NCBI GenBank assembly: GCA_002841695.1
Contig: PHAN01000001.1
Span: forward strand, 1-64,000
Length of the DNA: 64,000 nt
Reading direction: 5' to 3'
From: Elusimicrobia bacterium HGW-Elusimicrobia-1
GTDB lineage: Bacteria > Elusimicrobiota > Endomicrobiia > PHAN01
In this document: one piece after another, positions 1-64,000 of the stretch
Layout of the letters: every line of letters begins with the position of its first letter
Position numbering within the stretch: position 1 is the stretch's first letter
Made by a program: the position numbers and the translations under genes
Notes under the pieces: model-generated
Seen by the model: the letters and a program-made list of their open reading frames with translations, nothing else
Databases searched by the model: none
Told to the model about the DNA's origin: nothing

Positions 1-13
1 ATCATAGACATGA

Positions 14-163
14 GCCGCTGTTCGAGTTGCTTATGTCTTACATCACGAATTTAGTGCCAAATCGTTTATAATCACCAAAAACAATAGAAATGATTATCTG
101 GAAAAGTTAAAAAAATGCGTTCTTGATTGGAATCAATTTAAGCAATTATATGGCTCAAAATAA
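14..163 (+). CDS. Possible 3' end of a truncated gene at the window edge
   Basis: Forty-nine open codons follow an in-frame TGA at 11-13 and end with TAA at 161-163. The tail reads like real protein (…KNNRNDYLEKLKKC…LYGSK) and is more A+T-rich than the neighbouring relaxase. There is no ATG or credible ribosome binding site, so it is either a decayed gene end or chance. No family was recognised. Confidence 0.2.
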   Translation, partial: AAVRVAYVLHHEFSAKSFIITKNNRNDYLEKLKKCVLDWNQFKQLYGSK

Positions 164-509
164 TCTACAGAGGGGCGGGGTTGGGGTAATGGCATCCGAT
201 AGAAAATCTAAAATGAAAAAAGATACTGTCGAGACAATACTGCGCGAAATCAAAAGTGTAAAGACGGATGTTACATGCAATGGAGCAGTTCTGGAATACT
301 GCTGTCGGACGGTCGATCGTCCGCGCCAATTTTAATAGTATCTCAGGATCCGTCGGATAATGCGTGGATTGAAACGCATATTCTTTATCGTCCAGCATTA
401 CGCCGCGCCCGGTCGCGCCCCGCGTGGATTGAAACGGCTTTTGATTCTACTATAGTTGTCAACGGCAGGGCGGTGTCAATTTTCGATTACACCGGGGGGC
501 GAAATTCGG
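164..509. other. Non-coding stretch beside the mobile element genes
   Basis: About 350 bp without a gene I can defend; a 70-codon reading frame (123-335) overlaps it but has no recognisable domain or ribosome binding site. It contains a palindrome around 304-322 (CGGACG…CGTCCG), the CRISPR-like repeats at 352-435, and a weak hairpin at 474-495 (GGTGT…ACACC). Confidence 0.4.
352..435 (+). CRISPR. Two-repeat relic resembling a type I-C CRISPR array
   Basis: Two copies of GCGTGGATTGAAAC end at 375 and 435, exactly 60 bp apart. The right copy extends leftward to a 24-nt unit (412-435) starting GTCGCGCCCC. That matches the two ends of a typical 32-nt type I-C repeat with one arm of the stem deleted. 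The left copy keeps only GTCG and the last 14 bases. The intervening segment (376-411, 36 nt) has the length of a type I-C spacer. No cas gene is present in the window. With two degenerate repeats this is suggestive only. Confidence 0.4.
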
Positions 510-719
510 TTACATTTTACACCTAACAAACCCTCGCCCACGCCCTCCCCCCGCGCTTTTGGTTTCAGACTCACCATTTGACGGTTCTCGGCCAACTTGC
601 TCACCCACTTTAAATCCTGCCTCTAAATCTCTCTCTTTTTCAACCGCCTCTTCCAGTGTGATGTCGGTTCTGTCGAGCGTGTCGCGTTTGTGTTCCAGAC
701 ACCGGGCAAGGTCTTTCAA
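510..719 (-). CDS. Small protein overlapping the relaxase stop codon, unknown function
   Basis: A 69-codon frame starts with TTG at 719-717, overlapping the relaxase stop (TTGA), so it could be translated by coupling. The first half is highly charged and probably helical (…KRDTLDRTDITLEEAVEKERDLEAG…). The C-terminus is glycine/arginine-rich and low in complexity. No family was recognised. It could be a small accessory protein of the mobile element or a fortuitous frame. The coupled start is the main argument for it. Confidence 0.35.
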   Translation of the reverse strand: MKDLARCLEHKRDTLDRTDITLEEAVEKERDLEAGFKVGEQVGREPSNGESETKSAGGGRGRGFVRCKM

Positions 720-3286
720 CTCTTTTTTGTCGTCGGTGTAATTTTTACGGAGTCGCGGGCGCGGGTGATGTTGACGTATTGCGCGCGCATATCGTTCAGA
801 GACGGGATTGATGTGTCGGCATCGACGATTACTTTGTCGTAGGTCTGCCCCTGGGCTTTGTAGGTGGTGAGAGCGTAGCCGTAGTCGATGTTTTTGTATT
901 TTTTCGTGTCAATATCAAATACTCGGTCATCTTCGGTGCGGATGGTAAGGGTGTGCGGTTTTAAGGTGTGAAGTTTTTCTACCGTCGCGCGCTCGCCGTT
1001 TCTGACGTCGTAACTTTTGTATTCGTTTTTGGTGAACACGATTAACTCGCCTTCGGCGATATTCATTTTTAGGGGTTCGTCGATTCCTTCCCGGTTGGTT
1101 CGCGCGACGTCAAATGATTTTTCTTTTTCCCTCAGTCCCTTCGGGACAAGTTTCAGGTTACCGCCGGATTTCAAGGACGTTCTGATTAAAAGGTTCAGTT
1201 CATCTCTGCCCTGCTGTGTGCCTGTGATTATGAGAGTGTCTTTATCGTATTGTTCCGCGATTATCTTGCGGCGTTCGGCGGCGGAGGATTTACCGCCGAT
1301 AAACTTGTTCGGCATCTCGATAATGTCGCCGCGCTTGTCGAGTATGTCTAATGATTTTTTCATCTTTCCTTTTCTGGCGTAATCGACCGCCTCGCACAAG
1401 TCGGGGTCACGCTGACGGAAGTTTTCGTTCATCTCAATCAAAAGGCCTTTGCGCTCTTTGATTTCGCATAGCCGCTCGAATACCCGACCGGCGGCGATTG
1501 ACTCCAACTGGTTGCGGTCGCCCACTAAAATTATTTTGTCGTCGTTTTCTTTCGCCGTTCGGAATAGTTTCGCGGCATTGCGGCTGTCGAGCATTGACGC
1601 TTCGTCAAAAATTATTACACGCTGTCCCGACGACTCGCGGGAACTTGTCCCGAGTGAAACGAGGGGAGAGCGCGGGTTCCTGCTGAAAAAAGATTTGAGC
1701 GTGAACGACGGTAAACCCGTTTCTTGTTTTAGTTTCTGAGCGGCGACGCCCTGCATACAAAGTCCGATAACTTCAAAGCCCTCGCTTTTGTAAATGTCGG
1801 CGACGGCTTTTAGCGTCGTGGTCTTGCCGGCGCCCGCGTCGCCCTGGACGACGACTAACCGCTCTCGGCTTGATAAAATCTTCGCCGCCGACTCTTTCTG
1901 TATCGCCGAAAGTTTGCGCAGTCCGCCTACTGCCTTGCCTATGGTAGTCTGCCCATCGCCAAGGTGCGGCTGTCTTTTCTCCCAATCAATGATTTTTTCC
2001 CTTGGCGCGGAAATGACTGCCTCGCTTTCATCGTCTGCAAATGAAACATACTCCCGCTCACTGCGCGCCATCTCCCACGAAGTGTAACAATCGCCGACCC
2101 TCACCAAATTGCCTGACTTGACCTGCTCTTCGAGTTCCGCTTCAAGTTCCGCGTAGTTGACGGCATTCCATTTTTCGCTTCGCATTTTTTCGTAAAGATA
2201 TTCGGTAATCAGCGCCATCTTACTCGCCGTCGCTTCGTTTTGCGTCGCGCGTCTTACGGCCAACTGCCAACGCTGGGCGTCCGTGAGATTCGCGCGGTCG
2301 AGCGTGCGCTCCTGCTCCGCCTCGATGCTGTGAACCGCTTCCTCGCTCCACTTCTTTCTCAACGCGACGCCCTCCCGCCGATTCTGCTCCGCCGGTTTTG
2401 CGTTTGTGAGCCGAAGCGCCGACTCCCAACGCAGACGCAGTTGCTCTCTGTCAAGTTTCATATCTTTCTCCTTGCGGGTCTTCCGCCAGGCGTTAAAATC
2501 GCTTAAGCCCCCGCTTTCGGCGTCAAGGATTTGCTTTCTTCTCGTCGAAAACGCCCGCTCGCACTCTAACGAAACTTTGTCAAGCCGCCACTCGCCGGCT
2601 TTGCTGTATGTGAGTTTGTAGCCGAGGTCTTCGCTCAGGATTTTTTCGAGCCGCCGTTTGTAGAGCGCGTCGAAAAATTTATAGAAGTCGCGCTTGAAAA
2701 TCTCTCTTCCGTCCAGAGCCATTATCTTGCCGTTGTGCTCTGTGAGGTTCATCAGTACGCAATGTGTGTGAAGGTGAGGGTCGCCTTCCCTGCTGAAGCC
2801 GTCCTCGACCGACGCCCAGAGCATCTTGCCCGTGTGATGTTTGGTCGCGGCGGTCGGTCTTGCGAAGGCGAAACTTTCTATCTCCCGCATTGTGTCAACG
2901 ACTGCTTCGCGGTGGGCGGCGGCCGCGTCGTTGTCCTTCATAACAAGCCCCGCTATGCTCACCGACTTGGGCGCGGAAAAAGTCAGGTCTATGCCGTGGA
3001 CTTTGTGCTCTTGTTTGCCCATGAGATTTCCGGCCGCGTCTCTGCCGGCAAGCAATCGCTCGAACTCAACCTCGCTTATTTTTTGGCCGTCCGTAAAACC
3101 CAGCCGCTCGCAAAGTTTGCCGCGCACAAGGACGTAACTCAAGGCCTCCTCGCTACGGGCTTTGAGGCCTTTCTCGGCCAGCTCGTCCACTAAGTCGCGC
3201 CCCTGCTTGAAGTAGTAATTTTCTTCGCGGCAGTGATAGGCCGTGATGTCTTCTGTCTTGCCGGTTAATTTCATTCCTGTCAACAT
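716..3286 (-). CDS. MobF-type conjugative relaxase-helicase (TrwC/TraA-like)
   Basis: Nicks and unwinds plasmid or element DNA at oriT to start conjugative transfer. The N-terminal relaxase domain (about residues 1-290) has clustered tyrosines near residues 17, 24 and 25, a FSAPKSVS motif near 103-110, and the metal-binding HLHTH triad at 171-175, as in the MobF (HUH) family. The C-terminal RecD/TraI-like helicase has Walker A GDAGAGKTT near residue 480, a DEASML Walker B, and a late TTYKAQGQT motif. I chose ATG 3286 because GGAGG lies 8 nt upstream; the frame is open to 3373. At 856 aa it is short compared with TrwC/TraI but complete in motifs. A repeat sequence is inserted in frame between the two Walker motifs. 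The 149-bp gap upstream, with a GTGCA…GTGCA repeat near 3350, may hold the promoter or oriT. Recognition of the family is firm; function is inferred. Confidence 0.9.
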   Translation of the reverse strand: MLTGMKLTGKTEDITAYHCREENYYFKQGRDLVDELAEKGLKARSEEALSYVLVRGKLCERLGFTDGQKISEVEFERLLAGRDAAGNLMGKQEHKVHGIDLTFSAPKSVSIAGLVMKDNDAAAAHREAVVDTMREIESFAFARPTAATKHHTGKMLWASVEDGFSREGDPHLHTHCVLMNLTEHNGKIMALDGREIFKRDFYKFFDALYKRRLEKILSEDLGYKLTYSKAGEWRLDKVSLECERAFSTRRKQILDAESGGLSDFNAWRKTRKEKDMKLDREQLRLRWESALRLTNAKPAEQNRREGVALRKKWSEEAVHSIEAEQERTLDRANLTDAQRWQLAVRRATQNEATASKMALITEYLYEKMRSEKWNAVNYAELEAELEEQVKSGNLVRVGDCYTSWEMARSEREYVSFADDESEAVISAPREKIIDWEKRQPHLGDGQTTIGKAVGGLRKLSAIQKESAAKILSSRERLVVVQGDAGAGKTTTLKAVADIYKSEGFEVIGLCMQGVAAQKLKQETGLPSFTLKSFFSRNPRSPLVSLGTSSRESSGQRVIIFDEASMLDSRNAAKLFRTAKENDDKIILVGDRNQLESIAAGRVFERLCEIKERKGLLIEMNENFRQRDPDLCEAVDYARKGKMKKSLDILDKRGDIIEMPNKFIGGKSSAAERRKIIAEQYDKDTLIITGTQQGRDELNLLIRTSLKSGGNLKLVPKGLREKEKSFDVARTNREGIDEPLKMNIAEGELIVFTKNEYKSYDVRNGERATVEKLHTLKPHTLTIRTEDDRVFDIDTKKYKNIDYGYALTTYKAQGQTYDKVIVDADTSIPSLNDMRAQYVNITRARDSVKITPTTKKS
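1642..1665. repeat. Chromosomal repeat embedded in the relaxase gene
   Basis: These 24 bases (AACTTGTCCC…GAAACGAGGG) are identical to 29584-29607 in an intergenic repeat upstream of psd. In the relaxase they encode part of a serine-rich stretch (…PLVSLGTSSRESS…) inserted between helicase motif I and the DEAS box, keeping the reading frame. Confidence 0.75.
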
Positions 3287-3435
3287 AATTTTGCCTCCGG
3301 AGCGCAGGGAGCTTAAACTCAAAAATCTGCCCTGCGACGAACGTGCAATTGTGCATAACAAAAATACTGACAAAATATAAGCGGCGTCGTGTCAGATCAA
3401 GCCAATATTTCCGGCTCTCGCGCCTTCATGGATTG

Positions 3436-4821
3436 CTACATATTTTTGAGAAGATGAATGAGATACCTGTCCTTCGATTCGGCGTTGGAATCGCGGGTAT
3501 CGCCTATTGCCCCGTCCACCAAGTCCGACCCCAAAATGAAGATGTATTTCTTGATGACGTTCTTGAAATAATCGTCGTCGCGGTTACAGAATATACACGC
3601 CCTTTCCAAAACATACTCGCCGTGAGATGTGAGTTTTTTGCGGGGCGGCGGGGCCGCGCGCGGTTGTGAAACTTGGGCTGTGGTGCCGTTAGCGGCGAGA
3701 TTTTTAGGGAGTGGTAGCCGGACTGGACGAGCAACGCCCCGAATGCTCGGCGGCGCGGGGTTACTTGGCAAATCGGTTGAGACGCTTGCGGCGTGGCGGG
3801 GGGTAAAATTTCCGTCCGCTGTTGCGGCGGTATGAGGGAAGAAATTCTCGTTCGCTGTCGCCGCCTCGTTCGCAACCGCCGCCGACACTTCCGCTTCCTC
3901 CGCGCCAGCAATCGCTGCCGTTTCCGCAGCCGCCGCCGCATCTGCTTTCTCCTCTGCCGCCACTTTCGCTGCCGCCGTTGTCGCCAATACCGCTGTCGTC
4001 GCCGTAACGGATGCCGCACCGCGTAGAGGAAGTTGTCGAGCGATGGCAAGCGTCCCATTATCAAGTTTGGTTTTGTCGAAACGAAACGCACCGGAGAGTT
4101 TCGCGATGGTCCGATACTTGAAGTTTTTTATATCTTTCGGTGTTGGCGGCCGCTTGATGATGTTTGCTATGGCCGAGTCAATCTTTTCTTCGTAATGATT
4201 TTTGATGCCCAGCCGCTTTTCAAGATATAAATAAGCCGCCCGGGTTATACCCGACGGGAGCGAAAAATAAACCTCGGCGTCAATATACTTGAAGTAACCG
4301 TTTGTGATGCTGTCGTAAAAAATATCCGGTATGGCTATCCACGAACCGTCGCGGATTTCTTTCGGGCTAAGTTTGGTTTCCATAATTTTCCGTCGGTCAA
4401 CCAGCCGGTAAGCGATGAACGAAGTGACGGCCTCGCTTGTGTAACGACGGTTTTGAGCGTCCCGCCAGGATTCTGTAAACTCCGCCGGGGTCATTGCCAG
4501 TTCGTTTAAGGATTCGCGTATTTTGACCAAATTCTTGCCGAAGGGATTTATACGCATAACGCGGGCGAAGTCGGACAATACTGCCCGGAAGCGTCGCTGG
4601 CCGGTGCGCTGGGCAAGAGCAAAGGCCGCCAGAAGCACATCCTTGTCAAACGCGCTGAAGAGACGGCTGTTGTGGCGGACGGTTATTTTGCCGTTGGCGG
4701 TGGCAATAGTTTCCGTTGTAGCGCGGTTCTTATGCCCCCGCGGGCGCTCGAAGTGGGCAGGGAAGGTTTCTATGAAGTTGCCCTCGACTTTTATAATTTC
4801 CGGATTAGATTCCTGAGCCAT
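3436..4821 (-). CDS. Plasmid-type replication initiator (RepA/RPA-like)
   Basis: Probable initiator that binds the adjacent iterons and opens the replicon. The first ~270 residues look like a winged-helix initiator (…GKITVRHNSRLFSAF…, …RRFRAVLSDFARVMRINPFGKN…, …GITRAAYLYLEKRLGI…), comparable to the replication initiator protein A family. A low-complexity Ala/Pro linker of roughly 120 residues follows, then a short C-terminal tail containing ACIFCNRDDDYF. I prefer ATG 4821 (461 aa), which leaves all five iterons upstream. ATG 4875 would add 18 residues and place two iterons inside the gene. Neither start has a clear ribosome binding site. It is transcribed toward the relaxase. The family call rests on overall resemblance and the iterons, so it is moderately sure. 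Confidence 0.7.
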   Translation of the reverse strand: MAQESNPEIIKVEGNFIETFPAHFERPRGHKNRATTETIATANGKITVRHNSRLFSAFDKDVLLAAFALAQRTGQRRFRAVLSDFARVMRINPFGKNLVKIRESLNELAMTPAEFTESWRDAQNRRYTSEAVTSFIAYRLVDRRKIMETKLSPKEIRDGSWIAIPDIFYDSITNGYFKYIDAEVYFSLPSGITRAAYLYLEKRLGIKNHYEEKIDSAIANIIKRPPTPKDIKNFKYRTIAKLSGAFRFDKTKLDNGTLAIARQLPLRGAASVTATTAVLATTAAAKVAAEEKADAAAAAETAAIAGAEEAEVSAAVANEAATANENFFPHTAATADGNFTPRHAASVSTDLPSNPAPPSIRGVARPVRLPLPKNLAANGTTAQVSQPRAAPPPRKKLTSHGEYVLERACIFCNRDDDYFKNVIKKYIFILGSDLVDGAIGDTRDSNAESKDRYLIHLLKNM

Positions 4822-4824
4822 ATT

Positions 4825-4935
4825 CGGATATGTCACTTTTTGAAACAGGGCATCGTACTTTATGCCACCCGACATGTCACTTTATGCCACCGCATATGTC
4901 ACTTTTTGAGACCCGATATGTCACTTTATGAGACC
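4825..4935. repeat. Five 22-bp iterons, probable origin of replication
   Basis: Direct repeats of core ATATGTCACTTT(T/A)TG(A/C) begin near 4825, 4847, 4869, 4891 and 4913, an exact 22-bp period. The second copy is degenerate (only GTACTTTATGCCACC matches well). Two helical turns of spacing directly upstream of a rep gene is the classic iteron arrangement. An A+T-rich stretch follows at 4945-5025. Confidence 0.8.
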
Positions 4936-5086
4936 GCCGCGGGCGTTTTCGTATTGATTTTTCAATGCGCCGCAATGCCTGTAAGCTTTTGGTTTAAACA
5001 CTTAGTACAAACCTAAATACAAAGGACAAAGATTTTTGGCCTTGCTTTGCGGTCTTTTTTAGAAAAGATATGCCCTCAACATATCC

Positions 5087-5191
5087 GTCATTCCCGCATA
5101 AGCGGGAATCCAGATTATAAAGTGGATTCCCGATAACAACATTTCACCACCCTGCGGGTGGGACCCCGCAGAATGCGGTGGCGGGAATGAC
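5087..5191. repeat. REP-like inverted repeat (GTCATTCCCGC family)
   Basis: Starts with GTCATTCCCGC and ends with its exact complement GCGGGAATGAC. The same termini bound the element at 50441-50525, and a partial copy lies near 29510-29540. It sits in the region between the mobile-element genes and chromosomal genes. Confidence 0.7.
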
Positions 5192-5230
5192 ATGCTTGAT
5201 AGGAATGACAAAACATGCGACGGCAAATAA

Positions 5231-5281
5231 AAAAAGGCGCTCGTCAGTCCGATTTTTTTGTCGGACCAACAAGCGCCTTGG
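5231..5281. terminator. Nested hairpin, possible bidirectional terminator
   Basis: An outer stem AAGGCGCT/AGCGCCTT (5233-5240 with 5271-5278) encloses an inner stem GTCCGA/TCGGAC (5246-5251 with 5260-5265) around a run of T. The flanking A run upstream gives a U tract for leftward transcripts. It may also be a structured RNA. Confidence 0.45.
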
Positions 5282-5534
5282 GCATCCACCACAAGCGCGT
5301 GGAAAATTTATTCAACTTAAACCGACGTTCTCGTTCGACGTCGGGCGCCATGAGTTCGCCTCACCGGCGCGCGCTACATAATACTGCGACGATTACGACA
5401 TTAAAAATCAAACAGATATTTTCTCTGACGCTTCGCCCGAGTTCCCATTGTTTTTAACGTATGATATTCTTTATTCATTTTATGCCCCCGCAGGGCATAT
5501 ATTACATATACAATATGACATTGGCAGGGGCATC

Positions 5535-5575
5535 GGCCGTAAATTCGCAACCCGTCCGCGGTGCGATTTTACGCC
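5535..5575. repeat. Inverted repeat near the element boundary
   Basis: GGCCGTAAATTCGC (5535-5548) pairs with GCGATTTTACGCC (5563-5575) apart from single mismatches, with a 14-nt loop rich in C and G. Its role is unknown; recombinase arm site, operator or oriT are possible. Confidence 0.4.
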
Positions 5576-5692
5576 GCGGTGTTTCCACACGGGATTGAAA
5601 CTCCGGTGCCCCGCCGCGCGAATTCGGTGTCCAAAAAGTGTCCATCCGGTGTCCAAATTCGGACAAATTGGCACAATGTCATACAAATGAAA

Positions 5693-5723
5693 AAATCACC
5701 GATTGTCGTCGGTGATTTCATTT
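5693..5723 (-). terminator. Intrinsic terminator for the leftward tRNA transcript
   Basis: A perfect 10-bp stem AAATCACCGA/TCGGTGATTT (5693-5702 with 5709-5718) has a 6-nt loop. Read leftward it ends in a run of T. It lies about 40 nt beyond the cut tRNA-His. Confidence 0.75.
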
Positions 5724-5757
5724 TTCCGTCTCAAGATTTTCGTCGGCGGGGACGGTT

Positions 5758-5795
5758 CCACAGTCCAGTGCTCTAACCATTGAGCTATAGCCACC
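5758..5795 (-). pseudogene. tRNA-His(GTG) truncated at the anticodon loop
   Basis: Reading leftward from 5795 the sequence is a standard tRNA-His 5' half: acceptor strand GGTGGCT, D arm AGCTCAATGGTTAGAGC, anticodon 5' stem CTGGA and loop CTGTGG with anticodon GTG. After 5758 the similarity stops. The next bases (AACCGTCCCC…) cannot pair with the anticodon stem, and no T arm or complementary acceptor strand follows before the terminator. The break falls at the base 3' of the anticodon, a known crossover point of tyrosine recombinases. It is either an integration scar or a deletion relic. Confidence 0.75.
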
Positions 5796-5839
5796 GTTAC
5801 AAAATCTCATCCGCGTATTATGGCATACGCGGTTCTTAT

Positions 5840-5913
5840 TGTCCCTGGCGTGACTCGAACACGCAACCCTCTGCTTAGAAGGCAGATGCTCTATCCAATT
5901 GAGCTACAGGGAC
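5840..5913 (-). tRNA. tRNA-Arg (anticodon TCT)
   Basis: Acceptor GTCCCTG pairs with CAGGGAC, the anticodon stem is CTGCC…, the loop CTTCTAA gives anticodon TCT, and the T arm contains GTTCGAGTC. The CCA end is not encoded. A TATAAT box lies just upstream at about 5930-5937 on this strand. It would be co-transcribed with the truncated tRNA-His. Confidence 0.93.
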
Positions 5914-5972
5914 ACATCTTCAATCAGACATTATACAAAAAAACCGGCGTAATGAGTTTTCGCGGCGAAGTT

Positions 5973-6001
5973 TTGAAAAACTCCCGTCAAAGAAATATAA
6001 T
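5973..6001 (+). promoter_or_regulatory. Sigma-70 promoter of the HD-GYP gene
   Basis: TTGAAA (5973-5978), 17-bp spacer, TATAAT (5996-6001). The predicted transcript starts about 9 nt before the ATG at 6017, so the mRNA would be nearly leaderless. Confidence 0.65.
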
Positions 6002-6016
6002 GAACGCGAGCTTGTT

Positions 6017-7192
6017 ATGCAACCCGAAAAACTCCAATATCTCATAACCGTAGGTCTTGAACTCTCCGAAATCCGCGACGAGGACGTGCTTCTGGAAAAG
6101 GTTCTCTACGCCGCCCGCTATTTTCTGTCGGCCGATGCCGGCTCGATTTATATAAAAGAAAAAGACAGATTGCTTTTTCGCTGTGCGCAGAATGACACGC
6201 TTTCTTCGCGTCTTGCGCCCGGCCGCAAACTCGGCATAACAACTTTCGCCTTGCCCATCGACGACAAATCAATAGCGGGTTACGTTGCGCTGACGGGCGA
6301 GCCGCTCAATATCCCCGACGTGTACGCCATCCCCGACGGCGCGCCGTACTCGTTCGGCAAAAATTACGACACCATTTCGGACTATCACACTAAATCGGTG
6401 TTGACTGCTCCGTTGAAAACCAGCCGAAACAGAATTATCGGAGTTCTGCAGCTTATAAACGTGAAATCGCCTTCCGGCGAAACGGGAATTTTTTCCGAGT
6501 CCGACGAGCCGTACGTGCGGCATTTTGCCAATATCGCCGCATCGGCCATTGAGCGCGCGCAACTGATACGAACCACTATTTTAAGAATGATCAGCATGGC
6601 CGAATTGCGCGACCCGACGGAAACGGCCACGCACGTAAACCGCGTCGGCGCGTATTCTATGGAGATATACGAAGCGTGGGCGCGCGCGGGCGGCGTGGAT
6701 CCTTTGGAAGTGGAACGGAACAAAGACACTCTGCGCCTTGCCGCAATGCTTCACGACGTAGGCAAGATCGCCGTTTCGGACACTATTCTCAAGAAACCCG
6801 CCAAACTCAGCGACGAAGAATTCGCCAAAATAATGGAACATTCGGAAGCCGGCGCGCGGTTGTTCGGCGAATGCGACACGGAACTTGAAACAATGTCGCG
6901 CGATATAGCGTTGTATCATCACGAGCGATGGGACGGCGCGGGATATCCGAAGGGTCTTAAAGGAGAGGAAATACCTGTTGCGGCCAGGATAGTGGCGCTC
7001 GCCGACGTATACGATGCGCTTTCAAGCCGACGGGCTTACAAAGAGGCATTCGACGAAACGAAGTCGCTGGATATAATCCAAGAGAGCGCCGGTAAACATT
7101 TTGATCCCGCGCTTGTGAAAATATTTCTTGATAACTTCTACAATATCAGACAAATATCCCGCCGTTACGAAGAACAGAAAAAATCCCGCTAA
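6017..7192 (+). CDS. GAF domain HD-GYP cyclic-di-GMP phosphodiesterase
   Basis: Cytoplasmic sensor enzyme expected to hydrolyse cyclic-di-GMP. Residues ~5-190 form a GAF domain (…YFLSADAGSIYI…, …SVLTAPLKTSRNRIIGVLQLIN…). Residues ~195-370 are an HD-GYP domain with HD in LHDVGK (near 245), a HxE-type helix, HHERWDGAGYP (the GYP signature, near 300-310) and ADVYDALSSRRAYK. No transmembrane segment is visible, so the GAF domain likely senses a soluble ligand. The gene stands alone with its own promoter and overlaps queA tail to tail by four bases. Key metal residues look intact. The nucleotide substrate is inferred from the family. Confidence 0.92.
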   Translation: MQPEKLQYLITVGLELSEIRDEDVLLEKVLYAARYFLSADAGSIYIKEKDRLLFRCAQNDTLSSRLAPGRKLGITTFALPIDDKSIAGYVALTGEPLNIPDVYAIPDGAPYSFGKNYDTISDYHTKSVLTAPLKTSRNRIIGVLQLINVKSPSGETGIFSESDEPYVRHFANIAASAIERAQLIRTTILRMISMAELRDPTETATHVNRVGAYSMEIYEAWARAGGVDPLEVERNKDTLRLAAMLHDVGKIAVSDTILKKPAKLSDEEFAKIMEHSEAGARLFGECDTELETMSRDIALYHHERWDGAGYPKGLKGEEIPVAARIVALADVYDALSSRRAYKEAFDETKSLDIIQESAGKHFDPALVKIFLDNFYNIRQISRRYEEQKKSR

Positions 7193-8277
7193 ACGATAAG
7201 CATTGCGTCGCCGTAGGAAAAAAAGCGGTATCTTTCTTTTATGGCTTTGCGGTATGCCTCAAAAAGTAACTCCCGCCCGCAGAAAGCCGACGCCAGAAAC
7301 AAAGGTGTCGAGCGCGGAAGATGGAAATTCGTAAGAAGTCGTCCCACCGTTTTGAACCTGTATCCCGGATAGATGAAAAGCGATGTTTCGCCCGATCCCG
7401 CCGATATCGAGCCGTCGTCGGAAGCGAGCGTCTCCAGAGTTCTTACGCTTGTGGTGCCCGCCGCCGCTATGGTTGCCCCGCTTTTAAGCGCGCCGTTGAT
7501 TTCATCGGCGGATTCTTGCGATAAAAAAAATCTTTCCGGCAGCATTTTGTGCTTATCGATGCGGTCGGCCTTAACGCTCTTGAATGTGCCTAATCCGACG
7601 TGCAGCACAATCTTCGCAACGGTTACTCCCCGTTTTCTCAGACCTTCCAAAGATTCCCGTGTAAAGTGCAGGCCCGCCGTGGGCGCCGCAACCGAGCCGT
7701 TTTTGTCGGCATAGACCGTCTGATAACGTATTCGGTCATTTTCGACGGTCTTCGCGTCGGCGTTCTTTCTTTTTATGTAAGGAGGCAGCGGCATTACGCC
7801 GTGACTTTCGATAAAACTTTCTATCGTTCCGACTCCCGATTCGGAGTGACGGAAAATTATTTCACGCGCGCCGTCAAATTCTCCGTCGACGGCGACCCGC
7901 GCCCCCGCGACGGCTTCCGAGCCGTCGGCAAACGATATTTTTGTTCCGTCCGCCACGGACGGCCGCACAAGCGCCCTGAGTTTCAGAGTATCGGCCGATG
8001 TCCCGCGCTTTTCCGCCGGCAAATCCACAAACAAGAGTTCCACTCGCCCGCCCGTGATTTTCTTGCCGAAAACTCTTACGGGCATCACCTTGGAAGTGTT
8101 TACGACCAGACAATCTCCGCCGGCGAAATAATCCGCCAGGTCGCGGAAGTGTTTATGCTCAACCGTTCCCGCGGCGCGATCCACGACCATAAGCCGCGAG
8201 GATCCTCTTTCCGCAGGGGGTTCTTGAGCTATAAGTTCTTCCGGAAGTTCAAAGTCGTAACGGGTTATATCGAGCAT
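7189..8277 (-). CDS. queA: S-adenosylmethionine:tRNA ribosyltransferase-isomerase
   Basis: Transfers and isomerises the ribosyl group of SAM onto 7-aminomethyl-deazaguanine in tRNA, giving epoxyqueuosine. The 362-aa length and motifs are typical throughout: YDFELPEELIAQEPP at the N-terminus, RVFGKKITGGRVELL, AAPTAGLHFT, LHVGLGTF, GTTSVRTLE, and TNFHLPRSTPL near the C-terminus. It is the last gene of the leftward gmk-rpoZ-coaC-coaB-UDG run, 37 bp downstream of the glycosylase. No other queuosine gene is in the window. Confidence 0.97.
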   Translation of the reverse strand: MLDITRYDFELPEELIAQEPPAERGSSRLMVVDRAAGTVEHKHFRDLADYFAGGDCLVVNTSKVMPVRVFGKKITGGRVELLFVDLPAEKRGTSADTLKLRALVRPSVADGTKISFADGSEAVAGARVAVDGEFDGAREIIFRHSESGVGTIESFIESHGVMPLPPYIKRKNADAKTVENDRIRYQTVYADKNGSVAAPTAGLHFTRESLEGLRKRGVTVAKIVLHVGLGTFKSVKADRIDKHKMLPERFFLSQESADEINGALKSGATIAAAGTTSVRTLETLASDDGSISAGSGETSLFIYPGYRFKTVGRLLTNFHLPRSTPLFLASAFCGRELLFEAYRKAIKERYRFFSYGDAMLIV

Positions 8278-8314
8278 TTTAGGATAGGCGGTGTTCGCAA
8301 TGCCGGTCGGGGGT

Positions 8315-9103
8315 TTATTTATCCTTAAGCAGTTTCATGACGAGCCGGATGTCTTCCCAGCAGATTTTTTTCAGGGCGGGATTTCTCAATAATGCGGCCG
8401 GATGGTAGGTCGGCACGAGTTTCATTTTGGCCGCCCCGCTGGACGAGACCGTGGTAAAATCAAAAATATTGCCGCGCAATTTCCCTATCGCTTCGTCGGT
8501 TTTAAGAAGTCCTTTTGCCGCCGTGGAGCCGAGCGCGCACAGCACGCGCGGCCTTATGATATTCATCTGTTCTTCGAGAATCGGCATACATCCGGCCATT
8601 TCTTCGCCCGTGGGCGGGCGGTCGTTGCCGCGTTTGTCGGGATTCGACGGGTCTATCATCGGATGGCATTTTGTTATGTTGGCTATATAGACGTCTTCCC
8701 GCGCAAGACCCATGGCGGCGATAATTTTATTGAGAAGTTGTCCGGCCCGCCCGACGAATGGCTCGCCCTTGTGGTCTTCGTCGAATCCGGGGCCTTCGCC
8801 TACGAACATCAGCTCGGCGTCGGGATTTCCGACTCCGAAAACGAAGTTTAGACGCGATTTGCCCAGAGGGCATTTGTGGCAGTTTTTATTTTTGGCCAGG
8901 AGCTTGTCGAGTTCCGAGGATTTATTTGACGACGAACCCGCCGCGTTTTTTAACGCTGTTGCCGGCCTCGCAACCGATGATTTAACCGGTTTTTTACCGG
9001 CCGTTTGAGTTCTTGCCGCGCGGGGTTTGGCGGTGGAAAAATCATCCAGACCCCAGAGTTTTTCGTCGGAGATATATGATTTCAGCAGTTTTTTTTCGAC
9101 CAT
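8315..9103 (-). CDS. Family 4 uracil-DNA glycosylase (iron-sulfur type)
   Basis: Excises uracil from DNA. The catalytic core (residues ~70-262) shows [24 protein letters not shown], the [16 protein letters not shown] segment, a CHP cysteine (ITKCHP), a later CMPILEEQ cysteine, and the HPAALLRNP motif. Four cysteines fit the [4Fe-4S] cluster of family 4 enzymes. A ~65-residue N-terminal extension rich in Lys/Ala/Ser precedes the core; similar tails occur in bacterial homologues. The start overlaps the end of coaB by 22 bases, indicating one operon. Confidence 0.93.
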
Positions 9104-9780
9104 ATTTTCAAAGCTTCCATTGCCGCATTCGCGGCGAGTTTTTTCTTCGGGATATTGTTGAAGCGCGATATCCGGCCGTCGTCAAAAAGAATCATGCCCG
9201 ACGCCCGGTCCGCTTCCATCGCTCCCGTGGTGTTTGCCACTACGATGTCGCATCTTTTTTGAGTCAGTTTTTTTCGCGCGTCGGACAAAAGCCGTTTCGC
9301 GGTCTCAAGGGCAAATCCGACTATTACGGGTCTTTTTCCGGCAGCGTACTTTTTTGCGCCTATTGAGGCAAGGATGTCCGGCGTAATCGAAAGTTCGACG
9401 GATAATCCTGTTTTATTCTTTTTAAGTTTTCCGGACGCTTTGAGCGACGGGGCGTAGTCGGAGACCGCCGCCGCGCACACAATAATATCAGCCGCGTTCG
9501 CGAGTTTTTTTACGGCCGCGAGCATTTGCGACGCGGACACTACGCGCACAATCCCGGCCTCAGACGGAAACATCGCGGCGCAGGGGCCCGCCACGACAGT
9601 TACGCGGGTTTTTTTTGCAATGAAAGCTTTTGCCAATTCCGAGCCCATTTTGCCGGACGAGGCGTTGGAAATGAATCTGACCGAATCGAAGTATTCCCTC
9701 GTGGGGCCGGCGGTTATGAGTACTTGCGGGATTTTGCGGCGCGCCGCGCGGCGAGATCGTTTTGCGGCGGAAGTTTTCAT
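9082..9780 (-). CDS. coaB: Phosphopantothenate-cysteine ligase (CoaB), stand-alone
   Basis: Second step of CoA synthesis from pantothenate: joins 4'-phosphopantothenate to cysteine. After a basic stretch of ~16 residues come QVLITAGPTREYFDSVRFISNASSG in outline (AGPTRE…SNASSGKMG), VVAGP, AAAVSDYAP, the KIKK-type lysine in KLKKNK, and PVIVGFALET. The reading frame stays open to 10086, but the upstream part overlaps coaC out of frame. The ATG at 9780 shares its A with the coaC stop (TAATG), so I take it as the start (232 aa). In most bacteria coaB and coaC are one fused gene; here they are separate and translationally coupled. Confidence 0.92.
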   Translation of the reverse strand: MKTSAAKRSRRAARRKIPQVLITAGPTREYFDSVRFISNASSGKMGSELAKAFIAKKTRVTVVAGPCAAMFPSEAGIVRVVSASQMLAAVKKLANAADIIVCAAAVSDYAPSLKASGKLKKNKTGLSVELSITPDILASIGAKKYAAGKRPVIVGFALETAKRLLSDARKKLTQKRCDIVVANTTGAMEADRASGMILFDDGRISRFNNIPKKKLAANAAMEALKIWSKKNC

Positions 9781-10319
9781 TATCGAAGGGCGGTTTTCAC
9801 GGCAGCGATGATTTTTTCGGGGTTGGCCAGACGTCCGTCGCCCTCTTCTCCGCAGGCGAGTTCGCCTTTTTCCGGCGGAACTATCAGGCCGCCGCGCTTC
9901 TTGAGGCGTTCGACATTTTCTTTCGTGGCGGGATGGCTCCACATGGCGGCGTTCATCGCCGGCGCAAACAGTACGGGACATTCGGCGGAAATGACGGCCG
10001 AAGAAAGCAAATCCTCGCAGCGTCCGGCGGCTATGCGCGCTATGGCGTCGCACGTGGCGGGAGCCACCAGAAGGACGTCCGCCCATCGGGAGAGCGATAT
10101 ATGGTAGTCGTCGTTCTCGTCGGAAAACATATCCGTGTAAACGCGGTTGCGGCTAAGCGTTTTGAGCGTTTGCGTCGTAACGAACCGCGCGCCTGCGTCC
10201 GTCAAAATACATTTTACGTCAAAACCTTCCTTGACGAAGGATCTCACCAGCGCGGGTATTTTGTAGGCGGCTATGGAACCGGTTATGCCCAGCAATATGT
10301 TTTTTTTTCGCACGGTCAA
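9780..10319 (-). CDS. coaC: Phosphopantothenoylcysteine decarboxylase (CoaC), stand-alone
   Basis: FMN-dependent decarboxylation of phosphopantothenoylcysteine to phosphopantetheine. It is 179 aa, the size of the CoaC half of the usual CoaBC fusion. The motifs are LLGITGSIAAYK, the catalytic histidine in DDYHISLSRWAD, VAPATCDAIARIA, the PAMNAAMW motif, and the cysteine of GELACGEEGDGRL. It ends at a TAATG junction with coaB. rpoZ and gmk lie upstream, the common gmk-rpoZ-coaBC order. Confidence 0.95.
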   Translation of the reverse strand: MTVRKKNILLGITGSIAAYKIPALVRSFVKEGFDVKCILTDAGARFVTTQTLKTLSRNRVYTDMFSDENDDYHISLSRWADVLLVAPATCDAIARIAAGRCEDLLSSAVISAECPVLFAPAMNAAMWSHPATKENVERLKKRGGLIVPPEKGELACGEEGDGRLANPEKIIAAVKTALR

Positions 10320-10355
10320 CTACCATCCTTGCATGAAAAGAATCCCGCAACGACG

Positions 10356-10697
10356 TCAGGACTTGGATTTTTTTGAGGCGGTTTTCTTGGTTTTTTTGTC
10401 GTCGCTTTCTTCGGATTGTTTTTTGGCGGCGGCGGGCGCGGGGATTACTCCGGCCGGTTTGTCCGCCTCGGCAAGATGTTTTTTGTGGGTCGCCATTATA
10501 TCGGCCGCATCGGCGGTTCCGGATACGATTTCGTCGAGAGATTTTTTGATCAGTTGAGGCACGTGCCAACCGGATAATTCCTGGGTGCGTTTCAGGGCGT
10601 TTACGTGCATAACCGCAAGTTTAACCAGGTCGTACTTGGACTGCTTGGTGTCGAGCAATTTTGCGTCGACGGTCGTGTCGTTCTTGGAATCTGTCAT
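10356..10697 (-). CDS. rpoZ: RNA polymerase omega subunit
   Basis: Assembly factor of RNA polymerase that clamps beta-prime. The SKYDLVKLAVMHVNAL segment (residues ~18-35) matches the omega motif that follows the N-terminal helix, and the position between gmk and coaC is the usual one. The C-terminal ~45 residues are Ala/Lys/Ser-rich, a poorly conserved tail. The start ATG forms ATGA with the gmk stop and has TCCTCC on the + strand (GGAGGA on the coding strand) just upstream. Sequence similarity alone is modest; synteny makes the call good. Confidence 0.82.
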   Translation of the reverse strand: MTDSKNDTTVDAKLLDTKQSKYDLVKLAVMHVNALKRTQELSGWHVPQLIKKSLDEIVSGTADAADIMATHKKHLAEADKPAGVIPAPAAAKKQSEESDDKKTKKTASKKSKS

Positions 10698-11290
10698 ATA
10701 GTCCTCCGGTTTTGTCTCGATACTTTGAGTCGTTCGGCGGTAATCAGCGCTTCCAGCTTGCCGACCGCCGCGTCCACCTCGTCGTTTATTATAAGATAGT
10801 CATACTTGTCGAGATATTCGAGTTCTTTGCGGGCGTTTTTCAATCGCACCCGGATTACTTCTTCCGCGTCGAGCCCGCGGCCTATGAGCCGCTTCTTGAG
10901 AATTTCAAAAGTCGGCGTCATTATGAAAACATAGACGGCGTTGGCCAGACGGCCTCTCTTTATTTTCATCGCCCCCTGAACGTCGATGTCGAGCATCAGT
11001 ATCTTTCCGCGCGCGACGTTTTCCCCGATGAAATCCCGCGGTGTGCCGTAGTAATGTCCGTGTACGCGAGCCCATTCCAGCAGTTTGCCGTCGGCAATGA
11101 GACGCCTGAACCGCTTTTCATCGACGAAGAAATATGATTTACCGTGAATTTCTCCGCGTCTCGGCCGTCTGGTAGTGACGGAAACCGAGTACATCGCCTC
11201 GGGTATTCTTTTGAGAACCCTGGCGCAAATCGTTGACTTTCCGGCTCCCGAGGGAGCCGAAACAATTACAACCAATCCTTTGGTTTTCAT
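10694..11290 (-). CDS. gmk: Guanylate kinase
   Basis: Phosphorylates GMP to GDP. Walker A SAPSGAGKST, SVSVTTRRPRRGE (GMP binding), the FVDEKRF/LLEWARVHGHYYGTP region, and LDIDVQGA are all present. I chose ATG 11290 (KGLVVIVSAPSGAGKST close to the N-terminus, 198 aa), although no good ribosome binding site precedes it. An in-frame ATG at 11332 would add 14 residues. It shares a divergent intergenic region with the CDF gene and heads the leftward operon. Confidence 0.96.
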   Translation of the reverse strand: MKTKGLVVIVSAPSGAGKSTICARVLKRIPEAMYSVSVTTRRPRRGEIHGKSYFFVDEKRFRRLIADGKLLEWARVHGHYYGTPRDFIGENVARGKILMLDIDVQGAMKIKRGRLANAVYVFIMTPTFEILKKRLIGRGLDAEEVIRVRLKNARKELEYLDKYDYLIINDEVDAAVGKLEALITAERLKVSRQNRRTI

Positions 11291-11415
11291 GGGGTTAAAG
11301 GAGTTCCGATGAATGGATTCAGCAGATGGCATTATATCAATTTAGGGCGTTCTTATCAATTCGACGAGCCCGCCGCGTTTGCCGGCACATCGATAAAATT
11401 TGTATTATATCGGAT

Positions 11416-12309
11416 ATGAACAGCGAAGAACGCGGCAGTCGCGCCCGCAACATCACCGTGGCCGGATCCATAGTAAATTTGCTGCTTTCGGCCGCGAAGT
11501 TTGCCGCCGGCATAATGGCGAACAGCTCCGCTATGATCGCCGACGCCGCGCATTCGCTCTCGGATCTTGCAACCGATGCCGTCGTGCTTCTGGGGTTCCG
11601 CTATATCGGGAAACCTGTCGATAAATCGCACGACTACGGACACGGAAAAGTGGAAACGCTTGTGTCCGTGGCCGTCGGTATGGGCCTTGCCGCAGCGGCC
11701 GCGGCGATAGTCGTATCGGCGGCGCGCGCCGCGTATCTTATTTTGACCGGAGGCGCCGCGCGGGTTCCCGGCGCCGTCGCGATAGCGGCCGCGATACTAT
11801 CAATAGTCGCCAAAGAAATACTTTATCGCAAAACCATCGCTGTCGGCAGGGAAATACACAGCATGGCGGTGGTCGCCAATGCGTGGCATCATCGTTCCGA
11901 TTCGTTGTCTTCCGTGGCCGCCGCCGTCGGGATATCGGGCGCCGTGATTCTGGGCGGAAAATGGCTTATTCTGGATCCTCTGGCGGCGTTTGCCGTCGGG
12001 GCGCTGGTAATGAAAGTGGCCTACGAAATTTCCGTCGCCGGTCTCAAGGAATTACTGGATGAATCGCTCTGCGACGAGGAAGAAAAAAAGGTAATGGAAA
12101 TCGCCTCCGCCGTGCCGGGCGTGGTCAATCCTCACGGCGTGCGTTCGCGCAAGATCGGCGCCAACGTCGCGGTTGAAATTCACATCGAAGTTCCGGGCGA
12201 TATGAGCGTAATCCGCGCGCACGAGATAGCGTCGGCGGTTGAAGAAAAAATAGGCGGGATGTTCGAGGGGGAAACTTTCGTCTCCGTGCACGTGGAGCCG
12301 CACTTCTGA
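11416..12309 (+). CDS. Cation diffusion facilitator family metal exporter
   Basis: Inner-membrane divalent cation/proton antiporter (Zn2+, Fe2+, Mn2+ or similar). Six transmembrane segments occupy residues ~15-205, with the transport-site motifs SSAMIADAAHSLSD (near 38) and HHRSDSLSS (near 165). A cytoplasmic domain with VEIHIEVPG and SVHVEPH follows. HDYGHGKVE after TM2 is typical. The upstream reading frame is open, but ATG 11416 fits the family start. It has a separate promoter region divergent from gmk. Metal specificity cannot be read from the sequence. Confidence 0.93.
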   Translation: MNSEERGSRARNITVAGSIVNLLLSAAKFAAGIMANSSAMIADAAHSLSDLATDAVVLLGFRYIGKPVDKSHDYGHGKVETLVSVAVGMGLAAAAAAIVVSAARAAYLILTGGAARVPGAVAIAAAILSIVAKEILYRKTIAVGREIHSMAVVANAWHHRSDSLSSVAAAVGISGAVILGGKWLILDPLAAFAVGALVMKVAYEISVAGLKELLDESLCDEEEKKVMEIASAVPGVVNPHGVRSRKIGANVAVEIHIEVPGDMSVIRAHEIASAVEEKIGGMFEGETFVSVHVEPHF

Positions 12310-12332
12310 TTTTCGGATGAACGAAGTGTCAC

Positions 12333-13562
12333 TTATATCGAGGTGTTTTTCCGAGGGAAAAATACGATTTTCCTGCCGAGCCACAGGGCGCCGATAAGCG
12401 CCGCCGTCGACGCCGCTCCGCCCGCGGCGAAGGCCGCGCCGTATCCGCCCGTTGCGTCGAATATTCTGCCGTATATGATCGGTCCGGCGATACCTGCGAT
12501 GCCGAAACTGGAAAACAAAATTCCGTAGTTGACGCCGAGATGTTTTGTGCCGAAGAAATCCGCCGCGATGGTCGGATAAAGCACCAGTAAACTCCCGAAC
12601 GACAAGCCAAACATCGCTCCCAGAGCATACAGCGCCGCGCCTCCCCCCGCATCGGCGCGAACGATTGAAAATCCAAAAGATACCGCCGCCATCGCCGCCG
12701 CCGCTCCTGCGAATACCCGCATACGCCCTATTTTGTCGGAGAGAGCTCCGAGAATTATGCGCCCCGCGCCGTTACAGACCGCTATCACGCTTAATATCAC
12801 GGTCGCGCGCATCGGCCCGATTCCCGCTTTTGTGGCATGAGCCACCAGATGACCCATCGTTCCCAGTCCGGCCGACAGACACAGAAACCAAATGCTCCAT
12901 GAGGCGTAAAACACGGGGTTTCTAAAAAGCTCCGACGGAGAACTTTCAAAAAGCGACGGACTGTTCGCGCGGCTCAAATCCGCCGCTGCGTCGGCGGTTT
13001 GAGAATCCGGAGCATTTACAAACCTCGAAGCTATCGTTGCCGCCGCCAGAAAAAATCCGCCCAGAATTTTGAAGGTTGAGCGCCATCCTGCGTTTGCGAT
13101 AAGCCATCCCGCCGCCGGAGCAAGCAAGAAAGCCCCTGCTCCGAACCCGAAGATTATTATGCCGCTGACAAAACCTTTTTTGGACGGGAACCATTTTGCT
13201 GCCGCGGCCACGGGAGTTACATAAGCAAGTCCGGCCCCGAACCCCGCGGCCATTCCGTAAGTTAGCGTTAACTGCCACAGATTTGAGGCGAACCCCGACG
13301 ATAAGTAGCCCGCTCCGAAAAGCGCGGCCCCGGCAGTGCATACGTTTTTGGGGCCGTATTTGTCGTAGAGTTTTCCGCCCACTATCATACCCGCGGTGTA
13401 GCACGCCAGAAAAACGGAGAAAGGTATCGCCGCCGCCGCCTTGGTCCATCCGAAGTGGTCGGCCAGCGGCTGTTTGTATACGCCCCAGACATAGGCCGCT
13501 CCGAGCATAAGCATTATAAAAGCGCCTGCCGCCACCGTTAAAGAACCGCTATTTTTTTTCAT
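12333..13562 (-). CDS. MFS transporter, oxalate/formate antiporter-like (OFA family)
   Basis: Twelve hydrophobic segments in about 409 residues. The opening GAFIMLMLGAAYVWGVYKQPL matches the OFA pattern (GxxYaWgVF.qPL), followed by GGKLYDKYGPK as loop 2-3 and YGMAAGFGAGLAYVTPV. The second half repeats the pattern with GALSDKIGRMRV. Substrates of this family are often small organic acids, but the actual one is unknown. ATG 13562 gives MKKNSG…; ATG 13574 would add four residues. It converges with the CDF gene and lies directly downstream of tRNA-Pro on the same strand. Confidence 0.88.
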   Translation of the reverse strand: MKKNSGSLTVAAGAFIMLMLGAAYVWGVYKQPLADHFGWTKAAAAIPFSVFLACYTAGMIVGGKLYDKYGPKNVCTAGAALFGAGYLSSGFASNLWQLTLTYGMAAGFGAGLAYVTPVAAAAKWFPSKKGFVSGIIIFGFGAGAFLLAPAAGWLIANAGWRSTFKILGGFFLAAATIASRFVNAPDSQTADAAADLSRANSPSLFESSPSELFRNPVFYASWSIWFLCLSAGLGTMGHLVAHATKAGIGPMRATVILSVIAVCNGAGRIILGALSDKIGRMRVFAGAAAAMAAVSFGFSIVRADAGGGAALYALGAMFGLSFGSLLVLYPTIAADFFGTKHLGVNYGILFSSFGIAGIAGPIIYGRIFDATGGYGAAFAAGGAASTAALIGALWLGRKIVFFPRKNTSI

Positions 13563-13582
13563 TTGTCGTCCCAATAAAAAAC

Positions 13583-13657
13583 TCGGGGTGGTCCGATTTG
13601 AACGGACGGCCTTCCCGTCCCAAACGGGACGCTCTGGGCCAGCTGAGCTACACCCCG
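13583..13657 (-). tRNA. tRNA-Pro (anticodon TGG)
   Basis: Acceptor CGGGGTG pairs with CACCCCG. The anticodon stem TCCCG/CGGGA surrounds the loop TTTGGGA with anticodon TGG, and the T arm contains GTTCAAATC. CCA is not encoded. Confidence 0.94.
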
Positions 13658-13743
13658 AAAAGTATTTCCATTACGTCACAATTATCCGCATCGATTATAC
13701 ATAAAATTTCCCTCGCAATCAACGCATATCGCACTATCGCCGA

Positions 13744-13771
13744 TTGAAAAAACCGCCCAAAAATGTAGAAT
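13744..13771 (+). promoter_or_regulatory. Likely promoter of the rsmD operon
   Basis: TTGAAA (13744-13749), 16-bp spacer, TAGAAT (13766-13771). AAAGGAG follows at 13782-13788. The word GTTTTTCAACGGT at about 13788-13800 is also the terminal sequence of MITE-like elements elsewhere in the window. Confidence 0.5.
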
Positions 13772-13803
13772 AATCCGATATAAAGGAGTTTTTCAACGGT
13801 CTC

Positions 13804-14379
13804 ATGATAAGAGTAATAGCCGGAACTCACAGGGGCCGCGAGGTAAAAGCGCCGCGCGGTCTTGAAGTCCGTCCGATACTGGCGCGAATAAGAAAATCTC
13901 TGTTCGATATTCTCACGCTTCGCATCGGCGACGCGCTGTTTCTGGACTTGTATTGCGGTTCAGGCGCGGTCGGCATAGAGGCATTGAGCCGCGGCGCGCG
14001 TTTTGCCGTTTTTGCCGACGCCAGCCGCGATTCCCTGGCGTGCGCCCGGGGAAATCTCGACGTACTGGGGATGGCTTCCCGCGCCCGCGATGTAAGATGC
14101 GACGCGACGGGAAATCTTGAGTTCCTGAGTTTGGCCGGCGGAGGGAAATTCGACATTATATTCATGGGACCCCCGTACAAAGATAAGGAAAAAAATCCGC
14201 TGTCGCTGGTGGCGCCCACGCTTTCGGCCATAAACTCATCTGAAATACTCGCGCCCGACGGACTTGTCATAGCGCAGCATCATAAGAAGGAAAATGCAGC
14301 GCCGCCTCCGCCGTTTTGTCTTTACCGGCAGGAAAAATACGGCGACTCGATGCTCAGTTTTTACAGGTTAAATAAATGA
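13804..14379 (+). CDS. rsmD: 16S rRNA (guanine-N2)-methyltransferase, RsmD family
   Basis: Methylates G966 of 16S rRNA in the family. MIRVIAGTHRGREVKAPRGLEVRP is the RsmD opening, LDLYCGSGAVGIEALSRGA is the SAM-binding motif I, and RDVRC…KFDIIFMGPPYK is motif IV. The family's catalytic DPPY reads GPPY here, so the aspartate is replaced by glycine; activity may be altered. At 191 aa it has normal length. The stop overlaps the next start as ATGA. Confidence 0.9.
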   Translation: MIRVIAGTHRGREVKAPRGLEVRPILARIRKSLFDILTLRIGDALFLDLYCGSGAVGIEALSRGARFAVFADASRDSLACARGNLDVLGMASRARDVRCDATGNLEFLSLAGGGKFDIIFMGPPYKDKEKNPLSLVAPTLSAINSSEILAPDGLVIAQHHKKENAAPPPPFCLYRQEKYGDSMLSFYRLNK

Positions 14380-15158
14380 TCGACGTTAAACGAGTACTTT
14401 CGAAAATCGCGGCGTTCTTCAAATCGGCCACGATAAGCTACTCAAAAATCGGCGCCTACGAATTTTGCCCGTTCAAGTATAAACTTCTATATGTCAACGG
14501 CTGGAAGGTGCCGCCGAATCCGTATATTTCACTGGGACTTACCGTGCACGGAGCGCTGGATGAATATCACAAACGCGACACCTCTTCGCTCGGCGAGCTT
14601 CTTTCGATATACGAAGAGCGTTGGGTCAATCTTGGTTTTCCCGATCCGGCCTCCTCGCTTGAGTTCCACGCTTCGGGACAAAAAATGCTGGAGGATTTTT
14701 TCGCCTGGAACGCGGCGCGGCTGGCAAAAGGCATAAGAACCGTTTATTCCGAAAAAAGTTTTTCGTTTCCGCTGGGACGTCACAAAGTGATGGGAATAAT
14801 AGACCGTGTCGACAAATATCCCGACGGCACATACGAAGTGATGGACTACAAAACCCACCGCGACGAATGGACTCAGGAGAAAATCGACTCTGATTATCAG
14901 TTGTCGCTGTATTCCGCGGGGCTCAAAAAAAATCTGGGAATCAAGCCGGCTAAACTGTCGTATTATTTTCTTTTCAGGAACGATTACGTAACCGGTTCGC
15001 GTCCGCCGTCCGCGGAAAAAAAGGCGCTTGCCGCCGCGTCCCGCGCGGCAAACGCCATAGTTGCCGGAGAATTTATCCCGCGACGGGAAGCGTGCCATAA
15101 ATGCGATTTTAAGAATAGATGTCCCGAATCTTCCGTCGGACAGAGAGGCCGCGTATGA
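14376..15158 (+). CDS. PD-(D/E)XK nuclease, Cas4/RecB-like with an iron-sulfur cysteine set
   Basis: Probable DNA exonuclease. ISYSKIGAYEFCPFKYKL places the first cysteine. GLTVHGALDEYH is the helix with the active-site histidine, GIIDRVDKYP and YEVMDYKTH give the D…DxK catalytic motif, and QLSLYS is the QxxxY motif. Three C-terminal cysteines (EACHKCDFKNRCPES) complete a likely [4Fe-4S] cluster, as in Cas4 and AddB. No cas genes are near. It overlaps rsmD and argB by ATGA junctions, so it is a housekeeping or repair gene rather than part of a CRISPR locus. Confidence 0.88.
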   Translation: MIDVKRVLSKIAAFFKSATISYSKIGAYEFCPFKYKLLYVNGWKVPPNPYISLGLTVHGALDEYHKRDTSSLGELLSIYEERWVNLGFPDPASSLEFHASGQKMLEDFFAWNAARLAKGIRTVYSEKSFSFPLGRHKVMGIIDRVDKYPDGTYEVMDYKTHRDEWTQEKIDSDYQLSLYSAGLKKNLGIKPAKLSYYFLFRNDYVTGSRPPSAEKKALAAASRAANAIVAGEFIPRREACHKCDFKNRCPESSVGQRGRV

Positions 15159-15883
15159 AGACCATAGTCGTGAAAATCGGCGGAAACGCCGTCAAAAAAT
15201 CGGCCAAAGAATTTATCGCATTTGTCCGCCGCGCGCTTAAAACATCCAAGGTAATAGTTGTCCACGGCGGCGGTCCGGAAGTCAACGCGTGGCTTGCCAA
15301 AATGGGGCTGAAGCCGAAATTCGTAAACGGCGTTCGCTGCACCGATGTCGCGGCGCTTGAAGCCGTTGTTATGATTTTGGCCGGCAAAATCAACAAGGAG
15401 CTCGTTTCGCTGATGACGTCGTCCCGCGTTAAGGCCGCGGGATTCTCGGCCGCCGACGGCGGCACGGCGGTTTGCCGTCGGGTGAAAAAATTGGGTCTCG
15501 TCGGAGAGCCGGTCAAAATCAACACCGCGCTGGTATCGGCGACGGCTTCAGCCGGATTCGTGCCGGTCGTCTCGTCCCTTGGCGCCGACGCCAGCGGGCG
15601 GCTGTTGAACATCAACGCCGACGTTCTGGCCGACGCTCTGGCCGCAAAGCTCAAATCGTCGCGGCTGGTATACGTCACGGACGTGGCCGGAGTCATCGGC
15701 GCCGGCGGCAAAGTGATTGACAGGATAACGCCGTCGTCGGCCTCTGAGCTCATAAAAAAAGGTATAATCACGGGCGGAATGATTCCCAAAATCCGCTCTG
15801 CTTTCAAGTCGATAAAAAACGGAGTCGGCGAGGTGGTAATCACCGACTTAAAATCAAAAGGCACCGCGCTGTCGGCAAAATGA
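15155..15883 (+). CDS. argB: Acetylglutamate kinase
   Basis: Second step of arginine synthesis, phosphorylating N-acetylglutamate. Motifs: VVKIGGNAVK, VVHGGGPEVN (substrate-binding glycines), KFVNGVRCTD, LLNINADVLADALA, and GIITGGMIPKI. The length is 242 aa, shorter than the arginine-inhibited enzymes with an N-terminal helix, so strong feedback inhibition is not evident. The upstream frame is open to 15119, but ATG 15155 overlaps the nuclease stop (ATGA). argD follows with another ATGA junction. Confidence 0.95.
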   Translation: MKTIVVKIGGNAVKKSAKEFIAFVRRALKTSKVIVVHGGGPEVNAWLAKMGLKPKFVNGVRCTDVAALEAVVMILAGKINKELVSLMTSSRVKAAGFSAADGGTAVCRRVKKLGLVGEPVKINTALVSATASAGFVPVVSSLGADASGRLLNINADVLADALAAKLKSSRLVYVTDVAGVIGAGGKVIDRITPSSASELIKKGIITGGMIPKIRSAFKSIKNGVGEVVITDLKSKGTALSAK

Positions 15884-17073
15884 ACATAACCGCCAAAGAC
15901 GACAAATATCTGCTGAACGTGTACAAAAAAGCCCCGCTCACGCTTAAACGCGCCGCAGGCAAGTACATTTACGACGACAAAGGCCGACGCTATCTGGATT
16001 TCTTTTCGGGCTTGAGCGTTTGCAATTTCGGCCACGCGCCCCCTAAAATCGTGGCGGCCGTCAAAAAACAGTCCGGCAGGTATCTGCACGTGTCAAATCT
16101 TTATCACACGGATACGCAGGCGAACCTGGCCGAGAAACTGTCCCGACTTGCTTTTCCGGGAGCCGTATTTTTCTCAAACTCAGGCGCCGAAGCCAACGAG
16201 TGCGCCATAAAACTTGCCCGCAAATGGGGAGTTCCGTCGGGGAAATATGAAATAATAACTTTTCAAAACTCGTTTCACGGACGCACGCTTGCGACCATCG
16301 CGGCCACCGGCCAGGTTAAGTTTCAAAAGGGCTTCGAGCCGATGCCTCGCGGGTTCCGTTACGCGCGGTTCAACGATTTGTCGTCGGTAAAAAAACTCCT
16401 GTCGCGCCGCACAGCGGCCATAATGGTCGAGCCCGTTCAGGGCGAAGGCGGTGTGATTCCGGCGTCTGAAAAATTCCTCAAAGGCCTCGCGCAAATCTGC
16501 CGCCGAAAAAAAATATTGTTGATTTTCGACGAGATACAAACGGGTATAGGCCGCTGCGGCGCTGCCTTTGCCTTTCAGTCCTACGGCGTCCGTCCCGATA
16601 TCCTCACGCTTGCGAAGGCACTCGGAGGCGGGTTGCCGCTCGGCGCCACGCTGGTCTCCCGTAAACTCCCGGAAGTGCTCGTTCCGGGCGATCACGGCTC
16701 GACATTCGGAGGAAACCCCGTTTCCTGCGCGGCGTCTTTGGCGGCGCTTTCGATGCTCGACGCGCGATTGCTCAAAAACGTTCGCGATACCGGAAAATAT
16801 TTCGCCGGACGGCTCATTCAACTCCGTGAAAAATATCCGGATGTCATAAAAGAAGTCCGGGGCTTGGGGCTTATGGTCGGCGCTGAACTTTTTGTGACGG
16901 GCAAAGGCATTGTCGACGAATGTCTTAATCGCGGACTTCTTATTAACTGCACTCAGGATAAGGTTCTGCGCTTTCTTCCGCCGCTTATTGTCGGCCGTAA
17001 AGATATAGACACCGCAACTCGCGTGCTCGACGAGGTTTTATCATCGCCCCGATGGACGTCTATAAAAAAATAA
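15880..17073 (+). CDS. argD: Acetylornithine aminotransferase
   Basis: PLP-dependent transfer of an amino group to N-acetylglutamate semialdehyde. YLDFFSGLSVCNFGH, FFSNSGAEANECAIKLAR, FHGRTLATIAATGQ, LLIFDEIQTGIGRCG, and the PLP lysine in LTLAKALGGGLPLGA are present, and the length (397 aa) is normal. Placement directly after argB supports ArgD over other class III transaminases. The 3' end overlaps the potassium-channel gene by 22 bases. Confidence 0.95.
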   Translation: MNITAKDDKYLLNVYKKAPLTLKRAAGKYIYDDKGRRYLDFFSGLSVCNFGHAPPKIVAAVKKQSGRYLHVSNLYHTDTQANLAEKLSRLAFPGAVFFSNSGAEANECAIKLARKWGVPSGKYEIITFQNSFHGRTLATIAATGQVKFQKGFEPMPRGFRYARFNDLSSVKKLLSRRTAAIMVEPVQGEGGVIPASEKFLKGLAQICRRKKILLIFDEIQTGIGRCGAAFAFQSYGVRPDILTLAKALGGGLPLGATLVSRKLPEVLVPGDHGSTFGGNPVSCAASLAALSMLDARLLKNVRDTGKYFAGRLIQLREKYPDVIKEVRGLGLMVGAELFVTGKGIVDECLNRGLLINCTQDKVLRFLPPLIVGRKDIDTATRVLDEVLSSPRWTSIKK

Positions 17074-18023
17074 TCAAAACCACTTTTATTCTGGTCACCG
17101 TGCTTATCGCGGGCACGTTCGGCTATATTATTATCGAGGGTTGGGGAGCTTTCGACGCGTTTTATATGACGGTTATAACACTGGCCACCGTCGGCTACGG
17201 CGAAACCCACCCGCTTTCATTCGCCGGCCGTGTATTTACGATTATTCTCATCCTTTCCGGAATCAGCATTCTTCTTTACGCCGTGTCGTCGATAACCTCG
17301 TTTTTTATAGAGGGTGAACTCAACAAGATATTCAGGAGAAAGAAAATGATTAAAGAGATATCGCGGCTCAAAAATCACTACGTAGTTTGCGGCGCGGGGA
17401 GAATCGGCGCCCATATCATCAAGGAGCTTCAGAAGACCGAAAGAGATTTTGTTATAGTCGACAGAAGCGACGACATCCTTGCGCGCTTCAACGGCGAGCT
17501 CATAGTAAAAGGGGACGTTACCGACGAGAAAGTGCTCGAAGAGGCCGGACTTTCCCGCGCGGACGGACTGTTCGCCGTGTTGCCGTCCGACGAGGATAAT
17601 ATTTTCCTGATAATCACCGCCCGTCAGGTAAATCCTCAGATAAAAATAGTCGCCAAGTCGGTCAACGATTCGTCCGTAAAAAAACTTCTTACGGCCGGCG
17701 CGTCCACGGTAGTGCAGCCCGGACTTATAGGCGGATTGAGAATGGTTTCCGAGATGGTGCGTCCCGCCGCGGTAAGTTTTCTTGATGTTATGCTGAAAGA
17801 AGGCAAGGGGGATTTAAGGGTCGAGGAGATAGAGGTCAAAAGTTCCGGCATTAAAAACCTTCCGTCGGATAAAATAAAAAAGACGGGCGCCTTGCTTATG
17901 GCGCTGGCCACCGACACCGCGCACGTTTTCAATCCTCCCGCGGATTCCGCCGTCTCCGCCGGCGACCGTCTGATAGTGATGGGCACGCCGTCGCAGTTGG
18001 AAGAAATCAAAAAATCGGTTTAG
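17052..18023 (+). CDS. Potassium channel with TrkA-N (RCK) domain
   Basis: Tetrameric K+ channel of the two-transmembrane type gated through a cytosolic RCK domain. TM1 is IIKTTFILVTVLIAGTFGY, then the pore helix and selectivity filter ATVGYGE (residues ~47-54), then TM2 ILILSGISILLYAVSSI. The Rossmann fold VVCGAGRIGAHIIKEL starts near residue 113, with a TrkA-C-like end (…SAVSAGDRLIVMG…). The overall plan resembles MthK. It begins inside the argD 3' end, so it is part of that transcript. The gating ligand is unknown. Confidence 0.93.
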   Translation: MDVYKKIIKTTFILVTVLIAGTFGYIIIEGWGAFDAFYMTVITLATVGYGETHPLSFAGRVFTIILILSGISILLYAVSSITSFFIEGELNKIFRRKKMIKEISRLKNHYVVCGAGRIGAHIIKELQKTERDFVIVDRSDDILARFNGELIVKGDVTDEKVLEEAGLSRADGLFAVLPSDEDNIFLIITARQVNPQIKIVAKSVNDSSVKKLLTAGASTVVQPGLIGGLRMVSEMVRPAAVSFLDVMLKEGKGDLRVEEIEVKSSGIKNLPSDKIKKTGALLMALATDTAHVFNPPADSAVSAGDRLIVMGTPSQLEEIKKSV

Positions 18024-18110
18024 TGAAGCATCAGTATTTGACGGCCGTCTGAATCAGTTGATAGAATTGACCGCGGTGGGGGAACATAAGGCGGGGAAAA
18101 TGGGGGGATT

Positions 18111-18626
18111 ATGAAAGCGCTTGTTCCTAAGGAAGTCATCGAGAACAAAATCATTTTAATCCGCGGCAGGAAAGTTATTATGAGCGTGCATTTGGCCAAG
18201 CTTTATGAAGTGGAAACGAGGGCGTTGAATCAAGCGGTCAAAAGAAACGCGGACAGATTTCCGCAGGACTTTATGTTTCGACTTACAAACCGCGAGGCCC
18301 GCTATCTGGTATCACAAAGTGTGATACCACACGGAAAATATTTCGGAGGTTCCTTGCCGTATGCCTTTGCCGAGCAGGGTGTGGCGATGCTCTCGAGCTT
18401 ATTGAACAGCAAGCGCGCGGTTCAGGTTAATATCGCTATAATGAGAGCATTCGTGAAATTGCGCCGGATGTTGTCGTCACACAGGAAACTTGCGTCGCAA
18501 TTGGGGTTGCTTGAAAATAAAGTGGACAAACACGACGCCCAGATACGCGGAATATTCGACGCCATTCGCCGCCTAATGACGGTGCACGACGAACCGAAAA
18601 GGAAAAAGGTAGGTTTTCTGAAATAA
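18111..18626 (+). CDS. ORF6N domain protein
   Basis: The N-terminal ~90 residues match the ORF6N (KilA-N-related) DNA-binding domain: IENKIILIRGRKVIMSVHLAKLYEVETRALNQAVKRN…FPQDFMFRLT in outline, then GGSLPYAFAEQGVAMLSSLL. A helical C-terminus follows with LENKVDKHDAQIRGIFDAI. Such genes are common in phages and as orphan copies in bacterial chromosomes. A GGGGGG ribosome binding site precedes ATG 18111. It is not in an operon. Its exact function is unknown. Confidence 0.88.
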   Translation: MKALVPKEVIENKIILIRGRKVIMSVHLAKLYEVETRALNQAVKRNADRFPQDFMFRLTNREARYLVSQSVIPHGKYFGGSLPYAFAEQGVAMLSSLLNSKRAVQVNIAIMRAFVKLRRMLSSHRKLASQLGLLENKVDKHDAQIRGIFDAIRRLMTVHDEPKRKKVGFLK

Positions 18627-18729
18627 GTACTGTTGGGGGGATTAGAGGGCTTAGTAAGATATTTTTTTTCGGACAGATGTAATTGCATATGATTACCGAC
18701 TGTTTATAAACCGGCTTCCGCCAAACAAA

Positions 18730-18758
18730 AAAAGGCGCGACATTGAATCGCGCCTTTT
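18730..18758. terminator. Bidirectional terminator between ORF6N gene and leuB
   Basis: An 11-bp stem AAAAGGCGCGA/TCGCGCCTTTT (18730-18740 with 18748-18758) has a 7-nt loop. A and T runs on both sides allow termination in both directions. Confidence 0.85.
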
Positions 18759-18798
18759 CTATTTTGTGGGTTATACGACGGACTTTTCTTTTTGAGAG

Positions 18799-19860
18799 TT
18801 ACACCAGAGATGCGATGAAATCGCCCGCTTCCGTGGTCGACATTCCCATCTTTCCGGCCGCCAGCGACTTGATTTTTCCCGTCGATAAGGCCTTTATCAC
18901 CGCTCCCTCGACGGCCTTGCCGGCTTCTTTCTCGCCTATAAACTCCAGCAGCATCCCGCCCGCGCAAATGGCTGCCATGGGGTTTATCACGTTTTTGCCG
19001 GTGTATTTGGGAGCCGAGCCGCCTATCGGCTCGAACATTGAGGTGCCTTCGGGGTTGAGGTTGCCTCCGGCGGCTATGCCCATCCCGCCCTGGATCATCG
19101 CGCCCAGGTCGGTGATGATGTCGCCGAACATATTGTCGGTTACGATTACGTCGAACCACTCCGGATTCTTGACGAACCACATCGTGGTCGCGTCGACGTG
19201 CGCGTAGTCGGTCTTTACGTCGGGATATTCTTTGGCGACTTCGTTAAAAGTTCTTTCCCACATATCGAAAGCGTAAGTCAGAACATTCGTCTTGCCGCAA
19301 AGCGTGAGTTTTTTGCGCTTGTTCCGCTCGCGCGTATATTCAAAGGCGTATCTTATACAGCGCTCCGCGCCTTTGCGAGTGTTAATGGACGATTGAATGG
19401 CCACCTCGTCCTTAGTTCCTTTCTTTAAGAATCCGCCCGCTCCGACGTAAAGTCCTTCGGTGTTTTCGCGCACTACGACGAAATCAATGTCCTCGGGTTT
19501 CTTGTCCTTCAGAGGACAGTCCACGTTGGGATAAAGTTTTACGGGTCTTAAATTTACGTACTGGTCGAGCTCGAATCTCAGGCGCAGCAGCAGTCCCTTT
19601 TCAAGAATCCCGGGTTTTACGTCGGGATGACCTATGGCGCCCAGATAAATCGCCTTGAATTTCTTCAAATCTGCAAGCGCGGAATCGGGAAGTATTTCTC
19701 CGGTTTTTTTGTATCTCTCGCCGCCCAAATCAAAATTCGTTGTCTCGAGTTTGAAGCCGTATTTAGACGCGGCGGCTTTCAAAACTTTCATTCCTTCGGC
19801 CACGACCTCCGGCCCCGTCCCGTCTCCGCCCATAACGGCTATTTTGTGTGTTGTTGCCAC
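18799..19860 (-). CDS. leuB: 3-isopropylmalate dehydrogenase family (LeuB)
   Basis: Oxidative decarboxylation of 3-isopropylmalate to 2-ketoisocaproate with NAD. HKIAVMGGDGTGPEVVAEG, LLLRLRFELDQYVNLRPVKL, VVRENTEGLYVG, DMFGDIITDLGAMIQGGMG and GSAPKYTGKNVINP place it in the isocitrate/isopropylmalate dehydrogenase family. The leu operon context supports LeuB, although homoisocitrate or tartrate dehydrogenases look similar. The start is GTG (19860) with GGAG six bases upstream. It is the last leu gene, after pilZ. Confidence 0.88.
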   Translation of the reverse strand: MATTHKIAVMGGDGTGPEVVAEGMKVLKAAASKYGFKLETTNFDLGGERYKKTGEILPDSALADLKKFKAIYLGAIGHPDVKPGILEKGLLLRLRFELDQYVNLRPVKLYPNVDCPLKDKKPEDIDFVVVRENTEGLYVGAGGFLKKGTKDEVAIQSSINTRKGAERCIRYAFEYTRERNKRKKLTLCGKTNVLTYAFDMWERTFNEVAKEYPDVKTDYAHVDATTMWFVKNPEWFDVIVTDNMFGDIITDLGAMIQGGMGIAAGGNLNPEGTSMFEPIGGSAPKYTGKNVINPMAAICAGGMLLEFIGEKEAGKAVEGAVIKALSTGKIKSLAAGKMGMSTTEAGDFIASLV

Positions 19861-19874
19861 ATGCTCTCCTTGTT

Positions 19875-20028
19875 AAACGGCAGATTAGGAGTATAGTTTA
19901 GAGATTAGGATATTGGGAGATTAAGAAATTAGGGGGGATCTTTATAAATCCTAAATCTCCCGCTCGTAAATCTTTTAATCTTTTCCCCTAATCTCCCAAT
20001 CTCTTAATCTCCTAATCTCATCTTTTAC
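19875..20028. repeat. Imperfect inverted repeat built of TAATCTCC words
   Basis: Between pilZ and leuB, the left half carries GATTAGGA…TTGGGAGATTAAGAAATTAGGGG and the right half repeated CCCCTAATCTCCCAATCTC-type words, so the two halves are roughly complementary. It looks like a degenerate simple repeat that folds into a long hairpin. The pilZ stop lies at its right edge. Confidence 0.6.
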
Positions 20029-20359
20029 TTTCACACGGTCTCGTTTTTTTGACAAAATTGTCTATCTTCTCAAGCGTTTCCGGCAGCATTCCTATGAAGT
20101 GTACGCCGTAGAATTTCCGGCGTAATCTTTCTTCCGCCCGCACTATTTCGGCGGCGAGCACTATCAATTCTCCGTCGAGCATGAACTTAATAAGGGTCTT
20201 TTGGCCCACGACAAACGGCGTGTGCGACTCAAGACCCGCGCCGCCTTCGGAGATGTCGAAAATTTCGCCCACGCCGATGGTGGTGTCCTCGTCGCAGAGT
20301 TCGCTGAAAAACTGGCAGTTAATCCGCGGATATTTTCTTTTTTCTTCTTCTTGTGACAT
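20018..20359 (-). CDS. PilZ domain protein
   Basis: Small (113 aa) cyclic-di-GMP-binding PilZ protein. The N-terminal RKYPR (residues ~8-12) is the RxxxR loop, and DISEGGAGLES is the (D/N)xSxxG motif; IVRAEERLRRKFYGVHFIGM closes the barrel. It could act with the GAF/HD-GYP protein in the same window, but that is inference. It lies between leuD and leuB in the leu operon. The start codon sits in a sequence that, read in another frame, encodes a leuD-like C-terminus (see the repeat at 20319-20391). Confidence 0.88.
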   Translation of the reverse strand: MSQEEEKRKYPRINCQFFSELCDEDTTIGVGEIFDISEGGAGLESHTPFVVGQKTLIKFMLDGELIVLAAEIVRAEERLRRKFYGVHFIGMLPETLEKIDNFVKKTRPCESKR

Positions 20360-20391
20360 AAGATATCAACCCGTCCGACTTTATGATTTTA
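20319..20391. repeat. leuD-end/pilZ-start repeat, copy 3 (diverged)
   Basis: Read leftward, one frame gives a leuD-like tail (KIIKSDGLISYV…KKKISAD, stop) and another gives the PilZ start ([14 protein letters not shown]). It matches 21838-21904 and 24407-24471 but has a 9-bp insertion and several substitutions. Confidence 0.8.
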
Positions 20392-20416
20392 TAAAAATTT
20401 TACGTTAATTCGCTAT

Positions 20417-20813
20417 TTATTGCGGTAAATAAATTTCGCCCGTTATTTCTTCCTGATGTTCCTCGTCTTTTTTGTGTGCCGAGAGAGTTATTCTGGCCTC
20501 GTCCGTTCGTGTTATTCCGGCATTAAATCCTCCGATAACATCGGTGTTGCCGAAATTCACCCTGTAACTATTGTTTTCCTTCTGATAACCCCAATCGCTC
20601 GCAATTAATCATGCCACCTTCCACGGGGTATATGGTTTCGCCGTATTTTGCCTCATAATCTATGCCCTTATGGAACCATGAACCTCTTGATATATTTCTT
20701 GGGCCATAATCGGAAGTGATAGACCATGTCAAGGCAGGCAATGTCTGGGAAAAGATAATTTTATGGCAGATTATAAATAGAATAGTTAGCAAAATGCTTG
20801 ATACTTTCTTCAT
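20417..20813 (-). pseudogene. M23 peptidase relic with internal deletion
   Basis: The first ~70 codons (signal peptide, then ITSDYGPRNISRGSWFHKGIDYE) match the start of the intact peptidase at 21941-23485. They run straight into a second segment in another frame (DWGYQKENNSYRVNF…EEHQEEITGEIYLPQ, stop at 20417-20419) that matches its last ~60 residues. About 390 codons are missing and the frame is broken, so the product would stop after 81 aa. Only the first metal histidine/aspartate pair survives. It is the decayed second copy of the lipoprotein-peptidase cassette. Confidence 0.85.
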
Positions 20814-20823
20814 TTTTTGATGG

Positions 20824-21729
20824 TTACTTTTGCAAATGTTCTTTAAAATTTATCTCTGTAGTTTTATCTTCCTGATTCCATGGATTGTCTACCTGCGCAA
20901 TGCCCTCATTAGATATTTCAAAAACAACATATTTCTTCTCGGAATCCCAGAAAGTATTTTTCTTTAGGTCGTAAAAACGCGTAATGCCCCTTTCTCTATA
21001 GGGAGCGTATTGTAATGCTTGGCGGATATTTATACTTAGATATCTTCCGTCCGGTGAGATTTTTAAGAGATCGGGGGCACCTATTTCATATCCTTTGTTA
21101 TACTCTTCTACGGCAGGGAAAAGCAATATTTCATGCCCGTTTTTATCAAAAACGAATATTGTCTCCCTGCCTTCTGCCCCGTATTCCGCGCTTCCCGTTA
21201 ACATCGTTATAGATTCTCCGTTGTCGGAAATTAAGACCTGGTGGATGTCCTGTATACCCCTTCCTTCGCTGAATTCCTTTTCCCAGAGAATATTCCATGA
21301 GTTATCATAAAAAATAAATTTACCCGTAACCAGGCCTTCGGGAATAATCTCTTCTTTGTCGTTTTCGTCTATAATGGCTATATCAGTTTTATTGCTGATT
21401 ACACCGGCGAATTTTCCTGAGTTACTTACCACGGCATCTTTGGCAATCTCTTTTTTTATTTTATGTCTTTTTGTGTTTTCTTCCGACGGAAGCATCTTCT
21501 CTTCTTCAACGATTATCTCCGGCTTTAATGATATTTCTTTTAAGGTTTCGCCTCGTTCATTTATCACTTTGAGCGCGTTTTCTTCCTGTATTATTTTATT
21601 GCCTTCGGGGTTTATGGTAGGTTGGGTTGGCAAGATTTTTGATTTTGTGAAAATACTACAGCCCCAGAATTGGGCGGAGACAATTAATAACGCTGCTGCG
21701 GTTGTTATTTTTATCAGGTTGGTATTCAT
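20824..21729 (-). CDS. Lipoprotein, propeller-like repeats (cassette copy B)
   Basis: Signal peptide MNTNLIKITTAAALLIVSAQ with lipobox FWGC, so a lipoprotein of ~301 residues. The body contains repeated strand patterns such as VVSNSGKFAGVISNKTDIAIID, VLISDNGESITML, LKISPDGRYLSINI and FYDLKKNTFWDSEKK, resembling a beta-propeller. It is paralogous to the product of 23482-24438. It has its own start with AAGGGGG upstream. The gene directly precedes the broken peptidase copy. Its function is unknown; an envelope role is inferred from the signal peptide and the peptidase partner. Confidence 0.8.
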   Translation of the reverse strand: MNTNLIKITTAAALLIVSAQFWGCSIFTKSKILPTQPTINPEGNKIIQEENALKVINERGETLKEISLKPEIIVEEEKMLPSEENTKRHKIKKEIAKDAVVSNSGKFAGVISNKTDIAIIDENDKEEIIPEGLVTGKFIFYDNSWNILWEKEFSEGRGIQDIHQVLISDNGESITMLTGSAEYGAEGRETIFVFDKNGHEILLFPAVEEYNKGYEIGAPDLLKISPDGRYLSINIRQALQYAPYRERGITRFYDLKKNTFWDSEKKYVVFEISNEGIAQVDNPWNQEDKTTEINFKEHLQK

Positions 21730-21753
21730 AAGTCCCCCTTATTCTTGCGGCTG

Positions 21754-21869
21754 GTTATTTTGTCGGATAGATCGCGGATATTCTCAAAAGGGTTATCGCC
21801 GCGACGGCAGGTTTTTCAGGGAAGAAAAAAATCGAGCTTAATCCGCGGGTATTTTCTTTTTTCTGACAT
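21754..21869 (-). pseudogene. 5' fragment of a pilZ gene
   Basis: From ATG 21869 the frame reads [17 protein letters not shown] and then stops. After a frame shift, a PilZ-like segment continues (…CRRGDNPFENIRDLSDKI…). The fragment lies upstream of lipoprotein copy B and overlaps the second leuD-end repeat. It is evidence that the pilZ start was duplicated together with the cassette. Confidence 0.65.
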
Positions 21870-21904
21870 AAGAGATGAGTCCGCCGCTCCCTATTATTTT
21901 TTTA
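21838..21904. repeat. leuD-end/pilZ-start repeat, copy 2
   Basis: Differs from the genuine leuD 3' end (24407-24471) by one substitution over about 64 bases. It encodes the leuD tail ([19 protein letters not shown], stop) with no leuD body upstream. It sits just downstream of the intact M23 peptidase gene. Confidence 0.9.
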
Positions 21905-21940
21905 AGAAATATTTCGCAAGATTTCTTTTCTGTCTCCAAA

Positions 21941-23485
21941 TTATCGCTTCAAACAAATCTCACCCTTTATTTCCTTGTAGTGTTCTTCATCTTCTTCTAC
22001 GGTGTTAAAGGTTATGCGTTTATCATCTTTTTCTTTTATACCTACCTTAAAATGTTCAATGATAGTATTCGTACTGAAACTTATCGCATAACAATAGCCA
22101 TCATTTTCCTTCTGATATCTCCAATGGCTCATCGTTGTAATCTGAGGATATTCTTTTTCGTAGTCCTGCCCTTCACAAGCATCCCCGCAACCTTCCGGAT
22201 GATGATAGCAGATTTCTTTTCCGGAAATATTAACCTCACCCATAAAATCATTACCGTAACGGTTCAGATTTTCTGATTTTATTGCCACCTCTGTTATATG
22301 CTCAAGATGTTTTGTAAAAGCGCTGCCCGACGTGTTTCTTGTGCCGGCAATATTAAAAAGAGGTATATCTATCGTGTAAGCAATTTCTTTATAGACGATA
22401 CTTACCATAGCAGTCCACCGGTCATTAGTAGCGATGGTAAACTGGTTCGTTGCGCCTATAATCTCGTTGCCATTTATATCTGTGCCTTTTACTACAAGCA
22501 AGTGTTTGCCATCAGGCAAACCCAAAGAACTAAAATTCTGTAAAAATATAAACCTATCGTCGCCAAGCCCAAGCGGGCATATGCCCGTACTATTCCCATT
22601 AGATTCAATTATTGCCCCGATACTTTTATTTTCTTCCTTCATTCCGCCATAACAAAATGTATTATTCCCGCCCAGATGAATCGCTTGATTCGGGTACAGT
22701 CGCTTATAAATCAAAATATCCACTTTGTCTAAATCAAGCCCGCCCTGAGAATTTACCCTTATCCTGATGGGATAAGCGCTGTTTATTTTTTCTTTGGTAA
22801 AAACATAACCATCCGGCGGGCTTTCTATAGTCGCTCGCGGTAAACTATCGGGTGGATGTTGAACATGTAAAAGAGGATTATCCGCTCCATTTCTATACTC
22901 AAGATGGAGATGTGTTGAAACTCCCCCGGAATTGCCTACGGGCGCAATGGGTTCGGTGGAGGATACATTTGATTGAGTTTTTACACGTTCTCCATCGGTT
23001 CCTAACACATAATAGCCATCGGTATTGCGAACCCAATAATTTGCCCTTGGACATAATATTTTTATAGCTTTCTGTCCGGACCATAAAATTATTGCATTAG
23101 ATTGTCTTATATCGTTTGGATTATTTGGATTTACTAATGTGACATTCCTTAATTCCCAATTTCCTGAGATTACCGGCAAAGAACCTGAACCAGTAAATAT
23201 ATGTATATATTCCCAACTACCGTGACTGCCAGAAATTTCAATATCCCAACCACCCCCATACTCAATAAATCCGATAGTTCCACCTTCTACAGAAGGAATA
23301 TTCTCACCATACCCTCCACCATAATCTATCCCATAATGAAACCAAGAATCAGGTACGTTTCTTGGACCATAATCCGAAGTTATCGGCCACGGTGGGGCAG
23401 GCAATGTTTGGGCGATTATAGTTGTCCAACTACACAAATGGCAAATAATAACTAAAAATGATAACTTTATTATTCTGGGTTTCAT
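21941..23485 (-). CDS. Secreted M23-family (LytM) metallopeptidase
   Basis: A ~25-residue signal peptide (IIKLSFLVIICHLCSWTTIIAQ) is followed by a LytM domain with DYGPRNVPDSWFHYGIDYGGG (first His/Asp of the zinc site, residues ~37-55) and STHLHLEYRN (HxH, near 190). Zinc ligands are present, so it may cleave peptidoglycan cross-bridges or other glycine-containing peptides. An unusual ~100-residue segment lies between the two halves of the domain. The C-terminal ~310 residues are of unknown fold and hold paired cysteines (EGCGDACEG). The start overlaps the upstream lipoprotein stop (ATGA), so the two are coupled. Confidence 0.87.
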   Translation of the reverse strand: MKPRIIKLSFLVIICHLCSWTTIIAQTLPAPPWPITSDYGPRNVPDSWFHYGIDYGGGYGENIPSVEGGTIGFIEYGGGWDIEISGSHGSWEYIHIFTGSGSLPVISGNWELRNVTLVNPNNPNDIRQSNAIILWSGQKAIKILCPRANYWVRNTDGYYVLGTDGERVKTQSNVSSTEPIAPVGNSGGVSTHLHLEYRNGADNPLLHVQHPPDSLPRATIESPPDGYVFTKEKINSAYPIRIRVNSQGGLDLDKVDILIYKRLYPNQAIHLGGNNTFCYGGMKEENKSIGAIIESNGNSTGICPLGLGDDRFIFLQNFSSLGLPDGKHLLVVKGTDINGNEIIGATNQFTIATNDRWTAMVSIVYKEIAYTIDIPLFNIAGTRNTSGSAFTKHLEHITEVAIKSENLNRYGNDFMGEVNISGKEICYHHPEGCGDACEGQDYEKEYPQITTMSHWRYQKENDGYCYAISFSTNTIIEHFKVGIKEKDDKRITFNTVEEDEEHYKEIKGEICLKR

Positions 23486-24438
23486 TTCTCTAAATACTTT
23501 TTAAGGTCTATGGTGTCCACTCCTTTATTTGCGTCAAAATATCCGACTTTGGCCATTCCATCATTTTCGATATTTAAGACATCATATCGTTGGTTAGAAT
23601 CCCAAAAAGTATTTTTCTTTAGGTCATAAAACCATGTTATATATTTATCTGGCTGTTCTTTCAATATCAATTTAACTGTAACTGCTAAATAGCCACCACT
23701 AGGAGAAATTTTATCAATACTTCCAGCCCGAATATTTTTCTCATTTCCTTCAGACGGTATACTAAACAATTCGTTCCCATTTCTATCATATACATAAATT
23801 ATGTCCCTTAGATATGCGCCCTCTGTGGTATATGAAACACCTGTTGTATCCCGGGTTTTTATTGCCACCGCTTCTCCACTATCAGCAATTAGCGGTTCGG
23901 GAGATAAATAACTTATTCTTCCCTTAGGCAACTTCTTTTCCAATATAACTTTTCCGTCGGCATCCCAAATAGTAATTTTTCCTGTCGCTTTTCCTTCCCC
24001 TTGAAATGATATTTCTTCCCCGGGTTCATTATCGATTACCGCGACATCATGTTTATTGCTGACTATTCCTAAGAATCTTCCGTTTCTGCTTAATACGGCT
24101 CTTTTTATAATCTCCTTCTTTATTTTCAGGGTTTTTATGCTTCCTGTGTCGCCCCCGGTTTTTTCTTCTTCAAATATCGTTTCCGGTTTTAAGGATATCT
24201 CTTTTATTAATTTGCCGTCTTCGTCTATTATTTTAACGGTGTCGCTGCCTTCCTCCTGAATTATCCTGCTCCCTTCGCTTTTTGAAGTAGGTGGCAGTTG
24301 TTCACTGCCACCGCTTGTTTTGGTTTTGAATGTATCGCAACCAGTAAAGCCGGATATCATTGCCATAACTGCAATTAAGACAAGCGCAGGTATTTTTTTT
24401 ATGTCGTTAATCCGCGGGTATTTTCTTTTTTCTGACAT
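23482..24438 (-). CDS. Lipoprotein, propeller-like repeats (cassette copy A)
   Basis: A 318-residue paralogue of 20824-21729 with the same body (…VVKIIDEDGKLIKEISLKPE…, IKKEIIKRAVLSRNGRFLGIVSNKHDVAVID, WFYDLKKNTFWDSNQ). The N-terminus is odd. The first 11 residues [11 protein letters not shown] are those of a PilZ protein, followed by the hydrophobic signal segment PALVLIAVMAMISGFTGC with lipobox GFTGC. The start codon therefore derives from the leuD/pilZ overlap and lies inside leuD. Translation runs into the M23 peptidase gene by ATGA coupling. Function unknown; surface or periplasmic location inferred. Confidence 0.82.
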   Translation of the reverse strand: MSEKRKYPRINDIKKIPALVLIAVMAMISGFTGCDTFKTKTSGGSEQLPPTSKSEGSRIIQEEGSDTVKIIDEDGKLIKEISLKPETIFEEEKTGGDTGSIKTLKIKKEIIKRAVLSRNGRFLGIVSNKHDVAVIDNEPGEEISFQGEGKATGKITIWDADGKVILEKKLPKGRISYLSPEPLIADSGEAVAIKTRDTTGVSYTTEGAYLRDIIYVYDRNGNELFSIPSEGNEKNIRAGSIDKISPSGGYLAVTVKLILKEQPDKYITWFYDLKKNTFWDSNQRYDVLNIENDGMAKVGYFDANKGVDTIDLKKYLEK

Positions 24439-24904
24439 AAGAGATGAGTCCGCCGCTTCCTATTATTTTTTGTACGAACGGAGGCAGCGGCTCGGCGGCG
24501 TGAGTCGCGCCCGTGGAGAGATTTTTAATCGAGCCGGCGCGGGCGTCTATGGCTATTACGTCGCCGTTTTTTATTTTTGCAGTTTCCGTCGATACAAAAA
24601 CCGGAAGGCCGGTGTTTATGGCATTGCGGAAGAAAATTCTGGCGTATGATTCCGCCACCACGGCCGCCACGCCCGCGGCCTTCAGGGAGATAACCGCGTG
24701 CTCCCTTGACGAGCCGCAGCCGAAGTTTTTGCCCGCCACGAGTATGTCGCCCTTGCGGACTTTTTTTACGAAGTTCTCGTCGAGGTCTTCAAGACAATGT
24801 TTTCCGAGCTCGGCCGGATCGGTGGTGCTCAGGTATCTGGCGGGTATTATCTCGTCGGTATTTATATTGTCGCGGTATTTGTGCACTTTTCCTTTTATAA
24901 TCAT
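24407..24904 (-). CDS. leuD: 3-isopropylmalate dehydratase small subunit
   Basis: Partner of LeuC in isomerising 2- to 3-isopropylmalate. [33 protein letters not shown] and [25 protein letters not shown] are diagnostic; at 165 aa it is the short bacterial/archaeal form. The start overlaps leuC (ATGA). The last 32 bases also contain the start of lipoprotein copy A in another frame, and the last ~65 bases are repeated twice downstream. Confidence 0.97.
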
Positions 24905-26160
24905 ATTACTTCTCCGGGGTGAGCGATTCGTCCTTTGACGGCGGAAGCGGCGGCTACGTAGGGCGACGCCAGATAAACTTCGCTTTTAGGGTGGCCCATT
25001 CTTCCTACGAAGTTCCTGTTGGTCGTGGCCACGCAGCGTTCGCCTTCGGCCAATATTCCCATGTGTCCGCCCAGGCACGGGCCGCACGTGGGCGGAGAAA
25101 TTACAGCGCCCGCGTCCGTGAATATTTCATAGAGACCTTCGTCGAGAGCGGCGCGCCATACCGTCGGCGTCGCCGGTATGATTATGAGCCGTACGCCGCG
25201 GGCGACTTTCCTGTTTTTCAGAATCGAGGCTGCCTGTCTGAGGTCTTCTATGCGGCCGTTGGTGCAGGAGCCGATTACGACCTGGTCGATTTTTATTTTG
25301 CCGAGCGATTTTGCCGTCGCCGTGTTCGACGGCAGATTCGGTTTTGATACGGTCGGCTCTATTTTGGCTACGTTTATGTCGTATACTTTTTCGTATTCGG
25401 CGTCTTTATCGGAAGAGAATATTTCAGGGCGCGCCCAGCGTCCCTTGCCGTACGCCAGAGTGGTTTTATCGACGGGGAATATTCCGTTTTTACCGCCCGC
25501 CTCTATGGCCATATTAGCCATGGAAAAGCGCTCGGCCATGGACAGCCGCGCTATGGCGTCTCCGGTAAATTCCATTGAGCGGTAGTTTGCCCCTTCCACT
25601 CCCGTAATTCCTATTATATGAAGGATGATGTCTTTACCCGTCACCCACTTGGCGGCCTTACCGCTCAGACGAAAAAGCATTGTCGAGGGAACCTTCAGCC
25701 ATACTATGCCGGCGGCGAATATGGCGGCCAAATCCGTCGAGCCCATACCCGTGGAGAATGCTCCCAGCGCTCCGTACGTGCAGGTGTGCGAGTCCGCGCC
25801 TATGACGATGTCGCCCGGCTTTACAAGGCCGAGTTCCGGAAGCAGGGCGTGCTCGACGCCGCAATTTCCGCCCTCGTAATAATGGACGATTTTTTGCGCG
25901 CGCGCGAACTCCCTTACTTTTTTAACCTGATTGGCAGATGCGATGTCCTTGTTGGGAGTGAAGTGATCCATGACGAGCGCGATTTTGCGCCGGTCGAATA
26001 CCCTCTTTGCGCCGGTTTTTGCGAATTCCTCCACGGCCAGCGGCGCAGTGACGTCGTTGGCCAGCGCCATATCCACCCGCGCTTCCACGAAGTCGCCGAC
26101 AATTACGGACTTGCGCCCGGCATGTTTCGCTATGATTTTCTGCGTTATCGTCTGCGGCAT
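24901..26160 (-). CDS. leuC: 3-isopropylmalate dehydratase large subunit
   Basis: Aconitase-fold [4Fe-4S] enzyme of leucine synthesis. Cluster cysteines lie in [13 protein letters not shown] and [31 protein letters not shown]-type substrate motifs ([20 protein letters not shown]) are present. The length (419 aa) matches the type that pairs with a short LeuD. A 205-bp gap with a MITE-like element separates it from leuA. Confidence 0.97.
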
Positions 26161-26177
26161 ATATTTTTTCCCTTAAT

Positions 26178-26340
26178 TTGAGTCAATTGAAAAAACCCGT
26201 TATTTGTCATTCTGAGCGAAGCGAAGAATCTCAGTTTTTCACTCGGGATAAACTCCGCGAAGAATCTCGTCTTCCGACGACAAACGAGACCCTTCACTTC
26301 GTTCAGGGTGACATTTTGGACACTTTTTCAATTGACTCAA
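26178..26340. mobile_element. MITE-like element between leuA and leuC
   Basis: Perfect 17-bp terminal inverted repeats TTGAGTCAATTGAAAAA (26178-26194 and 26324-26340) enclose REP-type words (TCATTCTGAGCGAAG…AAGAATCTC and GAGACCCTTC…CAGGGTGACA). It has no coding capacity. The interior words recur in 35537-35772 and 39732-39972. Confidence 0.8.
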
Positions 26341-26365
26341 TTTCGAGTTCGCATTGCGGGGGCGT

Positions 26366-27898
26366 TTACAGCGATGCGCGGCTTTTTTTCAATTCCCCGT
26401 AAGCCAGTATCTTGTTGACGGCGTTCAGGTAAGCTTTGGCGCTGGCTTCGATGACGTCGGTGGAACTGCCGCGGCCGGAGTAGCTGATACCTTTGTGTTT
26501 CAGCTTTACGCTGACCTCGCCCATGGCGTCCTTGCCCGACGAGACGGATTTTATGGCGTAATCTTCCAGCGCCGTCTTGACGCCCGTGATTTTGTCGATG
26601 GCTCCGAATACGGCGTCGACGGGTCCGTCGCCTTTGGCTCCGGCGCGGACTTTCTTTTTGATTTTTTTGAGTGTAATCACCGCCGACGGGACCCGCTTTG
26701 TCCCAGACGAAAAACTTACACTGTCGAGCGAATATATCTCGTCCATCTCGGCGAATTTTTCGTCGACCAGAGATATCAGGTCGTCGTCGAAGATTACTTT
26801 CTTCTTGTCGGCCAGTTTCTTGAAGCGCTCGTATATTTCGTCGATGTCGCTTTCGGCGACGGCGTATCCCATTGCGCCCAGGCGTTTGGCCAGAGCGTGA
26901 CGGCCCGAGTGTTTTCCCAGCACTAATTGGTTCGACGGTATTCCCACGTCCTCCGGCCGCATTATCTCATAAGTCATGCGATCTTTCAGCACTCCGTCCT
27001 GATGGATTCCCGCTTCGTGCGCGAAGGCGTTTGCACCCACCACGGCCTTGTTGGGCTGCGGATGTATTCCCGTCAGCGCGGCGACGGTCCGGCTGGCCAG
27101 ATGTATCTTGCGGGTGTCGATGTTCGTTACGGCGTCGAATATCCGCGGCCGCACTTTCATCGCCATGACAATTTCTTCGAGAGCCGCGTTTCCCGCCCGC
27201 TCGCCTATGCCGTTTATGGTGCATTCCACCTGGTCGGCTCCGCCCAGCACCGCCGACAGGGAATTGGCCACGGCCAGTCCCAGATCGTTGTGACAGTGCA
27301 CGCTGAACGTCGCCTTTGATGAATTCGGCACGGATTTTTTCAAGTTTCTTATCAATTCGCCGAACTCCTGCGGCATAGCGTAGCCGACGGTATCGGGAAT
27401 ATTTATGGTGGTCGCGCCGGCGGCAATCACGGCTTCTACAATCTTTGAGAGAAAAGCGAAGTCGGAGCGCGATGCGTCTTCGCAGGAGAACTCCACGTCG
27501 TCGATCAGCCGTCGGGCCAGTTTTACGGCGTCGACGGCGATGTCCAGCACCTCGGCGCGGGTTTTGCGCAGTTTTTTCTCGATGTGTATGTCGCTCGTTG
27601 CGATAAAAGTGTGTACGCGCGGCTTTGTCGAGTAAGAAACCGCCTTGGCGCAGGCCTCAATGTCTTTCGGATGCGCGCGGGCCAGTCCGGCTATTATCGG
27701 TCCGCGGATTTCTTTTGCGATTCTTTTTACGGCCTCGAAGTCGTCGGGGCTGGTAATGGGAAAACCGGCTTCCAGCGCGTCGACGTTTAATTCCGCCAAA
27801 ACGCGCGCGACCTGCAATTTTTCCTTTAAGTTCATGCTGGCGCCCGGTGACTGCTCGCCGTCTCTTAAAGTGGTATCGAATATTTTTATTTTTCTCAT
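26366..27898 (-). CDS. leuA: 2-isopropylmalate synthase
   Basis: First committed step of leucine synthesis, condensing acetyl-CoA with 2-ketoisovalerate. FDTTLRDGEQSPGASM is the N-terminal signature, SVHCHNDLGLAVANS carries the metal-binding HxH, and GIHQDGVLKD is typical. The C-terminal ~120 residues form the leucine-sensing LeuA dimer domain (…VSVKLKHKGISYSGRGSSTDVIEASAKAYL… in outline), so feedback inhibition is expected. At 510 aa it is normal. It lies between pssA and leuC. Confidence 0.97.
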   Translation of the reverse strand: MRKIKIFDTTLRDGEQSPGASMNLKEKLQVARVLAELNVDALEAGFPITSPDDFEAVKRIAKEIRGPIIAGLARAHPKDIEACAKAVSYSTKPRVHTFIATSDIHIEKKLRKTRAEVLDIAVDAVKLARRLIDDVEFSCEDASRSDFAFLSKIVEAVIAAGATTINIPDTVGYAMPQEFGELIRNLKKSVPNSSKATFSVHCHNDLGLAVANSLSAVLGGADQVECTINGIGERAGNAALEEIVMAMKVRPRIFDAVTNIDTRKIHLASRTVAALTGIHPQPNKAVVGANAFAHEAGIHQDGVLKDRMTYEIMRPEDVGIPSNQLVLGKHSGRHALAKRLGAMGYAVAESDIDEIYERFKKLADKKKVIFDDDLISLVDEKFAEMDEIYSLDSVSFSSGTKRVPSAVITLKKIKKKVRAGAKGDGPVDAVFGAIDKITGVKTALEDYAIKSVSSGKDAMGEVSVKLKHKGISYSGRGSSTDVIEASAKAYLNAVNKILAYGELKKSRASL

Positions 27899-28007
27899 TG
27901 TGTTTTACCTTTTGTTATTCTGTTTTTTTCGGGGTTGACGAAGCCGCATATCCGACGGCCCCGCCACGTTATTCGGCGGGGGCGATTGCCGATGTCGCCA
28001 ATTTTTT

Positions 28008-28035
28008 GTAGTGACAGGTCTCGACCTGTCGCTAC
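28008..28035. repeat. GACAGGTC hairpin
   Basis: GTAGTGACAGGTC (28008-28020) faces GACCTGTCGCTAC (28023-28035), a near-perfect hairpin just after the pssA stop codon. The same motif occurs at 62348-62375. It may act as a terminator or be a REP element. Confidence 0.6.
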
Positions 28036-28844
28036 TTTGATTCGTTATTTTTATCTTCGGTAAGTCGTTCGCTTCTAAGTCGTTTTTCCATGCTTATCTT
28101 GCGGAACCGGATAGCGTATCCCACCAGTCCCGATATAAGATAGAACAGGAATATCACGAATATGGTGTTCTGAGGATAGCTCAAAATAAGAAAGAGCGCC
28201 GTGATAACCAGAACCAGAACCTGCACGGATTGCGCGCGGTTTATCCTCAGACGCTTAAATCCGGCGTAGTGTATGCTCGACAGCATCAACAGCGATGTCA
28301 GCACCATTGTGATGGGTATGGTTTTCAGGAAAAAAGGCATTTGCTTTTCTATCAACGGTATCGTCTTAAAATTAACCAGCTGTCCCGTCTGGAACAATTC
28401 GTAACTCAGCACGAACGAAGAAAGAATTCCGGCGCCCGCGGGCGACGGCAGTCCCTCGAAAAACGTTTCCGGCTCTTCACCGGCGGTTTCCTGGGCTTTC
28501 ACGTTGTATTTGGCAAGACGTATTGTCACCGCCACGACGTAAAATATCGCTATTGCCACCCCCGGATTGTTCAGTTTGGCCAGAGCCATCTTGTACATCA
28601 TGAAACTGGGCGCAACGCCGAACGACACTATGTCGGCGAATGAATCCATCTGTACGCCGAATAAACTCTGCGTGTTGGTCAGGCGCGCGACTCTTCCGTC
28701 GAGGATGTCGAGAACTATGGCCGCTATGATAAGCCACGCCGCGCGGCTGAAATTGCCTTCGACCGAGGCGAACATAGCCATCATTCCGCAGGCGATGTTG
28801 CCCAAAGTGAATATAGTAGGCAGTATGTATATGCCTTTTTTCAT
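28032..28844 (-). CDS. pssA: CDP-diacylglycerol-serine O-phosphatidyltransferase
   Basis: Integral membrane enzyme making phosphatidylserine. The CDP-alcohol phosphotransferase motif DILDGRVARLTN…GVQMDSFADIVSFGVAP (D-G-x2-A-R-x8-G-x3-D-x3-D) is complete near residues 45-75, and about eight hydrophobic helices follow. A charged ~30-residue C-terminal tail ends in NNESK. It shares a TAATG junction with psd. The psd-pssA-leuA neighbourhood next to ilvC is known from several anaerobic lineages. Confidence 0.95.
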   Translation of the reverse strand: MKKGIYILPTIFTLGNIACGMMAMFASVEGNFSRAAWLIIAAIVLDILDGRVARLTNTQSLFGVQMDSFADIVSFGVAPSFMMYKMALAKLNNPGVAIAIFYVVAVTIRLAKYNVKAQETAGEEPETFFEGLPSPAGAGILSSFVLSYELFQTGQLVNFKTIPLIEKQMPFFLKTIPITMVLTSLLMLSSIHYAGFKRLRINRAQSVQVLVLVITALFLILSYPQNTIFVIFLFYLISGLVGYAIRFRKISMEKRLRSERLTEDKNNESK

Positions 28845-29494
28845 TATTTTGCGTCCGTCCGCGGCGTTTTGCGCGCGATTACGCTTGTGCCGCCCGTTAC
28901 CTTGTCGCCGGGTTTTACGACGGGTTCGTAACCCGACGGAAAAGTCAGGTCGACCTGCGAGCCGAATTTTATTATGCCGATGCGTTCTCCGGCGGCCAGT
29001 TTGTCGCCGGGTTTTATCCAGAGCACCAGACGTCTGGCAAGAATGCCTACGATCTGGTGAACCTGAATCGTCGAGCCGCCGGCGGTTTCCATTGTTATGA
29101 TGTTGCGGACGTTTTCGCCGTGGGCGGCGGATTTCATCGCCGGCAGATATTTAGTGCCGGTGCGTTCCACCGCTTTGACGACGCCCGATGCGGGCGACCT
29201 TTGCAGGTGGACGTTGACGACCGAGAGGAATATCCTTATGGTCTTGCGGCCGCCGTCTTCGTCGGCTATTTCCATGACTTTTCCGTCGGCGGGCGACAGA
29301 AGAACGTCCGTTCCGTCGGGGATTATCCTTTCGGGGTCGCGGAAGAAATAGCAGAAAAATCCCGCCTTAACAAAGCCGATGGCGGCTATCGCGGCAAGCC
29401 ATGGCGAGCAAAGGCGGTACGCGAACACCGCCGCGGCGGCGCTTCCCGCCGCGACGAGACCTATTAACGGAAAACCTTCTTTGTTTATCGTCAT
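28844..29494 (-). CDS. psd: Phosphatidylserine decarboxylase proenzyme
   Basis: Converts phosphatidylserine to phosphatidylethanolamine with a pyruvoyl group. At 216 aa it is the short (archaeal-type) form: FFRDPERIIPDGTDVLLSPADGKV, FLSVVNVHLQRSPASG, and the self-cleavage site KFGSQVDL near the C-terminus (Gly-Ser bond). Two hydrophobic helices at residues ~10-50 anchor it in the inner membrane. It is coupled to pssA by TAATG. Confidence 0.96.
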   Translation of the reverse strand: MTINKEGFPLIGLVAAGSAAAAVFAYRLCSPWLAAIAAIGFVKAGFFCYFFRDPERIIPDGTDVLLSPADGKVMEIADEDGGRKTIRIFLSVVNVHLQRSPASGVVKAVERTGTKYLPAMKSAAHGENVRNIITMETAGGSTIQVHQIVGILARRLVLWIKPGDKLAAGERIGIIKFGSQVDLTFPSGYEPVVKPGDKVTGGTSVIARKTPRTDAK

Positions 29495-29730
29495 ATGGTT
29501 GCTTCTTCAATTTCCCGATAACAACATTCGGGAATGACATGTGATGGACAAGTTTCGCCCGCTACACTCGTAGGACAGGGCGCAACTTGTCCCGAGTGAA
29601 ACGAGGGATTGCCATTCGCCATATCGTGCGGGATAGCAATCCCGCCGCTACATAATTATTGTAGTTGCCGACCTTGGTCGGCTCGTGATAAAAGAAGCCA
29701 AGCAAGCTTGGCAACTACAAAAAACCTGAG
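29495..29730. other. Repeat-filled gap between ilvC and psd
   Basis: Holds a partial GTCATTCCCGC-family repeat near 29510-29540, the 24-bp word shared with the relaxase gene (29584-29607), and an inverted repeat GTAGTTGCC/GGCAACTAC (29661-29669 with 29710-29718). No gene. The last hairpin could be a weak terminator or a REP element. Confidence 0.6.
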
Positions 29731-30735
29731 TTACTTCTTCAGCCAAGGCATCATCGCGCGGAGTTTTTTGCCGACCTGCTCGATGGGATGCTCGTCAAGC
29801 GCTTTGCGCGAGGCGTTGAACATAGGGCGATTGACGAGATTTTCCGTGAGCCATTCTCTGGCGAACTTGCCGTTTTTAATCTCATCGAGCGCTTTCTTCA
29901 TCTCTTTCTTCGTCTCGGGAGTTATTATTCTGGGACCCATAGCGTACTCGCCGTACTCGGCGGTATCGGAGATGGAATAGTTCATATAGCCGATGCCTTT
30001 TTCATAGATGAGGTCTATGATGAGTTTCATCTCGTGAAGGCATTCGAAGTACGCGACCTCGGGCTGATAGCCGGCCTCGATAAGCGTCTCGAAACCGTTT
30101 TTTATCAATTCAACCAACCCGCCGCAAAGGACAACCTGCTCGCCGAAAAGGTCGGTCTCGGTTTCCTCGTCGAAAGTCGTTTCGATTACGCCCGCGCGCG
30201 TCCCGCCGATGGCTTTTGCGTAGGCGAGCGCGAGTTTTTTGGCTTTTTTCGAGTGATCCTGCCAGACGGCCATAAGCATAGGCACGCCTTTTTTTTCCTC
30301 GTACATTCTGCGCACGAGATGTCCCGGGCCTTTGGGCGCGATCATTACGACGTCGGCGTCCTTGGGTGGAACTATCTGCGAAAACCTTATGTTAAAGCCG
30401 TGCGAAAATCCTATGACGGCGCCTTTTTTTAAGTTCGGTTTTATCTCGGTGTCCCAGACCTTTTTTTGAACCTGGTCGGGAACGAGTATTTGCACCCAGT
30501 CGGCTTTTTTGACGGCTTCGGCGGCCGACATCAGGTTTTTACCTTCTATCCATCCGTGCGAAAGAGCTATTTTGTAATTGTCGGAGCCCTTGACTTCGGC
30601 GACTATCGCGGTGATGCCGGAATCTTTCAGCGAAAGAGCGTGTGCGTGGCCCTGCGAGCCGTATCCCAGGATGGCTATCGTTTTGCCTTTGAGTTCCGCC
30701 AGGTTTGCGTCTTTGTCGTAATACATCTTTGACAT
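29731..30735 (-). CDS. ilvC: Ketol-acid reductoisomerase
   Basis: Common step of valine, isoleucine and leucine synthesis, NADPH and Mg2+ dependent. [19 protein letters not shown] is the nucleotide-binding loop, and [35 protein letters not shown] and [11 protein letters not shown] are class I signatures. At 334 aa it is class I. GGAGG precedes the ATG. It is the first gene of the leftward operon and has a possible attenuator upstream. Confidence 0.98.
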
Positions 30736-30840
30736 AAATCCTCCGTTTTTGCCTTTGTTCGGCGTTTTTAAAATTGCGTATAAATAAAAAAGACCTTTGT
30801 GCCGCGCCTGCGAGATAATCGTCGAGTGTTTGAGTATATA

Positions 30841-30869
30841 AAAAAGGTGGAGATTTTCAAAAAACCACC
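30841..30869 (-). terminator. Possible attenuator in the ilvC leader
   Basis: On the coding strand GGTGG (30869-30865) pairs with CCACC (30850-30846), with an inner TTTT/AAAA match, and a T run follows at 30845-30841. It lies about 105 nt before the ilvC start. No leader peptide rich in Leu/Ile/Val and no T-box core was found. Confidence 0.4.
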
Positions 30870-30916
30870 CGCGGAGTAATGTTTTTTTTGTTTATTGTTT
30901 TCGTTTTTAGAAGCCC

Positions 30917-31101
30917 CGTCTGTTTTTCGAGAATCCCATTTTGAGCGTTTATGAGGAAGTGGTTTTGAGGGATTAATCGGTTTCACTTGTCCGACGAAGG
31001 CGCATTCATTTCATCAAGTTCTTGAACTTGATGATGCGACGAGGAGTTTGAAACCGCCTCAAAATCACGACGATTGCTCAAGCGGGTTCGAGAAAAACAG
31101 A
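30917..31101. repeat. 185-bp extended palindrome upstream of ilvC
   Basis: Outer arms GTCTGTTTTTC (30917-30927) and its complement near 31090-31101 enclose successive matching blocks: GTTTTGAGG against CCTCAAAATC, CGGTTTCA (30977-30984) against TGAAACCG (31048-31055), and a perfect 10-bp central stem CATCAAGTTC/GAACTTGATG (31011-31020 with 31023-31032). It could form a single long hairpin or cruciform. With the attenuator it fills the 432-bp gap between ilvC and the MotA-like gene. Confidence 0.75.
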
Positions 31102-31167
31102 CAAGAAAAGCGCCCCAAATATGGTAAAATAATAAAAATTCATATTTGCGTATCCGAGGAGGTTTTT

Positions 31168-31638
31168 ATGCGCGTAACGATAGGCATAGTGTTGGGAATT
31201 GCCTCGCTATTTTGGGCGGTGTCTATGCGGGGCGGCGGACTTGATCTTCGGCAGATGATTTTGTTCATCAATATACCCTCTGCGCTTTTTCCGGCGCTGG
31301 GCGTAGTCGCCTCGATGCTGGTAAGTTACCGCGCCGCGGATATAATCCGAAATTTTAAAATGTGCCGCCTTGTCCGCCGCAACAAGATAATTATCGACGA
31401 GGATACGTCCCGCGAACTCGCGCAGTTTTATGATTCGCTCGGAGTTTATTCGATTGCATGGTGCGGTATCCATACTATACTGGGTTTAGTGCTTATGGCA
31501 GCCAATCTCACCGACCCTGCGCAGTTACTATCTGGATTTGCGATCTCCGCGCTAAGTATTTTGTACGGGCTCGCGGTGGCATATCTAATTTTCTTTCCGC
31601 TTTCAAGACGGTTCTCCCGCGAATGGAAAAAACGGTAA
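31168..31638 (+). CDS. Reduced MotA-like membrane protein
   Basis: 156 residues with a GAGGAGG site before ATG 31168. The N-terminus TIGIVLGIASLFWAVSMRGG…FINIPSALFPALGVVASMLVSYRAADI resembles MotA TM1-TM2 (…LDIPSLLIVVGGTIAA…). The C-terminus GVYSIAWCGIHTILGLVLMAANLTDP…GFAISALSILYGLAVAYLIFFPL resembles MotA TM3-TM4. The ~90-residue cytoplasmic torque domain between TM2 and TM3 is cut to about 35 residues. No MotB partner is adjacent. It may be a stator-like or ExbB/TolQ-like proton-channel component of unknown purpose. Confidence 0.75.
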   Translation: MRVTIGIVLGIASLFWAVSMRGGGLDLRQMILFINIPSALFPALGVVASMLVSYRAADIIRNFKMCRLVRRNKIIIDEDTSRELAQFYDSLGVYSIAWCGIHTILGLVLMAANLTDPAQLLSGFAISALSILYGLAVAYLIFFPLSRRFSREWKKR

Positions 31639-32345
31639 AATATCTCTACGAATTCGTCTTTCCCGACGGCATAAAGCGGGATTTCACCGTGGAACTCGAC
31701 GCGGTTACGCTTGCTCTTAAAATCCCGCCGCGCGCTGCGGCGGATTATCCCGACTGGACAAAACTCGATTTTCATAAATGCCCTGTTTGTCCGCTTGATA
31801 CCGAAAGTCATCCGCATTGCCCGGCCGCGCAGGCGTCGTCGGTGATACTTGATTTTTTCAAAGACAGAATTTCCTACGAGGATGTCGACGTAAAAATAAC
31901 GGGCGAGGCGCGCGGCTATTTCAAAAAGGCCAAACTGCAGGAGGCCGTTGGCTCGCTTCTGGGACTGCTTATGGCCTCGTCGGGCTGTCCGGTGCTTGAA
32001 AAATTGAAACCGATGGCGATTCTCCATTTGCCTTTCGCCAAGTCGTCGGAGACGGTTTACAGAGTCGTTTCGATGTATCTGATGTCGCAGTATTTTGTGA
32101 TGAGAAGGTGCGGCAAGCCGGACTGGACGCTGAAAAATCTTTCCAAAATTTACGCCGCCGTCAGGGCGGTCAACAAGGCCTTCAGCCGCCGGATAATGTC
32201 GGTCATAGAAAAAGACGCCGGCGCCAACGCCCTTGTGATTCTGGATTGTTTCGCGCTGGCCGCCACAATGTCCATAGACAACGAGCAGATAAAAAAACTC
32301 GAAGGTCTTTTTGAGTCGTATTTAAGAGAAGTGGTTAGTGGTTAG
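31623..32345 (+). CDS. Conserved hypothetical protein with four-cysteine motif
   Basis: 240 residues starting inside the MotA-like gene (16-bp overlap). The N-terminal ~45 residues are strand-rich (YLYEFVFPDGIKRDFTVELD). Then comes a compact cysteine cluster KCPVCPLDTESHPHCPAA that could bind metal, followed by a mostly helical domain (LQEAVGSLLGLLMASSGCPVL, FAKSSETVYRVVSMYLMSQYF, NALVILDCFALAATMSID). It resembles conserved bacterial proteins of unknown function; I recall a DUF6901-type family but cannot verify that. The last codons (VVSG) come from the TAGTGG repeat that follows. Confidence 0.72.
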   Translation: MEKTVKYLYEFVFPDGIKRDFTVELDAVTLALKIPPRAAADYPDWTKLDFHKCPVCPLDTESHPHCPAAQASSVILDFFKDRISYEDVDVKITGEARGYFKKAKLQEAVGSLLGLLMASSGCPVLEKLKPMAILHLPFAKSSETVYRVVSMYLMSQYFVMRRCGKPDWTLKNLSKIYAAVRAVNKAFSRRIMSVIEKDAGANALVILDCFALAATMSIDNEQIKKLEGLFESYLREVVSG

Positions 32346-32398
32346 TGGCGAGTGGATAGTTAAAGGCACTAACCACTATCCACTAACCACTGCCTCTA
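32333..32398. repeat. TAGTGG minisatellite hairpin, copy 1
   Basis: Several GTGGTTAGTGG units are followed, after a short AGTTAAAGGC spacer, by the complementary ACTAACCACT units, so the segment folds on itself. Related copies are at 32829-32907, 51577-51668 and (partial) 61402-61428. Confidence 0.75.
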
Positions 32399-32410
32399 TT
32401 GGAGCATCAA

Positions 32411-32824
32411 ATGATATTCTGGCTGCTTTTACTGACAATAATAGTATGGGGCATAGCGCCCATCATCGACAAAGTCGCCGTGGAGGGCACGTCGCCTTAC
32501 ATCGGCAATATTTACAGGTCGTTGACGATAGCTTTTGTAATGGTGGCGATAACGTTTTTTTCCGGCGAGTTGAAATATGCTTTCAAGATGCCGATGAAAA
32601 ATGCGCTCTACTATGTAATGAGCGGATTATTGGCCGGCGGTATCGGAGTAATCGCCTACTACAAGGTCCTTCAAATCGCCCCGACGTCCAAAGTTGTGCC
32701 GCTGGCGGCATCCTATCCGCTGGTGACAGCCGTTTTGAGCATGGCTTTTCTGGGGGAAAAAGTAACTCCCGCGCGTTTTATCGGAACGGCTCTGATAGTG
32801 GCCGGAATTTATCTGGTTAAGTGA
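32411..32824 (+). CDS. EamA/DMT-type half transporter
   Basis: 137 residues with about five hydrophobic helices and a single EamA repeat: VWGIAPIIDKVAVEGTSPY, then KVLQIAPTSKVVPLAASYPLVTAVLSMAFLGEKVTPARFIGTALIVAGI, the classic last three helices. Full DMT transporters have two such repeats, so this one would work as a dimer. GGAG lies six bases before ATG 32411; a TTG at 32399 is an alternative. It stands between two copies of the TAGTGG hairpin. Substrate unknown. Confidence 0.88.
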   Translation: MIFWLLLLTIIVWGIAPIIDKVAVEGTSPYIGNIYRSLTIAFVMVAITFFSGELKYAFKMPMKNALYYVMSGLLAGGIGVIAYYKVLQIAPTSKVVPLAASYPLVTAVLSMAFLGEKVTPARFIGTALIVAGIYLVK

Positions 32825-32828
32825 AAAA

Positions 32829-32907
32829 GAAGTGGTTAGTGAATAGTGGCGAGTGGATAGTTAAAGGCACTAACCACTAACCACTAACCACTATCCACTA
32901 TCCACTT
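32829..32907. repeat. TAGTGG minisatellite hairpin, copy 2
   Basis: Same arrangement as 32333-32398: GTGGTTAGTGAATAGTGG units, the same AGTTAAAGGC spacer, then ACTAACC and ATCCACT units. It ends two bases before the mnmG start codon, so mnmG has no visible ribosome binding site outside the repeat. Confidence 0.75.
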
Positions 32908-32908
32908 T

Positions 32909-34756
32909 ATGTATAAATATCACGAAACATTCGATGTCATTGTGGTGGGCGCCGGCCACGCCGGCTGCGAAGCCGCTCTTGCGGCCGCCCGCCTCGGCGC
33001 CAGGACATTGCTTCTTACGCAAAATCCCGACACGCTTGCGCGGATGTCGTGCAATCCTTCCGTCGGAGGAGTGGCCAAGGGGCAGTGCGCCGCGGAGATC
33101 GACGCTCTGGGCGGAGCCATAGCACGCGCGGCCGATTTCGCGGGGCTGCATTTTAAGGTTCTCAATTCTTCAAAGGGCGCCGCCGTGCGCTCGCCGCGCG
33201 TTCAGTGCGACCGCGGGATTTACGCGGCCGCGATGAAAGGATTCGTCGAGAGAGAACCGCTGATTGCGCTGCGGCAGGGCGAGGCGCTCGAAATTACCGC
33301 CGGCGACGGCGGGGTGAGCGGAGTCGTGGCCACGCCGGGCATATTTTATCCCGCCAAAGCGGTGGTAGTGGCCGCCGGAACTTTTCTTAACGGCATTATC
33401 TTTGTGGGACTCAACAGTATGAAAGGCGGCCGCCTGTCCGAACCGCCGTCGGAAAAATTATCCTCATCGCTTGCTTCGCTGGGCATAGAAATAAAACGGT
33501 TTAAGACGGGAACGCCGCCGCGATTGTCGGGCCGCACGCTTGAGCTCAGCGGCTTGCGCGAGCAAAAATCCGACGACCCGATAGAGCCCATATCGCTTTT
33601 TTCGCCCGTCTCGCCGCGTCCGCTTTTATCCTGTCATTTAACGCACACCAACGAAAAAGCGCACGAGGCCATAAGAAAAAATCTCGACCGCTCTCCGCTT
33701 TATTCAGGGATGATAAAATCCGCCGGCCCGCGTTACTGTCCGTCGATAGAAGACAAAGTGATGAAATTTCCGCACAGGGCGTTTCATCACATATTTCTGG
33801 AGCCGGAGGGGTTCGATACCGACGAGTATTACGCCAACGGAGTTTTTACGAGTATGCCGGAGGACGTGCAGTACGAAGTTGTCCGCGCTCTGGCCGGCTG
33901 CGAGCGCGCCGAAATAGTGCGCTACGGCTACGCCGTCGAATACGATTATTTCGACCCTGCGCGGCTCAAGAGCACGCTTGAGACAAAATCCGTCGATAAT
34001 CTTTATCTGGCCGGACAAATCAACGGCACCACGGGTTACGAGGAAGCCGCGGCTCTCGGTCTTATGGCCGGTATAAACGCCGCGCTTAAAGTACAGGGGA
34101 AAGAGCCGTTTTCGCTTCGCCGCGACGAGGCATACATCGGCGTTCTTATAGACGACCTTGTGACGAAAGGCGTGACCGAGCCGTACCGGCTGTTTACGTC
34201 GCGCTCGGAGTACCGGCTCAGTGTGAGATGGGACAACGCCGATCTGCGCCTTATGCCTAAGGCCTTCGCGCTGGGATTTTTCGACGAGAAACTCCGCCGC
34301 GACTTCGACGGGTACAGAAATGCCGTCGAAATTGCCGCGGAATCTCTGAGGGCAAGGGGCGCCGCGCCCGACATCGCGCCGGAGGACGTGAAACGGGATC
34401 TGGATTACGCGCCGTCCGACGATTCGCCGTGGACGCGCGGCCGCGCCGCCCGTCAGGCGGCTACGATTATCAAGTACGACGGCTATATCCGGCGGCAGAG
34501 CGTTTCGGTGGAGCGTCTCAAAAAACTCGACTCCAGAAAAATCCCGGCGGATTTCGATTACGATACTTTGAAGGGCGTTCTCAACGAAACCAGAGAAAAA
34601 CTCAAGAAAATCCGCCCGTCTAATCTGGGGCAGGCGATGAGAATATCCGGCATTACCCCGACGGACGCGGCTATCTTTCACATACATCTTGAAAAAAAAT
34701 CGCGCCGCGCGTCCGGGCCGTCGGTCGGACAAAGCGGTCACGACAAACACAAATGA
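32909..34756 (+). CDS. mnmG: tRNA uridine-5-carboxymethylaminomethyl modification enzyme MnmG
   Basis: FAD enzyme that with MnmE modifies the wobble uridine of several tRNAs. [21 protein letters not shown] is the FAD-binding motif; [51 protein letters not shown] and SRSEYRL follow in order. At 615 aa it is full length. It is coupled to rsmG by ATGA, the common gidA-gidB pair. mnmE is not in the window. Confidence 0.98.
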
Positions 34757-35472
34757 AACTTCTGGAAGAAGTTCTTAAAAAACATATCGCGCCGCCGGAT
34801 ATACCCGCTGCGCTTGAACGTTTCCGCTTTTTGCGCGAAGAAATCAAAAAAAGAAACGAGACGGTCAATCTCACCGCGATTACCGGCGACGACGGAATCG
34901 AGGTCAGGCATTTTATAGATTCGCTGGCGGCCATAGACGCCGGAATCGGCCCCGATGACTCGCTGCTTGACGTCGGAGCGGGCGCGGGTCTGCCGGGACT
35001 GGCGATAAAAATCGCGCTGCCGCGGCTGAAACTGTCTCTTGCGGAATCCGTCCAAAAGAAAGCAGCTTTTATTGCCGACGCCGCGCGCGCTTTGGGATTC
35101 GACGACGTAAGCGTTTATCCTGTCCGCAGCGAAGACCTTCCGCCGGAACTCCGCGAAACTTTTGATACGGTGTGCGCCCGCGCTCTGGCGAAGCCGCCGG
35201 TCGCCGCGGAACTTATGCTGCCGTGGGCCAAGGTCGGCGGGCGATGTCTTCTCTACGCCGCCTCGTCGGTAAAATCCGACGGCCTGTCGCGCGTCTGCGC
35301 GGAACTCGGCGGCGAGGTGTCGGCCGAAATTGATTACGCGCTGCCCCCCGAACCTTCGCGCGGAGGCGACGGCCCATCTGCCAGAAAAATAATAGTAATC
35401 CGCAAAATCCGCCCGTCTCCCGTAAAATATCCGCGCCGCGCCGGTCTTGCGGCGAAAGCCCCGCTGATCTGA
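34753..35472 (+). CDS. rsmG: 16S rRNA (guanine-N7)-methyltransferase
   Basis: Methylates G527 of 16S r[23 protein letters not shown] and [17 protein letters not shown] (SAM motif) are typical of GidB, with RALAKPP later. A C-terminal extension of ~25 basic residues ([23 protein letters not shown]) resembles the usual end (…YPRRAGxpxKxPL). It follows mnmG with ATGA overlap. Confidence 0.96.
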
Positions 35473-35536
35473 GTGGTTCTTTGACCGCCTAAGTATCCTG
35501 CGTTTTCTTCATTCCGCTTCTTTTTTTGTAGAATAA

Positions 35537-35772
35537 GATTATTGAAAAAGTCCGACATTGTCTCCCTGAACCCTTCGCTTTTGTCACCCTGAGTGAAACG
35601 AAGGGTCTTGTTGCCCGTCGCACTACGAGATGTTTCGCGGAGTTTATCCTGAGCGAACAACTGAGATTCTTCGCGGAGTTTATCCTGAGGCGACGGAGAT
35701 TCTTCGCTACGCTCAGAATGACAACCGCCGAAGGACTCAGAATGACAAAGCAAGGGTTTTTCAACGGTCTTT
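35537..35772. mobile_element. MITE-like element upstream of the HEAT-repeat gene
   Basis: The left end GATTATTGAAAAAGTCCGAC and right end AAGGGTTTTTCAACGG are those of 39732-39972 in inverted order. The interior is made of words such as CACCCTGAGTGAAACGAAGG and GGAGTTTATCCTGAG repeated. With flanks it fills the 316-bp gap after rsmG. It has no coding role, although the frame of the next gene is open through its right half. Confidence 0.8.
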
Positions 35773-35788
35773 AGAATATCCATTAACT

Positions 35789-37990
35789 ATGAACGAAAAA
35801 TGGCTTCTTGAATTTCTGAAAGCGTTCCGGCTGTGCGTCACCAATCTGCGCATATATCCCCTGAACAACTCCAGCGTAGTCAACGCGCTTAATACCGTGG
35901 CAAATTTTCTCGACGAGCATCTGGCGCAAAACGATTCTCTGACTTTTACCGAACTGTCCGGAAAGGCCGGTGTGGCGGGATTTGAAAATACTTCTCAGGA
36001 AGTAAAATCCATGGCGGAGGATATCGGCAGGAATTTTTCCAGATGCCGCGTATCGTCGATAACCATCAAGAGGGGTTATACGCGCGAAGAACTCGTCTAC
36101 ATTATGCAGAACCTGAGCAAGTATTTCCGCGACGACTGGCAGAAAGATTCCGCCGAAAAAGGTTTCGCTCATCTGGGTTTTAACCTGGTCAAATATGTCG
36201 CCGTGACCGACGAACAAACTGTTGTGGACAAGATTTCGGTGCTCATCGGTGAAAGAGGTTCCGACGTGGCGGGGATAATGTCGGCTCTCAAAGAAGTTTA
36301 CGACGATATGGAATATCTTCCGGCGGCGGCCCGTCCGTCGGTGACTACACAACTTGCCGTGGAGCTTTCAAAACAGCCGCCCGAGGTGCTCAAGGAAATA
36401 TTCGAGCGCGACCTGCCGCCCAAGATAGAGGAAAGCGGCATAAAAGACAAACTTCTCGCGGCGCTCACGAAAGATAAAATCACCGATGTTTATCAGCAAA
36501 TCACCAAATGGTACGGCGACATAAAATCAGCGGGTGTTTCGGATTTCGAGGCCGTGGAACAGCTTGACCGCCTCAAAAAGTTTCTCTCCAAGTTGCTTGA
36601 ATGTTCGGCTTCCCGCGAAGTGCCGTTTCAGATATACGAAGATTTGTGCAATCTGGGGCTCATCGAAAATATACCCGACTGGGCCGGCGGTAAAACTCTG
36701 CCCGAGAATCTTTTGGAGCAGCTGGACATTATAAAACACATAGGGGAGGAAGAGCTGGTTTCCTCGATATGGGCGGAGAAACTGCCGGAACTGACGGAAA
36801 AACTTGTCTCCGCGCAGATGCGCGAAGAAATAATAAAGCTTATTTTGAAAATTACGGCCAATCACAAAAACCCCGACAGTCAAGTAAGGGAAAAAGCCGC
36901 CGCGGCTCTGTCGTCGGCGATAAAAGTGCTTAAAGCGCGCGGCTATGAAAATCTTTTGGCGGTGAGCGAACACCTTTTTGCCGAATGGCTGGACGCTGAA
37001 AGCGCGGCGCCGGTTTACGAGCCGCTTGCCGGCATACTTTTTGACCGGATCGTCAACCGGATTTTGAATTCGGAGTATGAGCAGGCGCAGAATCATTACG
37101 AACTTATGCGCAAACTCTCGTCAGAAATCGACAGGGACGAAGAAAAAAGAAAATACCTTGCCGCGTTCATTTCACGCCGCAGCCCGAAAATAATACCGAT
37201 ACTCCTCAACGACATAAAATCTTCCGACGAAGTCCGCAAAAAGAACGCTTTCGAATTTTTGTCTAAAATCGGCGACGACGCGCTGGATCCTCTGGTTAAG
37301 ATAATAAAGGAAGTGGACGACGCGCATCTGAGGATGCTGGCCGCGGGCATTCTTAAAAATCTGGGCGATCACGCGATAATCAGGATAAAAGAAGAGCTGA
37401 ATCTGGGTCTCGTCAAGGAAGAAATACGCAGATTTCTCGAGGTGCTTAAATTTATCGGCGACGGCAGTTTTTTTGAAGAGGTCAGGCAGCTTATGCGGTA
37501 TCCCGACCGCGAAATAAAACAGGAAATACTGCGTTACGCAAGTCATATAGATATTCCCGACGTCGATAAACTTCTCATAGAGAGTTTTAAGGATCCCGAT
37601 GTGTCGCGCCTTGCGGTAAAACTGGCCGCGGGACGCCGTTCGCCGGAGGTGATACCGTCGTTGATACAACTTATGATGTCATCCCGCGACTGGGAACTCA
37701 GAGAGGAAATCGCCATAGCCATGGGCGACCTCGCCGATAAAAAGTTTGCCAAACCGCTTATCGAATTGTTATCGTCGCCCAGAGGTCTCTTCCGCGCTAT
37801 GAGTATGCAGCAGGAGCGCGCGCGGCTTCGCGCCGCATACGTTATGAGGCGCTTCGGGGAATCGCCGGAAATCATCAGGGAGCTTAAAAAGGCCTCGCGC
37901 GACAAGTCGCACGCCGTCGCGGTTACCGCCGCCGAATCCCTTAAAATACTTGAGACGGGCATGTCGTCGACAAAAGGAATTAAAAGATGA
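35789..37990 (+). CDS. HEAT-repeat protein, function unknown
   Basis: 733 residues, soluble, no signal peptide. The N-terminal ~120 residues (WLLEFLKAFRLCVTNLRIYPLNNS…, …ITIKRGYTREELVYIMQNLSKYF) resemble a domain seen at the start of other bacterial HEAT or signalling proteins. The middle is helical. The last ~270 residues contain HEAT-type repeats (…PKIIPILLNDIKSSDEVRKKNAFEFLSKIGDDALDPLVKIIKE…). The frame is open upstream to 35630, but that part is repeat DNA; ATG 35789 lies just after it. The stop overlaps the DUF1805 gene (ATGA). Confidence 0.8.
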   Translation: MNEKWLLEFLKAFRLCVTNLRIYPLNNSSVVNALNTVANFLDEHLAQNDSLTFTELSGKAGVAGFENTSQEVKSMAEDIGRNFSRCRVSSITIKRGYTREELVYIMQNLSKYFRDDWQKDSAEKGFAHLGFNLVKYVAVTDEQTVVDKISVLIGERGSDVAGIMSALKEVYDDMEYLPAAARPSVTTQLAVELSKQPPEVLKEIFERDLPPKIEESGIKDKLLAALTKDKITDVYQQITKWYGDIKSAGVSDFEAVEQLDRLKKFLSKLLECSASREVPFQIYEDLCNLGLIENIPDWAGGKTLPENLLEQLDIIKHIGEEELVSSIWAEKLPELTEKLVSAQMREEIIKLILKITANHKNPDSQVREKAAAALSSAIKVLKARGYENLLAVSEHLFAEWLDAESAAPVYEPLAGILFDRIVNRILNSEYEQAQNHYELMRKLSSEIDRDEEKRKYLAAFISRRSPKIIPILLNDIKSSDEVRKKNAFEFLSKIGDDALDPLVKIIKEVDDAHLRMLAAGILKNLGDHAIIRIKEELNLGLVKEEIRRFLEVLKFIGDGSFFEEVRQLMRYPDREIKQEILRYASHIDIPDVDKLLIESFKDPDVSRLAVKLAAGRRSPEVIPSLIQLMMSSRDWELREEIAIAMGDLADKKFAKPLIELLSSPRGLFRAMSMQQERARLRAAYVMRRFGESPEIIRELKKASRDKSHAVAVTAAESLKILETGMSSTKGIKR

Positions 37991-38274
37991 AACTCTCCGA
38001 CGTAAAAATAAAAAACAAATACGCCCAGGGCATCGAATTGCCCCTTAAAAACGCGACCCTGATTATGATAGTGGCGCCCAAGGGTTACGCGGCCTGCGGT
38101 TACTGGAATATCGCCGCGGCGGAAAAATTCGGCGACGCGGCCTTCATTGTGCGCGGCGTAAAGAATATCGACGAAGCGCTCGACGCGGCAGTCGCCGACG
38201 TAACGCCCGCGGCGCGGCGGCGAGGCATTAAGAGCGGTATGATTTGCCGCAAAGCCCTGGAAAAACTCTTTTGA
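37987..38274 (+). CDS. DUF1805 family protein
   Basis: A 95-residue protein of the YunC/DUF1805 family: GIELPLKNATLIMIVAPKGYAACGYWNIAAAEKFGDAAFIVRGVK in outline matches the conserved core (…G.i.CGY.n…ekfgD.A…vkGv…). The structure of relatives is a small alpha-beta fold; the function is unknown. It is coupled on both sides: ATGA with the HEAT gene and TTGA with the methyltransferase gene. Confidence 0.85.
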   Translation: MKLSDVKIKNKYAQGIELPLKNATLIMIVAPKGYAACGYWNIAAAEKFGDAAFIVRGVKNIDEALDAAVADVTPAARRRGIKSGMICRKALEKLF

Positions 38275-39725
38275 ACTCCCGCCGACCCCGCCCGCAGCGG
38301 CCCTTTGCGGATTACACAATAACTCTCGACACGGAAAAAATGACGGCGGGCGGCAGATGTCTTGCCCGCGCCGACGGCAAGGTTTATTTTGTCGAAGGCG
38401 CGCTGCCATCGGAGCGCGTTTCGGCCGCCGTGACTTCCGCCGGCAAAAGTTTCGCGGAGGCGACGGCGCGGTCGGTCGAAAGGCCGTCGACGTTCAGAAT
38501 CGAGCCCGCCTGTCCGTTGCATTTTCGTCCTTCGGACGACTTCGCCGCAAGACATTTTTGCGGCGGGTGCGATTGGCAGCACATAGATTATCCGTTTCAA
38601 CTCGAGCTTAAAAAACAAATATTGTCGGATGCCTTGCTGCGCACCGGCAAAATAAATTTGAAGCCCGAATCCATGGAAATAGAGCCCTCGCCCGCGCGTT
38701 TCAGATACCGCAATAAAGCGCTGGTGCCTTTCGCCCCGTCTCTAAAGGGCGGCGGCGACTCCGGCGAAAATGTGATTCGCGCCGGATTTTTCGCGCGCGG
38801 TTCGCACGAAATAGTGTCCGCCGAAGATTGCCCGCTGCAGCCCGAAATCGTTTTCAAAATCGTTTGCTTCGTCAGAGAAAATGCGGCGCGTCTCGGCATA
38901 AGACTTTACGAGGAAGACGCCGCCCGCGGTTCTTTGCGGCATTTGTACGTGCGCGCCGCCGCCGGCTCTGACGAGATTCTGGTAGGTTTTGTGGTCAATC
39001 CGGCGGATACCCGTCCTGAATCCTACGCCGCGCTTGCCGCGTCCGTAACGGCCGGATTTCCGTCGGTGCGCGGAGTTCTGCTGAATGAGAATCCGTCGCG
39101 CACGAACGTAATATTCGGACGGAAATGGAGCACGCTTGCCGGATGCAATAGTGTCACCGAGGTCTTGTCCAACGGAATACGGCTGCGTCTTACCGAGGGC
39201 GCGTTTTTTCAGGTGAATACGCCGGTGGCGGAAAAACTTTACGAATACGCCGTGTCCGCGCTCGCGCGTCCCGCAAAACTTCTGGACATTTATGCCGGTG
39301 TCGGCGGTTTCGCCCTGCACGCGTCCCGCGCCGGCATTGCAGAAATCATTGCCGTTGAGGAAAACGAAACCGCGGTTAACGACGCCATAGTCAACGCGCG
39401 CTTCAACGACGCGGGTAATATAACTTTTTACGCGCTCTCCGCCGAGAAGTTTTTGTCCCGCCCGCCGCGCCCGGCGCGCGGCGCTTCGATAATTGTCGAC
39501 CCGCCGCGCTCGGGACTGGGCGCGGAGATTATCGACGGGATAGCCGCCATGCGGCCCGCTGAAATGGTTTACGTATCGTGCGATCCGGCAACCTTCGCGC
39601 GCGACGCGGGGATACTCGCCGGCAAGGGATATGAACTGTCGGGCATTCGCCTCTTCGATATGTTTCCGCAGACGCATCACCTCGAAACCGCCGCACTCTT
39701 TCGTCTCAAAAACAGGGTTATTTGA
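38271..39725 (+). CDS. 23S rRNA (uracil-5-)-methyltransferase, RlmD/RumA family
   Basis: SAM-dependent uracil-C5 methyltransferase for rRNA or tRNA. An N-terminal TRAM-like part (residues ~10-70), [4Fe-4S] cysteines in EPACPLHF, HFCGGCDWQHI and EDCPLQ, then LTEGAFFQVNTPVAEKLYEYA, LLDIYAGVGGFALHAS, DPPRSGLG, and the catalytic cysteine in MVYVSCDPATFARD. I take TTG 38271 (TTGA overlap with the DUF1805 stop); ATG 38244 is possible. The exact target base (1939, 747 or tRNA 54) cannot be told. Confidence 0.93.
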   Translation: MNSRRPRPQRPFADYTITLDTEKMTAGGRCLARADGKVYFVEGALPSERVSAAVTSAGKSFAEATARSVERPSTFRIEPACPLHFRPSDDFAARHFCGGCDWQHIDYPFQLELKKQILSDALLRTGKINLKPESMEIEPSPARFRYRNKALVPFAPSLKGGGDSGENVIRAGFFARGSHEIVSAEDCPLQPEIVFKIVCFVRENAARLGIRLYEEDAARGSLRHLYVRAAAGSDEILVGFVVNPADTRPESYAALAASVTAGFPSVRGVLLNENPSRTNVIFGRKWSTLAGCNSVTEVLSNGIRLRLTEGAFFQVNTPVAEKLYEYAVSALARPAKLLDIYAGVGGFALHASRAGIAEIIAVEENETAVNDAIVNARFNDAGNITFYALSAEKFLSRPPRPARGASIIVDPPRSGLGAEIIDGIAAMRPAEMVYVSCDPATFARDAGILAGKGYELSGIRLFDMFPQTHHLETAALFRLKNRVI

Positions 39726-39731
39726 TATAAT

Positions 39732-39972
39732 AAAACCGTTGAAAAACCCTTGCTTTGTCATTCTGAGGCCTTCGGCGAGCGTCATTCTGGGTCCTTCGGC
39801 GCCGTCATTCTGAGCGTAGCGAAGAATCTCATAATGCCTCAGGATAAACTCCGCGAAGAATCTCGTAATTCGACGGACAACGAGACCCTTCACGGATCCT
39901 GACCTGAGCCAAAGCGAGACCCTTCGTTTCACTCAGGGTGACAATGTCGGACTTTTTCAACAATCTCATAAT
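39732..39972. mobile_element. MITE-like element upstream of ileS
   Basis: Inverted copy of the element at 35537-35772: it begins ACCGTTGAAAAACCCTTG and ends GACTTTTTCAACAATCTC. Interior words TCATTCTGAGCGTAGCGAAG and CTCAGGGTGACAATG recur in both. It occupies most of the 295-bp gap before ileS. Confidence 0.8.
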
Positions 39973-40020
39973 CTTCCGTTGTCGTCCGAATCTGACACGT
40001 CTTGCGACCTTTTATAAATT

Positions 40021-42915
40021 ATGGATTACGGTAAAACTGTAAATCTGCCTAAAACGTCGTTTTCCATGAAGGGAAATCTTCCGGTCAAGGAACCACGGTT
40101 TCTTGAGTTCTGGAAGACCACCCCGCCCCGTCGCGCGTCTATGCCGCCGTCGGCGAAAAAGTTTATTCTTCACGACGGCCCGCCCTACGCCAACGGTCAC
40201 ATTCACATCGGCACCGCGCTGAATAAAATACTGAAGGATATTGTCGTCAAGCACCGCGCGCTTTCCGGATTCGTCGCGCCGTTCGTCCCCGGGTGGGACT
40301 GTCACGGCCTTCCGATAGAGCAGCACGTTCTCAAAGAATCGGGCGCTGACCACAAAAAAGCGACGGATCCGTCGGGATTCAGAAAACAGGCCGCAGCTTT
40401 CGCGATGAAGTTTGTGGGTGTGCAGAAAGAAGAATTTAAGCGTCTCGGGGTTTTCGCCGAGTGGGAAAACCCCTATCTCACGCTGGCTCCGTATTATGAA
40501 GCCGCCATAACGGAAACTTTTGCCGCGCTCGTCGACAAGAATCTTATTTATCGCAAGAAAAAACCCGTATATTGGTGTCCCACCTGCCGCACCGCGCTGG
40601 CCGACGCCGAAGTCGAATACGCCGATCACATATCACACTCCGTTTACGTCAAGTTCCGTCTGGAATCTCCGGCGCCGGCCTTCGCGCAGGATAAACGCCT
40701 GACGTCCGGAGCCGTCAGCGCGGTTATATGGACCACTACGCCGTGGACTCTTCCGGCAAACGTGGCGCTGGCTTTCAGCCCGTCGGAAAAATATTCGGTC
40801 ATACGTCTTGCGGGCGGTTCAAAAGGCGACATGTTGATTGTCGCAACACGCCTTAAAGAGGCCTTTTTGACGAAAATCGGCGCCGCGGCCGGAGAAATCA
40901 TCGGTGAATTTGACGGTAAAACTTTTGAGCGCGCGGTATTCGTCAATCCTCTTAACGCCAATAAATCTACGGGAACACTTGCCGATTTTGTCAGTATGGA
41001 AGACGGCACCGGCATAGTTCACATAGCGCCCGGACACGGCGCGGAAGATTTTGGAGTCGGAACGAAATACGGACTTGCCACTCTTTCTCCGGTGGACGAC
41101 GGCGGAGTTTTTACCGACGAAGCCGGCGAGTTCGCGGGGCACAAGGTCTTCGCGGCCAATCCCCTCATAACCGAAAAACTTAAACAGTCCGGCGACATAC
41201 TTTACGAAGAAAAAATAACACACTCCTATCCGCACTGCTGGCGCTGCAAGCGCGCCATAATTTTCCGCGCCACCGAGCAGTGGTTTCTCGACGTCAACAC
41301 GTCGGGGCTCAAAAAATCGCTGCTGGAAGAAATAGAAAAAGTCGATTGGGTGCCTGCCTACGGCAAAAACCGCATATCGTCGATGGTCGCGCAGCGTCCC
41401 GACTGGTGCCTGTCAAGACAGCGGTTGTGGGGCACGCCCATACCGGTTTTCTACTGCGAATCGTGCGGCGGGCATTTGCTTGACTCCTCGATAATCCGCC
41501 GCCTCGCCGATTTGTTTCGGCGTGGCGGCTCCGATGTCTGGTACGAGAAAACCGCCGCCGAGTTGCTTGCTCTGGCCGGACGTCCCGACGCGACGTGCCG
41601 CAAATGTTCGTCGAAAAACTTTCGCAAAGAAACGGATATATTCGATGTATGGTTCGATTCGGGGGTTTCAAGTTTCGCGGTTTTGGACCCACGCAATTTC
41701 GAGGGCCTCGCGCCCCCGGCGGATTTGTATCTGGAAGGTTCGGATCAGCACCGCGGCTGGTTTCAGACGTCCCTTATACCGTCGGTGGCGCTGCGCGGGC
41801 GCGCGCCGTATAAAAAAGTTTTGACCCACGGTTTCGTGGTCGACGGCGCCGGCAAAAAAATGTCGAAGTCCACGGGGAACGTCATCGCGCCGGAAGCCGT
41901 AATAAAGCAGTACGGAGCCGACATTCTGCGCCTCTGGGTAGCCGCGTCCGATTACAGCGAGGATGTGAGAATCTCGCCTGAGATAATGACCGGTCTTGCC
42001 GAAGTTTACAGAAAAATCAGAAATACCATGCGTTACATTCTGGGTAATATTTCCGATATGCCGCCCGCCGCGCGTCTCGATTTCGCCCGTCGCCGCGAAA
42101 TGGCGGCTTCCGTTCCGGGAGTGTCTGTCGACGGATATATTTTCGACAGGTTGCTGGCCACATCCGCCCTCTGCGACAAGGCCTATGAAGATTATCAGTT
42201 TCACAAGGTAGTTTATTACCTCAATAATTTCTGCGTAAACGATTTGAGTTCGTTTTATTTCGACATCCTCAAAGACCGGCTGTACACTTTTGCGGCGAAC
42301 TCCGCCGAAAGGCGCTCGGCGCAGTCGACGCTGGAGGATATTTTTCTATTAATCGTAAAATACGCCGCGCCCATACTTCCTTTTACGGCGGAGGACGCCT
42401 GGCAGTGTTATCTTGCCGACCGCCTCGACAAAGGATTCGCGGATTCTCCGAGCGTATTCGCCCGCGAATTTCCGGATTTTCTCTCGTGTTCGGGAAAGTC
42501 CGATTACGATGTCTTTCGGGCGGATGCCGGAATTTTGTCCGGCTGGGAATACATACTCGAAGCCCGCGCCGCCGTCAACGCCGAGATAGAAAAACTTCGC
42601 GCTTCCGGCGCCGTAGGCGGGTCGCTTGAGTGCGAAGTCGAAGTGTCCGCGAAGTCGGCGGACGCGATGAGCGCGCTTAAAAAATATTCCGCGGATTTGC
42701 CGTCGGTGTTTATTGTCTCGTCGGTAAAACTCTCCGCCGTTTCGTCCGACGGCCTCACGCGCGTGTCCGCCGCAAAATCCCCGTCGGCCAAATGCGCCCG
42801 ATGCTGGAACCACAGGGCCGACGTGGGTCTCGACCCCGCGCTCGGCGATGTCTGTTCGCGTTGCGGCGCCGTGCTGAAATCACTCGGGATAACGAACGCG
42901 GAGGCCGGCCAATGA
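40021..42915 (+). CDS. ileS: Isoleucyl-tRNA synthetase
   Basis: Charges tRNA-Ile. The HIGH signature is GPPYANGHIHIGTALNK (near residue 55), the editing domain contains WTTTPWTLPANVAL and GTGIVHIAPGHGAEDFG, KMSKS is at GKKMSKSTGNVI (near 620), and the C-terminal zinc finger has CARCWNHRADVG and CSRCGAVL. At 964 aa it is the bacterial-type enzyme. The stop overlaps lspA (ATGA), a common ileS-lspA pairing. Confidence 0.98.
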   Translation: MDYGKTVNLPKTSFSMKGNLPVKEPRFLEFWKTTPPRRASMPPSAKKFILHDGPPYANGHIHIGTALNKILKDIVVKHRALSGFVAPFVPGWDCHGLPIEQHVLKESGADHKKATDPSGFRKQAAAFAMKFVGVQKEEFKRLGVFAEWENPYLTLAPYYEAAITETFAALVDKNLIYRKKKPVYWCPTCRTALADAEVEYADHISHSVYVKFRLESPAPAFAQDKRLTSGAVSAVIWTTTPWTLPANVALAFSPSEKYSVIRLAGGSKGDMLIVATRLKEAFLTKIGAAAGEIIGEFDGKTFERAVFVNPLNANKSTGTLADFVSMEDGTGIVHIAPGHGAEDFGVGTKYGLATLSPVDDGGVFTDEAGEFAGHKVFAANPLITEKLKQSGDILYEEKITHSYPHCWRCKRAIIFRATEQWFLDVNTSGLKKSLLEEIEKVDWVPAYGKNRISSMVAQRPDWCLSRQRLWGTPIPVFYCESCGGHLLDSSIIRRLADLFRRGGSDVWYEKTAAELLALAGRPDATCRKCSSKNFRKETDIFDVWFDSGVSSFAVLDPRNFEGLAPPADLYLEGSDQHRGWFQTSLIPSVALRGRAPYKKVLTHGFVVDGAGKKMSKSTGNVIAPEAVIKQYGADILRLWVAASDYSEDVRISPEIMTGLAEVYRKIRNTMRYILGNISDMPPAARLDFARRREMAASVPGVSVDGYIFDRLLATSALCDKAYEDYQFHKVVYYLNNFCVNDLSSFYFDILKDRLYTFAANSAERRSAQSTLEDIFLLIVKYAAPILPFTAEDAWQCYLADRLDKGFADSPSVFAREFPDFLSCSGKSDYDVFRADAGILSGWEYILEARAAVNAEIEKLRASGAVGGSLECEVEVSAKSADAMSALKKYSADLPSVFIVSSVKLSAVSSDGLTRVSAAKSPSAKCARCWNHRADVGLDPALGDVCSRCGAVLKSLGITNAEAGQ

Positions 42916-43391
42916 GACGTCTTGCCGTTATCGGCGCCGCGATCCTCGCGCTCGACAGAATTTCCAAGGTCATCGTGAGAGGCACGATGATATACGGAGA
43001 GTCGATAAAGATACTCGATTTTTTCAGAATAACCTACGTGGAAAACACCGGAGCGGCTTGGGGGCTTTTGAACGCGGGCGGATACAGCAATTACTTTTTT
43101 TTGTTTTTTAACCTGGCGGCCATCATTTATATAATACTCAATTACGGACGCTTCGTTGTCGATAAATACTCCGCGCTTGCATGGACATTCGTGGCCGCAG
43201 GCGCCATAGGAAACCTCGGCGACAGGATATTCGTCGGAGCCGTGATTGATTTTATCGACGTAAAAATATTCGGCTATGACTTTCCGGTTTTTAACTTTGC
43301 CGACGCGGCGCTGACCGCCGGCGGATTTCTTTTCGCATTTTCGATTCTTAGGGCGGCGCCGATTTTTCGCCGCGCGCATTCTCAACAGTAA
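42912..43391 (+). CDS. lspA: Lipoprotein signal peptidase (signal peptidase II)
   Basis: Aspartyl protease in the inner membrane that removes the signal peptide of prolipoproteins. Four hydrophobic helices; ALDRISKVIVR, VENTGAAWGLL, GNLGDRIFVGAVIDFIDV and FNFADAALTAG hold the conserved Asn/Asp residues, including both catalytic aspartates. At 159 aa it is normal. It overlaps ileS and precedes lgt by three bases. Substrates include the two propeller lipoproteins in this window. Confidence 0.97.
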   Translation: MRRLAVIGAAILALDRISKVIVRGTMIYGESIKILDFFRITYVENTGAAWGLLNAGGYSNYFFLFFNLAAIIYIILNYGRFVVDKYSALAWTFVAAGAIGNLGDRIFVGAVIDFIDVKIFGYDFPVFNFADAALTAGGFLFAFSILRAAPIFRRAHSQQ

Positions 43392-43394
43392 TTT

Positions 43395-44189
43395 ATGTTT
43401 CCCACTATTCTTAAAGCGGGTTTCCTTTCCATCCGGACTTACGGCGTATTTCTGGCCGCGGCCTTTCTTCTGGGTATGCGCCTTGTCGTAAAGAAAACGG
43501 CGCGTCTGGGAATTTCCGACGACGAATCCGGAAAATTATTTTTATGGATTCTGCCCTCGGGTATCGTCGGCGCGCGTTTGCTTTATGTTTTTATCGAAGG
43601 CGGTTTCGACGCCGCGTCGCCGCTGGACGCTTTCAGAATCTGGGAGGGGGGGCTTCATTATTTCGGAGGTCTTGCCGGAGCCGTGGCCGCCGTCGCCGCT
43701 TTTTCAGTGCGCCATCGCAGTTTTCCGATGTGGAAGTTTGCCGACGCCGCCGGGCCGTCGCTGGCTTTGGGGCTTGCCGTCGGTAAAATCGGATGTTTTT
43801 TCGCGGGTTGCTGCTACGGCAGAGAGTGTTCGCTGCCATGGGCGGTGGTTTTTGAGCATCCGGATTCGCTGGCGATACGGGGGCTGCCTCTTCATCCAGT
43901 TCAACTTTACGAAGCGGCGGTTTATTTCTTAATATTCGCGGCGGCGGAATCCCTGTACCGGTTTCTTCCCCGCGATGTCGACGGCGAATCGTTCTGGTTT
44001 GCGGTTTTTATGCTTTCGTTCGCAAGATTTATTCTTGAAACATTGAGATGGGAAGAAGCGCGGTGGCTGGGTGTTTCCTCCGGCGGTATCGCCGCTGCCG
44101 TCGCCGCGATTGCGTCCATAGGATGCATGGTGTTTCTTAGGATTCGCGCCCGCCGCACGGGCGCGACTATCGGACATGTTGCGCATTGA
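43395..44189 (+). CDS. lgt: Prolipoprotein diacylglyceryl transferase
   Basis: Adds diacylglycerol to the lipobox cysteine. About seven transmembrane helices; GARLLYVFIEG, WEGGLHYFGGLAGAVAA, ALGLAVGKIGCFFAGCCYGRE, LHPVQLYEA and RFILETLRWEE are family motifs. The cysteine-containing GCFFAGCCYGR version replaces the RxGNFxNxE form of enterobacteria and is common elsewhere. It directly follows lspA, so lipoprotein processing is encoded together. Confidence 0.94.
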   Translation: MFPTILKAGFLSIRTYGVFLAAAFLLGMRLVVKKTARLGISDDESGKLFLWILPSGIVGARLLYVFIEGGFDAASPLDAFRIWEGGLHYFGGLAGAVAAVAAFSVRHRSFPMWKFADAAGPSLALGLAVGKIGCFFAGCCYGRECSLPWAVVFEHPDSLAIRGLPLHPVQLYEAAVYFLIFAAAESLYRFLPRDVDGESFWFAVFMLSFARFILETLRWEEARWLGVSSGGIAAAVAAIASIGCMVFLRIRARRTGATIGHVAH

Positions 44190-44201
44190 GGTCTTGAAAA
44201 G

Positions 44202-45098
44202 GTGATAAAAACAATTGTCGTCAAAGCCCGCGATGGCGTAAAATATACCCGTCTTGACGCTTTGCTTGCCACGGAGTTTCCTGAAATGTCCCGCAGTTTT
44301 TTTCAGAAACTCATAGAGTCGCGAAAGGTTACCGTAGACGGTGTCTGCGGCAAAAACCGCTCGCGTGTCGTCGGCGGCGAAACCGTTTCATGGGACGAGC
44401 CGCCGCCTGTTCCGGCGTTATTGGCTCAGGACATTCCTCTCGACATAATTTACGAGGACGACGACATCATAGGCGTAAACAAGCCGGCCGGGTTTGTTGT
44501 GCATCCCGCCTGCGGACATCCCCACGGCACGCTTGCCAACGCTCTTAGCGGTCTTGCCTCGTCGCGCGGAGAGTCGTGGCGGCCGTATCTGGTTCACCGT
44601 CTGGACAAAGACACCACCGGAGTTATGATTGCGGCAAAAAACGAGCGGGCCAAGGTAAAACTCTCCAATCAATTTAAGGCGCGCACGGTAGCCAAAACTT
44701 ATATAGCCGTAGTCAAGGGCGTTGTGTCGTTCGGCAAGGCCGTTATTGACGCGCCGCTGGGCCGCAGCGCGTCGAACCGGTTTGTCGTGGAGGTCGGCGC
44801 CGGCGCGCGCAAAGAGTCGCTGACCGAAATAGAAAAAATCGCGGAGACCTCGACGCTGAGCGTGTTCGCGGCGCGCCCGAAAACAGGCAGAACGCACCAG
44901 ATAAGGGCGCATTTCGCCTACATAGGACATCCGATACTCGGCGACACACTTTATGGCGGCGCGGCCGACGGAGTGTCGCGCCCGCTGCTGCACGCATTGC
45001 GGATAGAGTTCGATCACCCCGTTTCCGGCCGCCGGATAAAGTTGCGCGCTTCCGTGCCGCCGGATATGGCAAAATATGTTTCGGGAGTAAAACTATGA
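44202..45098 (+). CDS. Pseudouridine synthase, RluA/RluD family
   Basis: Isomerises uridines in large-subunit rRNA. An N-terminal S4 domain (RLDALLATEFPEMSRSFFQKLIESRKVTVDG) precedes the catalytic domain with VVHPACGHPHGTLANAL, the catalytic aspartate in HRLDKDTTGVMIAAK, and PKTGRTHQIRAHFAYIGHPILGD. The length is 298 aa. It starts with GTG at 44202. Neighbouring lspA-lgt is a typical location (lspA-rluD). The stop overlaps the ftsX-like start (ATGA). Confidence 0.94.
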   Translation: MIKTIVVKARDGVKYTRLDALLATEFPEMSRSFFQKLIESRKVTVDGVCGKNRSRVVGGETVSWDEPPPVPALLAQDIPLDIIYEDDDIIGVNKPAGFVVHPACGHPHGTLANALSGLASSRGESWRPYLVHRLDKDTTGVMIAAKNERAKVKLSNQFKARTVAKTYIAVVKGVVSFGKAVIDAPLGRSASNRFVVEVGAGARKESLTEIEKIAETSTLSVFAARPKTGRTHQIRAHFAYIGHPILGDTLYGGAADGVSRPLLHALRIEFDHPVSGRRIKLRASVPPDMAKYVSGVKL

Positions 45099-45787
45099 AA
45101 ATCGTAAAAATAATATCATACGCGCTTCTCGTAAGCATTCTTCTATTTTTGGGTTTTTTAAGAAGAATAGCGCTGCGTCCGGCGGCCGATATAGAACTGC
45201 ATTTCAATATATCCGCCGCGCTCGACGGTACGGCGGCCACGGAGGTTGTGGCCGACAGGATATTGTCTATCGAGGGCGTTAAGGACGTGCGGGTGAGAAA
45301 GTCGCAGACGATTTTTGAAGAATACCGCAAAGATAAAATAATTTCCGAAAAGATCCGTATGGAAGAAAATCCTTTCGGCGACTACCTGAACGTTTATCCC
45401 GAGACGCTGGACGCCGGCGTGGCCGCGCTCGCCGCCAAAATCGCCTCGACGGGCGGCGTGGAGGATATTGCCTACGACCGTCAAGCCGTTACGATTTACA
45501 GGCGGTTGAAGATCGTTGTCGGATACATTTCCATCGCCGCCTCGGCGGTCGCCGCTGGAGCTTTTATTATAGCTGTGATAACGATAATCGCCAAGGTGCG
45601 CGCGTCCGGCGCCGCGGGAGCTCTTAAAACGCTTCCTTACCTGTTTTATCTTGTGCCTGTATCGGCGGTATGTTACGCGGGTTTTATGGCCATAGCCCGT
45701 CACGAGGGATTTCCTTTCGATTATGCCGCCAACGGGATTCTTCTTGCGGCGGCTTCCGCCATAGCATCGGTGGTGTATGCCGAATAA
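45095..45787 (+). CDS. FtsX-like membrane protein
   Basis: 230 residues with FtsX topology: one N-terminal helix (IISYALLVSILLFLGFL), a periplasmic domain of ~115 residues, then three helices (IVVGYISIAASAVAAGAFIIAVITII, LPYLFYLVPVSAVCYAGFMAI, NGILLAAASAIASVVYA). The periplasmic part carries FtsX-style phrases (LSIEGVKDVRVRKSQTIFEEY, NPFGDYLNVYPETLDAGV). FtsX normally pairs with the ATPase FtsE; no ftsE is adjacent. The gene overlaps the EnvC-like gene, matching the FtsX-EnvC interaction in cell-wall splitting. Confidence 0.8.
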   Translation: MKIVKIISYALLVSILLFLGFLRRIALRPAADIELHFNISAALDGTAATEVVADRILSIEGVKDVRVRKSQTIFEEYRKDKIISEKIRMEENPFGDYLNVYPETLDAGVAALAAKIASTGGVEDIAYDRQAVTIYRRLKIVVGYISIAASAVAAGAFIIAVITIIAKVRASGAAGALKTLPYLFYLVPVSAVCYAGFMAIARHEGFPFDYAANGILLAAASAIASVVYAE

Positions 45788-47003
45788 GAACACGGCGACT
45801 ATCGGATTTGCGGCTGGCGGTTCTTTGTTTTGCCGCGGGCGCCGCGCCGCGCTCATAGCGCTGCTGTCGGCGGCGGCTGTGACGGCCGCGATTCCGTCCT
45901 CTGTTATGTCGTCGGAAAAAAAGATAAAAGAATACGACAAGGAAATCAAAAGCACTTCCGCGGAACTCAAAAAGATCGAGGACGACCTTCGCAAAAAACG
46001 CGGCGAGCGCGACGCGGAGCGCCGCAAGGAAGAAAGTTTTCGCAAAGAACTTAAGCGGATTGATTCGGCGTTGTCGTCGTTGAACGCGCGCCGAAGAGAG
46101 ATAAATGTTCAAATCCGCCGCGCCCGCGTTCGTCTTGTCGATGCGCAAAAATCTCTTTCGAGCGCCCGTTCGGGAGTCAGCAAATCCGGCGCGGAACTTA
46201 AAAGAACCGCAAACCTTTTGTGGCTCAACAAAAATATGTATTCGGTTTTTGACGCCGGAGCGCGAAGATTTGAGAGCAGGGATATAATGTTGTCCCGCAA
46301 AGATACGTTCAGGAATGCCTGCCGCATCGAGAGCGATTGCGAGGCGCAGGTGGTCAAATGGGACGCCGCCGCCAAAGAATTGGCCGCTCTCGAAAAAAAG
46401 ATGGGAGAAAATCTGGATCAGCAGAAAATCCTCAAAGAAGAGAAAGGCCGGCTTCTTACCGACTCAACGGCCAGAAGAGTGGCCATCGAGGACGAAATAA
46501 AAGAATTGGGCGAAACGTCCAAAGCACTTCACGATATGATTTCGCAGCTTGAGACGAAAAAAAAGCAGACCGGCGAAGAATTGCTCGCGCGCGCCCGCGA
46601 TAGAGCCGCGTCGTCGAAATATCAGGGGACGCTCGACTGGCCTGCCCGCGGAGACATAGTTCTTAAGTTCGGCAAGAACAAACGCGACGACATAGATACG
46701 CCCATAATATCCAACGGCATAAGAATCAAGCCGTCCGGACATTCCGATGTTTTGGCCTCGGCCGGCGGAGAATGTGTTTTTGCCGGCAGTTTCCGCAGCT
46801 ACGGACAGATGGTGGTAATAGATCACGGCGGCACGCTTTACACCGTTTACGGTATGCTCGACGAAATAACCGTCTCCGACGGCGAAAAACTTTCTGCGGG
46901 ACAGAAAATCGGGTCGTCCGGAAACGGCGCCGACGGAGTCGTATATTACGAGGTCCGGCACGACGGGCATCCCGTTGATCCTCTCAACTGGCTTAAAAGA
47001 TAG
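45777..47003 (+). CDS. EnvC-like murein hydrolase activator
   Basis: 408 residues: a signal or anchor segment near the N-terminus, long coiled coils (residues ~45-270, KIKEYDKEIKSTSAELKKIEDDLRKK and so on), and a C-terminal LytM domain (GDIVLKFGKN…, GGECVFAGSFRSYGQMVVIDHGGTLYTVYG). The zinc-site residues are incomplete, as in EnvC, so it probably activates amidases rather than cutting peptidoglycan itself. It overlaps the ftsX-like gene by 11 bases and precedes ctpA, a known order. Confidence 0.9.
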   Translation: MPNKNTATIGFAAGGSLFCRGRRAALIALLSAAAVTAAIPSSVMSSEKKIKEYDKEIKSTSAELKKIEDDLRKKRGERDAERRKEESFRKELKRIDSALSSLNARRREINVQIRRARVRLVDAQKSLSSARSGVSKSGAELKRTANLLWLNKNMYSVFDAGARRFESRDIMLSRKDTFRNACRIESDCEAQVVKWDAAAKELAALEKKMGENLDQQKILKEEKGRLLTDSTARRVAIEDEIKELGETSKALHDMISQLETKKKQTGEELLARARDRAASSKYQGTLDWPARGDIVLKFGKNKRDDIDTPIISNGIRIKPSGHSDVLASAGGECVFAGSFRSYGQMVVIDHGGTLYTVYGMLDEITVSDGEKLSAGQKIGSSGNGADGVVYYEVRHDGHPVDPLNWLKR

Positions 47004-47093
47004 GCGGCGGGAGACGGTAGTAAGATATTGCCGCGCAATGACAAATTACGGGTTTTTTTTCAACAATCTCACTTATGTTGATCGGAGGAATAT

Positions 47094-48365
47094 ATGAATA
47101 AGAAAATCACGATTGCACTTTGCGCCGCGGCGTTTTTGGGCGCGGTTTTAAGTTCGCCGCGCGCAAGACAGCCGCTGGCGTCGGCCTCGGCGAAAATCGA
47201 CCAAACCTACGAGCAACTCCGTCTTCTCGTCGATATAATGACGATAGTCCGCGAGAATTATGTCGAAGAAAAAGAAAACAAAGATCTGGTAACCTCCGCC
47301 ATAAAGGGAATGGTGCGCGACCTCGATCCGTTCTCGCAATTTCTGGAGCCCCGGGAATACAAGGATATGAAAACGGAGACGGAGGGGCAGTTCGGCGGCC
47401 TGGGCATAAGAATTTCGGTGCGCGACAACTGGCTCACCGTCGTCACGCCTATTCCCGGAACACCCGCATACAAGCTCGGAATTCTGCCGGGCGACAAGAT
47501 AATAAAAATCGAGAAAGAATCCACTCAGGGGATGTCCGTCAACGACGCCGTTGGCAAACTCCGCGGAACTCCGGGAACAAAGGTGACTATAACCATTGCC
47601 AGGGAAGGGGAAAAAGAGCCGGTCGATTACACCATCACGCGCGACGTGATAAAAATAGATTCGATTCGCCATAAGACGCTGAAAGGGGATTACGGGTACA
47701 TAAAAATCAACGAGTTTTCGGCCAGCACCGATAAGGATTTGAAGAAAGCGCTTGCCGAGCTCACGAAGCAAAACGTTAAATATCTCGTGCTGGACTTAAG
47801 AAATAATCCCGGCGGGCTGCTCGACGTGGCCGTGGACACGGTAAAAGAATTTTTGCCGTCGGACAAACTTGTGGTTTATACCAAGGGGCGCCGGCCGCAC
47901 ATGAACAGAGAATATAAAACGGGCGTCAATTCCGATTATGTCAAACTCCCCATGGCCGTGCTTATCAACAAGGGCTCGGCGTCCGGATCGGAGATATTCG
48001 CCGGAGCTCTGCAAGACCATAAGCGCGCCATAATTGTCGGTATGGAAAGTTTCGGCAAGGCGTCGGTTCAGTCAGTGTTTCCTATGACCGACGGCAACGC
48101 GCTCCGCCTCACGACGGCCAAATACTATACGCCGTCGGGCAAACTTATACACCGCGACGAAAAAACCCAAGAAGGCGGCATAAAACCGGACGTAGTCGTG
48201 GAGGTTTCGCGCGATACCGAGGTTAAACTTCAGTCGCAATCGGAAGAAATTTATCCTCCCGGCAAAGAGCCGGAATCCGCCGTTAAGGACAAGGAGCGAG
48301 TGGAAGACGTCGCGCTGTCGCGCGCGATGGAACTTCTTAAAGTGTCGGACATACTCGCAAGGTAG
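47094..48365 (+). CDS. ctpA: C-terminal processing peptidase (S41 family)
   Basis: Periplasmic serine protease. The signal peptide is ITIALCAAAFLGAVLSSPRA. A PDZ domain (residues ~95-180, GLGIRISVRDNWLTVV…GILPGDKIIKIE) precedes the S41 core with LVLDLRNNPGGLLDVAVD, the catalytic serine in NKGSASGSEIFAGALQDH and the lysine in SFGKASVQ. The length is 423 aa. GGAGG precedes the ATG. A short MITE-end word (TTTCAACAATCTCA) lies just upstream. Confidence 0.96.
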   Translation: MNKKITIALCAAAFLGAVLSSPRARQPLASASAKIDQTYEQLRLLVDIMTIVRENYVEEKENKDLVTSAIKGMVRDLDPFSQFLEPREYKDMKTETEGQFGGLGIRISVRDNWLTVVTPIPGTPAYKLGILPGDKIIKIEKESTQGMSVNDAVGKLRGTPGTKVTITIAREGEKEPVDYTITRDVIKIDSIRHKTLKGDYGYIKINEFSASTDKDLKKALAELTKQNVKYLVLDLRNNPGGLLDVAVDTVKEFLPSDKLVVYTKGRRPHMNREYKTGVNSDYVKLPMAVLINKGSASGSEIFAGALQDHKRAIIVGMESFGKASVQSVFPMTDGNALRLTTAKYYTPSGKLIHRDEKTQEGGIKPDVVVEVSRDTEVKLQSQSEEIYPPGKEPESAVKDKERVEDVALSRAMELLKVSDILAR

Positions 48366-48370
48366 GACTT

Positions 48371-49453
48371 ATGTTAAAAAGGATATTTATCGTCGGGCTG
48401 CTTGCCGCCGCGGTATATCTGGCTTACAGGACTTTTGCCGTCAGGGATTATTCCGCCGAGGCCGTTACGGTCGCCAATTCCGTCAACGAAATACTCTTGG
48501 CGCTGGGCGCCACCGACGCGGATGTCGCAGGCCAATATCGCAGGCAGATGTCCGACAAGGGCGCGCGGTGGATAGAATTCACTAAGCGTTTGCGGATACC
48601 CTTAGACGAGAAAGCGGAAGCCGCGCTCGGCGACCTGTCTTCGCGCATAGGCCGGAATTTTGAAAAACGGGCAGTATCCGGCGGTTACGAGATACATATA
48701 AAGAGCGGCGACCGGACATATTACACGCTTTTTTTTCTGACTAAGACCCCGGCGCAGAGTGTCGCCGCCTCGCGCAGGGCGGTCATCGTGATAGACGATC
48801 TCGGCTACAACTTAAAAGACGTCGAGAGTTTTCTTGCGTTGGGAATACCCGTGACATACGCGGTGCTTCCGCGCGAGCGCAATTCTCAAAAAACGGCCGA
48901 GATGCTCCGGCAGCGCGGCGCCGATTATATGGTTCATTTTCCCATGGAGCCCGACGACCCAATGACAAATCCCGGCCGCGCCGCCGTTCTGGTGTCGATG
49001 GATGAGGCGGAAATTTCCCGTCGTTTCGACAACGCCGTAAAAACCGTTCCGGGCGCGTTCGGAGTGTCGAACCATATGGGAAGCAAGTTTACCAGAAGCG
49101 CCGGGAAGATGAAAATATTTCTTGGACTCGTCGAGAAAAACCGCATGGTATACTTTGATTCGCACACTTCGCCCAAATCCGTAGTTTCGTCCGTGGCAAA
49201 AGATCTCGGAATGCGGGTAATGGTTAATCAGATATTTCTGGACAACGACGATTCGCGCGAAGCCATAGACAAACAGCTCGAACTGCTGCTTAAAAAATCA
49301 CGGAAAAAGAATGTAACGATAGCTATCGGACACGTCCATAAAAAACATCTGGCCCCGGCCATCAAGGATTATCTTCCCCGATTCAGGGAAGCCGGAGTAG
49401 AGTTCGTGTCGCTCAGGGAACTCTACGAGAGTCCCGGACCCGCCGTCAAATGA
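48371..49453 (+). CDS. Divergent polysaccharide deacetylase family protein (YibQ-like)
   Basis: 360 residues. An N-terminal membrane anchor (IFIVGLLAAAVYLAYRTFA) and a ~110-residue region of unknown fold precede the NodB-like domain: AVIVIDDLGYNLKDVESFLALGIPVTYAVLP, YMVHFPMEP, FGVSNHMGSKFT and VTIAIGHVHKKHLAP. Divergent deacetylases typically follow envC and ctpA, as here. The substrate is not known; peptidoglycan-linked polysaccharide is a guess from context. The stop overlaps tsaD (ATGA). Confidence 0.9.
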   Translation: MLKRIFIVGLLAAAVYLAYRTFAVRDYSAEAVTVANSVNEILLALGATDADVAGQYRRQMSDKGARWIEFTKRLRIPLDEKAEAALGDLSSRIGRNFEKRAVSGGYEIHIKSGDRTYYTLFFLTKTPAQSVAASRRAVIVIDDLGYNLKDVESFLALGIPVTYAVLPRERNSQKTAEMLRQRGADYMVHFPMEPDDPMTNPGRAAVLVSMDEAEISRRFDNAVKTVPGAFGVSNHMGSKFTRSAGKMKIFLGLVEKNRMVYFDSHTSPKSVVSSVAKDLGMRVMVNQIFLDNDDSREAIDKQLELLLKKSRKKNVTIAIGHVHKKHLAPAIKDYLPRFREAGVEFVSLRELYESPGPAVK

Positions 49454-50415
49454 TAATACTCGCCGTCGAGACCTCCTGCGATGAAACGGCCGCCGCGGTT
49501 TTTCGCCCGCCGCGCTCCGTTTTATCCAATGTGGTTTATTCGCAAAAAATACATTCGCGTTTCGGCGGGGTCGTTCCCGAACTTGCTTCGCGCGAACATT
49601 TGGAACGGATAAACGGTGTCATCGAAGAGGCGCTGGCCGCGTCCAAAACCGAGATCGACGATGTGGATGCGGTCGCTTACACCGCCCGCCCCGGCCTCGC
49701 AGGTTCACTTCTCGTAGGACGGACGGCCGCGGAAACGCTCGCGTGGCTCGCGGGCAAAAAAACCGCGCCGGCAGACCACATCGAAGGCCACGCGCTGTCG
49801 GCCATGCTTGGTCGCTCCGATTTGGCGCCGCCGTTTCTGTCACTGGTGGTATCGGGCGGTCACACAGACCTTATCGTCGTCGGCAAGCGGGGCCAGTTTC
49901 GTTATCTGGGACGCACCCGCGACGACGCCGCGGGGGAGGCCTTCGACAAAGTCGCAAAACTTCTTGGGCTGAAATATCCCGGCGGACCCGAAGTGGAAAA
50001 AATGGCCGCCGCAGGCAATCCGTCCGCGGTGAATTTTCCCAGGCCGTTTATGCGTTCCACGATGGATTTCAGCTTTTCGGGCATAAAAACCGCCGTTCTG
50101 TATCACTTAAATAAGATTCCTTCCTACGCGGCGGGAAAAAAGCTTTCGCGCCGGATTACGGCCGACATATGCGCGTCGTTTCAGGCCGCCGTCGTAGAAA
50201 CTCTCGTCGAGAAACTTATCCGCGCCGCGCGCGACGAGGGCATTAAGAAAATCGCGCTCGGCGGCGGCGTTGCGCTTAATAAAGCGTTGAGAAAATCAGT
50301 TCTTGCCGCCTCTCGTTCCGCCGGTTTGGAAGTATTTTTACCGTCGCCGGAGTACTGCTCCGACAACGCCGCAATGATAGCTCTGGCGGCGTATCATAGG
50401 ATGCGGTTTGGGTAG
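49450..50415 (+). CDS. tsaD: tRNA N6-threonylcarbamoyladenosine transferase subunit TsaD
   Basis: Transfers the threonylcarbamoyl group to A37 of ANN-decoding tRNAs. AVETSCDETAAAVF, GGVVPELASREHLERI, ARPGLAGSLLVG, the metal-binding histidines of HIEGHALSAML, SGGHTDLI, GLKYPGGPEVEK and KIALGGGVALNKALR are all present. At 321 aa it is slightly short but complete. TsaB and TsaE are not in the window. Confidence 0.97.
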   Translation: MIILAVETSCDETAAAVFRPPRSVLSNVVYSQKIHSRFGGVVPELASREHLERINGVIEEALAASKTEIDDVDAVAYTARPGLAGSLLVGRTAAETLAWLAGKKTAPADHIEGHALSAMLGRSDLAPPFLSLVVSGGHTDLIVVGKRGQFRYLGRTRDDAAGEAFDKVAKLLGLKYPGGPEVEKMAAAGNPSAVNFPRPFMRSTMDFSFSGIKTAVLYHLNKIPSYAAGKKLSRRITADICASFQAAVVETLVEKLIRAARDEGIKKIALGGGVALNKALRKSVLAASRSAGLEVFLPSPEYCSDNAAMIALAAYHRMRFG

Positions 50416-50440
50416 TTATTGATAAAAAATGCCGTCTTTT

Positions 50441-50525
50441 GTCATTCCCGCGAAAGCGGGAATCTAGGGGATAAACTCCTGCGGGAATCTACGGATGACT
50501 GGATTCCCGCTTTCGCGGGAATGAC
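50441..50525. repeat. REP-like inverted repeat (GTCATTCCCGC family)
   Basis: GTCATTCCCGCGAAAGCGGG at the left and its complement at the right (…GCTTTCGCGGGAATGAC) enclose GATAAACTCCTGCGGGAATC. Same family as 5087-5191. It lies in the gap after tsaD and may terminate its transcript. Confidence 0.75.
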
Positions 50526-50614
50526 ACCCTGTGAGAGTTTTCCGCCGGTAACAGTAAAGAAATATTGTAATAATGTAGTGTCCGTTATTAGCAAAAGAGC
50601 GTTAAAATATCAAA

Positions 50615-51601
50615 ATGAAAATCGGTTCCGTCACACTTCCCAATAATCTTATGCTCGCCCCGATGGCGGGTATAACGGATTCGCCTTTCCGGCGGATGTC
50701 GAAAGCCGGCGGCGCCGGACTGGTTTTTACGGAGATGCTTTCGGCCTCGGCTTTGGCCAGAGACAGCCGCCGCACTACGGGAATGCTGAAGTTTGCCGAC
50801 GAGGAAAGACCCATAGCGGCCCAAATTTTCGGCTCGGAACTTGCCGCCGTCGAAAAATCCGCCGACATCATCCGTTCGATGGGTTACGATATGCTCAATA
50901 TAAATTTCGGATGTCCCGCCAAAAAAATAATCAAATCGCGCGGCGGTTCGGCTCTCCTGAAAGACCTTAAATCTTACGAAAATGTGATTGCCGCCTCCGT
51001 GCGCGGCTCCGGCGGAAAAATGCCTGTGACGGTGAAAATCCGCCCCGGGCTTACCCCCGACGACGACCGCACCGAAGATTACGTCCGCGCCGCGGAAGCC
51101 GCCGGCGCCGAGATGATAATTATCCACGGCCGGTTCGTTTCGCAGATTCATTCCGGCGACGTAAACTTTGCCGCCATTGCGCGCGCCGTGGCGGCCGTTA
51201 AAATTCCGGTCGTGGCCAACGGCGGGATAGTATCCGAGTTAACTGCGGAGGAAATGCTCTCTAAAACCGGCTGCGCCGGACTTATGATAGGCCGCGGGGC
51301 CATAGGCGATTTCGGTATTTTCCGTCGGATTTTGTATTATCTGGAAAACAAAGAAAAACTTTCCGCGCCGTCGCGCGAGGAGCGAATCGCGATGTATAAA
51401 GAGCACGCGCGGCTGTCGGCCGAATTTCACGGCGAGCGGGGCGGAGTTATAATCTTAAGAAAGCTCGCCGCGTTTTATCTTAAAGGACTGCCCGGCGCCA
51501 AGAGAACCCGTGAGGCGATAAATAAAGCCGAAAGTGTGCGGGCCTTCAACGACGCGCTCGACGGTATATTTGAGCATCAGTGGTCAGTGGATAGTGAATA
51601 G
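50615..51601 (+). CDS. dusB: tRNA-dihydrouridine synthase, DusB type
   Basis: FMN enzyme reducing uridines in tRNA D loops. LAPMAGITDSPFRRM is the N-terminal signature, INFGCPAKKIIKSRGGSALL holds the catalytic cysteine, and IHGRFVSQIHSG and VVANGGI…GLMIGRGAIG follow. At 328 aa it is normal. The last residues (HQWSVDSE) are encoded by the start of the TAGTGG repeat, so the natural C-terminus has been altered slightly. No clear promoter beyond a TAAAAT near 50603. Confidence 0.95.
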   Translation: MKIGSVTLPNNLMLAPMAGITDSPFRRMSKAGGAGLVFTEMLSASALARDSRRTTGMLKFADEERPIAAQIFGSELAAVEKSADIIRSMGYDMLNINFGCPAKKIIKSRGGSALLKDLKSYENVIAASVRGSGGKMPVTVKIRPGLTPDDDRTEDYVRAAEAAGAEMIIIHGRFVSQIHSGDVNFAAIARAVAAVKIPVVANGGIVSELTAEEMLSKTGCAGLMIGRGAIGDFGIFRRILYYLENKEKLSAPSREERIAMYKEHARLSAEFHGERGGVIILRKLAAFYLKGLPGAKRTREAINKAESVRAFNDALDGIFEHQWSVDSE

Positions 51602-51668
51602 TGGCGAGTAAAAGCATTTTTTCTAACCACTAACCACTAACCACTAACCACTAACCACTAACCACTAT
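51577..51668. repeat. TAGTGG minisatellite hairpin, copy 3
   Basis: CAGTGGTCAGTGGATAGTG units at the left (partly inside dusB), then a spacer, then five tandem ACTAACC units at 51624-51665. It ends at the larB start codon, as copy 2 ends at mnmG. Confidence 0.75.
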
Positions 51669-52361
51669 ATGAAGCTGCCTGATAAATCTCTCTCTTTCGC
51701 CTGTCCCGATGTCAACCGCTTCGCGCGACAGGGAATTCCCGAGGCGGTTTACTGCCCGGGGAAGACCGTCGCGCAGATAGCCGCGATAGTCCGCGCGTTT
51801 GCGGCCGGAGGCCGCTGTGCGGCTCCCGTTATTTTGACGCGCGCCGACGGAAAAATTTTCCGAGCCGTCCGAGGCGTTATCCCATCGGCCCGATGGCACG
51901 AAGCCGCGCGGATGGTCACCGCGTTCCCGCGCCGCGTTCCCGCCGGCGGCGCCTACGCGGCGATAGTCACCGCCGGAACCACCGACATCCCCGTCGCCGA
52001 GGAAGCCGCCGTCACCGCCGAGACACTCGGCGCCGCCGTTCGGCGCGCCTACGACGTCGGCGTGGCGGGAGTGCACCGCGTAATCGAAAAGCGAGGCCTT
52101 ATAGAAGGCGCCTCCGCCGTAATTGTTTGCGCCGGCATGGAAGGCGCATTGCCGTCGGTCGTGGGAGGTCTCGCCCGCTCGCCGGTTATAGGCGTGCCGA
52201 CATCCGTCGGCTACGGCGCGAACTTCGGCGGCCTCGCGGCTCTTTTGGCTATGCTTAATTCCTGCGCCCCGAACGTCTGCGTGGTCAACATTGACGACGG
52301 CTTCGGCGCGGGGGTTATCGTGTCGCTTATTGCGGCCAAAAATGTAAATGGCAGAAAATAA
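51669..52361 (+). CDS. larB: Nickel pincer cofactor biosynthesis protein LarB
   Basis: Carboxylates and hydrolyses nicotinic acid adenine dinucleotide in the making of the nickel-pincer nucleotide used by lactate racemase and relatives. The AIR-carboxylase-like core is clear: AIVTAGTTDIPVAEEAAVTAETLG, YDVGVAGVHRV, VCAGMEGALPSVVGGLA, GVPTSVGYGANFGGLAALLAMLNSCAPNVCVVNIDDGFGAG in outline. At 230 aa it is typical. larC follows after 106 bp; larA and larE are not in the window. Confidence 0.94.
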   Translation: MKLPDKSLSFACPDVNRFARQGIPEAVYCPGKTVAQIAAIVRAFAAGGRCAAPVILTRADGKIFRAVRGVIPSARWHEAARMVTAFPRRVPAGGAYAAIVTAGTTDIPVAEEAAVTAETLGAAVRRAYDVGVAGVHRVIEKRGLIEGASAVIVCAGMEGALPSVVGGLARSPVIGVPTSVGYGANFGGLAALLAMLNSCAPNVCVVNIDDGFGAGVIVSLIAAKNVNGRK

Positions 52362-52467
52362 AAATTGGTCAAACCGGTAGCCAAGAGAAGATGCTTAAGA
52401 ATGAAAATCCCCCTCTTTCCCCCTTTGAAAAAGGGGGATTAAGGGGGATTTAGTAAAATCGAGCGTT
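52362..52467. repeat. CCCCCTTT hairpin before larC
   Basis: CCCCCTCTTTCCCCCTTTGAAAAAGGGGGATTAAGGGGGA forms a G/C hairpin in the larB-larC gap. A related hairpin is at 59175-59240. Such repeats may terminate or stabilise transcripts. Confidence 0.6.
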
Positions 52468-53568
52468 ATGAAAATTTTACACCTCAACTTATCCAACGGC
52501 ATCGCCGGCGATATGACGCTTGCCGCGCTGGTATCCGTCGGCGTTCCGCGAAGCGCGCTCTCAAAAGCGTTGTCGCCGCTGTCTCGAATCGGCATCCCCG
52601 CGCCGCATTTGCGGTTTTCTTCCGTCGAAAAACATCATCTTCCCGCGCTTTCGGTTTCGGTGCCCGGAGATTTTCACTTCAAAAACCCACGGGCGATAGC
52701 GCGAGTCATCAAAAAACTTCCGGCTGTCCGCGGCACAGGTCTTGGCGCCGGGGCAGTCGCGCGCGCCAAAAAAACAGCCCTAAGAGCACTTGATATGCTC
52801 GTAGAGGCGGAAGCCCGCGCGCACCGCGTCGCCTGCGATGCGGTACATTTTCACGAACTCAACTCAAAAGATACGCTTATCGATATTCTCGGCTCGGCGC
52901 TTGCGCTTGAATACATCTCGCCCGAAAAAATCACATCGACGCCCGTTAACATAGGCCGCGCCAATCCGGCCGCACTTTCCATTCTTAAAACCGCCGCCAT
53001 ACCCGTTTATTCCGACGAGCCCTCGCGCGAACTGACCACGCCAACCGGCGCGGCCATCCTTGCGGCCTTCTCGCCGTCTTTTGAGCCGCTGGGAGCGGTG
53101 GAGATTCTTTCTTTCGGCGGAGGCGCGGGAACTTGTGAAATTCCGGGACGCGACAACATTTTGCGGGTCATAGTAGGACAAACCGAGACGCATTCGCCAA
53201 GATTTTTACCGGCCATTTCCGATAAAGCCGCCCCTCGTCCTATCATTCTTGTCGAAACCAACATAGACGATATGAATCCGGAAATTTACCCGTCGATACA
53301 AAGCCGGCTCATAGAGGCCGGAGCCCTTGACGCCTGGCTTGAAAACATAATAATGAAGCACGGACGCCCGGCGGTTAAACTCTGCTGTCTCGCCCGTCCC
53401 GCGGACGTGGAAAGATTATCGTCAATTATTATCGAAAACACCACCTCAAACGCCGTGCGCTTTACGGATTACTCCCGCATTTCGCTTCCCCGCAGTATTT
53501 CTTCCCGCAAAAAAGCGCTGTCTCTGCCTTCCGGCCGCCGCCGCGAAAAACCCGAAAATCGGTTTTAA
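52468..53568 (+). CDS. larC: Nickel insertion protein LarC
   Basis: CTP-dependent nickel insertion into the pincer nucleotide. ILHLNLSNGIAGDMTLAALVSVG, HFHELNSKDTLIDILGSALAL, LTTPTGAAILA and ETNIDDMNPEIYPSIQSRLIEAGALDAWLENIIMKHGRPAVKL are diagnostic. At 366 aa the protein lacks the usual C-terminal segment ending in PEYED; after ENTTSNAVRF the sequence turns into a basic tail (SLPSGRRREKPENRF). It could be truncated or frameshifted near the AAAAAA run at 53510-53516. Confidence 0.93.
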   Translation: MKILHLNLSNGIAGDMTLAALVSVGVPRSALSKALSPLSRIGIPAPHLRFSSVEKHHLPALSVSVPGDFHFKNPRAIARVIKKLPAVRGTGLGAGAVARAKKTALRALDMLVEAEARAHRVACDAVHFHELNSKDTLIDILGSALALEYISPEKITSTPVNIGRANPAALSILKTAAIPVYSDEPSRELTTPTGAAILAAFSPSFEPLGAVEILSFGGGAGTCEIPGRDNILRVIVGQTETHSPRFLPAISDKAAPRPIILVETNIDDMNPEIYPSIQSRLIEAGALDAWLENIIMKHGRPAVKLCCLARPADVERLSSIIIENTTSNAVRFTDYSRISLPRSISSRKKALSLPSGRRREKPENRF

Positions 53569-53571
53569 TTT

Positions 53572-53600
53572 TTGACGAAAATCGCACTTTGTGATATAAT
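53572..53600 (+). promoter_or_regulatory. Sigma-70 promoter of the DUF4258/DUF2283 pair
   Basis: TTGACG (53572-53577), 17-bp spacer, TATAAT (53595-53600), 26 bp before the first ATG. It begins directly after the larC stop codon. Confidence 0.75.
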
Positions 53601-53626
53601 GCTCAAACAGCGGGGCGCATTGAACT

Positions 53627-53872
53627 ATGATGAAAATCATATTCACACGCCACGCTCTCGAACAAATTGAAAAAAGAAATATCGCAGAAACCGACGTGGC
53701 CGAAGCCGTCGCAAACCCATCCAAAGTTCTAACCGACGCATACGATGCCGAGCTTGCTCACTACATAGGTAAAATCGGACCGAGGTTTTTGAGAGTCGTG
53801 GTAAAAATAATCGCGGGTGATTTGATAGTCGTAACGGCTTTCTACGACAGGAGAATAAAAGATGAAGATTAA
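53627..53872 (+). CDS. DUF4258 domain protein
   Basis: 81 residues: FTRHALEQIEKRNIAETDVAEAVANP is the conserved start of DUF4258, with GPRFLRVVVKI…DLIVVTAFYDRR at the end. The fold is thought to resemble RelE-like toxins, and these genes usually sit before a DUF2283 gene, as here with an 11-bp overlap. It is a possible toxin-antitoxin-like pair; no activity is proven for it. Confidence 0.85.
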   Translation: MMKIIFTRHALEQIEKRNIAETDVAEAVANPSKVLTDAYDAELAHYIGKIGPRFLRVVVKIIAGDLIVVTAFYDRRIKDED

Positions 53873-54071
53873 ATACGATAAAGAAACCGACACCCTTAAC
53901 ATTGTTTTTGTGGACAGACCCGTCAAAAACAGCGAATATCTGGAGAAAGAAGGCATAGTGGTGGATCTTGACGAGGATTCGAGCGCCATAGGCATAGAGG
54001 TGGTATCGGTTTCCAAAAAATGGCCGCTTAAAGATATTTTACGTTTCGAATATGAACCCGTTGCCGTATAA
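53862..54071 (+). CDS. DUF2283 domain protein
   Basis: 69 residues: MKIKYDKETDTLNIVFVDRPVKNSEYLEKEGIVVDLDEDSSAIGIEV in outline is the DUF2283 pattern (Y…D.L.i.f……e….v.D.d..g.vvGiEi). It overlaps the DUF4258 gene and is presumably its partner or antitoxin. Confidence 0.88.
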   Translation: MKIKYDKETDTLNIVFVDRPVKNSEYLEKEGIVVDLDEDSSAIGIEVVSVSKKWPLKDILRFEYEPVAV

Positions 54072-54178
54072 TACGTCGTTTCACTCCGGTAATTACGCCC
54101 CCTCCCTTGATATTTATAATTTTTTTGAGGCCCTATATATGTTTTGTAACCGTCCATATATAAAGGTAAAGGCGACCC

Positions 54179-54207
54179 TTGACAAACCCCTTTGCTTTTT
54201 ATACAAT
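54179..54207 (+). promoter_or_regulatory. Strong sigma-70 promoter of the outer-membrane protein gene
   Basis: TTGACA (54179-54184), 17-bp spacer, TACAAT (54202-54207). The transcript would carry a ~60-nt leader with the hairpin at 54240-54259. Confidence 0.85.
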
Positions 54208-54239
54208 AACACCCTTAGTTTTTGAGCACAATTACAAGC

Positions 54240-54259
54240 ATCAAGTGTTCGCACTTGAT
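54240..54259 (+). promoter_or_regulatory. Leader hairpin with UUCG tetraloop next to the ribosome binding site
   Basis: Perfect 8-bp stem ATCAAGTG/CACTTGAT closed by TTCG, one base before AGGAGG (54261-54266) and 17 bases before ATG 54277. It may stabilise the 5' end of an abundant mRNA or tune ribosome access. Confidence 0.8.
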
Positions 54260-54276
54260 CAGGAGGTAGTAGAAGT

Positions 54277-55878
54277 ATGAAGAAATTGTTAGCATTTGTA
54301 GCAGTAGTGTCGTTGGCAGCGCAGGCGATGGCCGTAGAACCGACCTCGCTCAGGATTAAAGGTATGGGCGGCGGTCTCGGCAGAATAGTAGCCGACGAGT
54401 ACACCGACTTCCTTGCCGTCCCGTCCGACGTCCTCAAAGTTAACGGTTCGCGTCTTTATTCGAACCTCTCCAACCTCTCGAACGCGAGCAACAGCGGCGA
54501 AACGCTGTTTGCCAACGGTTCGGTCAACCAGTATCTTATCGGAGGACTTACCCGTCTGCCCGTGGGCACGGGTTTCGGTTCAGTGGAAACATTCGGCGCG
54601 CTGGCCCCGCAGAATTTGAGAAGGTACATCAACTTCAACACGGCTCTTGTGGGTCTTGATCCAACCGCCCCGGCCGAAGCGGCCACTTATATGCTCTTCG
54701 GAGCAGGCGAAGGCAGTCAAATTAACGACGGCCGCGCCAACGTTCCGGCGGATTACGAGAAAGAAACAGCCAAAGCGTCTCAGAACACCCCCACCACACT
54801 TGTTAACGCCATATATGGTTACGGGCTTTCGGACGATATGAAACTGGGCGTACGCCTTTCTTATTCCGATGTTGTCAACGAAATAAGCAAGGAACACACG
54901 GACAGCGAAGATCCCGACATCACCACGGCGACGGACTTCTATACCGAGTCCTACACCAGAAAAGTCGCCCGCAACACCAGCATGATAACCCTCGCTCCTT
55001 CTGTCAGATATAAGCTCAGCTCGAACCTCTCGGTCGCGGGCGTGCTTTCGCTGATGTCTGCTTCCGACAAGGAGATCGACGACGTTGTTGCCTCCCGCGT
55101 CAAAGGCGCGGCGTATACAGGCGCACGCGGCGGCGGTCTTCTTAACGCCGTTACGCAGGACGATACGCTTACTCAGTCGGTCAGCCCCACGGGCACCGGA
55201 TTCGGAGTTGAAGTATCCGGAGCTTATAAGTATGGCCCCAAGACCACGCTTCGCGGCGTAGTCAGTATGGCTTCGATGCCCAAATCCGCCACCGGCGATT
55301 ATCTGGTCAGACGTTCCACGACCACCACCGCCGCCGGAACCGGTACGAGCAAGCTCTCCAGCGCGATAACCTACAAGGACGACACGGCCACCACCGGTCT
55401 TATCGTCGGCGCGGAGAACAAGATATCCAAAGACCTTACCTTTGGTATAGGCCTGCGTTATCTTGCCAACTCTCAGACCATAACATGGGGCACGAATCTT
55501 AGATCCGACGATTCTGCGGCCGGACTTGTCGGTTATATGCAGAGTGACGTGACCAATAAAACCGACGTCACGGTCTACACTCTCCCTGTCGGACTTGAAT
55601 ACAGAATGGCTCCGTGGATAGTCGCGCGTATGGGCAGCGCCCACACGGTGACCAAGACCGTAGCCAAAGTTGATACGGTTCTTACCACCAAGTCGCCCGC
55701 CGGAGTGGTTCAGAACGTGGCAACTACCAACAGCAGCGCCTCCACAACCGGAGCCGCTACCGCGTTTTCGTACGGCGTCGGACTTGACCTGACGGAAAAC
55801 CTGGTCGTGGACGTGCTCGCTAACGCGAACCTCACGAACCTGGCTGCCTGGCAGATAGGCGTCAACCTGAAGTTCTAA
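54277..55878 (+). CDS. Probable outer-membrane beta-barrel protein
   Basis: 533 residues with signal peptide MKKLLAFVAVVSLAAQAMA (cleavage after AMA). The body alternates short polar and aromatic strands (…LGVRLSYSDVVNE…, MITLAPSVRYKLSSNLSVAGVLSL, LTFGIGLRYLANSQTITWG, VTVYTLPVGLEYRMAPWIVARMG) and ends in IGVNLKF with a terminal phenylalanine, the barrel-assembly signal. Serine/threonine-rich loops are frequent. A strong promoter, AGGAGG and the leader hairpin suggest high expression. The precise role (porin, channel or structural protein) is unknown. Confidence 0.85.
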   Translation: MKKLLAFVAVVSLAAQAMAVEPTSLRIKGMGGGLGRIVADEYTDFLAVPSDVLKVNGSRLYSNLSNLSNASNSGETLFANGSVNQYLIGGLTRLPVGTGFGSVETFGALAPQNLRRYINFNTALVGLDPTAPAEAATYMLFGAGEGSQINDGRANVPADYEKETAKASQNTPTTLVNAIYGYGLSDDMKLGVRLSYSDVVNEISKEHTDSEDPDITTATDFYTESYTRKVARNTSMITLAPSVRYKLSSNLSVAGVLSLMSASDKEIDDVVASRVKGAAYTGARGGGLLNAVTQDDTLTQSVSPTGTGFGVEVSGAYKYGPKTTLRGVVSMASMPKSATGDYLVRRSTTTTAAGTGTSKLSSAITYKDDTATTGLIVGAENKISKDLTFGIGLRYLANSQTITWGTNLRSDDSAAGLVGYMQSDVTNKTDVTVYTLPVGLEYRMAPWIVARMGSAHTVTKTVAKVDTVLTTKSPAGVVQNVATTNSSASTTGAATAFSYGVGLDLTENLVVDVLANANLTNLAAWQIGVNLKF

Positions 55879-55933
55879 GGTTAAGAAATAAAGCATCTCG
55901 GCTTCAAACCCGGGAATACTTAAGTTATAACGA

Positions 55934-55970
55934 AGCCCTTCGCAAGCAATTGCGGAGGGCTATTCGTTTT
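55934..55970 (+). terminator. Intrinsic terminator of the outer-membrane protein gene
   Basis: 12-bp stem AGCCCTTCGCAA/TTGCGGAGGGCT with a GCAA tetraloop (55934-55945 with 55950-55961), followed by ATTCGTTTTT. Confidence 0.88.
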
Positions 55971-56186
55971 TATGAATGTGTTACGTAAATCTAATGTCCG
56001 CCGCCATAATTTTTGTATAAAGATGAAATATAGGCGGGAAGCGAGACAATTGGCGTGTGTGTCCTTAATCTCCCCTCTACTAAGGGGTAACGGGGGTGCG
56101 TGCCTCTCTTTTCTCCCCTCTAAGGGGTAACGGGGGTGGGTGCCTCGCTTTTCTCCCCTCTATAAAGAGGGGAAGGGGGTGTGTTA
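55971..56186. other. Gap with tandem CCCCTCT/AAGGGGT repeats
   Basis: After the terminator there is ~90 bp of plain sequence, then three partial tandem units reading CTCCCCTCTA…GGGGTAACGGGGGTG (56067-56180). The last forms the left arm of the inverted repeat framing the DUF559 gene. No gene. Confidence 0.6.
56150..56180 (+). repeat. Left arm of inverted repeat framing the DUF559 gene
   Basis: CTTTTCTCCCCTCTATAAAGAGGGG followed by GGGGGTGTG is the reverse complement of the segment at about 56543-56582, after the stop codon of the DUF559 gene. Each arm is itself a hairpin (CCCCTCT/AGAGGGG). Confidence 0.8.
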
Positions 56187-56567
56187 ATGACCAAAATCTA
56201 TTACAAACCAGAATTAAAAGAACTTGCCCGTCAACTCCGGAACCGTGCCACACAAAGCGAAATAAAACTCTGGAAATATCTGAAAGGCAAACAGTTGGAC
56301 GGATATGATTTTCACAGGCAAAAGCCGATTGGGGATTATATAGCCGATTTTTTCTGCCCCAAACTTAAATTGGCTCTTGAATTGGACGGTTATACGCACG
56401 GCTTTGAAAATGTTTTTGATAAAGACGCCGTCAAGACGCGCAGATTAAATGAGATGGGGATAACGGTTTTGAGGTTTAATGACGAAGATGTTGTGAAAAA
56501 TATAGATGGTGTGTTGGGGTGTATTCGGGAATATATAGAAAAACACACCCCCGGCCCCTCTTTATAG
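56187..56567 (+). CDS. DUF559 endonuclease-like protein
   Basis: 126 residues of the DUF559 family, related in fold to the very-short-patch-repair endonuclease: ELARQLRNRATQSEIKLWKYLKG, FHRQKPIGDYIADFFCPKLKLALELDGYTH (active-site aspartate/glutamate region), TRRLNEMGITVLRFNDEDVVKN. The ATG 56187 start is preferred; GTG 56181 is possible. The gene is framed by an inverted repeat, and the last residues (KHTPGPSL) are encoded inside the right arm. DUF559 genes in other genomes often sit in such C/G hairpin surroundings, which hints at a mobile cassette. Actual nuclease activity is not established. Confidence 0.9.
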   Translation: MTKIYYKPELKELARQLRNRATQSEIKLWKYLKGKQLDGYDFHRQKPIGDYIADFFCPKLKLALELDGYTHGFENVFDKDAVKTRRLNEMGITVLRFNDEDVVKNIDGVLGCIREYIEKHTPGPSL

Positions 56568-56610
56568 AGGGGAGAAAAGCGCCGTTCCCTCTTAGTAGAG
56601 GGGAGAAAGA
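56543..56610 (-). repeat. Right arm of inverted repeat framing the DUF559 gene
   Basis: ACACACCCCCGGCCCCTCTTTATAGAGGGGAGAAAAGC is complementary to 56150-56185 with small differences; a further partial unit (TAGTAGAGGGGAGAAAG) follows. Confidence 0.8.
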
Positions 56611-56688
56611 TAAGGCGCGCACCCCGCGTTATCCTTAAACTTGAGGACTGACGGAGCTTAAAAAACTGATGAGAGAAGTCCTTGAAAT

Positions 56689-56907
56689 TTGAAACCACGA
56701 ATCATAAAATACTCCGACCTCGTCAAAGAAAAGCGGAATTTCTATCGTTTCCGCGCTCTAAACAAAAAACGCCTCGCGCTCTCCCGTCGGCGCAACCCTT
56801 TCGAGAGGGAGATGCTTCTTAAAATGGATGTGGCCCGCCGCAAGAGATACCTCCGTGAAGGTCGTCTCGTAATCATTTCTCCCCGCCTTTGGGAACTCGC
56901 TATCTAA
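56689..56907 (+). CDS. Small basic hypothetical protein
   Basis: 72 codons from a TTG start, strongly basic (…KEKRNFYRFRALNKKRLALSRRRNPFEREMLLKMDVARRKRYLREG…). Just upstream a broken frame reads LTELKKLMREVLEI before a stop. It may therefore be the second member of a decayed two-gene unit, toxin-antitoxin-like. No family was recognised. Confidence 0.4.
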   Translation: MKPRIIKYSDLVKEKRNFYRFRALNKKRLALSRRRNPFEREMLLKMDVARRKRYLREGRLVIISPRLWELAI

Positions 56908-56915
56908 TTTTTCCC

Positions 56916-56944
56916 TTGACATCGTATATCTTTTTTGCTATATA
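56916..56944 (+). promoter_or_regulatory. Promoter and possible operator of the toxin-antitoxin pair
   Basis: TTGACA (56916-56921), 17-bp spacer, TATATA (56939-56944). The word GTATATCTTT occurs at 56924 and again at about 56947, flanking the -10 box, and could be the antitoxin operator. Confidence 0.7.
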
Positions 56945-56984
56945 GTGTATATCTTTAATATATCCTTGAATAGGAGGGAATTAT

Positions 56985-57212
56985 ATGACTTCCAAAACAC
57001 TGGTGGTGCTTGAGCCGACGATGAGAGAATCGGTGGAAAGAATTGCGCGTGAAAATGAAATCTCCATATCGGGGGTTTGCCGCGACCTCATAAAAGAAGC
57101 CCTCGATATTTACGAGGACAAATACTGGAGCGCGGTCGCCGCACAAAGAGAAGAAGGTTTTAATTGGCGAACCAAAGGGCTCTCTCACAACAAGGTTTGG
57201 GGCAAGAAATAA
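56985..57212 (+). CDS. Antitoxin of a RelE/ParE-type module
   Basis: 75 residues. EPTMRESVERIARENEISISGVCRDLIKEALDIYED looks like a ribbon-helix-helix DNA-binding region, and the C-terminal KYWSAVAAQREEGFNWRTKG would wrap the toxin. It precedes the toxin gene by one base and has its own promoter. The call rests on this arrangement. Confidence 0.8.
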   Translation: MTSKTLVVLEPTMRESVERIARENEISISGVCRDLIKEALDIYEDKYWSAVAAQREEGFNWRTKGLSHNKVWGKK

Positions 57213-57213
57213 A

Positions 57214-57495
57214 ATGCTTTATACCTTGTTGTACCATCCAAAAGTAAAGTCCGTTGATATTCCTTCTCTCAATCCCGCCGACAATGATACTATCCGGCGG
57301 GCCATAGAGCAAAGATTGCTCGCCGACCCCGCGAAATACGGACTTCCGTTGAAGTGGGGTTTGAAGGGGTACAGAAAATTAAGGGTGGGGGACTATCGCA
57401 TTATTTATTACGTATCCGGAAACGAAATAAGAGTGGTGATAATAGGCCATAGGAAAGATGTTTACAACCGCGCCGCGAGGCGTCTGACGAAATGA
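57214..57495 (+). CDS. RelE/ParE-family toxin
   Basis: 93 residues: MLYTLLYHPKVKSVDIPSL…AIEQRLLADPAKYGLPLKWGLKGYRKLRVGDYRIIYYVSGNEIRVVIIGHRKDVY in outline is the full RelE/ParE pattern with the conserved basic residues (KLRVGDYRI) and C-terminal HRKDVY. It is likely an mRNA interferase or gyrase poison; which one cannot be read. Preceded by its antitoxin. Confidence 0.9.
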   Translation: MLYTLLYHPKVKSVDIPSLNPADNDTIRRAIEQRLLADPAKYGLPLKWGLKGYRKLRVGDYRIIYYVSGNEIRVVIIGHRKDVYNRAARRLTK

Positions 57496-57544
57496 AACCC
57501 CGCGCCTTTGGAAACTCGTCATCCGAAAAAGTTAGTTTCACGCC

Positions 57545-57573
57545 TTGACAACCCCGCCGATTATTTATATAAT
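57545..57573 (+). promoter_or_regulatory. Consensus sigma-70 promoter of the Rrf2-desulfurase operon
   Basis: TTGACA (57545-57550), 17-bp spacer, TATAAT (57568-57573), both perfect. Downstream ATCATC…GATGAT (57579-57594) is a short dyad that could be an Rrf2 operator. Confidence 0.85.
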
Positions 57574-57611
57574 ATACCAATCATCTATGGATGATATGTA
57601 TAATCAGACAA

Positions 57612-58016
57612 ATGAAAATAACATCAAGAATCTGCTACGGCTTAAGAATTCTGGAAGTCCTTGCCGACGAATATAAAAAATCTGGCGGGAATAACTATGT
57701 TTCTTCGAGCGCCATTGCGCTGCGCGAAAAAATATCAAAGAGATACGCCGACGGTCTTCTGGCCCTTCTTACACTTGCCGACATAGTGGCCGCCCGTCAC
57801 GGCTCGTCCGGCGGATACGTCCTTACGCGGCCGCCTTCGTCGATAACGGTGCGCGACGTATTTGAGGCGCTTGAGGGCTATACGCTCTCATCCAGATGTC
57901 TCGATAAAAAAAGCGGCTGCTCCAAACGCTCGGATTGCTCCGGCCGCAAGATATGGAAAAAGCTCGAATCCGAAATGTTAAAAACTCTCACTAACACCAC
58001 TTTGGCGGATCTTTGA
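57612..58016 (+). CDS. Rrf2-family transcriptional regulator (IscR-like)
   Basis: 134 residues: a winged-helix domain (MKITSRICYGLRILEVLADEY…VSSSAIALREKISKRYADGLLALLTLADIVAARHGSSGGYVLTRPPSSITVRDVFEALEG in outline) and a C-terminal cysteine loop CLDKKSGCSKRSDC, the three-cysteine spacing that in IscR-type proteins holds an [2Fe-2S] cluster. Position before a cysteine desulfurase supports control of Fe-S assembly. ATG 57612 aligns with the family start; an upstream ATG in frame (57591) is possible. Confidence 0.92.
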   Translation: MKITSRICYGLRILEVLADEYKKSGGNNYVSSSAIALREKISKRYADGLLALLTLADIVAARHGSSGGYVLTRPPSSITVRDVFEALEGYTLSSRCLDKKSGCSKRSDCSGRKIWKKLESEMLKTLTNTTLADL

Positions 58017-58020
58017 ACAA

Positions 58021-59160
58021 ATGATATATCTCGACAATGCGTCCACCACATTCCCGAAGCCGCCCGAAGTCGTAACGGCCGTAACGGAGTTTCTTCGAGC
58101 CGGCGCTGTGAACCCCGGCAGGGGGAATTACGCCGCCGCCCTTGCCGCCGCAAAAATAATAGAAGACGCCCGTTTCAGGGTCGCCTCGCTTTTCGGCATC
58201 AAAAACCCGTCGCGGTTGGCGTTTACACTCAACGCCACCGACGCGCTGAATGCCGCCATAAAAGGTTTTGTGCGCTCGGGCGACCGCGTTGTGGCGACCA
58301 CACTGGAACATAATGCCGTCGTGCGGCCGCTTTCGACGTTGTCGCGCAAGGGTCTGATAGATGTCGAGTTTGTGCGGCATACGCCGGAAGGGCTGATAGA
58401 GCCGTCGGCCATAGAAAAATCGCTCGAGAAAAAAACACGCCTCGTGGCGATGACCCACGGCTCAAACGTATTCGGCGCCGTCACGGATATTGAGGCGGTT
58501 GCGGCGATTTGCCGTCGGAAAAACGTCGCCTTGCTTGTGGACGCCTCTCAGACCGCAGGCCATGTCCGGCTGGATGTTGAAAAACTCGGACTTGATTTTG
58601 TCGCTTTTTCAGGACACAAAGGTCTCTACGGCCCGACGGGAACGGGATGTCTTTACGTGCGCGAGGGCATCGAAATATCCCCCTGGCGCGAGGGCGGAGC
58701 CGGAGAAGGTCAGGCGCGGGCATCCTCCGAGGAACTCAAAATGCCGCTCTTTATAGAAACGGGCACACAAAATACCGTCGGCATAGCGGGTCTCGGCGCC
58801 GCCGCGAAGTTCGTAGCCGATAATTTTTCGGAGATAGAATCCCGCGCGGCAAAACTTACGCGTATCATAATTGAAGGGTTATCGTCGATAAAAAACGTCG
58901 AAGTACTTGGGCCGAAAGATGAATCCGCAAAACTTCCAGTGGTTTCATTTATAGTCAGGCGTGATAATTTTTCCGCGAACGCAATGTCCCTTGCGCTTGA
59001 CGAAGGTTACGCAATATCCGTGCGCGGGGGCGAACATTGCGCTCCGCTGGCGCACAAAGGATTTTATGAGAGCGGCACGCTTCGCGCAAGTCCGGGTTTT
59101 TTCAATACGCCCGAACACGCCGAAAAATTTGTAGAGGCCGTTGCCGGACTGTTGCGGTAA
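58021..59160 (+). CDS. Cysteine desulfurase (class V aminotransferase, SufS/TIGR01977-like)
   Basis: PLP enzyme releasing sulfur from cysteine. YLDNASTTFPKPPEV, NATDALNAAIKGF, ATTLEHNAVVRPL, the PLP lysine in FSGHKGLYGPTGTG, and a cysteine in RGGEHCAPLAHK are present. The RGGxHCAPLAHK end is typical of the single-gene desulfurases found in anaerobes. It starts five bases after the Rrf2 gene, so it is in that operon. It supplies sulfur to the Nfu and E1-like proteins downstream, by inference. Confidence 0.93.
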   Translation: MIYLDNASTTFPKPPEVVTAVTEFLRAGAVNPGRGNYAAALAAAKIIEDARFRVASLFGIKNPSRLAFTLNATDALNAAIKGFVRSGDRVVATTLEHNAVVRPLSTLSRKGLIDVEFVRHTPEGLIEPSAIEKSLEKKTRLVAMTHGSNVFGAVTDIEAVAAICRRKNVALLVDASQTAGHVRLDVEKLGLDFVAFSGHKGLYGPTGTGCLYVREGIEISPWREGGAGEGQARASSEELKMPLFIETGTQNTVGIAGLGAAAKFVADNFSEIESRAAKLTRIIIEGLSSIKNVEVLGPKDESAKLPVVSFIVRRDNFSANAMSLALDEGYAISVRGGEHCAPLAHKGFYESGTLRASPGFFNTPEHAEKFVEAVAGLLR

Positions 59161-59174
59161 AAAAATAGAAATCT

Positions 59175-59240
59175 CCCCCTACCCCTCTTTAAAAAGAGGG
59201 GTAACCCTCCCCCTTTAAAAAGGGGGAAAGAGGGGGATTT
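59175..59240. repeat. C/G-rich double hairpin after the desulfurase gene
   Basis: CCCCTCTTTAAAAAGAGGGG followed by CCCCCTTTAAAAAGGGGG: two adjacent hairpins of the families seen at 56150 and 52410. Possible terminator or REP. Confidence 0.7.
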
Positions 59241-59253
59241 AAATATATTTAAT

Positions 59254-59922
59254 ATGAACAGCCGCGCGGATATTGCCGCTATTAAGAAAAACCATCGTTT
59301 GCGCAAAGGCGCAATACAAAAAAGAATAGCCGAGTTCAGACGGAAACTTTCCTCGCCGCCCGACGACATTTTCGCGGAGCTTTGTTTCTGTCTCTTGACG
59401 CCGCAATCAAAGGCAAAATCCTGCTGGGCGGCGATAGAAAATCTCAAGTCAAAAAAACTTCTCTCTCGCGATTGTCGCGCTCCGGCTTCTGCGCTTGCCG
59501 CCGCGATCAGCGGTGTGAGATTTCAGAATAATAAATCGCGCTATCTTGTGGAAGCGCGCGGACATTACGATTCCGTGTGCCGGTCTCCGTCGGGGGTGAA
59601 AGGCCTTGCCCGCGCGAAAGCGTCCGCCATAATAAAATTCCGAAATGAGTTGGCCGGCAGGGTCAAAGGTTACGGATTCAAGGAAGCCAGCCACTTTTTA
59701 AGAAACGTGGGATTGGGGCGGAATCTTGCCATACTTGACCGCCACATACTCAAAAATCTCGTAAAATTCGGAGTCATAAAAGAAATTCCCGATACGATTG
59801 CGCCGAAGGCGTACGTGAAAATGGAAGAAAAAATGCGGCTCTTTTCCGCCGCTCTAAAAATCCCCATGGACGAACTCGACCTTGTTTTCTGGTCGGAAGA
59901 GACAGGGGAGATATTCAAATAA
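59254..59922 (+). CDS. N-glycosylase/DNA lyase, Ogg2 type
   Basis: Removes 8-oxoguanine from DNA. The 222-aa size and HhH-GPD features match archaeal-type Ogg2: FCLLTPQSKAKSCWAAIENL, SGVRFQNNKSRYLVEAR, the catalytic lysine in GYGFKEASHFLRNVGLG, the aspartate in AILDRHILKNL, and a C-terminal LDLVFWSEETGEIFK. It is less frequent in bacteria than MutM or Ogg1. It lies among Fe-S genes though it binds no cluster; oxidative stress may be the link. Confidence 0.92.
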   Translation: MNSRADIAAIKKNHRLRKGAIQKRIAEFRRKLSSPPDDIFAELCFCLLTPQSKAKSCWAAIENLKSKKLLSRDCRAPASALAAAISGVRFQNNKSRYLVEARGHYDSVCRSPSGVKGLARAKASAIIKFRNELAGRVKGYGFKEASHFLRNVGLGRNLAILDRHILKNLVKFGVIKEIPDTIAPKAYVKMEEKMRLFSAALKIPMDELDLVFWSEETGEIFK

Positions 59923-59952
59923 AAGACGGTCACTAAGGACTGTCGGGAGAAA

Positions 59953-60177
59953 ATGATGAAAGACAAAGTGGAAGCGGCTCTTAAAAAAGTCAGACCGATG
60001 CTGGAACGCGACGGAGGCAATATAGAACTGGTGGAAGTCACCGATTCCGGCGTGGTGAAAGTAAAACTCACCGGCGCGTGCGGCTCCTGCCCCATGAGCC
60101 AGATGACCCTTAAAATGGGTGTCGAAAGAATTTTAAGGCAGGAAGTCCCCGAGATAAAATCAGTCGAGGCGGTCTGA
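59953..60177 (+). CDS. NifU C-terminal domain protein (Nfu)
   Basis: 74 residues: VEAALKKVRPMLERDGGNIELVEV and KLTGACGSCPMSQMTLKMGVERIL, with the CxxC that binds or transfers a [4Fe-4S] cluster. It is the bare Nfu domain without an A-type or scaffold domain. GGGAG precedes ATG 59953; ATG 59956 is next. It probably delivers clusters made with the desulfurase upstream. Confidence 0.95.
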   Translation: MMKDKVEAALKKVRPMLERDGGNIELVEVTDSGVVKVKLTGACGSCPMSQMTLKMGVERILRQEVPEIKSVEAV

Positions 60178-60258
60178 TGTTTTGTGATGGCAGTGACAGG
60201 TCGTTCCGTCAAACCGGCGGGACGCGCTGACCTGACCCTGTATAGCAGAGGATCGTTT

Positions 60259-60543
60259 ATGTCGCGGTTAAAATGTCCCGGCTCCACGCCGGGCAATATC
60301 ATGTCGGATTCAGTTAAATGCGCTTCCTGCGGGCACGCCACGGAGATATTTTCCGACGAGACGTGGATAAGGTGTCCGTCGTGCGGGTCGCGCGTTGAAC
60401 GCGCCGCGGACAAAAAGAAGGAAGCGTCCTGCTACGATTGGTGCCGCTCCGCGCGCGAATGTATGGGAGCGGCGGCTTATAATAAATATATGACGGAAAG
60501 GAGCGATAAAAATGAAAGTAAAAAGAAAGATAATAAAGATTGA
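60259..60543 (+). CDS. Cysteine-rich zinc-ribbon-like protein
   Basis: 94 residues in three cysteine parts: KCPG near the N-terminus, a ribbon CASC…RCPSCG, and SCYDWCRSARECMG. This layout (KCPG–CxxC–CxxCG–SCxDWCxxAxxCxG) is shared by small conserved proteins of anaerobes found next to the ferredoxin-domain protein that follows. I choose ATG 60259 (GAGGA upstream) to include KCPG; ATG 60301 would drop it. The 3' end overlaps the next gene by 32 bases. Function unknown. Confidence 0.8.
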   Translation: MSRLKCPGSTPGNIMSDSVKCASCGHATEIFSDETWIRCPSCGSRVERAADKKKEASCYDWCRSARECMGAAAYNKYMTERSDKNESKKKDNKD

Positions 60544-61402
60544 CGACGATAAATGCAACGGCTGCGGGCTTTGTATACCAAACTGTCCCGAGGGCGCGTT
60601 GCAGGTGGTGGACACCCCGAAAGGCCCAAAGGTGCGGCTTGTAAAAGAAAACTTCTGCGACGGTCTCGGCGCCTGCCTCGGAAACTGTCCGACGGACGCT
60701 CTTAAAGTCGTGGAGGCCCAAGTGGACGCCTACGATGAAAAATCCGTGATAAAACACATAAAGAAAAACGCTCCCGAAAAACTCGTGGAGCACATAGAAC
60801 ACCTCAAAGAGCACGCCGCCGAGCTCGACGAAGAAACGCTGAAAGCCGCGGGCATAAAACCCGAAGCCGTCAAAGCGGGCGACGGCGGTCGCGCCGCGCA
60901 CGCGCATGGCGCTTCGCATAAGGGCGATTCACCCTGCGGATGTCCCTCCGCGTCCACGATGTCGTGGGATGACGACAAAAAAACCGGCGAAGACCGTCGC
61001 GGTTCGTGCTGCTCCGATACGGATTCTCCGTCGGAGCTCAGACAGTGGCCCGTCCAGATGAAACTCGTCAATCCGATAGCTCCGTATTTCTCGCTGCCCG
61101 GCGGCACAAATCTCGTCGTTGCAGCCGACTGCGTGCCGTTCGCCTACGGTAATTTTCACAGAGATTTCTTGAAAGGCAGGACGGTGGTTATCGGCTGTCC
61201 TAAGCTCGATGACATAGAATATTACGTCGAAAAACTTACCGACATATTCAAGGGCGGCAATATCAAAAGTGTGGAGACCATAATAATGGAAGTCCCGTGC
61301 TGCTCGGGATTGCGTTCCGCCGTCGACGAAGCCATTCGGCTGAGCGGAAAAAAAATCGCGCACATAACCACGGTAGTCGGCATCAAAGGCGACTTAAAGT
61401 AG
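60512..61402 (+). CDS. Ferredoxin-domain protein with C-terminal cysteine domain
   Basis: 296 residues. Two [4Fe-4S] motifs at the N-terminus (CNGCGLCIPNCPEGAL; CDGLGACLGNCPTDAL), a helical charged linker with a His/Gly-rich cysteine patch (CGCPS, CC), then a conserved C-terminal domain (VVAADCVPFAYGNFHRDFLKGRTVVIGCPKLDD, MEVPCCSG). It is a widespread protein of anaerobes of unproven role, perhaps electron transfer to an unknown oxidoreductase. AAGGAG precedes the ATG inside the previous gene. The previous zinc-ribbon gene is its usual neighbour. Confidence 0.9.
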   Translation: MKVKRKIIKIDDDKCNGCGLCIPNCPEGALQVVDTPKGPKVRLVKENFCDGLGACLGNCPTDALKVVEAQVDAYDEKSVIKHIKKNAPEKLVEHIEHLKEHAAELDEETLKAAGIKPEAVKAGDGGRAAHAHGASHKGDSPCGCPSASTMSWDDDKKTGEDRRGSCCSDTDSPSELRQWPVQMKLVNPIAPYFSLPGGTNLVVAADCVPFAYGNFHRDFLKGRTVVIGCPKLDDIEYYVEKLTDIFKGGNIKSVETIIMEVPCCSGLRSAVDEAIRLSGKKIAHITTVVGIKGDLK

Positions 61403-61428
61403 TGATTAGTGGCGAGTGGTTAGTGTTT
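61402..61428. repeat. Partial TAGTGG repeat
   Basis: AGTGATTAGTGGCGAGTGGTTAG directly after the ferredoxin-protein stop codon; one half of the hairpin family only. Confidence 0.55.
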
Positions 61429-61466
61429 AGATGAAATAAAACGGCGTATAGCGCGGATAAATACAG

Positions 61467-62327
61467 ATGAAACTCAGCGATTCTCAGATAGAGCGTTACT
61501 CCCGTCAGATAATACTCGACGGCATAGGCGGCGCCGGTCAGAAAAAGCTGCTGGCGGCAAAGGTTCTTGTCGTCGGAGCGGGCGGGCTGGGGTCGTCGTG
61601 CGCGTACTATCTGGCCGCCGCCGGCGTGGGAAAAATAACTGTCGCCGATTCGGATAAGGTCGAACTCAATAATTTGCAGCGTCAGATTCTTCATAGTCAA
61701 AAATCACTGGGTATGGGCAAGGCGCTGTCGGCCAAAAAAACTATAGAGTCGCTGAATTCCGACGTAAAAGTTACTGCGCTGCCCGTCAGAGTCACCGCGA
61801 AAAACGCGCTCGCTTTGGTCCGCGCCGCGGATGCCGTGGCCGATTGTTCGGATAATTTTCCCGCTAAGTACCTGCTCAACGACGCCTGCGTAATAGCCCG
61901 TCGTCCTCTGGCGCATTCCGGCATACTCGGCTTTGCCGGACAGATAATAACAGTCCTCCCCGGAATATCCGCCTGCTACCGATGTGTGTTCCCGACCCCG
62001 CCCGCTCCGGGGGACATACCGAGCTGCCGCGAGGCCGGAGTGCTGGGCGCTGTGGCGGGACTTTTCGGAATTCTTCAGGCCGCCGAAATCATCAAGATTA
62101 TACTTGGTATCGGACGACCGCTCTCCGGACGCATTATAGTCGGCGACTTGTTGGGCGGGGAATTCAGGGACATATCCGTTAAAAGAAATCCGTCGTGTCC
62201 GGTCTGCGGGCGTCGCCCGACGATAAAGAAGCCGCGCGACTCATCACCCGTCTGCCCGCCTTCGTCCTATGCCATCTCACCGCCGCTCTCACCACTTGTC
62301 ATTGCGAGGTCAAGGGCTTGCCCCTGA
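61467..62327 (+). CDS. ThiF/MoeB/HesA-type E1-like adenylyltransferase
   Basis: Adenylates the C-terminal glycine of a small sulfur-carrier protein in thiamin, molybdopterin or similar pathways. RYSRQIILDGIGGAGQKKL, VLVVGAGGLGSSCAYYLAAAGVG (nucleotide binding), DSDKVELNNLQRQ, ADCSDNFPAKYLLNDAC, and zinc cysteines in CYRCVF and CPVCG are present. The last ~30 residues (…SSPVCPPSSYAISPPLSPLVIARSRACP) are not family sequence; the final codons come from a REP-like element, so the native stop was lost. No carrier gene is adjacent. Confidence 0.9.
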   Translation: MKLSDSQIERYSRQIILDGIGGAGQKKLLAAKVLVVGAGGLGSSCAYYLAAAGVGKITVADSDKVELNNLQRQILHSQKSLGMGKALSAKKTIESLNSDVKVTALPVRVTAKNALALVRAADAVADCSDNFPAKYLLNDACVIARRPLAHSGILGFAGQIITVLPGISACYRCVFPTPPAPGDIPSCREAGVLGAVAGLFGILQAAEIIKIILGIGRPLSGRIIVGDLLGGEFRDISVKRNPSCPVCGRRPTIKKPRDSSPVCPPSSYAISPPLSPLVIARSRACP

Positions 62328-62390
62328 CCGTGGCAATCTCACAATAAGTAGGGACAGGTCGCGACCTGTCCCTACAACTCCTCGCAATGA
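62299..62390. mobile_element. REP-like element with TCATTGCGAG ends
   Basis: TCATTGCGAG (62299-62308) and its complement CTCGCAATGA (62381-62390) bound a segment that includes the GTAGGGACAGGTC/GACCTGTCCCTAC hairpin (62348-62375), also found at 28008-28035. It supplies the C-terminal codons of the E1-like gene. Confidence 0.75.
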
Positions 62391-62533
62391 CATTGAGGTT
62401 TTGTCTTTTGCGGAAGCGCAAGGCGCGTCGCCCGTTTTTTTGAATGATTTTTCCAAATTGATAAAATCCATTACTTCCATGTTTCAAATCATGCGGAACA
62501 GATGTGGGTTTCTCAAATCAAACCTCTAATTTT
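62391..62533 (+). promoter_or_regulatory. Intergenic region with probable aspS promoter
   Basis: A stem GCGCAAGGCGCG with a following T run near 62416-62442 may terminate upstream transcription. TTGAAT (about 62441), 16 bp, TAAAAT (about 62463) is a reasonable promoter for aspS. No other feature seen. Confidence 0.4.
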
Positions 62534-64000
62534 ATGATGCGAACGAATTATTGCGGCGAACTTACCGTAAAGAACGAAAATACCCGCGTGTCATTGTGCG
62601 GATGGGTGCATTCCCGACGGGATCACGGCGGCGTCATTTTTATAGACCTGCGCGACGTCAAAGGAATTGTACAGACGGTTTTTAATCCCGGTTCGGACAT
62701 TTTTGCCTCCGCCGAGAATCTTAAACCGGAAAGCGTGGTAAGAATAGAAGGCGCCGTGCGTATGCGTCCCGAAGGAACCCGCAATTCAAAAATAAATACC
62801 GGAGACATAGAAGTCGTGGCCGAGAGCGCGGAAGTGTTGAACGAATGCGCGCCGCTTCCTTTTTCCATATCGGACTATGCCGAGGTTTCCGAGGAAGTCC
62901 GTCTGAAATACCGTTATCTGGATATGCGCCGCACGTCGGTAAAGGACACGTTTATTTTCCGCTCGCGTTTGAGCGGCGTACTTTCGGAATTTCTCAGGCG
63001 TGATGGTTTTTGCGAGGTGGAAACACCTTTTCTTACCAAATCCACACCCGAAGGCGCCCGCGATTTTCTGGTTCCTTCGCGGCTTACGCCCGGCGCTTTT
63101 TACGCTCTGCCGCAATCGCCGCAGTTGTTTAAGCAGCTTCTTATGGTTGCGGGATTCGACAGGTATTTTCAGCTCGCCCGCTGCTTCCGCGACGAGGATT
63201 TGCGGGCCGACCGCCAACCCGAGTTCACCCAGTTGGATTTAGAGATGTCGTTTGTCGAGGAAAAAGACGTCCGGGATGTAATAGAGCGTTTGCTGGCCGA
63301 GGTTTTTGAAAAACTTCTGAATCATAAAATAGCGCTGCCGATTCCGAGCATCTCTTACTCTGAGGCCATGCTCAAGTACGGAAGCGACAAACCGGATTTA
63401 AGGTTCGGGATGCCGATAGCGGACTTGACCGGCGAACTTTCGTCGTCGGGATTTAAGGTTTTTCGTCAGGCGGTTGAAAAGGGCTCAGTAGTGCGGGCGT
63501 TGAGGATTCCCTGCGCCGCCGCATTTTCGCGCGCCGAGATAGACGGGCTTATAGCCAAGTCGGTTGAGTTCGGCGCCGGCGGACTGGCCTGGATGAAAAA
63601 GACCTCTTCGGGTTTTGAGTCCAATATAGTCAAATTCTTCGCTCCGGCGGAACTCGACTCGATTTCTTCCAAGACGGAAGCCGTCGACGGAGACCTTGTG
63701 GTTTTTGTGGCCGGTTCGCCCAAAATCGCGGCTTTTATTCTCGGACAGTTGCGGCTTCTTATGGCCGAGCGTCTCAAAGTAAAGCGCGAGGGTTATAATT
63801 TTGTCTGGATAACGGATTTTCCTCTGCTTGAGAAAGACGAGACGGATGGCGGGTGGGCGGCTATGCACCATCCGTTCACGTCGCCGGCCGATACCGCGGG
63901 TTTCCTCGAAGATAAAATCCCCGTCGAAAAACTGCGCGCCCGCGCGTATGACATAGTTCTTAACGGCACCGAATTGGGCGGCGGATCCATACGCATACAT
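62534..64000 (+). CDS. aspS: Aspartyl-tRNA synthetase, 5' part
   Basis: 489 codons are open and run off the window edge. The OB-fold anticodon domain (VSLCGWVHSRRDHGGVIFIDLRD) comes first, then class II motifs: YLDMRRTSVKDTFIFRS, EVETPFLTKSTPEGARDFLVP, the ATP/Asp-site LPQSPQLFKQLLM, and motif 2 RCFRDEDLRADRQPEFTQLD. A bacterial-type GAD insertion domain (residues ~285-410) follows, then VWITDFPLLEKDE and AMHHPFTSP. Motif 3 lies beyond the edge. Whether it is discriminating (Asp only) or also charges tRNA-Asn cannot be told here. Confidence 0.97.
   Translation, partial: MMRTNYCGELTVKNENTRVSLCGWVHSRRDHGGVIFIDLRDVKGIVQTVFNPGSDIFASAENLKPESVVRIEGAVRMRPEGTRNSKINTGDIEVVAESAEVLNECAPLPFSISDYAEVSEEVRLKYRYLDMRRTSVKDTFIFRSRLSGVLSEFLRRDGFCEVETPFLTKSTPEGARDFLVPSRLTPGAFYALPQSPQLFKQLLMVAGFDRYFQLARCFRDEDLRADRQPEFTQLDLEMSFVEEKDVRDVIERLLAEVFEKLLNHKIALPIPSISYSEAMLKYGSDKPDLRFGMPIADLTGELSSSGFKVFRQAVEKGSVVRALRIPCAAAFSRAEIDGLIAKSVEFGAGGLAWMKKTSSGFESNIVKFFAPAELDSISSKTEAVDGDLVVFVAGSPKIAAFILGQLRLLMAERLKVKREGYNFVWITDFPLLEKDETDGGWAAMHHPFTSPADTAGFLEDKIPVEKLRARAYDIVLNGTELGGGSIRIH

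Follow-up and report, generated by a model that had tools for sequence, protein, structure and literature searches.

Two diverged copies of a recurrent lipoprotein-M23 peptidase gene pair lie between leuD and pilZ in an Elusimicrobiota leucine operon

The window, by which we mean the whole 64,000-nucleotide stretch of Elusimicrobia bacterium HGW-Elusimicrobia-1 DNA that was analysed (contig PHAN01000001.1, positions 1 to 64,000), carries a leucine operon on its minus strand in which two gene pairs separate leuD from pilZ. Read along that strand, the order is leuC (24901..26160), the upstream operon gene, an open reading frame with 87% amino acid identity to leuC of the same-genus genome G001; intact leuD (24407..24904; Pfam Aconitase_C, 82% amino acid identity to G001); a first junction, J1 (24407..24471), which comprises the leuD 3' end with a former pilZ start and forms the left border of cassette A; lipoprotein A (23482..24438), a probable beta-propeller of 318 aa recognized by our family HMM; M23-A (21941..23485), a predicted secreted M23 peptidase of 514 aa; J2 (21838..21902), a second copy of the leuD 3' end and pilZ start that matches J1; lipoprotein B (20824..21729), intact at 301 aa; a peptidase remnant, M23-B (20426..20813); J3 (20319..20391), a diverged third leuD end recognized by junction alignment and joined to an intact pilZ (20018..20359; Pfam PilZ, 52 bits); and leuB (18799..19860; Pfam Iso_dh), the next operon gene. 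The preliminary description had reported this alternation of three leuD-3'/pilZ-5' junctions with two lipoprotein-M23 pairs, and its coordinates are right. Both pairs are confined to this locus within their own 2.06-Mb genome, bar one 22-residue peptidase relic with 77% identity, which lies directly behind another gene on contig C8 (L064:8519-8584, minus strand).

The junctions are unequally conserved. J1 and J2 differ by a single mismatch over 65 nt (98% identity) and J3 aligns with a score of 54-56, where shuffled sequences reach 29 at most, in agreement with the earlier reading of two near-identical copies and a diverged third; only three real copies of a 73-nt junction query are present in the whole 2.06-Mb genome. 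Lipoprotein A apparently begins on the former pilZ ATG within the leuD end, from which 12 residues lead into its signal sequence, and this would place the insertion point right after about pilZ codon 11. Upstream of the pilZ start, 12 of 36 nt are changed in J3 relative to J1, yet 10 of the 12 codons keep their residue, an outcome with a chance of ~1e-5 under random substitution (neutral, ungapped model; 12 codons). The pattern hints that the J3 stub may be the descendant of a separately evolving leuD. A pilZ remnant downstream of J2, suspected when one stop codon was masked, received no support from Pfam and was discarded.

Comparison of the leuD-pilZ-leuB locus with related genomes, as had been suggested, revealed an empty site. 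In G001, leuD runs straight into pilZ, whose start codon lies within leuD, and neither gene of the pair was found in this genome, which is 89% complete; leuC, leuD, pilZ and leuB are each ~78-81% identical in nucleotide sequence between the window genome and G001. Both pairs also differ from their surroundings in composition, with a GC content of 0.39 (range 0.37-0.41) versus 0.52 and GC3 values of 0.33 for pair A and 0.40 for pair B versus 0.58-0.65 for leuC, leuD, pilZ and leuB, and a similar excess of AT over the flanks is seen for the pair in several high-GC hosts. Together, the empty site and the foreign composition indicate that the two-gene module in the leuD/pilZ overlap was horizontally acquired and bear out the original proposal of cassette insertion at an overlapping gene junction. 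Among the loci examined, G024 is the sole case outside this genus with pilZ between leuD and leuB. The leuD-leuB gap of other relatives holds different genes, namely a 334-aa frame, a lipoprotein-like frame and a distant pilZ (L018:1978-3189, L028:1978-2901 and L040:1997-2254), so insertions may recur at this spot. The leucine operon setting is incidental to the pair, whose neighbours differ in the other genomes examined.

The two lipoproteins share about 43% amino acid identity (42-44%). The predicted structure of lipoprotein A is all-beta, with a mean pLDDT of 74 and many core blocks at 85-95, and a fold search with this model returned mostly propellers as best matches. Since their TM-scores all fall below 0.35 and a profile match of the lipoprotein to tricorn protease is weak (E 3e-4), we consider the beta-propeller assignment no more than probable. 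Lipobox candidates picked by eye are SGFTGC in lipoprotein A and QFWGC in lipoprotein B; the cysteine is missing in several homologues.

M23-A narrowly exceeds the Pfam Peptidase_M23 cut-off (28.9 bits versus 28.7) and has a complete active-site set (H50, D54, H95, H192 and H194, in the arrangement H-x3-D, His, H-x-H), and these five catalytic residues are all kept in every full-length Elusimicrobiota M23 protein examined. Matches of the family profile in the PDB include M23 proteins, LytM, lysostaphin and ShyA. The predicted structure of M23-A (pLDDT 41.5) is too poor for use, and the protein lacks a T9SS C-terminal sorting domain. M23-A is thus a predicted, putatively exported peptidoglycan endopeptidase. 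In M23-B, an N-terminal segment of ~70 codons and a C-terminal segment of ~60 codons, corresponding to residues 5-73 and 452-512 of M23-A, are fused in different frames with loss of ~380 codons; because the C-terminal 60 codons are still free of stops, the deletion looks recent. Copy B had been described as decaying, which is true of its peptidase, given the deleted catalytic middle and the frameshift, and untrue of its lipoprotein, whose frame of 301 codons has no interruption.

Rather than a one-off, the pair represents a recurrent family. Among 341 Elusimicrobiota genomes, the lipoprotein profile matched in 20 and the M23 profile in 15, and the pair is also present in WOR-3 and in Goldiibacteriota, where the peptidase is broken. 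Across all three groups the propeller gene precedes the M23 gene, and the two usually overlap or adjoin. A contig search with lipoprotein A alone as query gave no match, and one with an alignment of M23 heads gave eight loci, four of which hold distant M23 proteins only. G002, G275 and G256 hold the pair in tandem, as G038 and G034 probably do, whose contigs break off within a copy. One locus (L105:1-10613) holds three tandem units of a small secreted gene and an M23 head with ~80% mutual identity, an IS200-type transposase between two of them and a long tail on the last unit only. The earlier statement that it has no known counterpart stands as far as named systems are concerned, since the pair is covered by none of the families in Pfam, NCBIfam or PADLOC, and fails in that the pair itself recurs. 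We found no paper combining peptidase M23, beta-propeller, operon and secretion.

The M23 proteins vary in length from about 410 to nearly 5000 aa, and those of about 2150-4980 aa carry FG-GAP, Kelch, NHL, fn3 or Ig repeats in the cases scanned; in G275 and G256, short M23 copies stand in tandem with a long copy. A T9SS-type C-terminal domain is found on the G002 M23 protein (27.6 bits against a curated cut-off of 23) and on the ORF following M23 in G038. In 11 of 12 genomes there are diverged SprA-like proteins, none of which reaches the family cut-off. The window's own genome encodes one of ~1700 aa (G000:C15:5927-8884, minus strand) and has ten T9SS-type tail matches, which together suggest a T9SS-like system.

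The two genes of the pair are lost asymmetrically. An intact propeller gene accompanies a broken peptidase gene in window pair B, G002 copy 1, G123, G280 and the Goldiibacteriota locus L115, and propeller genes without a neighbouring hydrolase occur in G101, G244 and G231 (the last at a contig edge), as do those of a more distant propeller subfamily in G242, G264 and G249. No intact full-length M23 gene without an upstream candidate partner was seen among the loci examined, with the partners in G131, G275, G256 and G260 assigned by position only, as the propeller HMM gave no match there at E 1e-3. These loss counts are small and raw, uncorrected for phylogeny, and some truncations could be MAG assembly errors. 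Conserved adjacency and retention of the partner after loss of the enzyme, as sought in effector-immunity systems, were both found, in small numbers, and a propeller retained while the peptidase is lost is the pattern expected of a protector gene. In G142, a propeller gene (L058:993-2020, minus strand) is followed by a weak NlpC/P60-like hydrolase (L058:3-992, minus strand) in place of M23.

How did two such pairs come to lie in tandem between copies of the same gene end? The preliminary description proposed insertion followed by duplication. Lipoproteins that are only ~43% identical beside J1 and J2 copies at 98% exclude that cassette and junction were recently duplicated together, and the data are better suited by successive insertion, or by an old duplication with conversion of J2. 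Under successive insertion, diverged but related pairs would have entered the leuD/pilZ site at separate times, with B probably preceding A. Each entry would have left behind a duplicate of the final ~65 nt of leuD, so that leuD and pilZ both stayed intact, and pair B would afterwards have lost its peptidase core and retained its propeller. The lower GC3 of pair A, its intact peptidase and its near-identical flanking junctions suggest that it is probably the younger.

The older-duplication scenario, in which a single ancient insertion with a copied leuD end was duplicated in tandem by unequal crossing-over between the repeats and J2 was later converted to J1, is a serious possibility, if less than probable. 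It would account for the grouping of A with B as closest relatives in the tree of M23 proteins (support 0.92), for J2 and J3 stubs that start at about the same leuD codon, and for the recurrence of arrays of related copies in G038 and G275. However, it requires an extra conversion event limited to 65 nt, the A+B grouping has a support of just 0.55 in the propeller tree, and the GC3 values of A and B are unequal.

We regard as unlikely a site-specific integrative cassette that attached at the leuD 3' end, carried a replacement end and relied on an integrase supplied from elsewhere. Such an element would explain why duplication of the gene end leaves leuD intact and why a diverged leuD end can be read in the J3 stub, with 10 of 12 residues kept despite 12 nucleotide changes. 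Against it, the junctions enclose nothing but the two genes, with no integrase or transposase among them; no terminal inverted repeats were found at the cassette A borders; the junction, searched for an attC-like single-strand fold, folds no better than its shuffles; the mobile-element search gave no Rfam match; and the borders of other pair copies are free of gene-end repeats. The G123 pair is flanked by a repeat (L063:8067-8211, 9717-9935 and 16656-16729) and was considered as a second case of gene-end duplication, which we rejected because the repeat is dispersed genome-wide, with one copy beside an IS91-type transposase. Finally, although the genome, split into 25 contigs, is probably a MAG, an assembly artefact is very improbable, as A and B are far too unlike to be one sequence assembled twice and the repeat spans just 65 nt within a 215-kb contig.

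With respect to function, we tentatively propose, as the most likely of the readings, that the pair encodes an exported wall endopeptidase and its cognate periplasmic protector, a reading that we hold as plausible, if short of probable, in its presumed binding, protection and target alike. The first gene would give rise to a periplasmic lipoprotein, probably a beta-propeller, and the second to an M23 endopeptidase, exported through Sec, whose active site is complete. This peptidase would cross the periplasm and cut peptidoglycan outside the cell, be it that of rivals, prey or debris, and the propeller encoded with it would bind the enzyme and shield the producer's own wall. The T9SS-type tails in G002 and G038 and the diverged SprA-like proteins agree with export past the outer membrane, and there is precedent for upstream-encoded periplasmic immunity proteins against peptidoglycan-targeting effectors (PMC12135965). 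The lack of such a tail on M23-A itself counts against this reading.

The main rival to a protector role, which we rate as possible but less than probable, is surface display. Because several family members also occur as the N-terminal heads of proteins of up to ~5000 aa, display fits them equally as well as a secreted weapon does. The M23 domain would then be the wall-opening head of giant surface proteins, loosening the producer's own peptidoglycan so that an adhesin-like chain can be displayed, with the propeller as a chaperone or local regulator and short forms such as M23-A as truncated or specialised versions. The long repeat-bearing M23 proteins, the short copies in tandem with a long one and the T9SS-type tails all favour this possibility, whereas many members of 410-820 aa have no such long tails, and a propeller that outlives its working peptidase is something a display helper would not need. 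Broader still is the suggestion that the protector pair constitutes an undescribed effector-immunity module that moves horizontally among Elusimicrobiota and candidate phyla close to them, an exported M23 endopeptidase with its propeller protector that spreads by repeated gene-end insertion with duplication of the host 3' end; we put this forward as speculative and, taken as a whole, improbable. Elusimicrobiota are mostly known from genomes alone, and a recurrent, horizontally acquired pair of wall hydrolase and partner would give the phylum a concrete candidate, open to testing, for a role in competition or in the export of surface proteins. The leuD/pilZ site offers a clean before-and-after view of insertion at overlapping genes.

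Several known systems resemble the pair in part. In IS91/ISCR-type mobilisation, the likeness is to the G123 pair, whose flanking repeat has a further copy beside an IS91-type transposase, but no such sequence is present at the window site. Giant surface proteins with T9SS-type tails share the tail or the Kelch, FG-GAP, fn3 and Ig repeats with some of the M23 relatives, whereas M23-A in the window is short and tail-less. The M23 endopeptidases LytM, lysostaphin and ShyA have in common with M23-A the H-x3-D, third His and H-x-H motifs. Unlike them, the M23 protein of the pair has its third His far removed from H-x-H in the sequence, carries an Ig-like region after these motifs, is encoded together with a propeller and in some cases bears a giant tail; we found no SH3b wall-binding domain in it. 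From the WHIX T6SS effectors (PMC12135965) the pair differs in that its peptidase has a Sec-type signal peptide of its own, no T6SS adaptor domain was found in it and protection by its partner is our proposal; the likeness lies in a wall hydrolase encoded beside a signal-peptide-bearing gene, in tandem variation and in a partner that is kept after the enzyme is lost.

Follow-up and report, generated by a model that had tools for sequence, protein, structure and literature searches.

How did a small endonuclease-like gene come to lie between inverted C/G hairpins in the genome of Elusimicrobia bacterium HGW-Elusimicrobia-1, and do the gene and the hairpins move as one unit? The gene belongs to the DUF559 family and lies in the window, by which we mean the whole stretch of 64,000 nucleotides that was analysed. 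An initial annotation had proposed that the layout parallels REP-associated transposases and that DUF559 might drive the spread of these repeats.

The DUF559 gene and its arms

The features of the locus, and two solo copies of the repeat elsewhere in the window, are as follows.

56070..56098, plus strand: outer left unit 1, CTCCCCTCTACTAAGGGG TAAC GGGGGTG, mirrored by 56582-56606
56113..56138, plus strand: left unit 2, a tandem copy of hairpin and tail at 40-nt spacing, 95%
56146..56185, plus strand: left inner arm, with hairpin CCCCTCTATAAAGAGGGG (56155-56172), AA and the G-rich tail GGGGGTGTGTT directed into the gene
56187..56567, plus strand: DUF559 (PF04480) endonuclease-like gene, ATG at 56187, stop codon within the right hairpin
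56542..56581, minus strand: right inner arm, 95% complementary to the left inner arm and overlapping the C-terminal codons
56582..56606, minus strand: outer right unit, counterpart of 56069-56093 with 92% complementarity
59175..59235, no strand assigned: solo doublet of two hairpins with G-tails outward and no nuclease; intergenic, after a cysteine-desulfurase-like gene
52409..52446, no strand assigned: minimal solo unit (L184), a single hairpin with tails on both sides

The two inner arms are each 40 nt long, and the inverted-repeat alignment score of the flanks was 49.0, whereas none of 500 dinucleotide shuffles exceeded the maximum of 13.5. The arm unit is of the triplex type AAAGAGGGG / GGGGTGTGT. 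The outer copies are nested too, with units in mirror order at 56070, 56113 and 56153 on the left and at 56555 and 56585 on the right; therefore, the left side consists of three tandem units and the right side of two. The initial annotation had described nearly complementary arms of about 35 bp bordering the gene, a C-terminus encoded by the right arm, and further hairpin copies at 56067-56150 and 59175. All of this held. The stop codon TAG (56565-56567) sits inside the right hairpin (56555-56572), so the right arm does encode the C-terminus, and the further copies are real (56070-56150 and 59175-59235), with the copy at 52409-52446 in addition. There is an alternative in-frame GTG at 56181, upstream of the ATG.

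The window gene matched the Pfam family PF04480 with 109.3 bits (E 1.1e-31; cut-off 20.6). Residues R18, E25, D54, E65, D67, G68 and H71 are invariant in our broad alignment (A1), and the conserved E / D / ExDG / H criterion of DUF559 is met. Profile matches included 3HRL (E 2e-33) and the homing endonuclease I-Bth0305I (3R3P, E 1e-5). The nearest folds to an AlphaFold2 model of the protein (pLDDT 84.4) were 3HRL and then 3R3P (Foldseek E 7e-5, TMt 0.81), with a weak match to Vsr (1VSR). The window protein is likely to be a small nuclease of the Vsr / I-Bth0305I fold, where the fold is predicted by the model and endonuclease activity is inferred. The related E. coli protein YcjD was earlier placed in the PD-(D/E)XK superfamily with Vsr relatives (PMC1189080). 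In a Caulobacter mutant without a methyltransferase, the SOS response depends on another DUF559 protein, VsrA (CCNA_02930), which by this genetic evidence is DNA-damaging in vivo (PMC12907096). VsrA was treated as a repair enzyme and no link to repeats was drawn. Our search of the literature, which covered open-access PMC only, found no biochemical data on repeat-framed DUF559 proteins and no paper linking DUF559 or YcjD to repeats.

The arms as class II intrastrand-triplex units

In each unit, a G-rich tail comes after a C/G hairpin and repeats the 3' purine arm of this hairpin in mirror order, with G in the tail opposite G in the arm and A or T opposite A. We measured the concordance between tail and arm with the tail position found without reference to the arm sequence. 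In 136 arms the concordance was 0.806, compared with 0.624 after permutation (0 of 5000 permutations reached the observed value), and in 85 unique pairs it was 0.744 compared with 0.581 (0/5000). The correspondence follows the purine-motif code of class II intrastrand triplexes (G*G:C and A(T)*A:T), as reported for BoxC/PIT/TM repeats (PMC4666352). The window unit meets the criterion for this class, namely a pyrimidine arm, a purine arm and a reverse-Hoogsteen tail with G*G:C and A(T)*A:T triads. The DUF559 arms are therefore, in sequence, the class II motif; that they physically form triplexes is an inference. Triplex formation in vitro has been reported for TMECO only; in vivo, Holder et al. 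did not detect a stable triplex (PMC4666352).

Holder et al. (2015) described one G/C-rich motif of this kind in more than 260 genomes and did not settle its origin; transposase or integrase remnants, they wrote, were "never found" close to the copies in E. coli (PMC4666352). The DUF559 arms share with BoxC/PIT/TM(ECO) (Hoyne and Maher, 2000; PMC4666352) the pyrimidine arm, the purine arm, the reverse-Hoogsteen tail and the arrangement in inverted doublets. The difference is that no mobility gene could be linked to the repeats by Holder et al., whereas here they are tied to DUF559 across phyla.

Distribution of the arms within the genome and across phyla

Counting the repeat genome-wide and asking whether other DUF559 genes are framed had been proposed as checks. 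The pattern CCCCTCT-N(0-8)-AGAGGGG occurs at 17 places in the genome, compared with 0 for a reversed control, and a looser hairpin-and-tail pattern gave 166 matches compared with 20 in the reversed control (overlapping matches counted). The 2.06-Mb metagenome-assembled genome has five DUF559 genes and four of these are framed, each by its own repeat variety:

Window gene: CCCCTCT..AGAGGGG + GGGGGTGTGTT
DUF559 no. 2 (C2:88222): CCCCTTTT..AAAAGGGG hairpin, extra GTCCCG hairpin + GGGGTATT
DUF559 no. 3 (C4:135108): CCCCCTTA..AAAGGGGG + GGGGGTTGT
Frameshifted gene (C2:130861): CCCCCTTT..AAAGGGGG + GGGGGATTTT

The fifth gene (L006, C14:19693) is a longer, weaker relative and is unframed; another repeat type, GTCATTGCGAGTCCCCGATTTCTCGGGGACGAAGCAATCT...GCAATGACA, follows it. 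Gene no. 2 (L002) lies within an open frame of 3018 aa that continues through the right arm into a large downstream protein, so read-through into that protein is conceivable.

Solo elements without a nuclease also occur. Five of these (L169, L170, L171, L172 and L174; ~80-150 bp) have the same ~38-nt arms and the same inward polarity as the C4 gene (no. 3), with the layout ATTCCCCCTTAnnAAAGGGGG-n-GGGGGTTGT ... ACAACCCCC-n-CCCCCTTT..TAAGGGGGAAT, and L175 is a longer version of about 300 bp. The five solos probably represent non-autonomous derivatives of the C4 DUF559 element, although this is inferred from sequence alone. The other solos in the genome have their tails outward. One contig (C15; L188 292-468) contains a tails-out doublet of the window variety (GGGGTGTGTATTA) within a longer inverted repeat (TCATTGCGGTTTAATACACACC...). 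In another genome of the set (G010), three contigs (C27, C70 and C74) have window-unit matches in their first ~110 bases, as though the repeat broke the assembly.

We also considered whether a RAYT could mobilise the DUF559-type repeats in this genome. The only PF01797 match is a RAYT-like Y1 gene (L058 1140-1990, C2:100030), and it is framed by arrays of a GTAGTGTAGGGGCTTGTCCCCGTAG-like, GTAG-type REP unrelated to the DUF559 arms. Because the one Y1 gene has GTAG repeats, this reading was rejected here. The RAYT with its different repeat provides an internal contrast to the pairing of DUF559 with its arms.

To examine other lineages, DUF559 loci were collected from a scan of 84,980 species genomes. 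Their record titles name Chloroflexota, Nitrospirae, Nitrospinae, Desulfobacterota groups, Bacteroidetes, Patescibacteria, Zixibacteria, Brocadia, Omnitrophota, Poribacteria, Atribacteria, Proteobacteria and others. Inverted-repeat scores of 16 or more were obtained at 51 of 79 DUF559 loci but in only 1 of 295 shifted windows. A hairpin-and-tail detector was applied to 98 loci (the 79 from the scan and 19 from the window's class), which together come from about 15 phyla. Inward units were present on both sides of 56 of these loci, compared with 0 of 366 shifted windows, and on at least one side of 80 loci, compared with 30 of 366 shifted windows. Outward units on both sides were seen at 16 loci and again in 0/366 shifted windows. 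Any single cleavage model must account for both topologies. Eighteen of the 98 loci had no inward unit within ~260 bp on either side, and the P. aeruginosa DUF559 copies (L200 and L201) lack arms.

Within the window's class, both-side framing was found for 11/19 DUF559 genes, compared with 0/19 ParE genes (Fisher p 1e-4) and 0/22 GIY-YIG genes (Fisher p 2e-5). The initial annotation had named two outcomes that would refute the idea, repeats with no enrichment near DUF559 genes and DUF559 loci in relatives without arms. Both were examined and the idea survived; enrichment near DUF559 is strong with none at the control genes, and arms are present in relatives and in other phyla.

There are limits to these counts. 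The ~80 scan loci were picked by likeness to the window's subfamily, using a narrower alignment (A2) and not the broad one, which makes the sample biased; therefore, the framing frequency cannot be transferred to all DUF559 genes. A null made from mismatched flanks was dropped in favour of shifted windows and permutations because arms resemble one another across loci, which makes that null too strict. Full-length DUF559 occurs in 5 of 8 class genomes that are rich in the CCCC..GGGG unit compared with 8 of 52 others (p 0.009), but the richness threshold was set post hoc, after the counts were known. No full-length small DUF559 match was obtained in G008 and G021, which are among the genomes of the class with the most repeats.

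The repeat varieties match the enzymes. Left and right arms of the same locus had a mean alignment score of 22.3, compared with 13.0 for arms of different loci (0/20,000 permutations). Across 53 loci, protein similarity correlated with repeat-unit similarity (Mantel r 0.54, 0/2000). The correlation was unchanged when controlled for GC (0.54) and was 0.53 between phylum groups only. The Mantel permutation makes the simplifying assumption that loci are exchangeable. Together, matched arms, mirror covariation of tail and hairpin, and co-diversification of enzyme and arms are established by sequence. That the nuclease and its repeat variety move and diversify jointly is a likely inference from these patterns.

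Comparison sites and explanations for the layout

Comparison of empty sites had also been proposed, and such sites were found in two groups. In Sinorhizobium sp. K101 (L192), a block of ~767 nt consisting of doublet, DUF559 and doublet separates two genes whose counterparts in Shinella PSBB067 (L242) have ~10 nt between them; the flanks are 84.6% and 78.7% identical. The cyanobacterial comparison was of Synechocystis L198 and L199 with L207-L209. A pglX-type methyltransferase gene of Synechocystis B12 is split by unit, DUF559 and unit. In Pseudanabaena the homologue is intact; at the corresponding codon it has a solo doublet without the nuclease, read in frame (peptide SPHPLAPSPKGRGGTRDLSGSPRPLGEGLGVRE). 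A DUF1156 gene of Synechocystis B12 is likewise interrupted by a DUF559 element, and the Nostoc and Geminocystis homologues have no repeat at the corresponding place. Solos with the same arms, and blocks of nuclease and arms at sites that are empty in relatives, are thus established. It is likely that nuclease and arms were gained as a block at the Sinorhizobium/Shinella and cyanobacterial sites, but the gain is inferred from sequence alone. No target-site duplication could be defined at comparison sites that are only 70-85% identical, and we found no recent strain-level move of an element.

The sister genome G001 was considered as a clean empty site for the window locus. It was rejected because the syntenic gap, which lacks DUF559, is occupied by other small genes. 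Relative to window positions 55880-57500, this locus (L057, G001:C133) is a variable site with HicB-like and retropepsin-like genes, identified by eye, in place of DUF559. In Sphingomonas parapaucimobilis, a framed DUF559 gene lies between sufB and sufC. Both interrupted genes of Synechocystis B12 (L198 and L199, on plasmids of this one strain) are of DNA methyltransferase type, pglX and DUF1156, and it is possible that DUF559 elements target methyltransferase genes non-randomly.

We consider it likely (probability about 0.68) that DUF559 and its arms constitute a minimal mobile element that is REPIN/RAYT-like but has an unrelated enzyme and an unrelated repeat; cutting and transposition are inferred. 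In this view, DUF559 would recognise an arm folded from single-stranded DNA at replication, or one present as a hairpin or triplex in supercoiled DNA, and would cut or nick it. The released element would then be copied through repair or re-insertion. Solo doublets would originate through loss of the gene and be mobilised in trans, and BoxC/PIT/TM repeats would be the remains of DUF559 elements. The suggestion that DUF559 drives the spread of the repeats is therefore supported but is still an inference, since no cleavage or transposition has been observed.

The parallel with REP-associated transposases held for the layout only. The locus shares with REPtrons and REPIN-RAYT systems (PMC3116915, PMC3733652) a small single-gene element, an inverted palindromic frame, dispersed solo doublets, and several varieties of gene plus repeat per genome. 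The REPtron criterion of a gene framed by a dispersed repeat with solo inverted doublets is met, which is an analogy of layout and not homology. By contrast, the criteria of an HUH/Y1 transposase and of GTAG-tagged palindromes are not met; DUF559 is a Vsr-fold PD-(D/E)XK-type nuclease and not an HUH tyrosine transposase, and its arms lack the GTAG tag and have a purine tail that mirrors the hairpin arm.

The main rival is homing, in which a free-standing DUF559 nuclease cuts pre-existing triplex doublets and inserts only its own gene while the repeats spread by other means. The window protein meets the catalytic-domain fold criterion for homing endonucleases of the I-Bth0305I type, its nearest solved fold after 3HRL. 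As in that group, insertion of DUF559 genes into other genes is seen (pglX and DUF1156). At the pglX codon occupied by the Pseudanabaena doublet, DUF559 of Synechocystis lies between doublet halves, and gene and solos have repeat varieties in common. However, unlike the I-Bth0305I and Vsr-like homing endonucleases, DUF559 has no intron or intein and has a frame of dispersed repeats with abundant solo copies. Also against homing alone, the Sinorhizobium/Shinella and DUF1156 sites show nuclease and repeats where relatives have no repeat, and co-diversification of enzyme and arms across phyla is expected under joint travel. We regard homing alone as unlikely, although homing into existing repeats may be one mode within the DUF559/repeat system.

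Two other explanations fare worse. DUF559 might be a passenger, a Vsr-like nuclease of repair or genome defence that lies beside unstable triplex repeats moved by an unrelated transposase. Vsr-like proteins do function in mismatch repair (PMC12907096), and in E. coli the TM loci are sites of frequent change (PMC4666352). This is nevertheless very unlikely: the ParE and GIY-YIG accessory genes are absent from such repeats, the RAYT of the genome has another repeat, Holder et al. found no transposase near TMs (PMC4666352), and the matching of arm variety to enzyme is not expected of a passenger. Less probable still is that the hairpins are terminators or mRNA-stability elements selected in place for the nuclease gene. 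Their location directly at the start and stop codons favors this, but there are many solo copies per genome without a nuclease gene, and PIT elements had no promoter or terminator activity (Hoyne and Maher, as reported in PMC4666352). Moreover, the mirror covariation of tail and arm would be useless to an RNA hairpin, and purine-motif triplexes are not formed by RNA.

The DUF559 gene of E. coli K-12, ycjD, lies between sapF and fabI. A TM copy, CCCTCGCCCCTCTGGGGAGAGGGTTAGGGTGAGGGG, is present between ycjD and fabI, on the 3' side of ycjD, and has the sequence of TMECO no. 9 (1,351,204-1,351,239), one of the 23 listed by Holder et al. (PMC4666352). There is no unit on the 5' side. No empty site was found in E. 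coli, since 5343 of 5426 genomes gave a match to ycjD; in two divergent strains that we examined, an efflux operon adjoins fabI. In our family search the E. coli control genome gave no PF04480 match, even though E. coli ycjD carries a DUF559 annotation.

Triplex-type palindromes are widespread dispersed repeats of bacteria whose source is unknown, and what is new here is the link to DUF559. If the mobile-element reading is true, one nuclease family accounts for the spread of these repeats, a very common domain of unknown function gains a function, and REPIN-like partnerships of nuclease and palindrome arose more than once with unrelated enzymes. The old question of their origin also becomes testable in E. 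coli K-12, which has the single gene ycjD and the 23 listed repeats. A bolder reading, for which we see as much reason to doubt as to believe, is that these are phylum-spanning minimal elements whose sole enzyme is the Vsr-fold DUF559 acting on triplex-forming ends, and that BoxC/PIT/TM repeats stem from them, also in E. coli, where the enzyme would be YcjD, with RAYT/GTAG and possibly GIY-YIG/CGTC as sister systems.

Small GIY-YIG genes had flanking inverted repeats in 5 of 22 cases, from a different palindrome family (GTCATTCCCGCAAAAGCGGGAATCCA, CGTCATCCC...GGGATCCA). Such flank repeats are listed at L210 (860-1560), L226, L230, L236, L239 and L240. They resemble CGTC-tagged REPs, which have been reported without a dedicated transposase (PMC3733652), and GIY-YIG could possibly be their partner.
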